Assembly: GCA_028712175.1 (NCBI GenBank) | Contig: JAQTQQ010000008.1 | Location: 1-50,199 of the forward strand | DNA length: 50,199 nt | Direction of reading: 5' to 3' | From: Candidatus Omnitrophota bacterium | GTDB lineage: Bacteria > Omnitrophota > Gorgyraeia > Gygaellales > Profunditerraquicolaceae | Shown: positions 1 through 50,199 of the stretch, piece by piece | How the letters are laid out: every line of letters begins with the position of its first letter | How positions within the stretch are numbered: the first letter of the stretch is position 1 | Notes under the pieces: model-generated | The model's input: the letters and a program-made list of their open reading frames with translations, nothing else | Told to the model about the DNA's origin: nothing | Databases searched by the model: none | Program-made: the position numbers and the translations under genes

Positions 1-15
1 ACCGGAGGTATAAAA

Positions 16-159
16 ATGAAGAAAACAGGCGGGCAGAGCACATTGGAATATGTGATCATTGTCGGTATTTTGATCGGAATATTTGTTTTGGTCGGCAGGG
101 TATTGCAGCCAAAAATAAATGCAGCTTATAACAACCTGAAATCCGGCATTCAATCCTAA
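16..159 (+). CDS. Class III signal peptide mini-pilin (47 aa)
   Basis: A 47-residue ORF starts at ATG 16 behind a good ribosome binding site (GGAGG at 4-8) and ends with TAA at 157-159. The short basic N-terminus (MKKTG) is followed by GQSTLEYVIIVG and a continuous hydrophobic helix to about residue 28, then a short polar tail. The G-Q-S-x-x-E-Y signature is that of class III (type IV pilin-like) signal peptides, cut before the Q by a prepilin-type peptidase. Archaeal pilins and Flp-like mini-pilins have this layout. It is probably a pilus or pseudopilus subunit assembled at the inner membrane. No secretion ATPase or peptidase gene is visible in the window, and any upstream operon partners lie outside it. 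Confidence 0.75.
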   Translation: MKKTGGQSTLEYVIIVGILIGIFVLVGRVLQPKINAAYNNLKSGIQS

Positions 160-216
160 GCATGGTATCAATGGAAACGATGCAGGAAAAGGTATAATGT
201 TTTAAGAGGAGATAAT

Positions 217-1059
217 ATGCGGACCTTCATTCTATTGTTTCATTGCCGTGATCAAAAAGGGATTGTTGCTAAAATATCTGATTTTATCCTAAAGCATGGC
301 GGCAATATCATTACCGCAGACCAATATAGCACTGACCCCGAAGGAGGGCATTTTTTTATACGTATTGAGTTTGTCCTTGACCGGGATCGGTATACTAAAA
401 AAGACCTTGTTGCGGAATTTTCTCCTATCGGCAGCGAATTTGGCGCAGGCTGGGATTTTTATGATAAATCAGAAACTTTACGCATGGGGATCTTTGTATC
501 TGAGCCGGACCACTGCTTGGTTGACCTGCTATATTTATGGAGTTCAGGGGAATTAAAGGTCAATATTGCCTTTGTCCTAAGCAATTCTGAAAAACACCGG
601 AAGTTAGTAACCGCTTATAATATCCCGTTTCATTATGTGCCGGCGGATAAAGATAATCGGCGGGAGCAGGAGCTATTGTCTTATGCCGTTGATTCGACAG
701 ATTTCCTGGTACTTGCGCGTTATATGCTAGTACTTTCCCCGGATTTTCTGCAGAAATATAACAAGGATATTATTAATATCCATCATGGTTTTCTGCCGTT
801 TTTTAAAGGAGCTGACCCTGCCGCAAAGGCGCTTGAGGAAGGAGTCAAGGTCATCGGCTCAACCGCGCATTTTGTGAATAATCAGCTTGATGAAGGGCCG
901 ATTATCGCGCAGGAAGTCGAAAATGTATCGCATAAGGACAGCCATCAGGACCTGATAAGAAAAGGCAGAAATTTGGAAAAGGAAGCAATGGCTGCGGCAA
1001 TATCCAGTTATATCGATTACCGGATCATCAAATACGAAAATAAAACAATAGTTTTTTAA
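217..1059 (+). CDS. purU: Formyltetrahydrofolate deformylase
   Basis: PurU hydrolyses 10-formyltetrahydrofolate to formate and tetrahydrofolate in the cytoplasm, balancing one-carbon pools and feeding formate to PurT. The 280 residues show an N-terminal ACT domain (about 1-80, with the typical ITADQYST segment) and a C-terminal formyl-transferase fold (about 85-280). The catalytic N-H-D set is visible: N187 and H189 in NIHHGFLP, and D225 in QLDEGP. The length matches the family. AGAGGAG lies 6 bases upstream of the ATG. It stands apart from other purine genes here and is followed 18 bases later by a small membrane-protein gene. Confidence 0.93.
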   Translation: MRTFILLFHCRDQKGIVAKISDFILKHGGNIITADQYSTDPEGGHFFIRIEFVLDRDRYTKKDLVAEFSPIGSEFGAGWDFYDKSETLRMGIFVSEPDHCLVDLLYLWSSGELKVNIAFVLSNSEKHRKLVTAYNIPFHYVPADKDNRREQELLSYAVDSTDFLVLARYMLVLSPDFLQKYNKDIINIHHGFLPFFKGADPAAKALEEGVKVIGSTAHFVNNQLDEGPIIAQEVENVSHKDSHQDLIRKGRNLEKEAMAAAISSYIDYRIIKYENKTIVF

Positions 1060-1077
1060 CATTAAAGGAGGTTCGTT

Positions 1078-1452
1078 ATGGCAAAGTTATACGTAAAGGC
1101 TCTCGGATTTGCTTTTGGTATTGTTGCATCCGCACTCTCTTTTGTAATAGGCGCTTGGAATATGCTTTTTTATTTAGAGAGCGGGGTAAACAGGGCAATG
1201 GCGGTGATATATTTAGGATACCGGCCGACGTTATTTAGCGTAATTTTTAATGCAGGCCTGTGTTTTGCTTTCGCATTTTGTATAGGGGCTGCGATCGCTT
1301 TGCTATATAACAGGATTATTGAGGAGAGTAAGCAGGAGATTGATGAGAAAATTAAAGATGTTGCCCGCACTATTTGGGAAAGTAAAGGCAAGCCGGAAAG
1401 TACTTCGGCGGATGATTGGAAAGAAGCGGAGAAGAGGGTAAAAGGATTTTAA
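1078..1452 (+). CDS. Two-TM membrane protein with DUF2934-like tail
   Basis: This is a 124-residue protein of unknown function. Two hydrophobic segments (about 8-31 and 52-80) are followed by a charged, probably helical tail. The last 30 residues contain IWESKGKP...DDWKEAEKRV, which resembles the short DUF2934 motif (a W-E-x-x-G-x-P ... D-W-x-x-A-E pattern) found in many small bacterial proteins of unknown role. The start is supported by AAAGGAGG 6 bases upstream. It lies between purU and crtI, and the crtI TTG start comes 1 base after its stop, so the two are probably cotranscribed. The membrane topology and motif are seen in the sequence; any link to carotenoid synthesis would be inference from position. 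Confidence 0.7.
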   Translation: MAKLYVKALGFAFGIVASALSFVIGAWNMLFYLESGVNRAMAVIYLGYRPTLFSVIFNAGLCFAFAFCIGAAIALLYNRIIEESKQEIDEKIKDVARTIWESKGKPESTSADDWKEAEKRVKGF

Positions 1453-1453
1453 A

Positions 1454-2902
1454 TTGCTTAAAAAGAAAATAGTTATAATAGGCGCAGGGGTCGGAGGGCT
1501 GACCTCTGCCTGCCGCCTGGCCAAAGACGGATATAATGTTGAAGTTTATGAAAAATTATCACGCTGCGGCGGACGCTGTAACATAATTGAGGACCGGGGG
1601 TATAAATTTGATACTGGTCCTTCTTTTGTGCTTATGCCCGATTTTTTTGAGGAGGTTTTCTCATATTGCGGCAAAAGAATCGAAGATTACCTGGATTTAC
1701 GCGCTATTGACCCCAGTTATAAAATTTTTTATTCCGACGGAGAAACTCTATGCGTATACCGCGACAGCCAGCGCACCAAAGAAGAGCTCAAGCGCATAGA
1801 TAAAGGTGCGTCGGAACAATTTGATAAATTTATCCAAGAAACCGCAAGAATTTACAATATTATCAGGCCACTGCTTTATAAGTGCGTAACATATAAGTCT
1901 CTAACAAATCCTTATTATTGGCGCCTGGTAACTAAAATCCGCGCCTTTGAGTCTTATTGGCAGCTTGCCCGCAAGTATTTTAAAAGCGATAAGCTTTGTT
2001 ACGCCTTTACCTTTGAAGCAATGTTTATGGGCGTCTCTCCCTATCAGGCACCGGCTTTTTATAGTATCATCAGTTATACTGACCATGTGCAGAAAATTTT
2101 CCATCCCATGGGGGGAATGTATCAAATCCCGCTGGCTTTAGAAAAGTTAGCCGGACAGCTGGGGGCCAAGATTTATTATGACTCGGAAATAGAAAATATC
2201 GGGCGTAAAGACGGGCAGATTTCTCTTCTTAAGGGGAAGAATCAAATCCAAGCTTCTTCTGCGATAGTAAATGCCGATTATGCTTATGCGCAGACGGAAT
2301 TGCTCAAGCGTAAAATACCTGATTTTAAGTATTCTTGCTCAACCTATTTGATTTATCTGGGGATAAATAAGAAGCTGAATAATTTAGCTCACCATAATTT
2401 ATTTTTTGCCAAGGACCTTAAAAAGAATTTGGATGAATTATTTAAAAGCAAACTTAACCCCGAGGATCCATCGTTTTATGTGCATGTTCCTACCATAACT
2501 GACCCGTCTTTAGCGCCTGCGGGAAAGGATATATTATATTTATTGATCCCGGTGCCTAATTTAGAGAATACCCGCCAAGCATTAAAAGACCACGAGTTGC
2601 GTTTAAGAAGGATAATTTTCGATAAGATAAATAAAGTTTGCGCATGCAACCTGGAAGAGCTGATTGAAGTTGAGCATCGTTTTTACCCCGAGGATTTTAT
2701 CGGCCGCTATAACATTAAGTTCGGCGCGACTTTTGGCCTAGCGCATAATTTGACGCAAAGCGCATTTTTCCGGCCGGCGAATTTCGATCCCGTTATGAAA
2801 AATTTATATTATGTCGGAGCCAGCACCCAGCCCGGAGGGGGGTTACCGGTAGTTATTGCCGGTTCGCGGATCGTGGCGGATTTAATCAACGCGGCAGGAT
2901 AG
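1454..2902 (+). CDS. crtI: Phytoene desaturase (CrtI family)
   Basis: The product is a FAD-dependent amine-oxidase-fold enzyme that would introduce double bonds into phytoene to give neurosporene or lycopene. The N-terminal dinucleotide-binding motif GAGVGGLTSACRLA and the E-K-x-x-R-C-G-G-R-C segment (about residues 8-42) are clear. The C-terminus has the family's FAD-binding block NLYYVGASTQPGGGLP. At 482 residues it is of normal length. Translation starts at TTG 1454 behind AAGGA at 1442-1446. It sits opposite ispH and crtB and beside crtYc/crtYd and a GGPP synthase, which supports a C40 role. The number of desaturation steps, or a related carotenoid isomerase activity, cannot be decided from sequence alone. 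Its 3' end overlaps the convergent ispH by 17 bases. Confidence 0.88.
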   Translation: MLKKKIVIIGAGVGGLTSACRLAKDGYNVEVYEKLSRCGGRCNIIEDRGYKFDTGPSFVLMPDFFEEVFSYCGKRIEDYLDLRAIDPSYKIFYSDGETLCVYRDSQRTKEELKRIDKGASEQFDKFIQETARIYNIIRPLLYKCVTYKSLTNPYYWRLVTKIRAFESYWQLARKYFKSDKLCYAFTFEAMFMGVSPYQAPAFYSIISYTDHVQKIFHPMGGMYQIPLALEKLAGQLGAKIYYDSEIENIGRKDGQISLLKGKNQIQASSAIVNADYAYAQTELLKRKIPDFKYSCSTYLIYLGINKKLNNLAHHNLFFAKDLKKNLDELFKSKLNPEDPSFYVHVPTITDPSLAPAGKDILYLLIPVPNLENTRQALKDHELRLRRIIFDKINKVCACNLEELIEVEHRFYPEDFIGRYNIKFGATFGLAHNLTQSAFFRPANFDPVMKNLYYVGASTQPGGGLPVVIAGSRIVADLINAAG

Positions 2903-3731
2903 TTTTTATTCTTTGCGTGATTTTATGGATAGTCGTTTCAGGAGTAGAGGCGCCGGCGGTTATCCCTATATTTAAAGCGCCTTTTAACCACTTTTTCTTT
3001 ATTTCCCCGGAAGAGTTAATCCAATAGCTGTTTTTGTTCAGGGATTTCGATATCTCGTAAATTCTTTTAGTGTTAGCGCTTGTCTTTGAACCGATAATGA
3101 TCATGAGGTCATTGGCTTTAGGCATGATCTTTACTTCGTTTTGTTTTATTTTGGTAGGGTTGCAAATGGTATTGTGGAATCTTACGTTAGGGATATATTT
3201 ACGCAATATGCCGGTGATAGCCATCAGATTATCCAGATTTTGAGTCGATTGCGCAACTACGCCGGCCTTTTTGATATTTTTAATCTTTCTCAAGGGTATG
3301 TTTGCGGGTTTATCAATTACTATTGCTTTTGACTTAAGCTGTCCTACAATTCCCCGGACTTCATCATGAAACTTGTCCCCGATTACAATTATCCGATAGC
3401 CGCTATTTTCAAGCCCGCAGGCAATTTTATGTATTTCTTTTACCATTGGGCAGGTTGCGTCGACGATTCTATATCCCAATTTTAGCGCTTTTGCTAAAGT
3501 TCTAGCGGATGAGCCGTGCGCCCTGACCAGTAATGTTTTACCCCGGCCGCACGCCAGGCGGCTGATTTTTTTAATCCCGGAGGCACGTATTTGCCTGACA
3601 ACATCTTCATTATGCACGATATCTCCGAGCATAACTACGGGTCTCTTTGTTTTTGATGTTTCTTCTGCAATCGCAATTGCCCTTTTAACTCCGAAACAGA
3701 AGCCTGCCGATTTTGCCAGATTTATTTTCAT
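2886..3731 (-). CDS. ispH: 4-hydroxy-3-methylbut-2-enyl diphosphate reductase
   Basis: IspH (LytB) is the last enzyme of the MEP pathway; it reduces HMBPP to IPP and DMAPP with a [4Fe-4S] cluster. The three cluster cysteines are visible at C12 (AGFCFGV), C94 (DATCPMV) and C190 (NTICNPT), and the C-terminal ITAGASTPE substrate loop is present. I chose the ATG at 3731 rather than the one at 3749. It overlaps the crtB stop as ATGA, is preceded by GGGAGAG, and gives the usual N-terminus MKINLAKSAGFCFGV (281 residues). Translational coupling behind crtB ties IPP supply to carotenoid synthesis. IspD and IspF lie about 20 kb away in the same window. Confidence 0.93.
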   Translation of the reverse strand: MKINLAKSAGFCFGVKRAIAIAEETSKTKRPVVMLGDIVHNEDVVRQIRASGIKKISRLACGRGKTLLVRAHGSSARTLAKALKLGYRIVDATCPMVKEIHKIACGLENSGYRIIVIGDKFHDEVRGIVGQLKSKAIVIDKPANIPLRKIKNIKKAGVVAQSTQNLDNLMAITGILRKYIPNVRFHNTICNPTKIKQNEVKIMPKANDLMIIIGSKTSANTKRIYEISKSLNKNSYWINSSGEIKKKWLKGALNIGITAGASTPETTIHKITQRIKTILPR

Positions 3732-4588
3732 AAGTATTTTCTCTCCCATAATATTTTTGAGATGATTGCTATTTTCCTGGATTTGGAAACAAAGACGCGT
3801 TTAGAGAATATGTCATAATTGTTTTTTTTGATTTCATCAAGTATCCCGCAGTAAGTTTCTTTCATAACCATAACGACAAGCCTGGATAAGCGGCTGTCAA
3901 TTAACTTTATCCCCGCCGATGACTCTTCATAGTATTTCCGGCAGCGCTCAATTTGAAAACGCATAAGGTTTTTGAAGCCTTCGTTATTTAGCCCTTTGAT
4001 TAATTGGCTCTCTGAAACATTAAATTTAAGCATTTCATCTTGAGGGAGGTATATTCTTCCTCTGCCTATGTCTTCATTGATGTCGCGCAGAATATTGGTT
4101 AGTTGCATGGCAATGCCCAATTTTATGCCGTAATCCCGGCAAGAGGCATCTTTATATCCGAAAATCTTTATCATGATAAGGCCTACTACTCCGGCTACCC
4201 TGTAGCAGTATTTATAAAGCGCGGAAAAATCCGGGTAACGTTTTATCTTTAGGTCCATGCGCATTCCCTCAATCAGTTCATCGAAACACTCTTTCGGTAT
4301 CTTATATTTTTTCACCGTCTCCCGGAATGCCGCCAATAATGGCTCATTCAATTTACACCCGGAGTAAGCGGCTGATATTTTTTCTTCCAGCCCAAGCAGA
4401 ATATCTGTTTGGTTGCATATAGCTGAATTATCGACCGCCTCGTCGCTCAAGCGGCAGAGGGCGTATACGGAATAGCCTGCGTATTTTCTATCTTTAGGCA
4501 AGAATAAAGAGGCCAGGTAGAAAGTTTTGGCGAATTTCTTAGTGATCCGCTTTGCTTCCTTAAAACCAGAGAGCAATTCTTTGTCCAT
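3728..4588 (-). CDS. crtB: Phytoene/squalene synthase (CrtB type)
   Basis: The enzyme condenses two prenyl diphosphates head to head; with GGPP it makes phytoene. Both Mg2+-binding aspartate motifs of the trans-isoprenyl family are present: D49-E-A-V-D53 and D169-I-N-E-D173. The typical YCYRVAGVVG and LTNILRDINED segments surround the second. The length of 286 residues is normal. Its neighbours crtI and crtYc/crtYd argue for phytoene rather than squalene. Transcription probably starts at a divergent promoter shared with crtYc, with the predicted start on the ATG itself. The gene is coupled to ispH by a 4-base overlap. Confidence 0.9.
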   Translation of the reverse strand: MDKELLSGFKEAKRITKKFAKTFYLASLFLPKDRKYAGYSVYALCRLSDEAVDNSAICNQTDILLGLEEKISAAYSGCKLNEPLLAAFRETVKKYKIPKECFDELIEGMRMDLKIKRYPDFSALYKYCYRVAGVVGLIMIKIFGYKDASCRDYGIKLGIAMQLTNILRDINEDIGRGRIYLPQDEMLKFNVSESQLIKGLNNEGFKNLMRFQIERCRKYYEESSAGIKLIDSRLSRLVVMVMKETYCGILDEIKKNNYDIFSKRVFVSKSRKIAIISKILWERKYL

Positions 4589-4594
4589 AATCTT

Positions 4595-4622
4595 ATTCTA
4601 AGGCAAATAATTTAAAAACCAA
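4595..4622 (-). promoter_or_regulatory. Promoter of crtB-ispH
   Basis: On the minus strand TTGGTT (4622-4617) and TAGAAT (4600-4595) are 16 bases apart. The -10 box ends 6 bases before the crtB ATG (4588), so the transcript would begin at or next to the start codon. No Shine-Dalgarno sequence fits in that space. Confidence 0.55.
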
Positions 4623-4644
4623 GCGAAAAGATAGGTAAAACTGG

Positions 4645-4673
4645 TTGATAAATTGGAGGATTAGTTATAAAAT
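4645..4673 (+). promoter_or_regulatory. Promoter of crtYc-crtYd
   Basis: TTGATA (4645-4650) and TAAAAT (4668-4673) are separated by exactly 17 bases, close to sigma-70 consensus. The -10 box ends 6 bases before the crtYc ATG at 4680, predicting a leaderless transcript. The promoter is back to back with that of crtB, so the two carotenoid transcripts diverge from a 91-base region. Confidence 0.65.
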
Positions 4674-4679
4674 ACCATT

Positions 4680-4988
4680 ATGTCTAAATATATGCTGGTT
4701 CTGGTTTGCTCCGTTATTTTCCCGCTGATTTTAAGTTTTTATCCTCCTCTTAGATTCTGGCGTAACCTAAAAACACTGCTGCTTGTTTTAAGTATTCTGG
4801 TAGTTGTTTTTGGGGGATGGGATGTTTTTGCGACTTGGCGCGCACACTGGTATTTTAATCCTGAAGGGGTTAGCGGGGCAAGATTAATTAATCTGCCGAT
4901 TGAGGAGTGGTTATTTTTCATCGTTATCCCGTTCTGCTGCATATTTACCTGGGAAGCGCTTAAATTCATAAAAGAAAAGAGAAAATGA
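4680..4988 (+). CDS. crtYc: Lycopene cyclase subunit, CrtYc-like
   Basis: This 102-residue membrane protein has three predicted helices. It carries the lycopene cyclase domain signature LPIEEWLFFIVIPF (about residues 74-87), in which the paired glutamates are conserved. This family (CrtYc/CrtYd) forms heterodimeric lycopene cyclases, as known from Gram-positive actinobacteria. Fused homologues occur in archaea and fungi. It would cyclise the ends of lycopene in the inner membrane. The stop overlaps the start of the second subunit by 4 bases (ATGA), as expected for a 1:1 complex. Confidence 0.85.
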   Translation: MSKYMLVLVCSVIFPLILSFYPPLRFWRNLKTLLLVLSILVVVFGGWDVFATWRAHWYFNPEGVSGARLINLPIEEWLFFIVIPFCCIFTWEALKFIKEKRK

Positions 4989-5272
4989 AAGAATACACAT
5001 TAATTGCCGCCTGTTCTGTCATTTTGACCGTGCTGATTGATAAAATAACCAAGGTCAATATTTTAAAGAAAAAAGATTTTTATCTGTTTCTCCTGGTCAT
5101 ACTGGGTTTTAAGTTTCTGGTAAACGGATATCTGACCAATACCAATATAGTGATGTATAATCCGGAGTTTTTCCTTAATCTTAGATTAGCCGGGATCCCG
5201 CTTGAGGATTTTATGTTTGGTTTTAGCATGGTTTCCTTAGGAATTATCTTTTGGGAGTATTTTAAGAAATAA
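4985..5272 (+). CDS. crtYd: Lycopene cyclase subunit, CrtYd-like
   Basis: The second half of the two-subunit lycopene cyclase has 95 residues and three hydrophobic helices. The conserved IPLEDFMFGF motif near residue 73 corresponds to the LPIEEWLFF motif of its partner. It probably arose by duplication of the same three-helix unit. ATGA overlap with crtYc gives coupled translation. Whether it forms beta- or epsilon-rings cannot be told from the sequence. Confidence 0.83.
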   Translation: MKEYTLIAACSVILTVLIDKITKVNILKKKDFYLFLLVILGFKFLVNGYLTNTNIVMYNPEFFLNLRLAGIPLEDFMFGFSMVSLGIIFWEYFKK

Positions 5273-5276
5273 AACA

Positions 5277-6161
5277 ATGAATAAAAGAATAATACTATCC
5301 GTTTTAATACTGTTTACGTATCTATCTTTAGGTTACTCCATGGACTGGAAAAATTTGCACCAGCAGGCGGATAAAATATCTTTACTAGAGGCCGAGAAGG
5401 CCGTAGCGAAAAATACTGATTCAGTTTCAGAAAGATATGTTTTGGGGCTGGTTTATCTTAATTTGCATCAAAATGAGGCTGCTTATTCGGTTTTTAATGC
5501 CCTCTTTAGAAATAATCCGGAAATGATTGAGGCAAAGTGGGGTTTTGCAGAAGCTCTGCGCCGCAAGCATGAGATTAAAACGGCGGAGGATTTGCTAAAC
5601 GAGGCAATCAAAGAAGATGCTAATTTCGCTCCGGCGTTAATTAGCCTGGCCTACATAAAATATTTTAGAATGGATTTTACAGGTTCGGTGCGCTTGGCTC
5701 TAAAAGTAATAGAGGGAGGGCCTGATAATGCGGATTTGAGCAATTATGCGCGTGCATATGCTATGTATGCCGGCGCAAAAGGAATGTTGGCGCACTATGG
5801 CGGCCTGTTATCCAAGGCCATAGACGGATTGGCGGTAAAGAAAAATTTGGATAAGGCAGAGAAATTACAGCCAAATTCTCCTTCGGTCCTGTTTGGTTTA
5901 GGCAGTTTTTATTTATTGGCTCCTGCTGTCGCCGGAGGCAATAAGTCTAAGGCCGAAGAATATCTTAATCGGGCGGCAGAGGCCGATCCTTATTTTGCCG
6001 ATGTCTATGTGCGCCTTGCGCAGTTAGCCAAGATTAAAGGTGACAAAGAAAAATATAATCTTTATATGAACAGGGCTTTAGAGATTGATCCAAAAAATGA
6101 TTTGGCCCTTGATACTATTAGCGGAAGGTGTAAGTTTATTTGTATCGGAGGCAAAGAGTAG
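5277..6161 (+). CDS. Secreted TPR-repeat protein
   Basis: The 294-residue product begins with a signal peptide (about residues 1-21, MNKRIILSVLILFTYLSLGYS). It continues with about five tetratricopeptide repeats, recognisable from recurring alanine/glycine/tyrosine positions and closing prolines (for example NNPE, EADPY, EIDPKN). It is probably a periplasmic protein-protein interaction scaffold. It follows crtYd by 4 bases without its own ribosome binding site, so it is likely read by re-initiation and belongs to the cyclase operon. No catalytic domain is seen, and its link to carotenoids is only positional. Its stop directly abuts the stop of the convergent prenyl synthase gene. Confidence 0.75.
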   Translation: MNKRIILSVLILFTYLSLGYSMDWKNLHQQADKISLLEAEKAVAKNTDSVSERYVLGLVYLNLHQNEAAYSVFNALFRNNPEMIEAKWGFAEALRRKHEIKTAEDLLNEAIKEDANFAPALISLAYIKYFRMDFTGSVRLALKVIEGGPDNADLSNYARAYAMYAGAKGMLAHYGGLLSKAIDGLAVKKNLDKAEKLQPNSPSVLFGLGSFYLLAPAVAGGNKSKAEEYLNRAAEADPYFADVYVRLAQLAKIKGDKEKYNLYMNRALEIDPKNDLALDTISGRCKFICIGGKE

Positions 6162-7202
6162 CTAAACCTTGAGGATTTTTCGGGAAAAGTCATTTAACGC
6201 TTGCTTGCAGGGTTTATTTATTCTTAAGCGGATAATTTGACTAGCAGCTTTATGATACAAGTGTTTTATTTGATTTTGAGCATAATCCAGCGCTCCGGTT
6301 TTAATAATAATCTTGCGCATTTTAAGAAGTTCCGGCGTGCGGGTTGATTTAGCCCCCATGATCTTCTTAATGATTGCTTTATCTTTTTTGCTTGCCTGAT
6401 GAAAGGCATACCAAATAAGTAACGTCCTTTTAGCTTCTTTAATATCAGTAAGATTTGATTTTCCGGTTTCTTTTTCTTCGCCGAAGGTGCCGATGATGTC
6501 GTCTTTGATCTGAAATGCCCTTCCCAGGAGCATGCCGTAGGAATACAGTTTTTTAACCTCGGCTCTTTTTGCGCCGGCAAGAAGCGCTCCCATAGTAAGC
6601 GGGGATGCAAACGTATAATTTGCGGTTTTATAGTCGTAAATCCTGTAAATATCTTCCCGGGTTACTTTTTCTATTTTTTTAATCCCTAAAAACAGCTCTA
6701 TAAATTCTCCGCTTCCCGTGTAGAGGGCTGCAGAAATCAGTTTCTTTAAGGCGGCTTCCTTGCGGATGCTGTTTTCTTTAACTGCCAGGAATGCATCTAA
6801 TGCCATAGCATACATAACATCCCCGGTTACTATCGCTAAATCTTCACCGCTAAATTTTGCCTCTTTGTTTTTATAGAGCCGGCGCCTTAATAAGGTGTGC
6901 ATAGAAGGTTTGCCGCGGCGCGTATCGGATTTATCGATAATATCATCGTGGATGAGCATAAAATCATGTAAAAGCTCTAAGGATAGGGCAGAGCGGTACA
7001 GGCCTTGGGGAGTTTTCTTGGAAAATCCCAAATACCCTATGCAGAATAATATCGGCCTTATTCTTTTCCCGCTGCGCAAGATAAATTCTTTTATACTCTC
7101 AAAAAGGGCAGGGGAGAGCTTGTTAAGAGAGTATAATTTATCTATCGAGCGGACATATGCAGACAACTCTTTCTCAATCCGGATTTTTATTCTCAAAAAC
7201 AT
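6162..7202 (-). CDS. Polyprenyl synthase, probably GGPP synthase
   Basis: The enzyme elongates allylic diphosphates with IPP, most likely to C20 geranylgeranyl diphosphate for CrtB. The first aspartate-rich motif DDIID lies at 86-90 and the second at 234-238 (DDIIG, a common variant). A phenylalanine at 81, five positions before the first motif, and the absence of the two-residue insertion in that motif match the archaeal-type (type I) GGPP synthase pattern rather than bacterial FPP synthase. The size is 346 residues. Its position beside the carotenoid genes fits. A shorter (C15) or longer product cannot be excluded from sequence. Confidence 0.87.
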   Translation of the reverse strand: MFLRIKIRIEKELSAYVRSIDKLYSLNKLSPALFESIKEFILRSGKRIRPILFCIGYLGFSKKTPQGLYRSALSLELLHDFMLIHDDIIDKSDTRRGKPSMHTLLRRRLYKNKEAKFSGEDLAIVTGDVMYAMALDAFLAVKENSIRKEAALKKLISAALYTGSGEFIELFLGIKKIEKVTREDIYRIYDYKTANYTFASPLTMGALLAGAKRAEVKKLYSYGMLLGRAFQIKDDIIGTFGEEKETGKSNLTDIKEAKRTLLIWYAFHQASKKDKAIIKKIMGAKSTRTPELLKMRKIIIKTGALDYAQNQIKHLYHKAASQIIRLRINKPCKQALNDFSRKILKV

Positions 7203-7208
7203 AGGTTT

Positions 7209-7237
7209 ATGTTAACATATAAAGGTCTATAAGGCAA
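7209..7237 (-). promoter_or_regulatory. Promoter of the GGPP synthase gene
   Basis: On the minus strand TTGCCT (7237-7232) and TAACAT (7214-7209) are 17 bases apart. The -10 box ends 6 bases before the ATG at 7202. This is the same geometry as at crtYc, comF and pyrE, so this mRNA is also predicted to be leaderless. Confidence 0.55.
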
Positions 7238-7262
7238 TTAGAGAAAGAGTTTCTTTATTAAT

Positions 7263-8393
7263 ATGAATAAAATTATTATTATTGGGGCAGGTTTTGCGGG
7301 GTTAAGCGCAGCAGGCAGGCTGGCTAAGTGCGGTTTGGATTTAAAGATCAGCATTTTCGACAAGAAGAGCCATTCGGATTTTTTGCCGCTTATCCCTGAT
7401 TGCATAGGAAGAGGGGTTAATCCGGAAATACTTGCCTGTGATATTTCTAACTTTTGCCGGAAGAGAAAAATAGAGTTTATACGGGAAGAGGTTAATGCCG
7501 TTGATTTTAAATCAAAACTGGTTTCTACTCCACAGGCAGCTTACGCTTATGACTTTTTAATTATTGCCAGCGGGACTCAATCCAATTTCTTTTCCAATCA
7601 GCCTGCCCGGCAATATGGTTTTCCTTTAAACAGCGTAAATGATGCCAAAACTATAATGAAAGCGCTTAAGGATAATGATAAATTCACGAATTTTATCATC
7701 TGTGGCGCAGGGTATACCGGAGTGGAGGCAGCGGCTAATTTTAGCCTATACTTTAAAAAGCAAGGCCTTATTAAAAGAGTAATTATGGTTGAGCGTGCGC
7801 AGACGATATTAGGGCCTCTGCCTGAATGGATGAAGTCCTATATTGAAAGAAACCTTCTGGATATGGGTATAGAAATCTTAGTAAACTCAGTTGTTGAAAA
7901 TATCCAAGAGGATAATCTTAGGCTTTCGTCAGGCAGGGTATTTGATCATGCTATGCTTGTTTGGGTGCCCGGAGTAAGGACTGCGGATTTTATCCATAAG
8001 TTAGGGGTGAATAAAAATCCTCAAGGGAGAATAGTTGTTGATGAGTACCTAAGGATTAACCAGGATTGTTTTTGTGCCGGGGATACCGCTTTGTTTACTG
8101 GTAATAATAATTCTTTGCGCATGGCCGTTCAGTTTGCTATAACAGAAGGAGAGCATGCGGCGGGCAATATAGCCAGGAGCATAAAGAATCTTTCGCTTAA
8201 GAAATTCCGTCCTTTGGATTTAGGTTATATTATACCTTTGGCTAATAATAAATCCTGCGGCCGGGTGTTTGGTTTAAATTTAAGGGGCATCTTACCGACT
8301 CTGTTGCATTATATTATGTGTATTTTCCGGCTCAGGGGCCTTACGAACAAGGCCGGGATTATTAGCAGCTTAATTAAAGGTTTGTGCCGGTAG
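7263..8393 (+). CDS. NDH-2-like FAD/NAD(P) oxidoreductase
   Basis: This 376-residue flavoprotein has the two-dinucleotide-binding-domain fold of type II NADH dehydrogenases. GAGFAGLSAAG near residue 7 binds FAD, GAGYTGVEAA near residue 149 binds NAD(P)H, and CAGDTALF near residue 274 closes the FAD site. The C-terminus carries a hydrophobic or amphipathic stretch compatible with membrane attachment. It could pass electrons from NADH to quinone or to another membrane acceptor. A role in reducing the thiol/DoxX proteins encoded next to it, or in carotenoid metabolism, is possible but unproven. It is transcribed away from the prenyl synthase gene. Confidence 0.82.
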   Translation: MNKIIIIGAGFAGLSAAGRLAKCGLDLKISIFDKKSHSDFLPLIPDCIGRGVNPEILACDISNFCRKRKIEFIREEVNAVDFKSKLVSTPQAAYAYDFLIIASGTQSNFFSNQPARQYGFPLNSVNDAKTIMKALKDNDKFTNFIICGAGYTGVEAAANFSLYFKKQGLIKRVIMVERAQTILGPLPEWMKSYIERNLLDMGIEILVNSVVENIQEDNLRLSSGRVFDHAMLVWVPGVRTADFIHKLGVNKNPQGRIVVDEYLRINQDCFCAGDTALFTGNNNSLRMAVQFAITEGEHAAGNIARSIKNLSLKKFRPLDLGYIIPLANNKSCGRVFGLNLRGILPTLLHYIMCIFRLRGLTNKAGIISSLIKGLCR

Positions 8394-8416
8394 ATTGTAG
8401 ATAAAGGAGGTGGCAT

Positions 8417-8815
8417 ATGTCGGATTGGGGGATTTTATCTTTAAGATTGGGGATAGGAATCATGTTTTTGGCGCATGGCCTGCAAAAGGCATTTGGTTTA
8501 TTCAGAGGGCCGGGGATAAAGGGGTTTTCTGCGATGCTTTCAGGCTTAGGGTTTGCTCCTGCTATGTTTTGGGCTTATCTTGCCTCCTATGCTGAATTGC
8601 TCGGGGGGATTTGCTTAATCATAGGGCTGCAAACAAGGGGAGCTGCGGCAATACTATTTATTTTAATTGTAACCGCTGGATTTAAAGTGCATTTAGGCAA
8701 AGGGTTCTTTTTGTCTAACGGGGGTTTTGAATATACTTTTGTTATTGCTTTTGCCTGCCTTGCGCTTGTTTTGCTGGGGCCGGGGAAGTTTGGCATCCTC
8801 AAGTTAATTGCCTGA
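8417..8815 (+). CDS. DoxX family membrane protein
   Basis: The product has 132 residues and four predicted membrane helices, opening with LRLGIGIMFLAHGLQKAFGLF, the usual start of DoxX-like proteins. DoxX relatives act as quinone-linked or redox-associated membrane subunits, often with thiol-handling partners. AAAGGAGG lies 7 bases before the ATG. Neighbours on both sides are redox proteins (an NDH-2-like flavoprotein and a thioredoxin-CcdA protein), which fits a membrane electron-transfer role. The exact partner is unknown. Confidence 0.82.
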   Translation: MSDWGILSLRLGIGIMFLAHGLQKAFGLFRGPGIKGFSAMLSGLGFAPAMFWAYLASYAELLGGICLIIGLQTRGAAAILFILIVTAGFKVHLGKGFFLSNGGFEYTFVIAFACLALVLLGPGKFGILKLIA

Positions 8816-8835
8816 TTTAGTATGGTATTTTATAT

Positions 8836-10014
8836 ATGCATAAAATAATACGCAGTTTTTCTATCTTTTTATTCCTGGCCTTGTTATTGCCGCTTGGCTT
8901 AGCGGCGCAGGGGGAAGAACGGCTTCCTAAGCTGGTTATTTTCCACTCACTCGGCTGCCAGAGGTGTATTGAATTAAAATATGGCCTGATGCCTGAAATC
9001 GAGAATGAATTTAAGGGCAGGGTTATCTTTGAATACCGCGATACTGCAGATATTGAGAATTATAAATTACTTTTAGGGCTATTAAAAAAGGACGGCAAAA
9101 ACATTAACTTTCAAGTCCCGCTTTTTTATTTAGGGGGTAAATTTTTAACTGCTCAAGGGGATATTCGGAATAACCTGCGTAATTTAATTCTAGCTGAACT
9201 GTTAAGGCCGGGCCGCCCTGGCCTATCGGTAACTCCGGTAGATTTAGTAGAGCACTTTAAAGGCTTTATTCCCGCAGCAATCATTATTGCAGGGCTCCAG
9301 GACGGGATTAATCCCTGTGCATTTACTGTGATTGTATTTTTTATGTCTTTTCTTGCCTTGCAGGGGTATAGAAAGAAAGAACTTATTTTTATCGGTGCTT
9401 CGTTTATCTTCTCGGTTTTTCTTACTTATTTCTGCATAGGGCTCGGGATTTTTAATTTTCTTTATCGGGTTAAGAGTTTTTGGGCAATGGCCGGCTTGTT
9501 CAACCTGGTTGTCGGGTATTTAAGCATCATTTTCGGAATTTTTGCGGTTTATGATTTTATAAAATTTAAGAGAACGGGCTCAACCGATGAATTGATTCTG
9601 CAGCTGCCTCCATCCATAAAGGCGCGCATCCATAAAGTAGTGGGATTTTTTTACCGGAAAACTCCGGGTGGAAGGCAAGATATGCCCCGTGCCGGCGTAA
9701 TCAAGCTTGTCGCCAGCGCTTTCGTTACAGGTTTTATAGTTTCGCTTTTAGAGGCAGTGTGCACCGGCCAGGTATATTTACCGACGATTTCTTTTATTTT
9801 TAAGGCAACTAATCTTAAACTTCAAGCTTTTAGCTATCTTTTGTTGTATAATATCATGTTTGTAATTCCGCTTGTTGCCATTTTTTTATTTGCATTTTAT
9901 GGTACGACCAGCGCGCAGTTTTCCGGTTTCCTAAAAAAGCACTTGGGGCTGATCAAGCTTTTTATGGCCTTTTTGTTTTTTGGTTTAGGCGTATTTTTAA
10001 TATGGGGGGTTTAA
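8836..10014 (+). CDS. Thioredoxin-CcdA fusion, DsbD-like thiol transporter
   Basis: The 392-residue protein has a signal peptide (1-24), then a small thioredoxin-like domain with a C41-Q-R-C44 active site (about 30-130). A CcdA/DsbD-type membrane domain of about six helices follows. The two cysteines expected to relay electrons across the membrane are C161 in GINPCAF and C309 in AVCTGQVYLP. It probably moves reducing equivalents from cytoplasmic thioredoxin to the periplasm, for disulfide reduction or cytochrome maturation. The thioredoxin domain is at the N-terminus, not the C-terminus as in E. coli DsbD. A DUF1573 gene overlaps its stop by one base. Confidence 0.82.
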   Translation: MHKIIRSFSIFLFLALLLPLGLAAQGEERLPKLVIFHSLGCQRCIELKYGLMPEIENEFKGRVIFEYRDTADIENYKLLLGLLKKDGKNINFQVPLFYLGGKFLTAQGDIRNNLRNLILAELLRPGRPGLSVTPVDLVEHFKGFIPAAIIIAGLQDGINPCAFTVIVFFMSFLALQGYRKKELIFIGASFIFSVFLTYFCIGLGIFNFLYRVKSFWAMAGLFNLVVGYLSIIFGIFAVYDFIKFKRTGSTDELILQLPPSIKARIHKVVGFFYRKTPGGRQDMPRAGVIKLVASAFVTGFIVSLLEAVCTGQVYLPTISFIFKATNLKLQAFSYLLLYNIMFVIPLVAIFLFAFYGTTSAQFSGFLKKHLGLIKLFMAFLFFGLGVFLIWGV

Positions 10015-10388
10015 TGCGTAAATATATAATCATCTTCATTTTGGGTTTTTTCATATGGCAGCCGGTTTATGCGGAAAAGAAACCAGGCCCTAATGAATGG
10101 GATTTCGGCCGGGTTAAGCAGGGGGAAGTCTTAAAACACGACTTTATACTTAAAAATGAAACTAGTGATATTTTAGAAATAAATAGCGTTAACAGTTCTT
10201 GCGGATGCACCGTCTCAAAGGCGGATAAAAAATCTTTGCTTCCGCAGTCAAGCACGGCCATAAGCGTGACTTTTAATACGAAGGGGTATTTGGGGAACGT
10301 GAAGCAATTCGTATATGTGAATACCGATAATGCGGATATGGCGATAATAAAATTTACAATCAAAGCGGAAATAGTAAAGGAGGGTTAG
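10014..10388 (+). CDS. Periplasmic DUF1573 protein
   Basis: This 124-residue secreted protein has a signal peptide (about 1-19, ending near YAEKK) and one Ig-like DUF1573 domain. The signature is FGRVKQGE...F.L.N....L.I......SCGCT. I chose ATG 10014, which overlaps the previous stop as TAATG behind a GGGGGG ribosome binding site, rather than ATG 10002. The conserved SSCGCT cysteine pair suggests metal or thiol chemistry. Its place directly behind a periplasmic electron-delivery protein supports a redox partnership. The family has no firmly established biochemical role. Confidence 0.8.
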   Translation: MRKYIIIFILGFFIWQPVYAEKKPGPNEWDFGRVKQGEVLKHDFILKNETSDILEINSVNSSCGCTVSKADKKSLLPQSSTAISVTFNTKGYLGNVKQFVYVNTDNADMAIIKFTIKAEIVKEG

Positions 10389-10392
10389 CGGT

Positions 10393-11355
10393 ATGTGGTC
10401 ATTACAATTAAGGATGTGGCTGCTTGTGACTTTTTTATTCGGGTTTATCTATGCTTTGATAGTAGTTATAGGCAGGAATTTTCTGCATGTCGGAAACTTC
10501 AGTTTTTACCTGATAATTTCTCTTGCGATGATGTTTATCCAGTATATGCTCGGGCCAAAACTTGTGGAATGGAGCATGCGCGTAAAATATATTAAAAGGG
10601 AAGACAATCCCCGCCTGTTTCAAATGGTAGAATCTTTGAGCGTGCGTGCAAATATCCCTATGCCTAAGATTGGTATTGCCCAGATTGAGATACCCAATGC
10701 ATTTGCTTTTGGCCGCTGGATAAAGGACGGCAGGGTCTGCGTAACAAGCGGGATATTAAAGTTACTGAACGATGAGGAGTTAAAGGCGGTGCTCGGCCAC
10801 GAATTGTCGCATCTTAAAAACCGGGACGTGCTTACTATAACTTTGCTTTCGGTGATCCCGATGATTATGTACCGCATAGCCTGGCAGTTCCTGTTTTTTG
10901 GCCGTAGGCGCGATGAGCGCGGAGGGAATACTTTTTTGATCGGCATAGCAGCTTTCCTGTTTTATTTTATAACCAATCTTTTGGTGCTTTATGGCTCGCG
11001 CATCCGCGAGTATTTCGCAGACCGCGGAAGCGTGCTTTTAGGGAATCAGCCTAAGGCGCTGGCTTCAAGCCTTTATAAACTGGCTTATGGTTCGGCAAGA
11101 TTGAATAAGGAATCTTTAAAAGAAACAGAGGGGTTAAAGGCATTTTTTATCAACGATCCTTCGCGGGGCCGCAAGGAAGTTTTAGAATTGTCACAGTTAG
11201 ATTTGGACAAAAGCGGCACTATTGATGCTTCTGAACTGGATGTTCTTAGAAAATCAAATATTCGTTTGAGCGTAGGGGATAAGATGCTTGAGCTCTTGAG
11301 CACGCATCCTAATATGCTTAAACGCATCAAGAGACTTTCAGAATATAGCGGTTAG
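10393..11355 (+). CDS. htpX: Zinc metalloprotease HtpX with EF-hand-like loop
   Basis: HtpX is an inner-membrane M48 protease with a cytoplasmic active site that removes damaged membrane proteins. Zinc ligands are visible: H136 and H140 in H-E-L-S-H (with catalytic E137) and E206 in REYFADR. Hydrophobic helices occur near 8-30, 36-54, 150-170 and 180-202. Near the C-terminus, residues 270-281 form a textbook 12-residue EF-hand loop (D-L-D-K-S-G-T-I-D-A-S-E) flanked by short helices. E. coli HtpX has no such loop. The family's THP..RI..L motif follows. GGAGG lies upstream of the ATG. The gene closes the redox operon. Confidence 0.9.
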   Translation: MWSLQLRMWLLVTFLFGFIYALIVVIGRNFLHVGNFSFYLIISLAMMFIQYMLGPKLVEWSMRVKYIKREDNPRLFQMVESLSVRANIPMPKIGIAQIEIPNAFAFGRWIKDGRVCVTSGILKLLNDEELKAVLGHELSHLKNRDVLTITLLSVIPMIMYRIAWQFLFFGRRRDERGGNTFLIGIAAFLFYFITNLLVLYGSRIREYFADRGSVLLGNQPKALASSLYKLAYGSARLNKESLKETEGLKAFFINDPSRGRKEVLELSQLDLDKSGTIDASELDVLRKSNIRLSVGDKMLELLSTHPNMLKRIKRLSEYSG

Positions 11356-11424
11356 ATCTGTTTTAGTTGACAGCTCTTGGTTATTGCTTCATAGGAATCA
11401 TTATAAGTTTCTTTAATAACTATG

Positions 11425-11508
11425 AGCTGGTAGCCTGGGGCCAAATGGTTTATCGGCTATAGGCCTTGAAATATCACTGCTTATCCTATAAGCCAAAAGC
11501 CGCCAGCT
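11425..11508. repeat. Imperfect intergenic palindrome, copy 1
   Basis: The htpX-lysS gap (11356-11568) has no ORF. It holds an inverted repeat: outer AGCTGG (11425-11430) pairs with CCAGCT (11503-11508), and inner GGCTATAGG (11455-11463) pairs with CCTATAAGCC (11485-11494) with one bulge. The word TTTATCGGCTATAG (11449-11462) recurs exactly at 15847-15860 in another intergenic palindrome. Confidence 0.6.
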
Positions 11509-11530
11509 AATCGCTAAACCTCCTTTTTGC

Positions 11531-11559
11531 TTTACATAACCTCAAAGATACTATATAAT
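11531..11559 (+). promoter_or_regulatory. Promoter of lysS-lolC-lolD
   Basis: TTTACA (11531-11536) and a perfect TATAAT (11554-11559) are separated by 17 bases. The lysS ATG at 11569 starts 9 bases after the -10 box, leaving at most 2-4 bases of leader, and no ribosome binding site is present. Confidence 0.7.
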
Positions 11560-11568
11560 TACTAAATT

Positions 11569-13029
11569 ATGGATATTAATGAAATCATTGAGCAAAGAAT
11601 TGCTAAATTAGGGGCGCTTAGCGCGAAAAATGTGGCTTTATACCCTGCAAAAGTGCCAATACATAGTGCTATTGGCCGGATTTTGAGTAATTTTGAAGAA
11701 GGTAAACAAGTTACTCTCTGCGGTAGGGTTATGGCTAACCGGGCGCATGGCAAGGTTAATTTTATGGACTTGCGTGATACGACCGGGAAAATCCAGCTTT
11801 ACGTAAAACGCGATGTTGTCGGAGAAGAAAAAGCCGCAATCTTAGAGCAGTTAGATATTGCCGATATTATATGCGCAAGCGGCGAACTTTTTAAGACGCA
11901 TACCGGTGAATTTACGCTTAAAGTTTTAGATTTTTCTATATTATCTAAAGCCTTAAGGCCTTTGCCCGAGAAATGGCATGGTTTAAAAGATGTGGAGCTG
12001 CGTTACCGGCAGCGTTATCTTGACCTGCTTTCCAACGAGGATGTAAAGAAAGTATTTCTATTACGCGCCAAAATTATCCGCTCTATCCGTGATTTCCTGG
12101 AGAAAAAAGGGTTTCTGGAGGTTGAAACTCCGATGATGCATGATATCGCAGGCGGCGCAGCAGGCAGGCCGTTTAAAACTTTTCATAACGAATACAGCAT
12201 GGATTTATTTTTAAGGATCGCCCCGGAGCTTTATTTGAAGCGCCTTTTAGTGGGCGGGCTTGACCGGGTATATGAGATTAATAGGAGTTTCCGCAATGAA
12301 GGAGTTTCAACCCGGCATAATCCGGAATTTACGATGCTTGAAGTTTATCAGGCTTATGCCGATTACGAAGATATGATTAATTTGACGCAAGAATTAATTT
12401 GTCATGTGGCAAAAGAGGTTATGGGCAAGGAAGAGTTGAGCTATCAGGGTAAAGCTATTGATTTAAAAACTCCATGGAACAGGGAGTCATTTGCCGCTTT
12501 GGTCAAAGATAAATTCGGTATCGAGCCTCAGGATGACGCCGATCTGATGCTTAAGAAAATACAGGCCAAGGGGTTTGCGCGGGATAAATCCCGCCTGAGC
12601 CGTTCTCAAATCAATAAGATCGTCGAGGACGGGCTAGAGGCGGGTATACAAGGTAATCCTGTATTTGTCACAGATTATTTTAGCAGCCTTTGCCCTTTGG
12701 CTAAGAATAAAAAAGATAACCCGTTGATTTCAGAGAGGTTTGAGCTCTACATCGCGGGAATGGAGGTTGCCAACGCTTATTCCGAATTAAATGATCCTTT
12801 GGAGCAACGCAGGCGTTTTGAGGAAGAGATTAAGGATATAGCCGGAGAAGAAAAGAAAACTGTGGATAATGATTACCTTCTGGCTTTAGAGCACGGGATG
12901 CCTCCGGCAGGAGGGTTGGGTATAGGTATTGATAGGCTGATTATGCTGCTTGCGGACCAGCCGTCTATAAGAGATGTAATTTTATTTCCGCTTCTTCGCC
13001 CGCCGGGGCAAGAAGAGGATAAGGGTTGA
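11569..13029 (+). CDS. lysS: Lysyl-tRNA synthetase, class II
   Basis: LysS charges tRNA-Lys in the cytoplasm. The 486 residues show the N-terminal OB-fold anticodon-binding domain (about 45-140, VTLCGRVMANRAHGKVNFMD). The class II catalytic core follows, with motif 2 (FRNEGVSTRHNPEFTM, about 242-257) and motif 3 (GLGIGIDRLIML near the C-terminus). It is of normal length and full. The mRNA is predicted to be nearly leaderless. The downstream lolC start lies 1 base after the stop, so the two are probably one operon. Confidence 0.96.
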   Translation: MDINEIIEQRIAKLGALSAKNVALYPAKVPIHSAIGRILSNFEEGKQVTLCGRVMANRAHGKVNFMDLRDTTGKIQLYVKRDVVGEEKAAILEQLDIADIICASGELFKTHTGEFTLKVLDFSILSKALRPLPEKWHGLKDVELRYRQRYLDLLSNEDVKKVFLLRAKIIRSIRDFLEKKGFLEVETPMMHDIAGGAAGRPFKTFHNEYSMDLFLRIAPELYLKRLLVGGLDRVYEINRSFRNEGVSTRHNPEFTMLEVYQAYADYEDMINLTQELICHVAKEVMGKEELSYQGKAIDLKTPWNRESFAALVKDKFGIEPQDDADLMLKKIQAKGFARDKSRLSRSQINKIVEDGLEAGIQGNPVFVTDYFSSLCPLAKNKKDNPLISERFELYIAGMEVANAYSELNDPLEQRRRFEEEIKDIAGEEKKTVDNDYLLALEHGMPPAGGLGIGIDRLIMLLADQPSIRDVILFPLLRPPGQEEDKG

Positions 13030-13030
13030 T

Positions 13031-14242
13031 ATGTTTTCAGAGTTATGGCTTAGCCAGAGATATCTTCGGGCAGGGAAAAAGGAAAAAATAATTTCCATTA
13101 CCGCTTTGATTTCTGTCGTGGGGATAGCTATCGGTGTAATGGTGTTAATCGTTGTTATCTCGGTTATGAGCGGATTTGACAAATTTCTTGAGGATAAGAT
13201 GGTGGGGACTAATGCCCATCTGTCGCTTGAATTTTATGGCGGCTCAAAAGACCCGTATCCGGCGATTGATAAATTAAAAACTTTACCTTATGTTTTGGGG
13301 GCCTCTCCTTATATTGACGGGCAGGCTTTGGTAAAACAGGATAAGTCTATTTTTGGGGTAGAGGTACGCGGTATAGAGCCAAAGCTGCAGGCAGAGACAT
13401 CGAAGATCAGCGAATATCTGATGCTGGGAAGTTATGATTTTGCCGGTAATCAGGCTGCTATAGGCCAAGAGCTTGCTTTGCGCTTGGGGGTGTCGGTTGG
13501 AGATAGTATAAGTTTAATCTCACCGGTTACTTTGACCAAAACAGATTTTCTGATCAAGGGTATTTTTAACAGCGGGATGTACCTTTATGATTCAAGCCTA
13601 GTTTTAACCGGCATTAAAGGGGCGCAGGATTTTTACAAAATGCCCGATAAGGTAAGCGGTATTGCGGTTAAGGTGGATAATGTTTATAAAGTTGATAGCA
13701 TAAAAGAAAAATTGTACCGGGACATGTCCGGAGCCGGCACCTATCAGGTGCGCACTTGGATAGACGCTAATAAGAATTTTTTGGAAGCCTTAAAACTTGA
13801 AAAAATAGTTATGTTTGTTGTAGTGACGATGACGACTGTAGTCGCCGCCTTTGGTATCGTGAGCACTTTGATTATGTCGGTAATGAGCAGATTTAAGGAT
13901 ATCGGTATCTTGCGTTCCGTGGGCGCTAAAACCAAGAGTATTCTCCAGATTTTTATTTTTCAGGGTATGGCTATCGGTATAATTGGTATTCTTTTGGGAT
14001 TGGCTGCAGGAGTGTCGTTGGCGCTTTCGCTGGATAAAGTAGTCAAACTAATATCCGGCATCATCGGCAGGCAGTTGATTCCGCAGGATATTTATTATTT
14101 TGACCGCATCCCCGTGAATATTAATACAGGGGATATCAGCATAATTATAATATCTGCCCTGGTGATAACTTTAATTGCCAGTATTTATCCGGCATATTAT
14201 GCTACGAAAATAGTTCCCAGTGAGGCTGTGCGCCATGAATAA
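13031..14242 (+). CDS. lolC: Lipoprotein-releasing ABC permease (LolC/LolE type)
   Basis: The 403-residue permease has one N-terminal helix (about 20-42), a large periplasmic domain (about 45-260) and three C-terminal helices with the FtsX-like core (GILRSVGAKTKSILQIF). With the ATPase LolD it extracts outer-membrane lipoproteins from the inner membrane and hands them to LolA. Only one permease gene is present, so it may work as a homodimer (LolF-like) instead of the LolC/LolE pair of E. coli. It overlaps lolD by 8 bases. This is strong evidence for an outer membrane. Confidence 0.88.
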   Translation: MFSELWLSQRYLRAGKKEKIISITALISVVGIAIGVMVLIVVISVMSGFDKFLEDKMVGTNAHLSLEFYGGSKDPYPAIDKLKTLPYVLGASPYIDGQALVKQDKSIFGVEVRGIEPKLQAETSKISEYLMLGSYDFAGNQAAIGQELALRLGVSVGDSISLISPVTLTKTDFLIKGIFNSGMYLYDSSLVLTGIKGAQDFYKMPDKVSGIAVKVDNVYKVDSIKEKLYRDMSGAGTYQVRTWIDANKNFLEALKLEKIVMFVVVTMTTVVAAFGIVSTLIMSVMSRFKDIGILRSVGAKTKSILQIFIFQGMAIGIIGILLGLAAGVSLALSLDKVVKLISGIIGRQLIPQDIYYFDRIPVNINTGDISIIIISALVITLIASIYPAYYATKIVPSEAVRHE

Positions 14243-14915
14243 TGAGATAATTAATGCCAGCGCAATTTGTAAAAGTTACCGTGACACATCGGGCCGCCTT
14301 GAAATATTGAAAAATATAAACCTTAGCGCCAGCGAGGGTGAATTTTTAGTGATCCAAGGGCCTTCGGGCGCAGGTAAATCCACACTGCTGCATATTTTGG
14401 GCGGGCTGGACGATCCTACAAAAGGCAGGGTCTATTTTAAGGGTGCGGATATTTATAATTTGAATGAAAGCGAGCGTGCTGATTTTCGCAACCGCAAAGT
14501 GGGATTTGTTTTTCAATTTTTTCATCTTTTGCCCGAGTTAAATACTTTGGAAAATGTTTTATTGCCCGCTATTTTAAAATCTTGGTGGGAGAAGAAAAAA
14601 AGCCTGGAAGCTGCTAAGGAGATTTTAGAAAGATTAGGGTTAAAAGACAGGTTAATGCACCGGCCGCATGCATTAAGCGGCGGAGAGCAGCAAAGGGTGG
14701 CAATTGCCCGCGCATTAATTAATAAGCCCAAGCTTTTACTTTGCGATGAGCCGACCGGTAACCTTGATTCTGAAAACGGAATGAATATCCTGCGGCTTTT
14801 AAATGAATTGAATATAAAAGAGCGGATTACCGTTATCATGGTTACTCATGATAAGGAGATCGCTTCTGTCGCCCAGAGGATACTGCGTTTGAGGGACGGA
14901 GTTATTGCTAATTAG
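14235..14915 (+). CDS. lolD: Lipoprotein-releasing ABC ATPase
   Basis: This is a 226-residue ABC ATPase of the LolD/MacB subclass. Walker A is GPSGAGKST, the signature is [15 protein letters not shown] and Walker B is [12 protein letters not shown], followed by the D-loop and the switch histidine (VTHDKE). I chose ATG 14235, with GAGG at 14222-14225 upstream, over the GTG at 14220. The start lies inside the end of lolC, so translation is coupled. It powers lipoprotein release at the inner membrane. Other MacB-like substrates are possible, but the lolC neighbour makes Lol the best call. Confidence 0.88.
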
Positions 14916-14927
14916 AGGAGGAAATTG

Positions 14928-15797
14928 ATGAAGATTTATATTAATGGTAAATTTTACGATAAAGAGAACGCAAAAATTTCTGTGTTTGATCACGGCCTGC
15001 TTTATGGCGACGGAGTATTTGAGGGGATCCGTTCTTATGCGCGCCGGGTATTTAAACTAAAAGAGCACATTGACCGGCTTTTTGAATCCGCTCAAAGTAT
15101 TATGCTAAAAATCCCTCTAACCAGGGAGCAGATGATTAAAGCTGTAGTAGCTACGATTAAAATCAATAAACTGGATAATGCCTATATCCGTTTGGTGGTC
15201 AGCCGGGGAGAAGGTGATTTAGGGCTTGACCCGCGTAAATGCCTTAAAGGCCCAACGGTGATTATTATTGCCGATAAGATTGCCTTGTATCCTGAGAAAC
15301 TATACCGTGACGGTTTAAGTATCGTTACCGTGCCTACAGTGCGCAACCTGCCTGAGGCGCTTAATCCGCAGATCAAGTCTTTAAATTACCTGAATAATAT
15401 TTTGGCTAAAATCGAAGCAGGCAATGCCGGATGCGATGAAGCGATTATGCTTGATTCACTGGGATATGTCGCGGAGTGCACTGGAGATAATATTTTTGTG
15501 GTAAAGAACGGGCATCTGTATACTCCTCCGCAATGCATGGGGACTTTACGCGGGATTACGCGGGATTCCATTTTAGAGATTGCCCGTAAAGAAAGAATTT
15601 CTGCGCATGAGCATGTAATTACGCGCCATGAGGTTTATATTTCCGACGAATGTTTTCTTACCGGCACAGCTGCAGAGATTGTCCCCGTAGTTAAAGTTGA
15701 CGGCAGGGTTATCGGGACAGGCAAACCGGGCAAGCTTACATTGTCACTTATGAAAAAGTTTAAAGAGTTAACTGCAAAAGACGGAGTTAAGTATTAG
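14928..15797 (+). CDS. ilvE: Branched-chain aminotransferase-like class IV PLP enzyme
   Basis: This fold type IV aminotransferase of 289 residues probably makes or degrades valine, leucine and isoleucine. The PLP-binding lysine is K150 in QIKSLNYLNN. VAECTGDNIF, GTLRGITRD and FLTGTAAEIVPV form the cofactor and substrate pocket. The ATG at 14928 has GAGGAGG 6 bases upstream. D-amino-acid aminotransferases and aminodeoxychorismate lyases share this fold. The N-terminal YINGKF and YGDGVFEGIR segments favour the branched-chain group. No other branched-chain biosynthesis gene is nearby. Confidence 0.82.
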   Translation: MKIYINGKFYDKENAKISVFDHGLLYGDGVFEGIRSYARRVFKLKEHIDRLFESAQSIMLKIPLTREQMIKAVVATIKINKLDNAYIRLVVSRGEGDLGLDPRKCLKGPTVIIIADKIALYPEKLYRDGLSIVTVPTVRNLPEALNPQIKSLNYLNNILAKIEAGNAGCDEAIMLDSLGYVAECTGDNIFVVKNGHLYTPPQCMGTLRGITRDSILEIARKERISAHEHVITRHEVYISDECFLTGTAAEIVPVVKVDGRVIGTGKPGKLTLSLMKKFKELTAKDGVKY

Positions 15798-15811
15798 CTT
15801 AAGAACGAGAA

Positions 15812-15874
15812 GTCGATGGTCGATAAAAAATTCAGAAAAGGAGACTTTTATCGGCTATAGTCTATAGTCCATCG
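15812..15874. repeat. Imperfect intergenic palindrome, copy 2
   Basis: Between ilvE and mcsA an outer stem CGATGG/CCATCG (15814-15819 with 15869-15874) encloses an inner stem CGATAAAA/TTTTATCG (15821-15828 with 15846-15853). It shares TTTATCGGCTATAG exactly with copy 1, and ATAGTCTATAGTC (15857-15869) exactly with copy 3 at 47029-47041. Confidence 0.65.
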
Positions 15875-15893
15875 CCCATTATATGAGGTAATC

Positions 15894-16406
15894 ATGCTTT
15901 GTGATATTTGCGGTAAAAATCCGGCAACGGTCCATCTGACCGAGATTATCGATGAACAAATGAATGAGCTGCATTTGTGCGAAGATTGCGCAAGAAATAA
16001 AAGCGCGGCCATGGAGCAGCAGTTTGGTTTAAGTGACCTGTTAGCGGGTATGGCTGATTTTGGTAAGCCTTCCGCTGCCGAGAAAGAAGAAGCAGTTAAC
16101 GCCAAATGCCCGGCCTGCGGCTTAACTTATGCCGATTTTAAAAAGGTTGGAAGGCTCGGCTGCGGTGAATGCTATAACGCTTTCCGCGGCTATCTTGCGC
16201 CCTTATTAAAACGCATACACGGCTCAAATCAGCATATCGGTAAAAACCCGTCAAAAGTAAAAACTTCCAGCCGCATGTATAAGAAGAAAGCCAATCTCGA
16301 AGATTTGAGAAATCAGCTTCAACAGGCAATTCAGAAAGAGGCATTTGAAGAAGCAGCCCGTCTTCGCGATATGATCAAGGAGATTGAAAGGAAAAAAGAG
16401 AGTTAA
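15894..16406 (+). CDS. mcsA: Zinc-finger activator of arginine kinase, McsA
   Basis: McsA activates the protein-arginine kinase McsB. The 170 residues carry paired zinc-binding CxxC motifs: C3/C6 and LHLCEDC at the N-terminus, then CPACG and LGCGEC near 64-85. A C-terminal UVR motif (about 133-168) follows, with the typical LQQAIQKEAFEEAARLRD core. Length and domain order match McsA of Firmicutes. The gene heads the mcsA-mcsB-clpC cluster. The repressor gene ctsR, which usually precedes it in Firmicutes, is absent, and an intergenic palindrome lies there instead. Confidence 0.92.
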   Translation: MLCDICGKNPATVHLTEIIDEQMNELHLCEDCARNKSAAMEQQFGLSDLLAGMADFGKPSAAEKEEAVNAKCPACGLTYADFKKVGRLGCGECYNAFRGYLAPLLKRIHGSNQHIGKNPSKVKTSSRMYKKKANLEDLRNQLQQAIQKEAFEEAARLRDMIKEIERKKES

Positions 16407-16407
16407 T

Positions 16408-17460
16408 ATGCAGATTAATGATTTATTAAACCACACCAGTGAATGGTTAAAAGGCACGGGCCCGAATTCGGATATTGTTATCTCCAGCCGGATCCGCCTT
16501 GCAAGGAACCTTAATAAAATTCCTTTTCCTCATTGGGCAGATAAAGGGCAATTGGATGAAGTTGTGAATACGGTGAGTGCGGCAGTGGCTAAAGTCAGCC
16601 TGCTTAAAAAATCCACGCTTTTTGAACTGGCAAAACTGGATAGTATAGATAAGCAATTTTTGGTAGAGCGGCACCTTATGTCTATCGAGCATGCCCAGAA
16701 AACAGAACATAAGGCTGTTTTGGTCAGTGAAGAAGAAATAATTTCAGTGATGATCAACGAAGAGGACCATCTGCGTATTCAATTAATGCAGTCAGGATTT
16801 AATCTTTTTGAGGCATGGAATATTATTAATGCGGTTGATGATGATTTGGCAAAGCTTCTGGATTACGCATTTTTACCGGATTTCGGCTATCTGACGGCTT
16901 GTCCTACTAATACAGGAACAGGTATGCGCGGTTCGGTAATGCTGCATCTGCCGGCTTTGGTAATGAGCAGGCAGATTGAGAGGGTGCTGGCGGCAATAGC
17001 AAAATTAAGTTTTACAACGCGCGGACTTTACGGCGAAGGTACGCAGGCAAGCGGTAATTTTTTCCAGATTTCTAATCAGGTATCCTTAGGCCACAGCGAG
17101 AACGAAATTATTGAAAATATCAATGGCCTTATCCGTCAGATTATCGAACAGGAAACACAGGCAAGAGAAATTATGCTTTCTAAAAGCAAAGAGGTCTTAG
17201 AAGACAGGATTAACCGTTCTCTGGGTATTTTAAAAAGCGCGCGTATCATTACCAGCCAGGAGACAATCGAATTATTATCAATGATCAGGCTGGGAAGCGA
17301 CTTGGGCATGATTAGGGGTATTGACCGCCGTATAATAAACGAACTTTTTATTACTACCCAGCCGGCGCATTTGCAAAAGCTGGAGAATAAAAAACTTTCA
17401 TCGCAGGATAGGGATTTAAAAAGGGCGGAGTTGATTCGCAATAAATTGAACTTAATATAA
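16408..17460 (+). CDS. mcsB: Protein-arginine kinase McsB
   Basis: McsB phosphorylates arginines on misfolded proteins, marking them for ClpC/ClpP. The 350-residue product is a phosphagen-kinase fold. SSRIRLARNL near 24-33 and CPTNTGTGMRGSV near 171-183 are the ATP and substrate loops, and EGTQASGNFFQISNQ near 210-224 is the family's catalytic segment. The C-terminal region holds the pArg-binding part specific to McsB. I chose ATG 16408, one base after the mcsA stop, over the TTG at 16384 inside mcsA. An AAGGAGA site 10 bases after its stop serves clpC. Confidence 0.92.
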   Translation: MQINDLLNHTSEWLKGTGPNSDIVISSRIRLARNLNKIPFPHWADKGQLDEVVNTVSAAVAKVSLLKKSTLFELAKLDSIDKQFLVERHLMSIEHAQKTEHKAVLVSEEEIISVMINEEDHLRIQLMQSGFNLFEAWNIINAVDDDLAKLLDYAFLPDFGYLTACPTNTGTGMRGSVMLHLPALVMSRQIERVLAAIAKLSFTTRGLYGEGTQASGNFFQISNQVSLGHSENEIIENINGLIRQIIEQETQAREIMLSKSKEVLEDRINRSLGILKSARIITSQETIELLSMIRLGSDLGMIRGIDRRIINELFITTQPAHLQKLENKKLSSQDRDLKRAELIRNKLNLI

Positions 17461-17469
17461 GGAGAAACT

Positions 17470-19890
17470 ATGTTTAATCGTTTTACTGAAAGAGCAAGAA
17501 AAGTAATTATTTTAGCCAAAGAAGAGGCACGGCGTTTTAATCATGATTATATCGGCACTGAACATATATTGTTGGGTTTAATCAGAGAGGGAGAGGGCGT
17601 GGCTGCGGCGGTATTACAGAAACTGGATGTTTCGCTTGAGAATATCAGGCTTGAAATAGAAAAATTAGTCCAGCCCGGGCCGACTACCCAAATTATCGGC
17701 GATATCCCTTTTACTCCCCGCGCTAAAAAAGCACTGGAGCTGGCGGCAGAGGAGGCAAGGAGCCTCGGGCATAATTATATCGGTACCGAGCATCTTTTGC
17801 TTGGGCTTATCCGCGAAGGCGAAGGCATTGCCTCGCAGGTATTATTAAATTTAGGCATGGATTTAAATTCTGTGCGTAATGAAGTGATGGGGCTTTTAGG
17901 TTCGGCCTTGCCGGGTATGAATCAAGGGCAGGCCGCGGCTGCAAAAACAAAAACTCCGGCCCTTGATGCTTTTGGCCGGGATCTTACTGCTTTGGCCCGT
18001 GAAAATAAATTGGATCCGGTAATTGACCGCGTGCAGGAGATTGAGAGGGTAATTCAGATTTTAAGCCGGCGTACCAAAAATAACCCCGTGCTTTTAGGGG
18101 AAGCCGGAGTAGGTAAAACCGCTATTGTCGAAGGGTTGGCGCAAGCGATCATAGCCGGGAATGTGCCGGAAATCTTAAGAGGCAAACGCCTGATAGTTTT
18201 AGATTTAGCCCTGATGGTTGCCGGGACTAAATACCGCGGCCAGTTTGAAGAAAGAATAAAAGCAATTATGGAGGAGATCAAACGTTCCCAAGATGTGATC
18301 ATTTTTATCGACGAATTGCATACCTTGGTCGGCGCAGGTGCCGCTGAAGGGGCAATTGATGCTTCTAATATCATGAAGCCTGCGCTTTCGCGCGGAGAGA
18401 TGCAGTGCATCGGCGCAACCACCATGGATGAATACCGTAAATATATTGAAAAAGATGCGGCTTTGGAACGCAGGTTCCAGACGATTATGGTTGAGCCTCC
18501 TACCGTGGATCAGACTATTAAAATTTTAAAAGGGCTGCGGGATAAATATGAAGCGCATCACCGGGTTACTTTTAAAGACGAAGCCCTTGAGGCTGCAGCT
18601 AAATTATCCGACCGTTATATTTCAGGAAGATTTATGCCGGATAAAGCAATTGATTTGATTGATGAGGCGGGTTCGCGCGCCCGTTTAAATGTTTTAATTG
18701 TCCCCGAGGAAATAAAAAAGATGGAGGTTAGCGTTGAGTCATTGAGGAAAGAAAAAGAATCGTATATTAAGAGCCAGGATTTTGAAAAAGCTGCCTCGCT
18801 TAGGGACCAGGAACGTTTGGCCCGGCAGGAGCTGGAAAAGTTAAATAAGGAGTGGAGCCAGGCAAAAGATAAAATGCGGCCTGAAGTGACCGCAGAAGAT
18901 ATCGCAAAAATACTTGCGCAGTGGACAGGGATTCCCATCTTCAGGCTGGAAGAGAAAGAGAGCGAAAAGCTGCTTAAGATCGAAGAAGAGCTGCATAAGC
19001 GGGTAGTCGGCCAAGATGAAGCAATCAAGGCCATCGCCCATGCCGCGCGCCGTTCCCGCGCAGGGATTAAAGATCCGCGCCGGCCTATCGGTTCGTTTAT
19101 ATTCTTAGGGCCAACAGGCGTTGGAAAAACCTTGCTTGCCCGGGCGCTTGCGGAATTCATGTTTGGCGACGAGGACGCTTTGTTGCAGCTTGATATGTCG
19201 GAATATATGGAAAAGTTTAATGTATCCCGTTTAATCGGCGCTCCCCCGGGGTATGTCGGGTATGAAGAGGGAGGCCAGCTTACGGAGCGCGTGCGCCGCC
19301 GGCCTTATGCAGTTATACTTCTTGATGAAATTGAAAAAGCGCACCCGGATGTTTTTAATTTATTACTGCAGGTTTTTGAAGAAGGCAGGCTTACCGACAG
19401 TTTCGGACGCAAGGTTGATTTTAAAAATACGATTATTATTATGACCTCTAATGTCGGGGCTGAAATGATCCGTAAAACCGGCGCTCTTGGTTTTCGAGTC
19501 CAGAAGGAAGAGGCCGGCTATGAAGACATGAAGGATAAGCTGCTTGAGGCAGTTAAGCATGCTTTTAAGCCGGAGTTCTTAAATCGTATCGATGATATTA
19601 TTGTGTTTAAGCAGTTATCCAAAGATGACTTAAGCCATATTATCGATATTGAGATAGGGTATGTTATTACCCGCCTGAAAGATCAAAATATATCTTTGGA
19701 AGTAACCAAAGAAGCCAAAGACCTTTTGATTGAGAAAGGTTTTGATCCGGTTTTTGGCGCCCGGCCACTAAAGAGGACTATTCAGCGGTTTTTAGAGGAT
19801 CCATTGGCCAATGAGATTATCTCTAAAAAATATAAGGAGGGCTCTGTGATTAAAGTCTCCCGCAAGAACGACGAGCTTAATTTCGAATAA
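17470..19890 (+). CDS. clpC: AAA+ unfoldase ClpC
   Basis: ClpC unfolds arginine-phosphorylated proteins for ClpP. The 806 residues have two N-terminal Clp repeats (about 1-145, each with [17 protein letters not shown] or a near copy). The first AAA+ module has Walker A K216, followed by a UVR-containing M-domain (about 420-455). The second AAA+ module has Walker A K553 and the arginine-finger region [13 protein letters not shown]. The UVR motif and N-repeats mark it as ClpC rather than ClpB. AGGAGA precedes the ATG. The last base of the stop is the first base of mlaE. Confidence 0.96.
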
Positions 19891-20675
19891 TGTTTATGCT
19901 TCCTTTTATTGACTTGGGCCGTAAGGTAATCGGTTTCCTGCATTTTATCGGCGGCTTAACCAATTTGGCTGCGCAAACCGTATATTTAACATTTAAGCCC
20001 CCCTATAAATATGAACATACGATCGTGCAGCTTAAAAAAGCCGGTTATGACAGTTTTCCGATAGTCTCGGTTGTGGCTTTGTTCATAGGTTTTATTTTTG
20101 CCCTGCAATCGGCCTATTTCATGCAAAAACTGGGTTCGGAGATGTACATCGCAAGCCTTGTAGCGCTGTCGATCGTGCGTGAACTGGGGCCGGTAATAAC
20201 AGCCCTGGTTGTTGCCGGCAGGGTTGGTGCCTCCAATACCGCCGAATTAGGCTCTATGCAGGTTACTGAACAAATAGATGCCCTAGAAACTATGGCCACT
20301 AATCCCATAAAATACTTGGTGGTACCCCGATTTGTTGCCTTGGGAATTATGCTTCCGGTCCTTACCCTGTATGCAAATATTATCGGCATACTGGGAGGTT
20401 ATTTGATATGTGTAATGAAACTTGGGATCAGCAGCAGCATGTATATGAATATAACCTTTGATTCTTTGTCCTTTAAGGACCTGTTCACAGGTTTATTTAA
20501 AGCCTGGATATTTGGGATGCTTATTGCCTTAATAAGCTGTCATGAAGGGTTTAATGTCACCGGAGGCGCCGAGGGAGTAGGTAAAGCAACTACGCGTTCG
20601 GTCGTCTTTACTTTTATTATGATAATCGCAGCGGATTGTTTCTTTACCGCTTTGTTTTATTTTATTCTAACTTAA
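19890..20675 (+). CDS. mlaE: Mla phospholipid ABC permease
   Basis: The 261-residue MlaE-family permease has five to six membrane helices and the family segments LVALSIVRELGPVITALVVAGRVGAS and QVTEQIDALETMATNPI. With MlaF and MlaD it moves phospholipids between inner and outer membranes to keep outer-membrane asymmetry. The start overlaps the clpC stop as TAATG; a second in-frame ATG at 19896 is also possible. Its placement inside a protein-quality-control operon is unusual. Confidence 0.92.
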   Translation: MFMLPFIDLGRKVIGFLHFIGGLTNLAAQTVYLTFKPPYKYEHTIVQLKKAGYDSFPIVSVVALFIGFIFALQSAYFMQKLGSEMYIASLVALSIVRELGPVITALVVAGRVGASNTAELGSMQVTEQIDALETMATNPIKYLVVPRFVALGIMLPVLTLYANIIGILGGYLICVMKLGISSSMYMNITFDSLSFKDLFTGLFKAWIFGMLIALISCHEGFNVTGGAEGVGKATTRSVVFTFIMIIAADCFFTALFYFILT

Positions 20676-20676
20676 A

Positions 20677-21438
20677 ATGATCAAGATAAAAGAATTAACC
20701 AAAAGATTCAATAATGTTTTAGTTTTAAAAGATTTAAACCTGGATATCCAGACCGGGCAGACTTGTGTAATTATCGGCAGAAGCGGCTGCGGGAAATCGG
20801 TTTTATTAAAGCACATAATCGGTTTGCTGAAGCCGGATAAAGGAAAGGTTCTGGTTGATGGTAAAGAAGTGGCTTTAATGAAAGAGCTGGAACTGACGGC
20901 ATTGCGTTCCAAGGTGAGCATGGTATTTCAGGGAGGCGCTCTTTTTGATTCTTTGAATGTCGCTGAAAATGTAGGTTTTGGCCTTATCGAACATACGCGT
21001 ATCAACCGCGAGGAGTTATTGGAGCGCGTGGAAGAATCTCTTTCTATGGTGGGTTTAGGGGGCATTGGCAACCTTGCGCCTTCGGAATTGAGCGGCGGCA
21101 TGAAAAAGCGTGTGGCCTTAGCACGGGCAATCTGCATACGGCCTGAGATTATTCTTTACGATGAGCCGACTACCGGGCTTGACCCGATAAACGCCGATAG
21201 CATTAATGAGCTTATACGTTCATTACATGATAAATTAAAAGTTACTTCTGTTGTTGTCACCCATGATATGAAGAGTGCATACCATATTGCCGATAAAATT
21301 GCTATGATGTATAAGGGGAAAATAGTCCTGGAGGGTGCGCCTTCGGAGATTCAGAAAACTGCTGACCCGGTAGTACACCAGTTTATTAACGGGCTCTCTA
21401 AGGGCCCGATAACCGAGGCAATTGATACTTTTAAATAA
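20677..21438 (+). CDS. mlaF: Mla phospholipid ABC ATPase
   Basis: This is a 253-residue ABC ATPase. Walker A is GRSGCGKS (about residue 37), the signature LSGGMKKRVALARAI is the characteristic MlaF/Ttg2A form (GGM), and Walker B is IILYDEPTTGLDP. It energises MlaE. It follows mlaE by one base, with no separate ribosome binding site apparent. MlaD follows after a structured 60-base gap. Confidence 0.93.
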   Translation: MIKIKELTKRFNNVLVLKDLNLDIQTGQTCVIIGRSGCGKSVLLKHIIGLLKPDKGKVLVDGKEVALMKELELTALRSKVSMVFQGGALFDSLNVAENVGFGLIEHTRINREELLERVEESLSMVGLGGIGNLAPSELSGGMKKRVALARAICIRPEIILYDEPTTGLDPINADSINELIRSLHDKLKVTSVVVTHDMKSAYHIADKIAMMYKGKIVLEGAPSEIQKTADPVVHQFINGLSKGPITEAIDTFK

Positions 21439-21484
21439 ACCCCGCTAGAGGTGGCGCCCCGCGCCGCGGGAATTCTAACGGGGT
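21439..21484 (+). other. GC-rich intergenic hairpin between mlaF and mlaD
   Basis: ACCCCGCTAGA (21439-21449) pairs with TCTAACGGGGT (21474-21484), with one mismatch. The interior can fold further (GGCGC/GCGCC or CCCGCG/CGCGGG). There is no T-run after it. It may attenuate mlaD or protect the upstream mRNA, or it may be a small repeat element. The mlaD GGAGGGG site lies just downstream. Confidence 0.6.
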
Positions 21485-21498
21485 AAACGGAGGGGCAA

Positions 21499-22113
21499 AT
21501 GATATTCGGTAAAACTAAATTGGAGTTAAAGGTAGGGGTCTTTGTTTTTATAAGTTTAGCCATTTTGGTCATTTTTTTACTGTCGATAGGGGGATTTAAA
21601 ACCTGGAGTTCAGGTTACCGAATAAATGTAAATTTTAGTTTTGTTAATGGTGTAAAAGTCGGCGCACCTGTGCGTTTTGCCGGGGTTGATGTCGGAGAGG
21701 TAAAAAAAATCCATCTGGAGTTTGTTCCCGAACAAAGCCGCTCCAATGTCCATCTAGTGATCTGGATAAGGGATATTATTAAGATACCTTCCGATTCAAG
21801 CGTCTGGGTAAATACCCTGGGGTTATTAGGGGAGAAATATATTGAGATAATACCCGGGAAAGATTATGTTAACTGCCTTAAGGTCAATGATTATTTGACA
21901 GGGGTTGATCCCCTGCCGATACATGCGATATTTAATAGGGCGGAAAATATAATGCGCAATCTGGATGAAGGCTTGTCTCAAATAAGGAATAAAGAAGGTT
22001 CGCTAGGAAAACTTATTTATGAAGATAATATTTATAATGAGCTGGAAGCCTTTATGGCCGATGTCCGCAAGAATCCCTGGAAATTATTTTATAAAACTAA
22101 AGAAAAGAAATAA
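21499..22113 (+). CDS. mlaD: MCE-domain lipid-binding protein MlaD
   Basis: The 204-residue protein has one N-terminal membrane anchor (about 10-32) and one MCE domain (about 35-120, with VNGVKVGAPVRFAGVDVGEVKKI and LLGEKYIEIIPG). MCE proteins form hexameric rings that bind phospholipid in the periplasm above MlaE. GGAGGGG precedes the ATG. The short C-terminus (about 125-204) is helical. No MlaA, MlaB or MlaC gene is nearby. The stop overlaps the radA start by one base. Confidence 0.9.
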   Translation: MIFGKTKLELKVGVFVFISLAILVIFLLSIGGFKTWSSGYRINVNFSFVNGVKVGAPVRFAGVDVGEVKKIHLEFVPEQSRSNVHLVIWIRDIIKIPSDSSVWVNTLGLLGEKYIEIIPGKDYVNCLKVNDYLTGVDPLPIHAIFNRAENIMRNLDEGLSQIRNKEGSLGKLIYEDNIYNELEAFMADVRKNPWKLFYKTKEKK

Positions 22114-23510
22114 TGAAAACAAAGACGGTTTTTAACTGTTCTGTTTGCGGGTACCAGTCTCCGAAATGGCTGGGTAGATGCCCGGATTGCAGCAGCTGGA
22201 ATTCTTTTGCTGAAGAGGATTATACCGCGCCTTCATCAGGGGTTAAGGAGAGGGTCTCTTTGTATAAAGAAGGCCCGGTGCTTTTAAGGGATGTTGTTGC
22301 AAAAGATGAAGACAGGTTAAAAACCAATATTCGTGAATTAGACAGGGTTTTGGGCGGCGGAATTGTTAAAGGTTCGGTAATTTTAATCGGCGGAGACCCC
22401 GGAGTAGGCAAATCTACAATCTCTTTGCAGGTTTCAAACCATCTCACTAAACAGGGTATCGGGGTGCTTTATGTAAGCGGCGAAGAAAGTGTAGCCCAGA
22501 CTAAGCTTCGCGCAAAGCGGCTGGGTGATTCAGGGTCGGATAATTTATACATAGTCAACCAAACGGATTTATCTTTAATTATTGAATATATAAGGAAGTT
22601 AAAACCGCAGGTAGTCATTATTGATTCTATCCAGGTTATTTTTGATTCCGGTATAAGTTCGTCTCCGGGAAGCGTTAGCCAGGTAAGGGAGTGCGCCGGG
22701 CTCCTTACGCAATTAGCAAAAACCACGGGCACTACTATTTTTATTATTGGCCATGTTACTAAAGAGGGGACGCTGGCCGGGCCGCGCGTATTAGAACATA
22801 TAGTTGATACAGTTTTATATTTTGAAGGTGACCGTTTTGCGATTTACAGGATACTACGTGCTGTCAAAAACCGGTTTGGCTCAACTAATGAGATCGGCGT
22901 ATTTGAAATGGGGCCTCAAGGGCTATTGGAAGTAAAGAACCCTTCGGAGATATTCCTTTCCGAAAGGCCGGATAATGTTTCCGGAACAATTGTAACTTCA
23001 ATCCTAGAAGGAACGCGCCCTCTTTTGGTTGAGATCCAATCGCTGGTTTCAAGAAGTTCATTTGGCTATGCCCGCAGGCGCGCGCAAGGTTTTGATTTTA
23101 ACCGGCTTTCGCTTCTGGTCGCAGTCTTAGAAAAACGCATGGGGCTGGCTCTTGAGGCAGAGGATATATTTGTCAATGTCGCAGGTGGAATAAAGATAGA
23201 GGATCCGGCAGCAGATTTAGCGGTGTGTGCGGTAATTGCCTCGAGTTTTCGCGAACAGGTGGTCGCGCCCAAGGCGGTGGTTTTGGGTGAGGTGGGGCTT
23301 AGTGGCGAGATAAGGAGTATTTCCCAGGTACTTACGCGCATCAATGAAGCAGAGAAGCTGGGTTTTAAACTGTGCGTATTGCCGAAAAACAGCACTAAAA
23401 ATTTAAAATTAAAAGAATCCGGTATGGAAATTGTCCCCGTTTCTACTTTAAAGGAAGCTTTAGATATTATCCTGGGGGCATCGGTTAAACAGCAAGGGGA
23501 GGCAAAATAA
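22113..23510 (+). CDS. radA: DNA repair ATPase RadA
   Basis: RadA (Sms) promotes branch migration during recombination. The 465 residues show the four-cysteine zinc finger ([18 protein letters not shown], residues 8-25), Walker [10 protein letters not shown] (about 93-101) and the RadA-specific [15 protein letters not shown] motif (about 252-266). A C-terminal Lon-protease-like domain starts near 285. The length is normal. TAATG overlaps join it to mlaD upstream and to the PIN-TRAM gene downstream. Confidence 0.96.
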
Positions 23511-24481
23511 TGAATTTATTATTAGCGCGCATTTTATTTATTTTAGGCAGCATGGCTATCGGCTATCAGGCGGCAGCCGGGTTTATCGGTTTATTAATCG
23601 GCGCATGCATAGCATTGGTCATGATTTTTATTGAAGCAGGATTACGCAAAGTTTCGGTGAGCGGTTTGTCTAGCGCTGTATTCGGATTAATTTTGGGTTT
23701 AATCATGGCTAAGTTAGTAGGAGATGCTTTTAGCCTTGCAGCCATTGACCCTGATCTACTTTCCAGGATCCGCGTAGGCTTAACTTTAATTTTTTGTTAC
23801 CTTGGCATGGTCATGGCGCTGCGCGGAAAAGATGAGTTCAATATTATAATCCCTTATGTGCGCTTAAGAAGGCAGGACCAGTCGCAGGATGTGATTCTTT
23901 TAGATACCAGCGTAATTATTGACGGTAGAATCGTGGATATATGTAAAACCCGTTTCTTAGGAGGAAAGCTTATTATACCAAAGTTTGTTTTGCGGGAGTT
24001 ACAGCAGATTGCTGATTCTACCGACCCGATCAAGCGCCAGAGGGGAAGGCGCGGCCTGGAGATCCTTAATATTATTCAAAATGAATCGGGGATAGATATC
24101 ACTATCCATGAACAGGATTTTACGGAAACAAGCGAAGTTGATGCAAAACTGGTTTTACTGGCTAAATTGCTGGAAGCTAAGATTTTGACCGTTGATTTTA
24201 ATTTGAACCGTGTCGCAAGTATTCAGGGGATTAAAGTTTTAAATATAAATGAATTGGCCAATGCATTAAAGCCGGTGGTTTTTCCCGGGGAAGAGATGCA
24301 TATCAAGCTGATTAAAGAAGGCAAGGAGCATAACCAGGCAGTCGGCTACCTTGATGATGGCACAATGGTAGTGGTCGAGGATGCGCGGCGTTTAATCGGC
24401 CAGGATGTTAAAGTTGCGGTAACATCTGTTCTTCAGACCCAGGCAGGCAGAATGATATTCACAAAGCTTGAGAAACAATAA
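23510..24481 (+). CDS. Membrane-anchored PIN-TRAM protein (YacL-like)
   Basis: Four hydrophobic helices (about 1-105) are followed by a PIN nuclease-fold domain (about 125-245, [17 protein letters not shown] with D131 and D137 among the acidic residues). A C-terminal TRAM domain (about 255-323) may bind RNA. This architecture is that of Bacillus subtilis YacL, which sits at the same place between radA and ispD. It may be an RNase, but its substrate is not known to me. Overlaps of one base occur on both sides. Confidence 0.88.
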
Positions 24482-25170
24482 TGCTTAGCGCAATTATTTT
24501 AGCAGCAGGCCGGGGCAAGAGGTTGGCAAGCAGTGTTTCTAAGCCTCTGGTAAAAATAAACAATAAGCCTTTAATAAATTATTCTTTGGATGTTTTTAAC
24601 AGGCATCCTGCAATAGATGAAATTATTATTGTTTACGGCGCGCAAAATAAAAAACAAATATTTAAAGCCGTAAACAGGAGCTCTTTTAATAAAATCAAGG
24701 GTTTTATCGCAGGGGGCAGGCGCAGGCAGGATTCGGTTTATAACGGGCTTAAAATAGTGAGCGAGAAATGCGATTGGGTTTTGATTCATGATTCTGCGCG
24801 CCCGTTCATTGACAGTGTATCTATCAGCAAAGTTATTCGCGGAGCAGGCAGAACCGGCGCAGCTATTTTAGGCGTGCCGGTTAAGGCAACGATTAAGACC
24901 GTAATAAGCAACAGGCTGGTTGATAAAACAGTGCAAAGACGCAACCTGTGGGAAATTCAGACTCCCCAGGTTTTTAAGAAAGTAATTATCGGCGAAGCTT
25001 ACAAAAAATACCTTAAGCAAAACTTTACCGATGACGCCTCTCTGGTTGAGAGGTTAGGCGGTAAAGTTAAAGTTATAGAGGGCAGGTACGAAAACATAAA
25101 GGTCACAACAAGAGATGACCTGTTAATCGCCCGGCTAATCGCAAAGAGGCTTAGAAAAAATGCAGTATAA
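24481..25170 (+). CDS. ispD: 2-C-methyl-D-erythritol 4-phosphate cytidylyltransferase
   Basis: IspD transfers CMP from CTP to MEP in the third step of the MEP pathway. The 229-residue protein has the nucleotide-binding LAAGRGKRLASSVSKPLVKI near the N-terminus, HDSARPFI in the middle and the TPQVFK and TDDASLVE segments that complete the active site. Length and motifs are typical. It overlaps ispF by 11 bases. IspF and IspH are also encoded in the window. Confidence 0.94.
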   Translation: MLSAIILAAGRGKRLASSVSKPLVKINNKPLINYSLDVFNRHPAIDEIIIVYGAQNKKQIFKAVNRSSFNKIKGFIAGGRRRQDSVYNGLKIVSEKCDWVLIHDSARPFIDSVSISKVIRGAGRTGAAILGVPVKATIKTVISNRLVDKTVQRRNLWEIQTPQVFKKVIIGEAYKKYLKQNFTDDASLVERLGGKVKVIEGRYENIKVTTRDDLLIARLIAKRLRKNAV

Positions 25171-25642
25171 GGTCGGCATAGGTTATGATATACACCGCCT
25201 AATCGAGGGAAGGAAGCTATTTTTAGGCGCAGTTGAAATCCCCTACATTAAGGGGTTGCTTGGCCACTCCGATGGAGATGCATTAATTCATGCGATTTGC
25301 GATGCCTTATTGGGGGCATTGGCTTACGGCGATATCGGAGAGCATTTTCCCGACACAGACCCTAAGTATCAGGGTATCGCAAGCAGCCTGCTTTTAGAAA
25401 AAGTAAGTAGTTTGGTGGATAAAGAAGGTTACAAGATTAATAATATTGATGTGGTTATTGTGGCTCAGGAACCGAAGCTTCTGCCGTTTAAAAGCCAGAT
25501 AAAAGAAAAAATCTGCTGTTTGCTTAATTTAAAAGAGGATGCCTTAAATATAAAGGCCAAAACCAATGAAGGCCTGGGCGCAGTAGGCAATAAGGAAGCA
25601 ATTGCGGCTTATGCAATAGCCTCTTTAATCAGGAAGGATTAA
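25160..25642 (+). CDS. ispF: 2-C-methyl-D-erythritol 2,4-cyclodiphosphate synthase
   Basis: IspF cyclises CDP-ME-2-phosphate to MEcPP. The 160-residue protein shows the metal-binding GYDIHR near residue 8, HSDGDALIHAICDALLGA near 34-51, GDIGEHFPDTDP near 56-67 and the C-terminal KTNEGLGAVG. It is a trimeric cytoplasmic enzyme with all active-site segments present. The start is inside ispD, so the two are translated together. Confidence 0.96.
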   Translation: MQYKVGIGYDIHRLIEGRKLFLGAVEIPYIKGLLGHSDGDALIHAICDALLGALAYGDIGEHFPDTDPKYQGIASSLLLEKVSSLVDKEGYKINNIDVVIVAQEPKLLPFKSQIKEKICCLLNLKEDALNIKAKTNEGLGAVGNKEAIAAYAIASLIRKD

Positions 25643-25645
25643 CCG

Positions 25646-26329
25646 ATGCTTGATAATATTGTAAATATTCTGCTCATATTGCTGGGGGTTGTTTTAACCA
25701 AGCTATTATTTATTTCTATATTTTTCTATTCCGATATAAGGGCAGCGCAAAAAAGGGATCCTGCGGCAAAAAGTTTTATGGAAGTAATCCTGCTTTATCC
25801 CGGGCTGCATGCTTTAGTTTATTATCGTATCGCCCATGCTTTATATGCGGTGCATTTATTTTTTCTTGCGCGGTTTATATCGCAGGCCGGCAGGTTTTTT
25901 ACGGGCATTGAAATCCATCCGGGAGCTAAAATTGGAAAGCGTTTTTTTATTGACCACGGTTTAGGAGTTGTTGTCGGAGAAACAGCGATTGTCGGTGACG
26001 ATGTTTTGCTTTATCAGGGCACAACTTTGGGCGGTACCGGTATCATAAAAGGCAAGCGGCATCCGACTTTAGGCAATAATGTGGTTGTCGGCGCAGGGGC
26101 AAAGGTCCTGGGCAATATCACCATCGGGGATAATTCTTATATCGGGGCCAACGCGGTAGTGATTAAAGATGTCCCTCCCAATTCTACGGTTGTGGGAGTT
26201 CCGGGAAGAGTGACTAAGCAGGACGGCAAGAAAATGGATGTTGCCCTTGATCATGTGCACACATTGGATCCGATTAAGCAATCAATTGATGAACTGGAAG
26301 AAAGAATTAAAAATCTAGAAAAGAAGTAA
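25646..26329 (+). CDS. cysE: Serine O-acetyltransferase
   Basis: CysE acetylates serine for cysteine synthesis. The 227 residues begin with a hydrophobic stretch (about 5-30) and the family's helical region. A left-handed beta-helix of hexapeptide repeats follows (about 90-190, [23 protein letters not shown]...), with the catalytic DHG histidine and the GTTLGGTG and KRHPTLGN loops. It lies next to cysS as in Bacillus. The short N-terminus resembles the EpsC-like or short plant/Firmicute type rather than E. coli CysE. Confidence 0.92.
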
Positions 26330-26340
26330 GGTGCTTCTTC

Positions 26341-27780
26341 ATGCCTATTTTTATATATAACTCCCTAACTAGAGAAAAAAAAGAGTTTATCCCTGTAAGT
26401 TACCCAAAAGTAAATATTTATACTTGTGGCGTGACGGTGTATGACGATAGCCATATTGGGCATGCGCGCAGCCTTTATATTTTTGATGTAATCAGAAGAT
26501 ATCTGAAATACAGGGGGTTCGACGTCAAATTTGTACGCAATATTACCGACGTTGATGATAAAATTATCAACCGCGCAAATGAGCTTAAGCTTAAGTGGCA
26601 GGAGCTGGTAAATAAATATATTGATAAATATTATGAAGATTTAGAGGCCCTTGGTATCGAAAAAGGCGATTTTGAGCCCCGGGCAACCGCTAATATTGCC
26701 GATATGGTTAAGTATATACAGGCATTAGTTGATAAGGATTATGCTTATGAGGCAGGAGGGGATATATATTTTAATGTAAGAAAATTCCCCGGTTATGGTA
26801 AGTTATCCGGACAAAGCATAGACCAGATGGAAACTGGAGTCAGGATAGGCCCTTCGGAACTAAAGCGCGACCCTCTAGATTTTGCATTATGGAAGAAATC
26901 AAAAGAGGGAGAACCATCATGGGACAGCCCTTGGGGGAAAGGCCGCCCCGGTTGGCATATCGAATGTTCCGTAATGTCACAGAAATTCTTAAAAGTAGAT
27001 ACGCTTGATATTCATGCCGGCGGGAGGGATTTGATATTTCCTCATCATGATAATGAAATTGCGCAAGCAGAGGCGATGACCGGTAAGCCATTCGCGAAAT
27101 ACTGGGTGCATCATGGATTGCTTACGATTAACGGCCAGAAAATGTCCAAGTCTTTAGGTAATTTTGTGACGGTAAAGGAATTTCTAAGTAAGTATTCTTC
27201 AGATGTGCTTAAATTCTTCTTTTTAGGCGTTCATTATACTCAGCCTATAGATTTTACGTGGGATAAGATACAGGAAAAACAAAAAGCGTTATACAGATTA
27301 ATAACTTTTTTGAAATATGTAGGGAAAAGGGAAGAGGGGGAAGGGTTTATTGTAAAAACTGATTTAAAAGAAAAAATTTCAGTTAATGAATTATATAGAG
27401 AAATCAAAGAAGCTGCTAAAAAGTTTGAAGAAGCTATGGATGATGATTTTAATACTCCTAATGCTTTAGCAATCGTATTTGAGGCAGTTAGAAATTGCGA
27501 TAAAGTTCTATATGATGTTAGTTATACAGAAGAGTATCTGCCTATTTTGAAAGAAGCGAAACAGGTTGTGGAGAAATTCGGACAGATATGCGGTTTATCT
27601 TTTAAGGAGAGCATGCTTTCTATTCCGGATGAAGATATACAAAGGATAATTGATATACGGGAAGGACTTAAAAAGCAAAGACTATTTAAAGAAGCTGATA
27701 GCTTAAGAAACGAGCTAGATGAAAAAGGCATTATTCTAGAAGATAGTAAAGATGGTACTACTTGGCGCAGGAAACTATAA
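26341..27780 (+). CDS. cysS: Cysteinyl-tRNA synthetase
   Basis: CysS charges tRNA-Cys. The 479-residue class I enzyme shows YTCGVTVYDDSHIGHARS with the HIGH motif near residue 39 and the first zinc cysteine before it. The other zinc ligands lie in ECSVM and HHDNEIAQ, and KMSKSLGNF near 267 is the second class motif. It is complete. AAGGTG lies just before the ATG. A 126-base gap with no ORF follows. Confidence 0.97.
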   Translation: MPIFIYNSLTREKKEFIPVSYPKVNIYTCGVTVYDDSHIGHARSLYIFDVIRRYLKYRGFDVKFVRNITDVDDKIINRANELKLKWQELVNKYIDKYYEDLEALGIEKGDFEPRATANIADMVKYIQALVDKDYAYEAGGDIYFNVRKFPGYGKLSGQSIDQMETGVRIGPSELKRDPLDFALWKKSKEGEPSWDSPWGKGRPGWHIECSVMSQKFLKVDTLDIHAGGRDLIFPHHDNEIAQAEAMTGKPFAKYWVHHGLLTINGQKMSKSLGNFVTVKEFLSKYSSDVLKFFFLGVHYTQPIDFTWDKIQEKQKALYRLITFLKYVGKREEGEGFIVKTDLKEKISVNELYREIKEAAKKFEEAMDDDFNTPNALAIVFEAVRNCDKVLYDVSYTEEYLPILKEAKQVVEKFGQICGLSFKESMLSIPDEDIQRIIDIREGLKKQRLFKEADSLRNELDEKGIILEDSKDGTTWRRKL

Positions 27781-27906
27781 CTGCATGTTTGGCGCTTTTT
27801 AGAAGTTATTTAATCCGTGGCCCGTAGGTATTAGGTTTTATTGTAGTGACTAGGAGCTATGAACTAACAGCTAAGATTTAAAAGCGTAAACAGGATTTTA
27901 TTAACT

Positions 27907-28521
27907 ATGCGCATTAAAGGTAAATTCATCACATTCGAAGGATCCGAGGGCTGCGGCAAGAGTACGCAGTCAAAGCTGCTTTTTGATTATTTGAAATCAA
28001 AAAGGCTGAAGGCGGCCTATTTGCGTGAGCCGGGAGGAGTCAAGGCCAGTGAATTGATCAGAGAAATCCTGCTTAATCCTAAGAATGAAATTTCTCCTGT
28101 TGCAGAAACTTTGCTTTATATGGCTGCCCGCGCGCAGGTTGTCCGTGAAATTATCAAACCTGCGCTGGATAAGGGAAAAATAGTTGTCTGCGACCGTTTT
28201 CTGGATTCCACTATTGCTTATCAGGGTTATGGCTTGGGAATAGATATAAAATCAATCAAGTTTATCGGAAATTTTGCAACGCAAGGCATTAAGCCGGACC
28301 TGACTATTTTTCTGGATTTGCCGGTAAAAAGCGGGCTGGTCCATCGGCACAACTGTAAAGACCGCATAGAGCAGCGTTCTGTCGGTTATCATGAAAAAGT
28401 TAGGCAAGGGTATCTTGCGTTGGCTGAGTCAGAGCCGCAAAGGATTAAAATAGTAAAGGTAGAGAAAGATAAGCATAAGACTCAAGAGCAAATCAGGGGG
28501 ATTGTTAATGGGCTTTTGTGA
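27907..28521 (+). CDS. tmk: Thymidylate kinase
   Basis: Tmk phosphorylates dTMP to dTDP. The 204 residues have the P-loop GSEGCGKST (about 11-19), REPGG near 41 and the DRFLDSTIAYQGYG segment near 98-111. The weak AGGA 11 bases before the ATG is the only ribosome binding site. The 27781-27906 gap upstream contains short AGCT-type inverted words (around 27853-27872) but no clear promoter. It overlaps holB. Confidence 0.94.
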   Translation: MRIKGKFITFEGSEGCGKSTQSKLLFDYLKSKRLKAAYLREPGGVKASELIREILLNPKNEISPVAETLLYMAARAQVVREIIKPALDKGKIVVCDRFLDSTIAYQGYGLGIDIKSIKFIGNFATQGIKPDLTIFLDLPVKSGLVHRHNCKDRIEQRSVGYHEKVRQGYLALAESEPQRIKIVKVEKDKHKTQEQIRGIVNGLL

Positions 28522-29422
28522 TGTTGTAGGCCATGAGAAGCCGATTAAGATAATTAACGCATATATTGAGAAATCAATTTTCTGCGGGGCATATATATTC
28601 AGCGGCCCGGAAGGAATCGGCAAGAAAATGACTGCTGTGGTTATTGCTCAGAAATTAAATTGCGCAGAAGCAGGTATTCAGCATCCTGATATACACATTA
28701 CCGAAAAAGGCCACTCTCAGATAAAAATTGAGGATATCCGGGATATTCAGCGGCAGGCAAATTTCCGGCCATATTCCGGAAGAATGAATATCTTTATTAT
28801 TGATGATGCGCATAAGCTTAATTTGGATGCGGCAAATTCTTTGCTAAAAGTATTGGAGGAGCCGCCCAAAGATGCGCTGATTATTTTAATAACGCATAAA
28901 CCGCAGAATATTATTAAGACAGTGCGCAGCCGGTGTAAGGAGATAAAGTTTGCTCCTTTAATCAGGAGCAGGTTAGAGGATATTTTGGTTAAAAATTATT
29001 CGCTTGATAGGGCCAGCGCGCATTTTTTAAGTTTTTACGCTGAAGGCAGGATCGGGTTAGCTTTAAAGTTAAAAGAATCACCGTTATCTAAGGAAAAGAA
29101 TAAAATATTTGATTCTTTCGTGCAATCTTTAAAGCCACTTGACCATAATATCATGGGGCAGAACAAAGAGCAGCTGCACGCTTCTTTAAATATTCTTGCC
29201 TCTTGGTTTAGGGATATTTATTTGCTCAAAGCGGGCATAGCTGAGCCAGAGTTAATACACCTAGACCGAAAGGATGATTTGTTAAAACAGTCCGCCAGGT
29301 TTTCATTTAAGCAGCTTGACGATGTTTTGGCTGCTATTTCCGAAAGCTTGCTGTATTTAGACAAAAATATTAACAGTAAATTACTTCTTCATAATTTAGG
29401 AGCGCAACTATGGAAGGCTTGA
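28508..29422 (+). CDS. holB: DNA polymerase III delta' subunit
   Basis: HolB is the clamp-loader delta' subunit. The 304-residue protein has a degenerate P-loop (SGPEGIGKKM) near residue 36, and MNIFIIDDAHKLNLDAANSLLKVLEEPP near 94-121 is the family's most conserved segment. I start it at ATG 28508, preceded by AGGGGG with 7 bases spacing and overlapping tmk by 14 bases, rather than at the TTG at 28502. Gene order tmk-holB-ricT matches Bacillus subtilis, where two small genes lie between tmk and holB. Confidence 0.9.
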   Translation: MGFCDVVGHEKPIKIINAYIEKSIFCGAYIFSGPEGIGKKMTAVVIAQKLNCAEAGIQHPDIHITEKGHSQIKIEDIRDIQRQANFRPYSGRMNIFIIDDAHKLNLDAANSLLKVLEEPPKDALIILITHKPQNIIKTVRSRCKEIKFAPLIRSRLEDILVKNYSLDRASAHFLSFYAEGRIGLALKLKESPLSKEKNKIFDSFVQSLKPLDHNIMGQNKEQLHASLNILASWFRDIYLLKAGIAEPELIHLDRKDDLLKQSARFSFKQLDDVLAAISESLLYLDKNINSKLLLHNLGAQLWKA

Positions 29423-30216
29423 TTTTAGTTCAGCTTAGGAATTCAGGAATAGCAGGGCTCTATCAAACGGGCAATCTAACTTTAAAAGCCGGAGATTGTG
29501 TGATTGTCGAGCATGACAGGGGGCTTGATTATGGGGTTGTTGTTTTGCCGGGCCATGCACGTTGTTGCGCAGAAGACGTGCCCAAAGAGGCGCCGAAGAA
29601 AATAATCCGCTTGGCTAAAGATAGTGACGTAAAGCAGATTGAAGATAATATTGCCCGCGCCAGAGATGCATTTTGCGCCTGCGAGAAAAAAATCTTAGAG
29701 CATAAATTGGATATGAAACTGGTTAAAGCGGAGTATTCCTTTGACCGCTCAAAGATCCTTTTCTATTTTACTTCTGACGGACGGGTAGATTTCCGTAACT
29801 TAGTCAAGGATTTGGCCAAGATATTTAAGGCGCGCATTGAATTAAGGCAGATCGGTGTAAGGGATGAAGCAAGGCTCTTCGGCGGGTATGGTTCATGCGG
29901 TAGAGAGCTTTGCTGCAAGAAATTCCTGAAAGATTTCGAACCGGTAACGATTAAGATGGCTAAAGAAGAAGGCCTGCCGTTAAATCCTCCGAAAATATCC
30001 GGTTTGTGCGGAAGGCTGATGTGCTGCCTTTCTTATGAATATGAAACCTACAAATTGCTTTCCAAGGGACTTCCGCATGAAGGTGAACATATAAGTACTC
30101 CAAGCGGAAAAGGCAAGGTTGTAAGCGTAAATGTTTTTAAGCGCGTAGTCGGTGTTGAGCTTGAAGACGGCGGATATCTTGAGGTAAGCTATAAAGAAAA
30201 AGACCATGGCAAATAA
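29410..30216 (+). CDS. ricT: PSP1-domain protein, RicT (YaaT)-like
   Basis: The 268 residues carry the PSP1 C-terminal domain and the diagnostic cysteine cluster: CGRELCC near 160-166 and GLCGRLMCC near 197-205. In Bacillus, RicT with RicA and RicF binds iron-sulfur clusters and assists mRNA maturation by RNase Y. Neither partner is seen here, so the role may be narrower. The start overlaps holB by 13 bases, and metG begins inside its end. Confidence 0.88.
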   Translation: MEGLILVQLRNSGIAGLYQTGNLTLKAGDCVIVEHDRGLDYGVVVLPGHARCCAEDVPKEAPKKIIRLAKDSDVKQIEDNIARARDAFCACEKKILEHKLDMKLVKAEYSFDRSKILFYFTSDGRVDFRNLVKDLAKIFKARIELRQIGVRDEARLFGGYGSCGRELCCKKFLKDFEPVTIKMAKEEGLPLNPPKISGLCGRLMCCLSYEYETYKLLSKGLPHEGEHISTPSGKGKVVSVNVFKRVVGVELEDGGYLEVSYKEKDHGK

Positions 30217-31741
30217 ATTTTATATCACTACTCCCATCTATTACGTGAATGCTTCTCCGCACATCGGGCATTCGTATACCAATATCGCAGCAGATGCCTT
30301 GGCCCGCTACCACCGCAGGATTTTGGGGGGCAGCAATGTCTGGTTTCTTACCGGAACAGATGAGCACGGGCAAAAAATAAAAAAGGCGTCCGATGATGCC
30401 GGGCTTACTGAAATTGAGTTTGTAGATAATGTTGTAACGCAATTCCAAGATCTGTGGAAAAAACTTGAAATATCCAACGATGATTTTATCCGCACAACGC
30501 AATCCCGGCATATTAAGACCGTACAGAGGGCGCTTGAGATAGTCTATGGAAAAGGGGATATTTACGAGGATAAGTATGAAGGTTGGTATTGTACTCCTTG
30601 TGAAACATTCTGGCCCCGGACACAGATTAGCGATAACATGTGCCCGGATTGCAGGCGCAGCTTAGAGAAAATCAGCGAGACAAACTATTTCTTTAAGCTT
30701 TCAAAATACCAGGATTGGCTTATTCAATATATCAAGGATACCGATAACAACCCGGAGCGTATTTATTACATACAGCCGGCATCAAGAAGAAATGAAGTTT
30801 TGGGGTTTTTAGAAAATAACAAACTGGAAGATCTTTGTATATCCAGGCCAAAAGAACGGCTTAGTTGGGGGATAGAGCTGCCCTTTAGCGCAAAACATGT
30901 TACTTATGTCTGGTTTGATGCTTTAGTTAATTATATAAGTGCTGTAGGTGAGTTTGACAAGCAGGATATCTATCGCTCTGTTTGGTGGGACAAGGATACA
31001 AAAGTGGTGCATTTATTAGGCAAGGATATTTTAAGGCACCATGCGGTTTACTGGCCGATTATGCTTCATGCTTTAGGGATAAGGCAGCCGGATACGATAT
31101 TTGCGCACGGATGGTGGATGATTAATGAAGATAAAATGTCTAAGTCGCGCGGTAATGCGGTGAATCCGGCCGAGATGGTTGATAAATTCGGTATAGATGT
31201 TTACAGGTATTTTCTCCTGCGTGATGTTCCGTTCGGCCTAGACGGCAATTTCTCGGAGGAAAGCATAGTTAAAAGATTTAACGGTGACCTGGCTAATGAC
31301 CTGGGCAACTTAATATATCGCACCCTGACCATGGTTGAGAAATATTACTCGGCTAAGATCCCGGACCTGGATATTTATAAAACTAAATTTGATGTTAGCG
31401 GGGAAAATATAAAAAATAAACTGCAGAATTTAAATAAAGAGGTCCAGGCTTCCTTGAATTGGAATGATGATTTTAGCTTAGCGCTTGAGAAAATCTGGGA
31501 AGTTATAGCTTTAACGAACAAGTATGTAGAAGAAACTAAGCCCTGGAATCTGGCAAAAGAGTCTAAAGACGAACAACTGCAGGCTTTTATCCGTTTGTTG
31601 GTTGATGCGATTAGGATAGCCGGAGCCGAGCTTGCTCCGTTTATGCCTAAGACCGCAGAGGCTGTTTTATTGCAGTTAGGCGGCCTAGAGGCTAAAAAAG
31701 GCGGCCCGTTATTCCCCCGAATTGAAACCGAAAAGAAGTAA
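30206..31741 (+). CDS. metG: Methionyl-tRNA synthetase
   Basis: MetG charges initiator and elongator tRNA-Met. The 511-residue class I enzyme has the signature TTPIYYVNASPHIGHSYT near residue 7. The zinc knuckle has four cysteines (CTPC near 129-132 and CPDC near 146-149), and DKMSKSRGN lies near 311. It lacks the C-terminal tRNA-binding dimerisation domain present in some homologues. It begins inside ricT by an 11-base overlap and is followed by tatD after 8 bases. Confidence 0.96.
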   Translation: MANKFYITTPIYYVNASPHIGHSYTNIAADALARYHRRILGGSNVWFLTGTDEHGQKIKKASDDAGLTEIEFVDNVVTQFQDLWKKLEISNDDFIRTTQSRHIKTVQRALEIVYGKGDIYEDKYEGWYCTPCETFWPRTQISDNMCPDCRRSLEKISETNYFFKLSKYQDWLIQYIKDTDNNPERIYYIQPASRRNEVLGFLENNKLEDLCISRPKERLSWGIELPFSAKHVTYVWFDALVNYISAVGEFDKQDIYRSVWWDKDTKVVHLLGKDILRHHAVYWPIMLHALGIRQPDTIFAHGWWMINEDKMSKSRGNAVNPAEMVDKFGIDVYRYFLLRDVPFGLDGNFSEESIVKRFNGDLANDLGNLIYRTLTMVEKYYSAKIPDLDIYKTKFDVSGENIKNKLQNLNKEVQASLNWNDDFSLALEKIWEVIALTNKYVEETKPWNLAKESKDEQLQAFIRLLVDAIRIAGAELAPFMPKTAEAVLLQLGGLEAKKGGPLFPRIETEKK

Positions 31742-31749
31742 TTCTTTTT

Positions 31750-32511
31750 ATGCTGATTGATACCCACTGCCATCTCGACTTTTCCGTATTTGATACTGAC
31801 CGTTCCTTAGTTATTCAGCGCGCCAAAAGCGCAGGGGTTTTTTATTTTATTAATATCGGCGCTACCCTTGAATCCAGCGCTGCTTCCTGTGGTTTAGCGG
31901 ATACATACCCGGAAGTTTATGCCAGCGTAGGAGTCCATCCTCATGACGCCAATGATTTTGACAGCAAGGCAGAGAGTCAATTAAGAGAATTGGCTAAAAA
32001 GAATAAAGTTATCGCTATAGGAGAAACAGGGCTTGATTATTACCGGACCCTATCCAACCCGGATAATCAGATGCAGGCTTTTGCAAAACAAATTCAGCTG
32101 GCGAAAGAACTTGATCTTCCGCTTGTGGTTCATAGCCGTCAGGCAGAAAACGAAGTTGTGCGAATCTTAAAAACTTTTATGCCGGTTCGCGCGGTGATAC
32201 ACTGTTTTTCAGGGGATGAAAACTTTTTAAAAGAGTGCCTGGAATGCGGTTTTTATATCTCTTATACCTGTAATCTTACTTATAAAAAGGCGCAGAATTT
32301 AAGGCAGATGCTTCAATTGACTCCGTTAGACAGGCTTATGCTTGAAACCGATGCGCCTTATCTGTCCCCGGAAGGCTTCCGCGGCAAGCGTAATGAACCG
32401 CTGCAAATAAAATTACTGGCGGAAGAGGCGAGCAAAATTAAGGATATTAGTTTTGCCGAATTAGCCGATAAAACAACACAAAACGCAAAATTATTCTTTG
32501 GATTACAATGA
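31750..32511 (+). CDS. tatD: TatD family metal-dependent DNase
   Basis: The 253-residue amidohydrolase-fold nuclease has the metal-binding DTHCHLDF near residue 4, GETGLDYYR near 93, HSR near 129, HCF near 153 and ETDAPYLSP near 201. TatD enzymes are 3'-5' exonucleases or DNases in repair and turnover. It follows metG as yabD follows metS in Bacillus. The ATGA overlap couples it to the DUF362 gene. Confidence 0.92.
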   Translation: MLIDTHCHLDFSVFDTDRSLVIQRAKSAGVFYFINIGATLESSAASCGLADTYPEVYASVGVHPHDANDFDSKAESQLRELAKKNKVIAIGETGLDYYRTLSNPDNQMQAFAKQIQLAKELDLPLVVHSRQAENEVVRILKTFMPVRAVIHCFSGDENFLKECLECGFYISYTCNLTYKKAQNLRQMLQLTPLDRLMLETDAPYLSPEGFRGKRNEPLQIKLLAEEASKIKDISFAELADKTTQNAKLFFGLQ

Positions 32512-33629
32512 TTGCTCAAGTTGCCGTATCTAAATGTAATAGTTACGAGGTAAAAGAGGTTGAACAAGCGCTGAGAGATTCGCTTAGCCTTTTAGGCGGC
32601 ATAACTTGTTTTGTTAAGCCGCACAGCCGCGTTTTAGTCAAACCCAATCTTTTGATGTCTAAGCCTCCGGAAGATGGCATTACTACCCATCCGGAAGTAG
32701 TCAGGGCGGTTATTCATATATTGAAAGATATAAATTGCAAAATCACAGTTGGCGACGGGCCCAGCGTATGGGGTAATTATATAGAAAACCTGGATGAGGT
32801 TTATAATGTTACCGGCATAAGGAAAGTTTGCCTTGCGGAGGCAGTTCCGTTAATTAGTTTTGATAAACGCAGGATGCGCGCTAAATTTCCGCTTACCTGC
32901 GCCCTTGATCAATGCGATTATTTAGTGAACCTGCCTAAGTTTAAAACACATGAGCTCACCCTGATTACCGGTGCGATTAAAAACCTCTTTGGTTTGGTTT
33001 CAGGCACATATAAAACAGAATTGCACAAGAATTACTTTAAGCCTTCTGAATTTGCCAAGATTTTGGTCGATATTTACCAAGAGGCCAAACCCGCGTTAAC
33101 GATTATTGACGGCATACTGGCTATGGAGGGGGACGGCCCTGCCACTAGCGGTAAGATCCGCCAACTCGGACTTTTATTGACCGGCTCTGATTGTGTCGCT
33201 CTGGATACAGTGATGGCCAAGATAATGGGGATTGCCAATCAAGAGGTTCTTTCGACAAAAGAGGCAGCCCTGCGCGGCTTAGGGGAAGGTAAGTTAGATA
33301 AAATTAAAATATTCGGTGAGGATATTGAAAAATTAAATATCCGGCCGTTTATCCTGCCAAAGAGTTTGGCAAGAATAAGTAAGCTGCCGAAACCGGTGCA
33401 GGATCTGGCTAAAATCTTAATTAAGTATTATCCGTATTCACTGCGTTCTAAGTGCAGCCGTTGCGGGCATTGTGTTGGAGTTTGTCCGAGTAAATGTATT
33501 ACACTTTTGAGAAATGGGATACAGTTCGATTATAATAAATGTATCGCCTGCTTCTGTTGTCAGGAGGCCTGTCCTGAAGCGGCAATTAGTGTGAAAAAAA
33601 GTATTTTGGCTAAGTTAATAGGGCTGTAA
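32508..33629 (+). CDS. DUF362 iron-sulfur protein
   Basis: The 373-residue protein has an N-terminal DUF362 domain (about 1-290, VLVKPNLL near 46 and GDGPS near 84). The C-terminal 2x[4Fe-4S] ferredoxin domain has CSRCGHCVGVCPSKC near 314-328 and CIACFCCQEACP near 342-353. It is probably a cytoplasmic redox protein of unknown substrate. The second cluster motif has an extra cysteine (CIACFCCQEAC). Overlap with tatD suggests cotranscription. A large hairpin lies after the stop. Confidence 0.85.
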   Translation: MIAQVAVSKCNSYEVKEVEQALRDSLSLLGGITCFVKPHSRVLVKPNLLMSKPPEDGITTHPEVVRAVIHILKDINCKITVGDGPSVWGNYIENLDEVYNVTGIRKVCLAEAVPLISFDKRRMRAKFPLTCALDQCDYLVNLPKFKTHELTLITGAIKNLFGLVSGTYKTELHKNYFKPSEFAKILVDIYQEAKPALTIIDGILAMEGDGPATSGKIRQLGLLLTGSDCVALDTVMAKIMGIANQEVLSTKEAALRGLGEGKLDKIKIFGEDIEKLNIRPFILPKSLARISKLPKPVQDLAKILIKYYPYSLRSKCSRCGHCVGVCPSKCITLLRNGIQFDYNKCIACFCCQEACPEAAISVKKSILAKLIGL

Positions 33630-33636
33630 ATTATAT

Positions 33637-33704
33637 TAGCGGGCCCTGGTTTAGGGTATTTTCTAGCGCTGACGCACTTCGAAAACACCCCAAGCCACCC
33701 GCTA
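33637..33704 (+). other. Long intergenic hairpin before mtnA
   Basis: TAGCGGG (33637-33643) pairs with CCCGCTA (33698-33704). Inside, a 17-base arm (33647-33663) pairs with 33681-33697 at 14 of 17 positions, with a 17-base loop. No T-run follows, so it is not a standard terminator. It sits in the only gap between DUF362 and mtnA. It could be an mRNA stabiliser, a processing site or a small palindromic element. Confidence 0.65.
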
Positions 33705-33717
33705 ACAAAAACTAGAA

Positions 33718-34773
33718 ATGCATATACGCACAATTGACTGGAAGAATAATAAGGTTAGATTAATTGATCAGACTAAATTGCCGCAAAGGTTAGCCTATAT
33801 TAACATTAATAAGGCGGGGGATTTATGCCGGGCAATTAAGATGATGCAGGTGCGCGGCGCGCCGGTATTAGGGGCCGCTGCGGCATTTGGTGTTTATCTG
33901 GGGGTTAAAGATTATCACGGAAACTCTTGGAGGGGTTTTGAGCGCAAGCTAAAGCTGGCGGGAAAATATATTGCCGCGTCGCGTCCGACAGCGAGAAATC
34001 TTTTTTGGGGCATAGAAAGAGTTTGCCATGCCGCCAAAATAAACAAAGACAGGCCTGTTTTTATGATCAAACGAGCTATTTTAGATGAGGCTAAAATGAT
34101 TATAGAAGAGGATAAGGCTTCCTGCCGCCTGCTTGGTTTTTATGGCGCCGGCCTGTTAAAGAATAAGGCAAAAGTTTTAACAATCTGTAATGCGGGGTGT
34201 TTAGCGACCATTGATTATGGCACTGCTTTGGGGGTTATTTATGCCGCTAAAGATCAGGGTAAAAAAATAAAGGTTTTTTCTTCTGAAACCAGGCCGCTCT
34301 TGCAAGGGTCACGCCTGAGCGTATGGGAGCTTTGCAAAAAAGGGGTCGAGGTAGTGATGATCGCCGATAATACCGCCTCCAAGCTTATGTGTGACGGGGA
34401 AATTGATCTAGTAATCACCGGGGCAGACCGGATTGCCTTAAACGGAGACTGTGCGAATAAGATTGGGACATTAAACTTGGCGATTCTGGCTAAATACCAT
34501 AATATCCCCTTTTATATCGCAGCGCCTAAAAGCACATTTGATTTAAGCATAAAAAGCGGCAGAGAAATTAAGATTGAAATGCGCCGGGTGGGCGAAGTAA
34601 CCAGTATACTGTCGCAGATAAATACCGCGCCGGCCGGCTCTAAGGCGCTTAACCCTGCTTTTGACGTTACGCCGCATCAGTTAATCCGCGGGATTATAAC
34701 GGATAGAGGGATTATTAAGCCGCCATTTTTGAAGAATATCAGGGATACACTATTGAGGAAAGAATGCGTTTGA
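33718..34773 (+). CDS. mtnA: S-methyl-5-thioribose-1-phosphate isomerase
   Basis: MtnA converts methylthioribose-1-phosphate to methylthioribulose-1-phosphate in methionine salvage. The 351 residues carry RGAPVLGAAAAFGVYLG near 42-58 and NAGCLATIDYGTALGV near 158-173, where the cysteine is catalytic. ETRPLLQGSRLSVWEL near 190-205 and the ITGADRIALNGDCANKIGT region near 238-256, with the catalytic aspartate, complete the site. It is complete and typical. eIF2B-like and ribose-1,5-bisphosphate isomerases share the fold, but these motifs favour MtnA. It overlaps thiL by 10 bases. Confidence 0.92.
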   Translation: MHIRTIDWKNNKVRLIDQTKLPQRLAYININKAGDLCRAIKMMQVRGAPVLGAAAAFGVYLGVKDYHGNSWRGFERKLKLAGKYIAASRPTARNLFWGIERVCHAAKINKDRPVFMIKRAILDEAKMIIEEDKASCRLLGFYGAGLLKNKAKVLTICNAGCLATIDYGTALGVIYAAKDQGKKIKVFSSETRPLLQGSRLSVWELCKKGVEVVMIADNTASKLMCDGEIDLVITGADRIALNGDCANKIGTLNLAILAKYHNIPFYIAAPKSTFDLSIKSGREIKIEMRRVGEVTSILSQINTAPAGSKALNPAFDVTPHQLIRGIITDRGIIKPPFLKNIRDTLLRKECV

Positions 34774-35660
34774 AGGATATTGGTGAATTTGGGCTGATTA
34801 AAAGATTTCAAAGAATGATTAAAACCGATCCCTCTGTTATTAAAGGAAGCGGAGATGATTGCGCGGTTTTAAAGTGGGACGATTATAATTACCAGTTATT
34901 TACCTGTGATATGATAGTTGAGGGCGTGGATTTTAGGAAAACCGACAATCTTAAGTTTGTGGGAAGAAAAGCCATAGGCGTATCAATTAGCGATATTGCC
35001 GCCTGCGCAGGCATTCCTACGCATGCAGTAGTATCATTAGGGTTACCGAAAAGCATGCGCATTGATCAAGCCGACCTTTTGGCAGAGGGGCTGTTTGGAT
35101 TGGCCAAAGAATTTAAGATTAATATCGTCGGCGGCGATATTAGCGTTTCGGATAAACTGATTATTGATGTAAGCATGCTTGGACGGGTTGAAAAGAATAA
35201 GCTGTGCCTTCGCTGCGGAGCCAAAGCAGGCGATCTCATTATGGTGACCGGGGATTTCGGCGGTTCAATCAAGGGTAAGCATTTGAAATTTATCCCCCGG
35301 GTTAAAGAAGCGCGTTTTTTAGTGGATAATTTCAAGATTAATTCCATGATCGATGTTTCCGACGGGCTTGTTCAGGATTTAGGGCATATACTAAAACAGA
35401 GCCATAGAGGGGCAGTCTTATATGAAAGCCTTATACCGCAAAGCCGGCAGGCAAAAGGTATTGAAGATGCCTTTTGTTCAGGCGAAGAATTTGAGTTACT
35501 TTTTACCGCATCAAGAGACCAGGCTAATAAAATCATTAAAAACGCAAAATACAGCTATAAGGTTATCGGCGAAATTATGCCGGAATCTTTTGGTTTAAGA
35601 ATAATCGATTATAAGAATAAATATGTTAAGCTTAAAACTAGGGGCTACAGGCATTTTTAA
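34764..35660 (+). CDS. thiL: Thiamine-monophosphate kinase
   Basis: ThiL phosphorylates thiamine monophosphate to the active cofactor. The 298-residue protein has GSGDDCAVL near 28-36, TCDMIVEGVDF near 48-58, SDIAACAGIPTHAVVSLGLP near 76-95 and ISGE/VSDGLVQDLGHI-type metal loops in the C-terminal half. The length is somewhat short but normal. The stop overlaps the tsaE start (TAATG). Confidence 0.92.
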   Translation: MRLKDIGEFGLIKRFQRMIKTDPSVIKGSGDDCAVLKWDDYNYQLFTCDMIVEGVDFRKTDNLKFVGRKAIGVSISDIAACAGIPTHAVVSLGLPKSMRIDQADLLAEGLFGLAKEFKINIVGGDISVSDKLIIDVSMLGRVEKNKLCLRCGAKAGDLIMVTGDFGGSIKGKHLKFIPRVKEARFLVDNFKINSMIDVSDGLVQDLGHILKQSHRGAVLYESLIPQSRQAKGIEDAFCSGEEFELLFTASRDQANKIIKNAKYSYKVIGEIMPESFGLRIIDYKNKYVKLKTRGYRHF

Positions 35661-36133
35661 TGCAAAAATTATCCAGGTCGGTTAATCAGAGTTTAGCAAT
35701 AGGAAAAATCCTCGCGCAAAATTTATGCGGCGGAGAGATTATTCTTTTGTCCGGCCCGCTTGGCGCGGGTAAGACGGTTTTTGCCAAAGGGATTGCTCAG
35801 GGGTTGGGAATCAGCAAAAATAATATAATAAGCCCGACATTTGTTTTGCTGCGCATTCACAAAGGGAGGCATATTTTGCAGCATTTTGACCTTTATCGTA
35901 TTAAAGACGCCCGGGAGATTTTTGCTTTAGGCTATGAAGAATATTTTTATTCTTGCCCTAACGCCGTAACCATAATTGAGTGGCCTGAACGGTTAAAATT
36001 CCTCTTGCCGCGGGAGTTTTTAAAGGTTAAATTATCTTTTAAGGGCACAAATAAAAGGCTTCTTGGTATAACCGCCAGAGGCGCAAAATATAAAAAAATA
36101 CTGGAGAAAATTAATGAAGATATTGGCGATTGA
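35660..36133 (+). CDS. tsaE: tRNA t6A ATPase TsaE
   Basis: TsaE is the ATPase of the bacterial t6A37 tRNA modification complex. The 157-residue protein has Walker A GPLGAGKT near 31-38, SPTFVLL near 58 and HFDLYRI near 74-80. It overlaps tsaB by 20 bases, so the two subunits are coupled. TsaD, the third component, is not in the window. Confidence 0.95.
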   Translation: MQKLSRSVNQSLAIGKILAQNLCGGEIILLSGPLGAGKTVFAKGIAQGLGISKNNIISPTFVLLRIHKGRHILQHFDLYRIKDAREIFALGYEEYFYSCPNAVTIIEWPERLKFLLPREFLKVKLSFKGTNKRLLGITARGAKYKKILEKINEDIGD

Positions 36134-36788
36134 TACATCTACTAAAAACCTGTGCCTCGGATTGTACGCGGAGGGAAAAATTTATGAGTACAGCCTTGGC
36201 CTGGGCAGGAGCCTTTCTTCATTATTGGTTCCGACTATTCAAAGAGTGGCGGATGCAGCCGGTTTAGAAATATCCGATATTGATCTTTTCGGCTGCGGTT
36301 TAGGTCCGGGTTCTTTTACCGGGCTGCGCATTGGCTTGGCTACAATAAAAGGATTAAGTATCGTAAGGAACAAGCCTGTTATAGGGGTGTCTTCTTTAGA
36401 TATTTTGGCCAAAAACGCTGAGTTAAAAGGACGCCCGATCGTTGCGGCAGTTGACGCAAGGCGCGGCTTGATCTATTGCAGTTGTTATAAATATGAAAAG
36501 GATATTTTAAAACGTAAAAGCCAATATTTTCTTTTAAATTTGGAAGAATTCATTAAGAAATTCCGCATAAAGCCTGTGATTTTAGGAGATGCCGCAGCTT
36601 TATACCGGGACAAGATGTTGGCAAGTATAAAAGGCGCTACTGTTTTGGATAAAGATTATTGGCAGCTTCGGACGCATAATCTTATGGCGATTATGCTTCA
36701 AAAGGCGAAGGTAAAGCAATTCAGCTCTGCCTTAAACGTTAAACCGATTTATTTATACCCCAAAGAATGCCAAATACGGACAAAATAG
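36114..36788 (+). CDS. tsaB: tRNA t6A protein TsaB
   Basis: TsaB is the inactive scaffold of the threonylcarbamoyl-adenosine synthase. The 224 residues have the ASKHA-fold IDTSTKNLCLGLY near 5 and the family motif GCGLGPGSFTGLRIGLATIKGL near 62-83. The usual partner rimI and tsaD do not follow; alr does, overlapping by 22 bases. Confidence 0.93.
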   Translation: MKILAIDTSTKNLCLGLYAEGKIYEYSLGLGRSLSSLLVPTIQRVADAAGLEISDIDLFGCGLGPGSFTGLRIGLATIKGLSIVRNKPVIGVSSLDILAKNAELKGRPIVAAVDARRGLIYCSCYKYEKDILKRKSQYFLLNLEEFIKKFRIKPVILGDAAALYRDKMLASIKGATVLDKDYWQLRTHNLMAIMLQKAKVKQFSSALNVKPIYLYPKECQIRTK

Positions 36789-37915
36789 GTTACCGGCCTA
36801 CATGGGCGGAAGTTAACCTGAATAATTTGGAGCACAATCTTCGCCAGGTTAAAGCGTTTCTGCCTTTAGGAATAAAAGTTTTAGTTACGGTGAAGGCGGA
36901 TGCCTATGGCCATGGCATAGTCGCTGTATCTAAAAAATTATCTGCCTGCGGGGTTGATTATTTGGGCGTTGCTTCTATCGATGAGGGGATAAAATTAAGA
37001 AGGGCGGGCATAAAAACCCCCATTTTGCTGCTTGGCCTTATTCTTAAGAAAGACATCCAGCCGGTTTTTACCTACGCACTTACTCCTACTATTTGCGATA
37101 AAGAGATGGCTGTTGTCTTGAATGCTAAAGCCTGCGCCTTAAGGAAACCGATACGCCTGCATATTAAAGTAGATACGGGTATGGGTAGAATCGGGATTTT
37201 GCACGACGATGCATTTAAATTAGTTAAAGATATTTATAAATTAAAGAATGTTATAATCGAAGGGCTATTTACGCATTTTGCGTTTGCCGACCTGAACCGT
37301 AAATTTACCTCTTATCAGATCAGCCTGTTTAAAAAGTTAGTCAGTGAATTAAGGGGAAGCGGAATAATTATTCCTTTAGTGCATGCTGCAAATAGTATAG
37401 GGTTAATTGATTATAAAGACAGCCATTTTACTATGGTCAGGCCCGGCTTGGTAATTTATGGCCTGCATCCTAAAGAAGGCTTGGATATAAATTTAAGGCA
37501 GGTTTTAACGCTTAAAAGCCGTATCATTTTTATCAAGGATGTTCCTGCGGGGTATGGTATAAGCTATGGCCGTACATATATAACTAACCGCTTAACCCGC
37601 ATCATTACTTTACCTATTGGTTATGGGGATGGTTACCCTCGCAATCTTTCCAATTTAGCCCCGGTTTTAATCGCAGGCAAGCGGTTTAGGATCTGCGGAA
37701 AAATTTGCATGGATCAAATTATGGTGGATGTCGGAAAGCTTAAACCAAAAATCGGCGATGAGGTTGTTTTAATCGGAAGCCAAGGCAGCCAAAGAATTAC
37801 CGCCGAAGAGCTTGCTGATTTATCCGGAACAATTCCCTATGAGATCGTTTGCGGTTTGGGCAGCAGGATTCCTAGGGTATATAAAGATAGGGTCAAGAGG
37901 GTTAAGGGAGTTTAG
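36767..37915 (+). CDS. alr: Alanine racemase
   Basis: Alr makes D-alanine for peptidoglycan. The 382-residue PLP enzyme has the lysine in TVKADAYGHG near 39-48 and the arginine loop HIKVDTGMGRIG near 131-142. The catalytic tyrosine is in GYGISYGRTY near 263, and CMDQIMVDVG lies near 313. It is complete. The 3' end overlaps the convergent lptG by 14 bases. Confidence 0.95.
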   Translation: MPNTDKIGYRPTWAEVNLNNLEHNLRQVKAFLPLGIKVLVTVKADAYGHGIVAVSKKLSACGVDYLGVASIDEGIKLRRAGIKTPILLLGLILKKDIQPVFTYALTPTICDKEMAVVLNAKACALRKPIRLHIKVDTGMGRIGILHDDAFKLVKDIYKLKNVIIEGLFTHFAFADLNRKFTSYQISLFKKLVSELRGSGIIIPLVHAANSIGLIDYKDSHFTMVRPGLVIYGLHPKEGLDINLRQVLTLKSRIIFIKDVPAGYGISYGRTYITNRLTRIITLPIGYGDGYPRNLSNLAPVLIAGKRFRICGKICMDQIMVDVGKLKPKIGDEVVLIGSQGSQRITAEELADLSGTIPYEIVCGLGSRIPRVYKDRVKRVKGV

Positions 37916-39002
37916 CGATAAGATATATGCTGCCGCCTAAAGCGATTAAATGGCTTAATGAGGCAGCTGCCAGAGGCATAAGAATACCGGATTTTCCCAG
38001 GGCCAGGAATATGGCATCCAGTACATAATAAAGAAATCCTACAATAATCGAAATCCCGATAGCGGCCATGCCGGTAGCGCGTTTACGTATCATAAGCGCA
38101 AAAGGCAAGCCCAAGAGTATGATTATTATGCTGGTGAACGGGGAGAAAAACCGCTGGTAAAGGTCTACCTTGAGATTTCTAATTACAGAAGTTGCCCCGC
38201 TTTTGGATAGCCTCCAGACATAATCTTCTATCTGGCGTATGCTCATCAGTTCGGGTTTTTGCCTTAGTGATGTAAAATTCTCTGGGGTTTCCGGTATGCT
38301 CATAATTTCTTCTTCCAGATAAATCGGCTCAGCGACTACCTGCCCGTTGTTATCAAAGTTGAATGTAGTGCTTTGTGAAAATCTCCATAGCCCCTCACGG
38401 TAGGTACCCTTGGCCGCAATAATCTTTCTGGTTAGATTCTGGTTCTCATCCTGCTCTAAGATCGTAATTCCCTCCATAGTTTTTGTAGCAGGCGAGAATT
38501 TATTAATAAAAAATAGCCTGTTCCTTAATCCGTACATAGAGAGGTTGGCGATCGTTTCTGTTTTTTTGAGCATTCCTTTTTTTGACCCCTCTTCAATCTG
38601 TACCTTGATTTTCTGGTTTTCTGCCAAAGAAACCGGCACAAACCTGTCGTTTACCCAAAATACCGACAGGCTGATTAAGAGGCCGAATATTAAGGGCTTG
38701 CTTGCGATTTCAAATATACTTAAGCCGCTTGAGCGCATGGCAATGATTTCGTTATTATGATTAAGCTTGGCAAATGTATAGACCGAGGAGAGGAGGCAGG
38801 CAAAGGGAGAGACCTGGACAAACATTATCGGCATGTAAGACAGGTAATAACGTACAAGAAGCGCAAACGTGGCCCGATGTTTTAATATTTCATCCAGATT
38901 AGAGAGTAAATCGATGACAACGTAAAGAAATAAGAAAATAAAAATACAGGAGAAAAATATAAGGACAATAGATTTTAGTATATAACGGTCTAAGATGCGC
39001 AT
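37902..39002 (-). CDS. lptG: LPS export permease LptG
   Basis: This YjgP/YjgQ-family permease of 366 residues has an N-terminal helix pair, a beta-jellyroll periplasmic domain (about 130-265) and three C-terminal helices. With LptF and the ATPase LptB it extracts lipopolysaccharide from the inner membrane. It overlaps lptF by 13 bases, and the order comF-lptF-lptG is one operon. F and G are assigned by order and resemblance and could be reversed. Confidence 0.85.
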   Translation of the reverse strand: MRILDRYILKSIVLIFFSCIFIFLFLYVVIDLLSNLDEILKHRATFALLVRYYLSYMPIMFVQVSPFACLLSSVYTFAKLNHNNEIIAMRSSGLSIFEIASKPLIFGLLISLSVFWVNDRFVPVSLAENQKIKVQIEEGSKKGMLKKTETIANLSMYGLRNRLFFINKFSPATKTMEGITILEQDENQNLTRKIIAAKGTYREGLWRFSQSTTFNFDNNGQVVAEPIYLEEEIMSIPETPENFTSLRQKPELMSIRQIEDYVWRLSKSGATSVIRNLKVDLYQRFFSPFTSIIIILLGLPFALMIRKRATGMAAIGISIIVGFLYYVLDAIFLALGKSGILMPLAAASLSHLIALGGSIYLIAKLP

Positions 39003-40093
39003 AGTTTATAAGTTAGAAAGCCTCCAATGCCTGCGAATATGATGTTTGGCAGCCAGAGGGCTATTGCCGCAGGGAGATGGCCCTCCATGGACAGTGCCAC
39101 AAGGCCTATATACAGCGGATAATAGCAGACAATGATCAATACGGCAATCCCGATGTTAATCGATTTCTCCCTTCTGCGCGTAATGATACCTAATGAAGAA
39201 CCAAGGAGCATAAATACAAAACAGCTAAATGCCAGCGCCAGTTTTTCATGTACTTTTGTTATCAAAGGGGCCGGGCTTATTCCTTCGCTTTTAAGTTTTG
39301 CCGCCTGCTTTTTTAGTTCACGGATAGTCATTTCTTTATATTTCTTGTCCACGACTTTATCCTGCATTTGCGCTATATCGAGGTTCATAAAATATGTCCG
39401 GAAATTGAGCTTATAAAAATTAGTAGGGTTTTCCGGGTCAGGCTCATCGCTGGTCCCGTCAATAAGCTTTAATTTAACGATGTTTTCTCCCGGGATAGTG
39501 ATGAACTCCCCGGATTTAGCCACAATGGTACGCGTTGGCTTGTCTTCACCCTGTGGTTCATAAATGCGGATGTTGTTCAGGCGGTTTTTCTTCTGGTCCA
39601 CATTATAAATAAAAAGTATGTATTTCTTAAAGGAGTCGATAAAAACGCCTTCTTCAAAAGCCGCGGTAGGATTCTTAATTCCCATTTCTTTTAGCGTCTT
39701 TCGATAGGCAAAATGCGCGTATGATGCGGCCTGATCGTTAAAAACCGCCAAGGCCAAACTTAGGGCCAAGCCGATAGTTAACAAAGGCAGTATTAATTTG
39801 AAGAGGTTTATGCCGCTTGCGCGTATGGCTATTATCTCGTTGTCTCCTGAAAGCCGGCCAAAGGCAAGTAATATCGCTACAAGTATGGATATGGGCAGGG
39901 TGTAAGTGACTATGTAAGGGGTAAGGTAGATAAAAATTTGAATGACGCTGAATATGTCCACGCCTTTATTAATTACTAATTCGGCAATACGTTTTAAATT
40001 ACCGATTAATACCATGAGGAATGTCAGCACCCCAAGGCATAATAAAAGCGGCCCGATGAATTCTCTTAATATGTAATTTCGTAAAATCTTCAC
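38990..40093 (-). CDS. lptF: LPS export permease LptF
   Basis: The 367-residue YjgP/YjgQ permease shows the typical start MKILRNYILREFIGPLLLC, membrane helices near 12-32, 55-78 and 100-118, a periplasmic jellyroll and three terminal helices (after about 280). It starts at GTG 40093 with AGAAGGT 5 bases upstream. The start of its transcript probably lies before comF. LptF/LptG indicate an LPS-containing outer membrane. Confidence 0.87.
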   Translation of the reverse strand: MKILRNYILREFIGPLLLCLGVLTFLMVLIGNLKRIAELVINKGVDIFSVIQIFIYLTPYIVTYTLPISILVAILLAFGRLSGDNEIIAIRASGINLFKLILPLLTIGLALSLALAVFNDQAASYAHFAYRKTLKEMGIKNPTAAFEEGVFIDSFKKYILFIYNVDQKKNRLNNIRIYEPQGEDKPTRTIVAKSGEFITIPGENIVKLKLIDGTSDEPDPENPTNFYKLNFRTYFMNLDIAQMQDKVVDKKYKEMTIRELKKQAAKLKSEGISPAPLITKVHEKLALAFSCFVFMLLGSSLGIITRRREKSINIGIAVLIIVCYYPLYIGLVALSMEGHLPAAIALWLPNIIFAGIGGFLTYKLCAS

Positions 40094-40127
40094 TTCACAC
40101 CTTCTTTTGTGCCTAACTTTATTCCTA

Positions 40128-40853
40128 TTAGCTAGCCAGGGTTAATAGTATTACGGTCTTGGCGCCGGCGGCTTTCAGGGTTTTTGCAGCCTCATTTGAG
40201 GTGGCAGCCGTTGTTAATACATCGTCGATAAGAAGCAAGTTTGTATCTTTAATCAGTTCAGGTTTTGTAACCAGAAAGCTGCCTTTTATGTTTTGTTCGC
40301 GTTCTCTAACGGAAAGAGTGGCTTGGGTTTTAGTCGGTTTATTCCGGATAAACGCATCAGTCAGCAGTTTTTTACCGAATCTTTCCGCCACCTGCCGGCC
40401 TATAATCTGGGCCTGATTAAATTCCCTTTCTCTTAAGCGGCTTTTATGCAATGGAACAGGGATAATGTAGTCAAAATGCTGGATAGGCAGGTTGTAATCA
40501 TGAATAAATTCATTCATGATTGCGCCGAAAGTTTTACCCAGGTAATCCTTATTGCAGTATTTAAATTCATGTATTAATTTTTTTATTGTACCTGTGTATA
40601 CGCATGGGCTGAATGCCCTGTCAAAATAAAACTTAGCATCCTTACAGCCATTACAGGAATTTTTTTTAATTGCTTCGGTATCTAAATGCCTGCCGCAAGC
40701 AGAACAAAAGGGAGGCAGGTTATTTTCGATTTTACCTAAGCAGTTAGCACAGATTAAGTTTTGTGCCTGGTTTGTTTCTATTTTGTTTTTGCAAACCAGG
40801 CAACAATCGGGGTAAATTAAATCCTTAATCCCCTTTAACAGGCATGCCAACAT
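40128..40853 (-). CDS. comF: ComF-like phosphoribosyltransferase
   Basis: The 241-residue protein has an N-terminal double zinc finger (CLVC, CANC near 18-40 and CSAC, CNGC near 52-70). A PRTase domain follows, with the PRPP loop LLIDDVLTTAATSNEAA near 209-225. ComF proteins function in natural transformation or nucleotide scavenging. No other competence gene is in the window. The ATG is preceded by a consensus promoter with no leader. Confidence 0.88.
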   Translation of the reverse strand: MLACLLKGIKDLIYPDCCLVCKNKIETNQAQNLICANCLGKIENNLPPFCSACGRHLDTEAIKKNSCNGCKDAKFYFDRAFSPCVYTGTIKKLIHEFKYCNKDYLGKTFGAIMNEFIHDYNLPIQHFDYIIPVPLHKSRLREREFNQAQIIGRQVAERFGKKLLTDAFIRNKPTKTQATLSVREREQNIKGSFLVTKPELIKDTNLLLIDDVLTTAATSNEAAKTLKAAGAKTVILLTLAS

Positions 40854-40859
40854 AAAGAT

Positions 40860-40888
40860 ATAATATCAATGAAAGCTATGTTTGTCAA
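40860..40888 (-). promoter_or_regulatory. Promoter of comF-lptF-lptG
   Basis: On the minus strand TTGACA (40888-40883) and TATTAT (40865-40860) are 17 bases apart, and the -10 box ends 6 bases before the comF ATG. The -35 box is a perfect consensus. The start of transcription is predicted at the ATG. Confidence 0.72.
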
Positions 40889-40893
40889 AGTAA

Positions 40894-40922
40894 TTGACAG
40901 TCGGCTATGGGAATAGTAAAAT
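40894..40922 (+). promoter_or_regulatory. Promoter of pyrE
   Basis: TTGACA (40894-40899) and TAAAAT (40917-40922) are 17 bases apart, and the -10 box ends 6 bases before the pyrE ATG at 40929. It faces away from the comF promoter, with only 5 bases between the two perfect -35 boxes. No Shine-Dalgarno sequence can be placed. Confidence 0.72.
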
Positions 40923-40928
40923 AAGTAC

Positions 40929-41489
40929 ATGGAAAATCAAAATCTTGAAGAACTTAAAGGAAAATTATTTGATTTATTAAATAAAGAGGCATTAAAAAGG
41001 GGTAAATTTGTACTTTCTAGCGGCCAAGAGAGCAATTATTATCTTGACGGCCGTATAATTACCCTGACCCCTGAAGGCGCTTTTTTGGTTTCTAACATCA
41101 TATTGGAGATGATTAAGGATAACCCCCCGGATGCTATCGGAGGGCCGACACTTGGAGCTGATCCGATTGCAGGCGCATTGGCCGCGTTAAGCTATATTAA
41201 TAAGCATCCGATTAAGACTTTCATTGTGCGCAAGCAAGCGAAAGAACATGGAATGCAGCAGCAGGTAGAGGGCCCGCTGCTTTCTGGCGGCAACCGGGTT
41301 GTCCTTATAGATGATGTCGCTACCAGCGGTAAAGCGATTTTAGAAGCAAAGCTGGTTTTAGATAAGATCGGAGTAATAATCGACAAAGTAATTGTAATTG
41401 TTGACCGCAAACAAGGCGCCGGCCAAAATTTAGCGAAAGCAGGATTAAAGTTAGAGTCAATTTTTTCAATCACGGATTTCGGTCTATAG
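40929..41489 (+). CDS. pyrE: Orotate phosphoribosyltransferase
   Basis: PyrE joins orotate and PRPP to form OMP in pyrimidine synthesis. The 186 residues show GRIITLTPEGAFLVS near 37-51, IGGPTLGADPIAGALAAL near 72-89 and the PRPP loop VVLIDDVATSGKAIL near 126-140. The length is typical. It is predicted to be translated from a leaderless mRNA. The HI0933-like gene follows after 10 bases. Confidence 0.93.
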   Translation: MENQNLEELKGKLFDLLNKEALKRGKFVLSSGQESNYYLDGRIITLTPEGAFLVSNIILEMIKDNPPDAIGGPTLGADPIAGALAALSYINKHPIKTFIVRKQAKEHGMQQQVEGPLLSGGNRVVLIDDVATSGKAILEAKLVLDKIGVIIDKVIVIVDRKQGAGQNLAKAGLKLESIFSITDFGL

Positions 41490-41499
41490 GTCAAGTCTT

Positions 41500-42744
41500 G
41501 TGAAAAAAATAAAAATAGCGGTAGTCGGAGGCGGGCCATCGGGGATGATGGCGGCAATCCGCGCAGCCAGCCTCGGGCAGGAAACCACCATCTTTGAAGG
41601 CAAAATTTCCCTCGGCAATAAACTTCTTTTAAGCGGCAAGGGCCGCTGCAATCTTACCAACACAGAAGATATCCAATATTTCCTAAAGCGTTTTAATAAC
41701 GGCGGTGAGTTTTTAAGGGACGCTTTTAAAAAATTTTTTCATCCAGAATTAATCTCTTTTTTCCAGGAGCGCGGATTAAAATTAGCAGTTGAGCGGCAGA
41801 TGCGTGTATTTCCTCTTTCCGAGCGTTCTTCCGGGGTTTTGAATGTTCTAAAAAAAGAATTAGAAAAGAATAATGTAAAGGTTATTTGTAATAGCAGGGT
41901 GTCCGGTTTAATCATCGTTGAGGGTAAAATAAAAGGTATTCGTCTTGAAAATGGCCGGGAGATTGAATGCGACCGGGTGATCCTGGCCACCGGAGGGGCA
42001 AGCTATAGTTTTACCGGCTCCGATGCTTCGGGAATAAATATTGCTAAGAAGGCCGGGCATAAAATTGTGCCTTTAAGAGCGGGTTTAGCCGCGCTTGATG
42101 TGAAAGAAGATTTCCCTAAGAAACTAGAAGGTTTGACTTTGCGTAATATCAGGCTTGAGTTTTCCGGCGCAAAAACCGAGATTAACTCTGAAGTAGGTGA
42201 GCTGGTTTTTACCTCTAGCGGCATATCCGGGCCGTTGGCAATTACCTTAAGCTCCAGGGTCACAGATTTGCTGGATAAAACCGGTAATGTTTTTCTAAAA
42301 ATAGATTTAAAGCCGGGATTGTCTGTTGAACAGTTGGACAGCCGCCTGCTTCGTGAATTTAAATCTAATTCTCAAAAAAGCTTTAAAAATATACTTAAAG
42401 AGCTGTTGCCTTTACGATTAATTAAAGTTTTTATTACGACAGCCGGGATCGATCCGCTTAAAAAATGCAGCCAGATTACGCAGGAGGAGAGAAGGCAAGT
42501 TATTTCCTTACTTAAAAGTTTTAGAATGGAGATCTCCGGTAGCCGGCCCATCGAAGAGGGGATGGTTACCCGCGGAGGAGTGAGTTTAAAAGAGATAAAT
42601 CCCCGTACAATGGAGTCGCGCCTGATTAAAGGTTTATATTTTTGCGGTGAGATGATTGATATTGATGCCGACACCGGAGGCTTTAACCTTCAGGCGGCTT
42701 TTTCAACCGGGTATCTGGCAGGAGAGAGCGCGGCATTAAATTAA
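41500..42744 (+). CDS. HI0933-family (YhiN-like) flavoprotein
   Basis: The 414-residue FAD protein starts at GTG 41500 and shows the dinucleotide fold GGGPSGMMAAIRAASLG near 9-25. GKGRCNLTNT near 46-55 is the family signature, and GGVSLKEINPRTMESRLIKGLYFCGEMIDIDADTGGFNLQAAF is the closing FAD block. The family has been called aminoacetone oxidase-like, but its substrate is uncertain. It is complete and unremarkable here. Confidence 0.87.
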   Translation: MKKIKIAVVGGGPSGMMAAIRAASLGQETTIFEGKISLGNKLLLSGKGRCNLTNTEDIQYFLKRFNNGGEFLRDAFKKFFHPELISFFQERGLKLAVERQMRVFPLSERSSGVLNVLKKELEKNNVKVICNSRVSGLIIVEGKIKGIRLENGREIECDRVILATGGASYSFTGSDASGINIAKKAGHKIVPLRAGLAALDVKEDFPKKLEGLTLRNIRLEFSGAKTEINSEVGELVFTSSGISGPLAITLSSRVTDLLDKTGNVFLKIDLKPGLSVEQLDSRLLREFKSNSQKSFKNILKELLPLRLIKVFITTAGIDPLKKCSQITQEERRQVISLLKSFRMEISGSRPIEEGMVTRGGVSLKEINPRTMESRLIKGLYFCGEMIDIDADTGGFNLQAAFSTGYLAGESAALN

Positions 42745-42781
42745 CAGAAGGCGTACGCAAGGTGCGTTACCTATTAATAAT

Positions 42782-44137
42782 ATGAGGGATAAAATTTACT
42801 TAGCTTCTAAATCTAAAGCCAGAAGACAATTATTAAAAAGATCCGGTTTTAAATTTAAGGTCCTGCCTTCGGGTTATAGGGAAAAGAAGGATAGAGGGAG
42901 CCTGTCCTATGCGCAGTTGGTCCAAGATAATGCGCGTAATAAGGCCAAAGACGTTGCGGCGAAAGTCAAAGAGGGGGTCATTATCGCTGCCGATACTATT
43001 TGCGTACAAAACGGCAAAATATTCGGTAAACCAAAGAGTATGCGGGATGCCCAAGTAATGCTTAAAAGGCTATCCGGCGCCCCGCAAGAGCTTTATACGG
43101 GATTGGCAGTTATAAGAAAAGAAAAAGGCAGAGAAAAGCTTAAAGTCGGTTATGAAAAAACAAAAGTTTATATGGATAAACTGAATGCCGCGCAGATCAA
43201 TAATTATTTTAGGCAGGTTTCTCCGTTGGATTATGCCGGAGGTTTTGATATTCAGGGCAAAGGGGCATTTTTCATTAAGAAAATAGACGGTTGTTTTTAT
43301 AATGTAGTCGGTTTGCCATTAAGGAAATTGTACTTAATATTTAGAAAACTTGATCTGAAGTTATTTTCGTTTCTCCTGGCCGCTGTTTTCTTATCCGGCT
43401 GTTCAACTGAATATAACCTGGCGACCAAGCAGGAGGAGAAATACTATTACAGCACGGACAAAGAGGTTAGGATGGGCCAGTCAATTAACCGTCAGGTGGA
43501 AAAAGCATTAAAATTTTCAGATGACCCGTTACAGAAGAAACGCGTGGAGGATATAGGCAAAAAAATTGCCGCGGTAAGCGACAGGAAGGAAATTGACTAT
43601 TATTTTCAGGTATTAGAGGACGATACGGTCAATGCCATTTCATTGCCCGGAGGCTATATTTACGTAAACAGCGGATTGCTGGATAAAGTTTCTAATGACG
43701 ATGAGTTGGCCTGCGTTTTAGCCCACGAAGTAGGCCATATTGTCGCTCGTCACAGTATTAAAAAGCTTCAGGCCATGCAAAGTTATTCTGTCTTAAGGCT
43801 CTTGGTTGCGGTGGCGCCTGCGCCGCAGACAGCAGAAGTAGGTAGTGCCGCGGATGCCGCTTTCATGCAGTTCCTCCTCGGTTATAGCCGCGAAGATGAA
43901 CTGCTTGCGGATCAATTGGGAGCGCGTTATGCGCGTCTTGCGGGTTATGACCCGCGCGGCATGATTACCTTCCTGCTTAAATTGCAGGATATGCACCGCA
44001 GGATGCCTATTGCCGAGAGGTCGTATTATAGAACCCATCCTTATGTTCCCGACAGGATCAGGGTGGTTAAGCAAGAGATAGGGGAGGTGATTGATTTTAG
44101 TGATTACATTAATATTGAACAGAAACCCCATAAATAA
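42782..44137 (+). CDS. Maf nucleotide pyrophosphatase fused to M48 lipoprotein protease
   Basis: One 451-residue ORF joins two normally separate proteins. Residues 1 to about 192 are a complete Maf/YhdE dNTP pyrophosphatase (LASKSKARRQLL near 7-18, IIAADTI near 66-72, PLDYAGGFDIQGKG near 147-160). Residues 193-451 start with KLDLKLFSFLLAAVFLSGC, a lipoprotein-type signal with lipobox cysteine C207. An M48 metallopeptidase follows, with H315-E-V-G-H319 and E373 as zinc ligands, like BepA/LoiP-type outer-membrane proteases. No stop separates the halves. The only in-frame alternative start at the junction is TTG 43328, behind AAGGA with too short a spacing. It may be a real fusion or an adjacent pair whose stop was lost. 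Confidence 0.82.
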   Translation: MRDKIYLASKSKARRQLLKRSGFKFKVLPSGYREKKDRGSLSYAQLVQDNARNKAKDVAAKVKEGVIIAADTICVQNGKIFGKPKSMRDAQVMLKRLSGAPQELYTGLAVIRKEKGREKLKVGYEKTKVYMDKLNAAQINNYFRQVSPLDYAGGFDIQGKGAFFIKKIDGCFYNVVGLPLRKLYLIFRKLDLKLFSFLLAAVFLSGCSTEYNLATKQEEKYYYSTDKEVRMGQSINRQVEKALKFSDDPLQKKRVEDIGKKIAAVSDRKEIDYYFQVLEDDTVNAISLPGGYIYVNSGLLDKVSNDDELACVLAHEVGHIVARHSIKKLQAMQSYSVLRLLVAVAPAPQTAEVGSAADAAFMQFLLGYSREDELLADQLGARYARLAGYDPRGMITFLLKLQDMHRRMPIAERSYYRTHPYVPDRIRVVKQEIGEVIDFSDYINIEQKPHK

Positions 44138-45245
44138 AGCGATTTGTTTATTAGCATTATTTTCATTGTTTTTCTCTAACCTTTATGCGGGAGTCATTAT
44201 GCAGAAAACAGACAGGAACGATCCGGATGTTTTAAGCCGCCAGAACCTTGAAAGCCCTTTTGGGATCCTAGAATTTCTTCCCTGGAATCACGCCTGGAAC
44301 AATTTTAAGTATTCCGACGATCAAGCCCTGGAAAAAGCTATTTCTCTGATGCAGAAGGCCGGAGTCGGCTGGGTAAGGCTGGATTTTCTCTGGGAAGACA
44401 TTGAACCCAAAGAGGGGAATTTTGATTTTGCCAAGTATGATAATATTGTCCGCCTGTTAAAGGCAAAGGGGATCCATATCTTGGGGATTTTGCATTATAG
44501 CACGGAGTGGGCATCTGCCTGCGGGAAATGGAATTGCCCTCCCAAAGACAATGCTGTTTTTATAAACTATGTAAGTAAAGTTATCAACCGCTTTAAGGGC
44601 CAAGTTAAGCATTGGGAGATCTGGAATGAACCGGATTCTTATACATACTGGCAGCCTCAAGACGGGCTTAAATCTTACTGCCAGCTGCTAAAAGAAGTCT
44701 ATCTCGCTGCTAAAAAAATAGATCCTGATTGTAAGATATTAAACGGCGGGCTTGCTAACGGTATCTCCAGTGTAAATAACCTTTATGACAACGGAGCAAA
44801 AGGTTATTTTGATATATTAAACGTCCATTTTTTTCAAAATCCCTTATCGGGCAAGAATTCCATAGCGGCGGTAGGAGCTTTTCCTAAGCTTGCCTATAAG
44901 ATAATGGCGCGTAATGGAGACGGGGATAAGAAGATATGGATTACTGAAATCGGCTGCCCCGGTGTCAAGCCCAAGATAAAAACTGATAATTGGTGGTTAG
45001 GCGCCAATCCCGATGAAGCCCGGCAGGCAGGCTGGGTAAAGGCAGTTTATAGCGAGTTATTAAAAAATCAGCAAGTTGAGAAAATTTTCTGGGCCTTTTT
45101 CAGAGATACCAAGAAACACTGGAATAATGGGGTTGATTATTTTGGGTTGTTACGTTGGGATTTTTCCAAAAAGCCTTCTTTCTACGCTTACCAAAAATGT
45201 TTTAAACTGTGGAAAAAGAATAAAGGCTCAAGTTTACTAAAGTAA
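44091..45245 (+). CDS. Secreted glycoside hydrolase, clan-A (GH5/GH39-like)
   Basis: The 384-residue protein has a signal peptide (hydrophobic core about 17-30, ending near LYAG). A TIM-barrel glycosidase follows: the acid/base is E180 in WEIWNEPD and the nucleophile is E286 in WITEIGC, with VGWVRLDFLWEDIEPKEG near 82-99. It resembles PslG-like or cellulase-family enzymes acting on exopolysaccharide or peptidoglycan-linked glycans. The TTG 44091 start is uncertain: GGGGAGG at 44081 is only 3 bases away, and GTG 44100 is an alternative. It overlaps the M48 gene by 47 bases. Confidence 0.78.
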   Translation: MILVITLILNRNPINKAICLLALFSLFFSNLYAGVIMQKTDRNDPDVLSRQNLESPFGILEFLPWNHAWNNFKYSDDQALEKAISLMQKAGVGWVRLDFLWEDIEPKEGNFDFAKYDNIVRLLKAKGIHILGILHYSTEWASACGKWNCPPKDNAVFINYVSKVINRFKGQVKHWEIWNEPDSYTYWQPQDGLKSYCQLLKEVYLAAKKIDPDCKILNGGLANGISSVNNLYDNGAKGYFDILNVHFFQNPLSGKNSIAAVGAFPKLAYKIMARNGDGDKKIWITEIGCPGVKPKIKTDNWWLGANPDEARQAGWVKAVYSELLKNQQVEKIFWAFFRDTKKHWNNGVDYFGLLRWDFSKKPSFYAYQKCFKLWKKNKGSSLLK

Positions 45246-45262
45246 TATGCGCAGGAGAAAAT

Positions 45263-45346
45263 TGGTGCGGGGAGAGGGAGTTGAACCCTCAAGGGTTACC
45301 CCACACGCTTCTGAGACGTGCGCGTATGCCATTCCGCCATCCCCGC
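45263..45346 (-). tRNA. tRNA-Leu (anticodon CAG)
   Basis: The acceptor GCGGGGA (45346-45340) pairs with TCCCCGC, and CCA is encoded at the 3' end. The anticodon arm is CACGT-CTCAGAA-GCGTG with anticodon CAG. The variable arm forms a small stem (GGGG-TAA-CCCT), and the T arm is GAGGG-TTCAACT-CCCTC. It decodes CUG. A consensus promoter lies immediately upstream. Confidence 0.97.
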
Positions 45347-45359
45347 GAGATTAACCATA

Positions 45360-45388
45360 AGTATATCTTAGGGCCATTGCCCTGTCAA
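45360..45388 (-). promoter_or_regulatory. Promoter of tRNA-Leu
   Basis: On the minus strand TTGACA (45388-45383) and TATACT (45365-45360) are separated by 17 bases. The -10 box lies 13 bases before the mature tRNA 5' end. Confidence 0.8.
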
Positions 45389-45417
45389 TTAATTATCATT
45401 TAAGAGCCATAAATGGA

Positions 45418-45446
45418 TTGCGGCTTGTTTTCTTTGCTGGTATAAT
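45418..45446 (+). promoter_or_regulatory. Promoter of AEC transporter-smpB
   Basis: TTGCGG (45418-45423) and TATAAT (45441-45446) are 17 bases apart. Unlike the leaderless cases in this window, about 20 bases of leader with an AAGGGG site (about 45461) precede the ATG at 45472. Confidence 0.65.
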
Positions 45447-45471
45447 AATAATTTAAATTAAAGGGGTTACG

Positions 45472-46428
45472 ATGTTTTTAGAACATTTTAAGCTTACGGG
45501 GTTTGCCATGGCCCAAATATTTATTTTGGGCTCTTTAGGCTATTTTCTGGTCAGGAAGAAATTGTTTTCTCTGGCGGGGTTGGAGGATTTAAGCCGGCTT
45601 GTTATACAGGTTATTTTCCCTGCGTTGATCCTTAACCAGATGCTGCGGAATTTCAGTTTTGACCTGTATCCGATTTGGTGGGTGTTTCCGCTAATAAGCC
45701 TTGGGATTACTGTTTTAGGGTTAGGTTTAGGGTTAGGTTTAATAAAGCTGGCAAGGTTAAAAACACATAAACTGCAATTGTTAAGTTTGGTTGGATTTCA
45801 GAATTCCGGCTACCTGCCTTTGGCCATGGTAGCATCCATATTTTCCGGACAACAATTGAATGATATCTTTATTTATATATTTTTGTTTTTGCTGGGTTTT
45901 GATTTGGTTGCCTGGTCATTGGGGATATATATGCTTACTTACGATAGCCAGGCAAAATTCAAGTTGAAAAATATTTTTAGCCCTCCGGTAATCGCAAATT
46001 TGTCAGCCCTCTTACTTATAGCGTTGGGCTTAAATAAATTTATCCCCTCCGGCGTGCTTAAGCCCCTAGAGATGATAGGCAATTGCACATTGCCCCTTGC
46101 GATGATAGTTGTCGGAGGCAATGTTGCTTTGGTGCACTTAAAGAAAATAGACAAGAAGGCTGTTTTTTTTGTTCTTTTGGGAAAGTTGATTATATTGCCG
46201 GCGCTGGGAATATGGATAGTATTAAAACTTGGCCTGCCTCAACTATTCGGTTTCCTGATAGTCATGCAGCTGGCAATGCCTTCGGCAACTTCTTTGTCGG
46301 TGATTATCCGGCATTATAAAAGAGAGGATGTGTTAATTAGCCAAGGGGTGTTTTTCAGCCACATCGTCAGCCTTCTTACCATACCGGTATTTTTAGGTTT
46401 GTATTTATCTTTAGCTGTGTTAAAATGA
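45472..46428 (+). CDS. AEC family transporter
   Basis: The 318-residue membrane protein has about ten predicted helices, opening with FILGSLGYFLVRKKLFS and closing with IRHYKREDVLISQGVFFSHI, typical of auxin-efflux-carrier family proteins. Bacterial members transport malate, malonate or other organic acids; the substrate here is unknown. Its ATGA overlap with smpB probably means one transcript. Confidence 0.88.
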   Translation: MFLEHFKLTGFAMAQIFILGSLGYFLVRKKLFSLAGLEDLSRLVIQVIFPALILNQMLRNFSFDLYPIWWVFPLISLGITVLGLGLGLGLIKLARLKTHKLQLLSLVGFQNSGYLPLAMVASIFSGQQLNDIFIYIFLFLLGFDLVAWSLGIYMLTYDSQAKFKLKNIFSPPVIANLSALLLIALGLNKFIPSGVLKPLEMIGNCTLPLAMIVVGGNVALVHLKKIDKKAVFFVLLGKLIILPALGIWIVLKLGLPQLFGFLIVMQLAMPSATSLSVIIRHYKREDVLISQGVFFSHIVSLLTIPVFLGLYLSLAVLK

Positions 46429-46877
46429 GTAAACCTATTTCAACTAATCGCAAAGCCTATAGGGATTATGAAGTTTTAGAATCTTTAGAAAGCGGGATTA
46501 CTTTAAAGGGTTCCGAGGTTAAATCTTTACGCGCAGGCAAAATTAATTTAGATGATAGTTTCGCCCGCTTTGAGGGCGAGGAGATTTTTTTATATAACGC
46601 CCATATCAGCCATTATACAGAAGCCAGCTATCTCAATGTGGACCCGGACAGGCCCCGGAAATTATTGTTACACAAGAACCAAATCTTAAGGATCATCGGT
46701 AAACTTACCCAAAAAGGGCTTACTTTAATTCCCTTAAAGATTTATTTCAACGACCGGGGTTTTGTAAAAGTTGAGCTGGCTCTTTGCCGCGGCAAAAAAC
46801 TTTACGATAAGCGCCAGAGTATTAAAAAGCGGGAAACCGACCGCGAGATGAGAAGGATAGTTAAGAACAGACGGTGA
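46425..46877 (+). CDS. smpB: tmRNA-binding protein SmpB
   Basis: SmpB binds the tRNA-like part of tmRNA to rescue stalled ribosomes. The 150 residues include the OB-fold with LKGSEVKSLRAGKINLDDSFARFEGEEIFLYNAHISHY near 28-65 and the C-terminal tail DKRQSIKKRETDREMRR near 128-144, needed for trans-translation. It is complete and lies about 185 bases from ssrA. A 7-bp stem (46862-46887) straddles its stop. Confidence 0.96.
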   Translation: MSKPISTNRKAYRDYEVLESLESGITLKGSEVKSLRAGKINLDDSFARFEGEEIFLYNAHISHYTEASYLNVDPDRPRKLLLHKNQILRIIGKLTQKGLTLIPLKIYFNDRGFVKVELALCRGKKLYDKRQSIKKRETDREMRRIVKNRR

Positions 46878-46897
46878 TTAGTTCTTAGAAACCGTAA

Positions 46898-47044
46898 TGG
46901 TCGATAGTCGATGGACTATGGTCGATAAAACCGTACCTTTATAAAATATTTTTGGTGTTCAATAGATTTAAAGACTATTGACGATAAGAAATGTATAAAA
47001 TAACCGATGGTTTTATCGACAATCGACCATAGTCTATAGTCTAT
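46898..47044. repeat. Imperfect intergenic palindrome, copy 3
   Basis: Between smpB and ssrA a left arm (46914-46934, GACTATGGTCGATAAAACCG) pairs with a right arm (47007-47034) that carries a 4-base insertion. The interior also repeats GACTATTGACGATA. The word ATAGTCTATAGTC (47029-47041) is identical to one in copy 2. The gap contains no ORF. Confidence 0.65.
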
Positions 47045-47062
47045 TTATTCTTTTGATAATTT

Positions 47063-47467
47063 GGGGGTGAAAGGGTTCGACTTAAGATATGTCGGATAAA
47101 TTCAGCATGCCGCGGAGGTAAGGTTAGCCGCGTTAACAACCCTTACACAATTTAAACGCAAACACGCAAGTGTCACGTTTAGGAACATTTGTCGCTCCGT
47201 CATTGGCGGCGAGACCAATGTTCGTTCCAGCCTTCGGGCTTAATTAAGTCCGAAGCCTCTAACCGTCCTCTCCTACGGGATGGATTAGGGCCTTAGTAGG
47301 ATAGTTCCGGTCCTTGCCTTTAGAGCCGGAACGAAGTTTAAAAGGCTGCTCTTTGCAAATCCTGCCTTGTAGAAGTTGCAGAGCTAAGATAAATTACAGG
47401 GCTAAGCATGTAGCGGTATCTATCTGATTACTTAAGGACCCCGGTTCAATTCCGGGCACCTCCACCA
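47063..47467 (+). ncRNA. ssrA: tmRNA
   Basis: The transfer-messenger RNA is 405 bases long including CCA. Acceptor GGGGGTG (47063-47069) pairs with CACCTCC (47457-47463), followed by A and CCA. The T arm is CCCGG-TTCAATT-CCGGG. Pseudoknot 1 is visible near 47111-47152 (CGCGG/CCGCG interleaved with TAAGG/CCTTA). The resume codon is most likely GCA 47158, in the typical context AAACGCAAAC. The tag frame then reads AN...SLAA, but AGA (47212-47214) stands where a stop would be expected. The next in-frame stop is TAA 47245-47247, in the loop of a strong stem (about 47229-47258). SmpB lies just upstream. Confidence 0.95.
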
Positions 47468-47537
47468 ATTTTTTGCTGCGCAAAAAAATTGGTAAGACCT
47501 CGCCCGGCGAATTTGTAAAAATCTGGCGAGGCTGGTC
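47465..47537 (+). other. Two hairpins following tmRNA
   Basis: CCAATTTTTTGC (47465-47476) can pair with GCAAAAAAATTGG (47480-47492). Next, GACCTCGCC (47496-47504) pairs with GGCGAGG-ct-GGTC (47525-47537). The first includes the CCA end and could compete with tmRNA folding before 3' processing. Neither has a classic terminator T-run, but together they may end or process the transcript. Confidence 0.45.
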
Positions 47538-47586
47538 CAACTTTGGATTTTATAATGTTTAATTTATAAAAAAGTAAGGCCTATTT

Positions 47587-48669
47587 GTGGTTAATAAAAT
47601 CAAAATTTTGTTAGTTTTACTTCTGCTGTGCACATCCGGCTGTGTCACTGTGCCTAGCGGAGAGAATATACCTGCGTATTCTATCGGCGGTGTGACTTAT
47701 TACCCTTTGGTAAGTTTATGTGATTTGCGCCAAGTTACAATACAATATGATACGCTTTTACGCACCGCTTACTTGAGCAAAGATGCCAAAAGCGTAAAAT
47801 TGAGAATAGGGGACGGTTTGGTCCTTGTGAATAATAATGCAATGCATTTAAGTGCCCCAATTGATATTTATCAGGGGGCGATTGTTGTCCCCCGGCAATT
47901 TAAAGAGCAAGTTTTTGACATGTTATTTAAGCACCCTGCCGCAGTGCACCGCAGGACAGTGGCCGCTAAGATAAAATTAAATAAAATTGTTATTGATGCC
48001 GGGCACGGAGGCAATGACCCCGGGGCCATAGGAAAAAACGGCCTCAGGGAAAAAGATGTAAATTTAGACATTGCTAAGAGGCTGAACGCCCTTCTAAGGG
48101 CGGAGGGTGTACAAACAGTGCTTACCCGTTCAACGGATAGCTTTGTCCCGCTTTCCAGCCGGGTCAGTATTGCTAACCGTTCAGGGGCTGATTTATTTAT
48201 TAGTATCCATTCTAACGCTAATCGTTCGCGATCGTTATCCGGTTTTGAAGTTTATTATGTTGCCCCCAGCGTGAGCGACTCTAAACGCGCCGCGCTTACG
48301 GCGAGGAGCGTTCCGTTAAATTTAAAAGAAGCTGTTTTTGCCAATAACTCTACGGATTTAAAGACGATTGTCTGGGATATGATTTATAATAATAGCCGGG
48401 CCGAGTCAATAGAGTTATCGCGTTCTTTATGTAAAATTATGGATGCTAACATTGATGCCAATATTCTCGGAGTCAAGAATGCGCGCTTTCAGGTATTAAG
48501 AGGTATTAGAACGCCGGGAATATTAATTGAAGTTGGTTTTGTGTCAAATTTAAACGAGGAAAGGCTATTAAAAACCGCCGCTTATCGCCAGAAATTGGCA
48601 GAAGGCATATTAGAGGGGATCAGGGAGTATTCGCAAAATATGGCGCTTGTTGAGGTGATTTCAAGATGA
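47587..48669 (+). CDS. N-acetylmuramoyl-L-alanine amidase lipoprotein
   Basis: The 360-residue protein starts at GTG 47587 with a lipoprotein-like signal (LLLLCTSGC, cysteine near residue 19). A central region follows, then an Amidase_3 domain (about 130-350). Zinc ligands are the histidine in DAGHGG, the glutamate in LREKD and the histidine in SIHSNA. The catalytic glutamate is in LIEVGFVSN. It cleaves the stem peptide from MurNAc during division or remodelling. The middle region (about 30-120) may be an AMIN/copper-amine-oxidase-like domain. It overlaps murI by 4 bases. Confidence 0.88.
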   Translation: MVNKIKILLVLLLLCTSGCVTVPSGENIPAYSIGGVTYYPLVSLCDLRQVTIQYDTLLRTAYLSKDAKSVKLRIGDGLVLVNNNAMHLSAPIDIYQGAIVVPRQFKEQVFDMLFKHPAAVHRRTVAAKIKLNKIVIDAGHGGNDPGAIGKNGLREKDVNLDIAKRLNALLRAEGVQTVLTRSTDSFVPLSSRVSIANRSGADLFISIHSNANRSRSLSGFEVYYVAPSVSDSKRAALTARSVPLNLKEAVFANNSTDLKTIVWDMIYNNSRAESIELSRSLCKIMDANIDANILGVKNARFQVLRGIRTPGILIEVGFVSNLNEERLLKTAAYRQKLAEGILEGIREYSQNMALVEVISR

Positions 48670-49460
48670 AGTCTATCGGTATTTTTGATTCCGGTGTGGG
48701 CGGGCTTACTGTGGCCCGAGAGATAATCCGCCAACTACCCAATGAAAATATTGTTTATTTCGGTGATACCGCCCGTGTGCCTTACGGGATCAAGTCGCGC
48801 GAAACCGTTGTGCGTTTTTCTATTGAAAACATTTTATTTTTATTAAAACAGGATGTTAAGCTGATCTGTGTTGCCTGTAATACCGCATCCAGCTTTGCCT
48901 TGCCGGTGATAAAAAATAATTTCCGCGTGCCGATTATCGGCGTCATTACTCCCGGAGTAAGGGAGGCAGTTTATGCTTCCCAGAATAAACGCATAGGGGT
49001 AATTGGGACTAAGGGCACAATTAAGAGCCGCACCTATGAAACAGAAATTAAACAGCTTGATCCTAAGGTTAAAGTTACTGCCGCAGCCTGTCCTTTGTTT
49101 GTTCCTTTTGTCGAAGAGGGATGGACAAGCGGCGATGTGGTTTTAAGCGTGGCCAGGAGTTATTTAAAGCCGATTGCCGAAGCAGGAGTTGATACAGTGA
49201 TCTTAGGCTGTACGCATTACCCTTTGCTTAAACCGGTAATTCAGGGGATTTTGGGTAAACAGGTTACTCTAATCGATTCTGCTAAACAAGTGGCTTTTGA
49301 GGTAAAGAAAATTTTAGCCAGCGAAGATATGCTTAATCGTTCCAGGAGAAGCGGCAAGCATAAATTTTATGTCAGTGATAATCCGGAGTGGTTTAGTTCT
49401 TTGGCCCAGAGGTTTATGGGCAGGAAAGTCGCAGATGTAAGAAAGGTTGTTAATGTATAG
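48666..49460 (+). CDS. murI: Glutamate racemase
   Basis: MurI makes D-glutamate for peptidoglycan. The 264-residue protein has IFDSGVGGLTVAREI near 5-19, FGDTARVPYG near 36-45, the catalytic cysteine in ACNTAS near 72-77 and the second one in GCTHYPLL near 182-189. It is complete. The ATGA overlap joins it to the amidase, a logical cell-wall pairing. Confidence 0.95.
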   Translation: MKSIGIFDSGVGGLTVAREIIRQLPNENIVYFGDTARVPYGIKSRETVVRFSIENILFLLKQDVKLICVACNTASSFALPVIKNNFRVPIIGVITPGVREAVYASQNKRIGVIGTKGTIKSRTYETEIKQLDPKVKVTAAACPLFVPFVEEGWTSGDVVLSVARSYLKPIAEAGVDTVILGCTHYPLLKPVIQGILGKQVTLIDSAKQVAFEVKKILASEDMLNRSRRSGKHKFYVSDNPEWFSSLAQRFMGRKVADVRKVVNV

Positions 49461-49809
49461 CTTAAGAGTTGAAGGGGCTTTTAGCTCTGCGCATAATTTA
49501 AGGGGCTATAAGGGTAAATGCGAAGAATTGCACGGCCACAATTGGCGCGTCCAGATAAATATTAAATCTGACAGGCTCGATAAAATAGGCATGGTTTTGG
49601 ATTTTAAGTTACTGAAGAATAAATTAAGTGCCTGCTTAGAACAGATGGACCACAAATATTTAAATAAACTGCCTTATTTTAAGAAAGTGAATCCTACTTC
49701 CGAAAATATTGCGGCATATATTTATAAAAAATTGATAGTTCAGATCCCTTTGCTTAAGAGCGTTACTGTTTGGGAAAATAATACAAGCTGCGCTACTTAT
49801 GAAAAATAA
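49453..49809 (+). CDS. queD: 6-carboxytetrahydropterin synthase
   Basis: QueD makes 6-carboxytetrahydropterin, an early step to queuosine. I use ATG 49453 (118 residues, AAAGG 6 bases upstream), not TTG 49447. Zinc histidines are in FSSAHNL near 10-16 and LHGHNW near 26-31, with the catalytic cysteine in GKCEELHGHN. It overlaps murI by 8 bases and queC by 11. Confidence 0.92.
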   Translation: MYSLRVEGAFSSAHNLRGYKGKCEELHGHNWRVQINIKSDRLDKIGMVLDFKLLKNKLSACLEQMDHKYLNKLPYFKKVNPTSENIAAYIYKKLIVQIPLLKSVTVWENNTSCATYEK

Positions 49810-50199
49810 ATCACCCAAGCAGGCAGTGGTTCTTTTATCCGGCGGAATAGATTCAGCCACGGCCCTATATTTTGCCAAGAAAAAAGGTTACAGGTGTTTA
49901 TGCCTGGTCTTTGATTACGGCCAAATTCATAAAAAAGAGGTTATTCAAGCGGTTAAGATCGCTCGAGCAAGCGCATGCGCTTATAAAATCCTAAAAATAA
50001 GTTTTCCATGGAAAGGTTCTGCGCTTTTAGACAGAAAAATAAAGGTCCCTCGAAAGATTGCTAAGGGCGTGCCGCCTACTTATGTGCCGGCCCGTAATAT
50101 TGTATTTTTAAGTTTTGCTTTATCATTTGCCGAAACTGTCGGGGCCCGGGCGATTTTTATCGGAGCCCACGCCGAGGATTATTCAGGTTATCCGGATTG
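49799..50199 (+). CDS. queC: 7-cyano-7-deazaguanine synthase, partial
   Basis: QueC converts CDG to preQ0 in queuosine synthesis. The ORF starts at ATG 49799, inside queD, and runs off the window after 133 full codons. The PP-loop VVLLSGGIDSATAL near residue 10, FDYGQIHKKE near 38 and YVPARNIVFLS near 95-105 match the family. The last visible residues (GYPD) are those that precede the conserved zinc-cysteine segment. No stop is seen. Confidence 0.93.
   Translation, partial: MKNKSPKQAVVLLSGGIDSATALYFAKKKGYRCLCLVFDYGQIHKKEVIQAVKIARASACAYKILKISFPWKGSALLDRKIKVPRKIAKGVPPTYVPARNIVFLSFALSFAETVGARAIFIGAHAEDYSGYPD

Follow-up and report, generated by a model that had tools for sequence, protein, structure and literature searches.

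Known tmRNA Tags and Their Proteases

E. coli ClpX contacts the last two alanines of the tmRNA-encoded tag together with the alpha-carboxylate, and a change of either alanine raises KM (PMC7652416). In Mycoplasma/Mesoplasma florum, ClpXP has been lost, the ssrA tag is long and changed, and Lon serves as its reader (Gur and Sauer 2008, as recounted in the review PMC8138137). Unfolding of an ssrA-tagged protein can be performed by ClpC1 in Mycobacterium (PMC6274998). According to a statement of 2014, only the Carsonella tag ends in a charged residue (PMC4131195). Our literature search found no paper on Omnitrophota tmRNA tags; the tmRNA database paper of 2025 (PMC11915505) leaves Omnitrophota unmentioned in its main text, although these genes may be among its 97,179 sequences.

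The tmRNA described here, from a Candidatus Omnitrophota genome, shares with the standard ClpXP degron (E. coli ANDENYALAA type) the one-piece form, an alanine resume codon, a stop codon in H5 and SmpB alongside. Unlike that type, its tag comprises 29 residues instead of about 10 and ends in GLN instead of LAA, and ClpX is absent. As in Mycoplasma/Mesoplasma florum, in so far as the review describes them, the ClpXP pathway has been lost and the tag has become longer and changed in the same lineage. Here, however, Lon is absent too while ClpP and ClpC are kept, therefore the reader must be a protease other than Lon; moreover, the tag change seems to have arisen more than once in one phylum. The Mycoplasma tag/Lon switch is the nearest precedent; the Omnitrophota case is parallel to it but lies outside that pairing. 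With Carsonella these tags share a C-terminal residue that is not hydrophobic. That system, however, belongs to a decaying endosymbiont, whereas here whole families with much larger genomes and an intact SmpB/tmRNA pair are concerned and, against the view of Carsonella as the sole charged end, 61 of 151 tags have Asn, Arg or His as their last residue.

The tmRNA Gene and Its Tag Frame

The window (the whole stretch of DNA that was analysed, 50,199 nucleotides) carries a standard one-piece tmRNA gene (ssrA) with encoded CCA at positions 47063–47467, identified by ARAGORN and Rfam; this gene and all features given below lie on the forward strand. The match to RF00023 (165.5 bits, E 1e-65, gathering threshold 47) covers the model completely (1–374) and includes the tRNA-like domain, the pseudoknots and the CCA end. 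Acceptor pairs 1–7 are invariant in 14 tmRNA sequences, and the third pair (columns 3/420) is G-U in 14/14, as expected for alanine identity. The resume codon GCA (Ala, 47158–47160) is directly preceded by TTAAAC; in nearly all relatives the upstream context is NNAAAC or NNAAAT before a GCN resume codon.

The tag frame (47158–47247; ARAGORN, codon alignment, synonymous excess) consists of 29 codons and TAA and encodes ANTQVSRLGTFVAPSLAARPMFVPAFGLN, ending in ...VPAFGLN; ARAGORN calls the same peptide, followed by a stop. Codons 16–18 are TTG GCG GCG (47203–47211), codon 19 is AGA (47212–47214), and the stop codon TAA occupies 47245–47247. The original prediction, made from the sequence, had placed the resume codon, LAA, AGA, the stop and the GLN end at exactly these positions, and the covariance model, which it had proposed as a check, and ARAGORN confirm the tmRNA and the frame.

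The stop codon falls within the H5 hairpin (47232–47255), whose stem pairs 47232–47241 with 47246–47255 around the loop 47242–47245 and shows two-sided compensatory changes across the genus. The frame runs from an alanine resume codon to a stop in H5 and is under selection. Another hairpin, moderately supported, lies inside the tag frame (47183–47223, arms 47183–47202 and 47204–47223); it shows a few two-sided changes but is partly broken in one relative (G016). Insertion of a palindromic element into the frame was considered for it and rejected: the hairpin is real, but the region gains or loses whole codons and shows codon conservation. It looks more like coding sequence with structure than like a mobile insert.

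The partner of tmRNA is encoded upstream by smpB (46425–46877, 150 aa; PF01668, 196.9 bits), an arrangement conserved in relatives. An imperfect 37-nt inverted repeat (46896–46932 and 47009–47045) with GACTATGGTCGAT-like words is situated just upstream of ssrA; its word ATCGACCATAGTC is absent from all other loci fetched.

Tags of Related Genomes

The appearance of LAA followed by AGA had been explained in the original prediction either by a 29-residue type of tag with a non-AA end or by a stop lost through mutation or mis-assembly. Relatives' tags were obtained by whole-genome search, and 19 tags of the ANTQVSRLGT/ANTTVSRLG type (this one and 18 further, nearly all of the same genus) were aligned by codon. 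Several relatives (e.g., L014, L027 and L041) were overlooked or put in a wrong frame by ARAGORN alone, and tags were therefore read again starting from the context of the resume codon.

The aligned tags are 24 to 33 residues long, all indels comprise whole codons, and in 19/19 the last codon is Asn followed by TAA. At the position of AGA the aligned tags have AGA, AGG, AAA or CGG, i.e., Arg or Lys in all 19, and no relative's tag has a stop there. The alanine codon before it varies only synonymously (GCG, GCC, GCA or GCT, 19/19), and the proline codon after it almost only so. Interior LAA and AGA (47203–47214) thus form part of a conserved (F/L)AA(R/K)PM module. Before the interior Ala-Ala most relatives have Phe (SFAAR), and this tag has Leu. 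That an in-frame LAA is unlikely to arise by chance, as had been argued, does not hold up in this alignment, where most relatives carry FAA and all have Arg or Lys after Ala-Ala.

Over the last 14 codons, 12 of 23 single-base variants are synonymous in the tag frame against 5.9 expected (p 0.006), and the two other frames give no synonymous excess. The Candidatus Omnitrophota MAGs nearest by the SmpB alignment scan carry the same kind of tag, as does a MAG among the SmpB-alignment matches (L073) with the tag ANTSSRLGTFGLPTARPMSPMFVPAFGVN. One MAG (G005) contains two different full-length tmRNA genes (L012, L057) with tags ending in ...VPAFGLN and ...VPVFGLN; the second could be either a second copy or contamination.

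An ancestral tag of 18 residues ending in LAA, whose stop was removed by point mutation or mis-assembly, could be imagined, as LAA looks like the usual tag end and AGA is one base from TGA. It is hardly credible, given that the aligned codon is never a stop in 19 tags from independent assemblies, that the 11 codons past AGA show synonymous-biased change and that the H5 hairpin holds the tag stop, just as it does in standard tmRNAs. Since relatives' assemblies are independent, assembly error is excluded. Translation in frame +2, open to UAA at 47241–47243 and ending in ...SLRA, is also very improbable. In most relatives this frame does stay open as far as a stop within the H5 loop, but it has no synonymous excess (3 of 18 variants against 4.0 expected), contains premature stops in five relatives (G009, G013, G017, G020 and G022) and would not start at an Ala codon. 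Frame +1 was rejected as the tag frame, an early stop in it being conserved across relatives.

The 29-residue tag with a non-AA end is therefore almost certainly genuine and its stop was not lost. Of the two original options, the first stands on the relatives, the frame-specific selection and the H5 structure, and the lost or mis-assembled stop falls on Arg or Lys in 19 tags of independent assembly; the ssrA alignment that had been suggested for deciding between them gave a plain answer. Judged by the codons, LAA at 47203–47211 is an interior fragment of the tag, not a lost C-terminus.

Proteases of the Genome and Its Close Relatives

The genome (G000) and its relatives, 58 genomes in all, were searched for proteases. 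The ClpX zinc finger was found in 0/58 and the full ClpX model gave 0/58 matches above the cut-off; bacterial controls were recovered in 10/10 with either model. ClpP is present in 53/58, including this genome (G000:C18:79876-80403). Real Lon is absent from all of the 58 genomes but one, a class-level relative (G056). Matches to Lon_C of about 30 bits were rejected as Lon, as they belong to proteins of RadA or ComM size, while true Lon in other Omnitrophota scores 300+ bits. One such match lies in the window, in a radA-like gene (22113–23510) with a KaiC/AAA core and 28.8 bits to Lon_C only.

The presence of ClpC and SmpB in the window, previously proposed, is borne out by Pfam. The clpC gene (17470–19890, 806 aa; Clp_N, UVR and two AAA domains, AAA_2 and ClpB_D2-small) could encode the unfoldase for the tag. 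The tag, with its GLN end, no C-terminal Ala-Ala and no ClpX in the genome, lies outside the ClpXP-type ssrA degrons. It likewise lies outside the Lon-type (Mycoplasma) degrons, the genome having only weak RadA/ComM-like matches. As a proposed ClpCP substrate it occurs in a genome that encodes both ClpC and ClpP.

Tag Ends across the Phylum

The non-AA end is lineage-wide and tied to ClpX absence, a point that the original prediction did not contain. Among 136 genomes drawn evenly from Omnitrophota, ClpX is present in 36 (the zinc finger and the full ClpX model choose the identical set), Lon in 6 and ClpC in 132. A ClpX-like ATPase of 515–536 residues (~300 bits) occurs in G091, G171, G096, G100 and others, with or without true ClpX; this paralogue falls under the ClpX cut-off and was not counted as ClpX.

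Tags were typed in 116 genomes with known ClpX state (114 of the phylum sample and two class-level relatives), where ClpX absence is scored on MAGs, some of them incomplete. The tag ends in Ala-Ala in 25/25 genomes with ClpX and in 3/3 with Lon and without ClpX. Among the 88 genomes that have neither, 71 have non-AA ends and 17 keep Ala-Ala; conversely, all 71 non-AA tags belong to genomes without ClpX and without Lon. Fisher's test of ClpX against tag end, a statistic that ignores kinship, gives p 2e-13. In this order, another 35 tags were read from ClpX-less relatives, every one with a non-AA end.

Because 17 genomes without ClpX and Lon keep Ala-Ala, ClpX absence permits the change of tag end and does not force it. 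These 17 come mostly from one family block (f34, f39–f41 and f46), with G067 in addition. ClpC likewise occurs in genomes that have retained the AA end. The tmRNA of G067 (L151) has the classic short tag ANEHLALAA in a 98% complete genome with no match to ClpX, Lon or ClpC. In two other genomes (L210 in G078 and L208 in G145) the resume codon seems to be GAC, so that the tag would start with Asp and end in FSFC, the frame being provisional. Some ClpX-less genomes have tags ending in ...LPLAV, ...LPLAI or ...VPFAV beside ...LPLAA relatives; possibly these tags are single-step intermediates in ClpX-less lineages.

Kinship was taken into account on an RpoB tree of 80 genomes, on which ClpX state must have changed at least 11 times and the tag end at least 9 times. 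Pagel-type tests of dependent against independent change, which can overstate few events, give p 8e-4 (ClpX) and 8e-5 (ClpX or Lon) on this tree. For the 70 genomes at least 90% complete, in a rerun that leaves out long or poorly filled rows, p is 3e-3 and 1.4e-4, respectively. In the fitted rates ClpX loss precedes loss of the AA end. The independent-pairs test over well-supported branches yields mostly 3–5 pairs in the same direction and 0 in the opposite one, with too few informative pairs for significance at 0.05 (p 0.06–0.25). The association of ClpX with the tag end is likely real and driven by few events, and we hold a link between the tag end and ClpX loss to be quite probable. For this order and a number of class relatives, the alignment of RpoB itself (L255 and other rpoB loci, ~1,140 residues) with the family model starts only at position ~298, and the N-terminal part of the protein is therefore either divergent or shortened.

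Terminal residues across the phylum are N, R, H, V, L, P, I and W. Such diversity would suit a tag that is no longer a degradation signal, with the terminus drifting, degradation dispensable and only ribosome release mattering. This is nevertheless unlikely: past codon 18 the tag is conserved at the amino-acid level in the genus, with synonymous excess, and the hydrophobic composition is kept over many families.

Possible Reader of the Tag

The best explanation as a whole, to which we assign a probability of about 0.75, is a functional tmRNA in which ClpX loss freed the Ala-Ala end and a long hydrophobic tag took over, probably read by ClpCP. According to this explanation, tmRNA and SmpB would rescue stalled ribosomes as usual and add the long tag. 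Since ClpX grips the terminal Ala-Ala carboxylate, the end would be unconstrained without ClpX, and with ClpX gone the terminal alanines would be free of selection. From there the tag could have turned into a long hydrophobic peptide rich in proline. ClpC would most likely unfold the rescued protein for degradation by ClpP, and hydrophobic segments of the tag, not its C-terminus, would be what is recognised.

ClpCP would be the natural candidate reader because ClpC1 unfolds ssrA-tagged protein in Mycobacterium, and we give its putative role as the protease for the tag an even chance. FtsH or another protease could read the tag instead. FtsH is nearly universal, some ssrA-tagged proteins of E. 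coli are among its substrates, and the tag is hydrophobic. Nothing speaks directly against FtsH, but of the soluble ATP-dependent pairs found, ClpC with ClpP is the best conserved, and a reader other than ClpCP seems rather unlikely. Returning to ClpCP, we tentatively propose a third kind of tmRNA degron, which Omnitrophota that lost ClpX and Lon may have acquired on several occasions. In it, ClpCP would recognise the interior of a long hydrophobic tag rich in Pro and Met, whatever the C-terminal residue.

Implications

For annotation, an LAA tag end should not be expected by default. Orthogonal tag/protease pairs could possibly be obtained from Omnitrophota, and their tags offer a direct test of the tag reader in ClpX-less bacteria. 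The Ala-Ala end is among the most conserved short degrons known. Omnitrophota, which keep it wherever ClpX is kept and have lost it only without ClpX and Lon, represent a natural experiment on the co-evolution of degron and protease.
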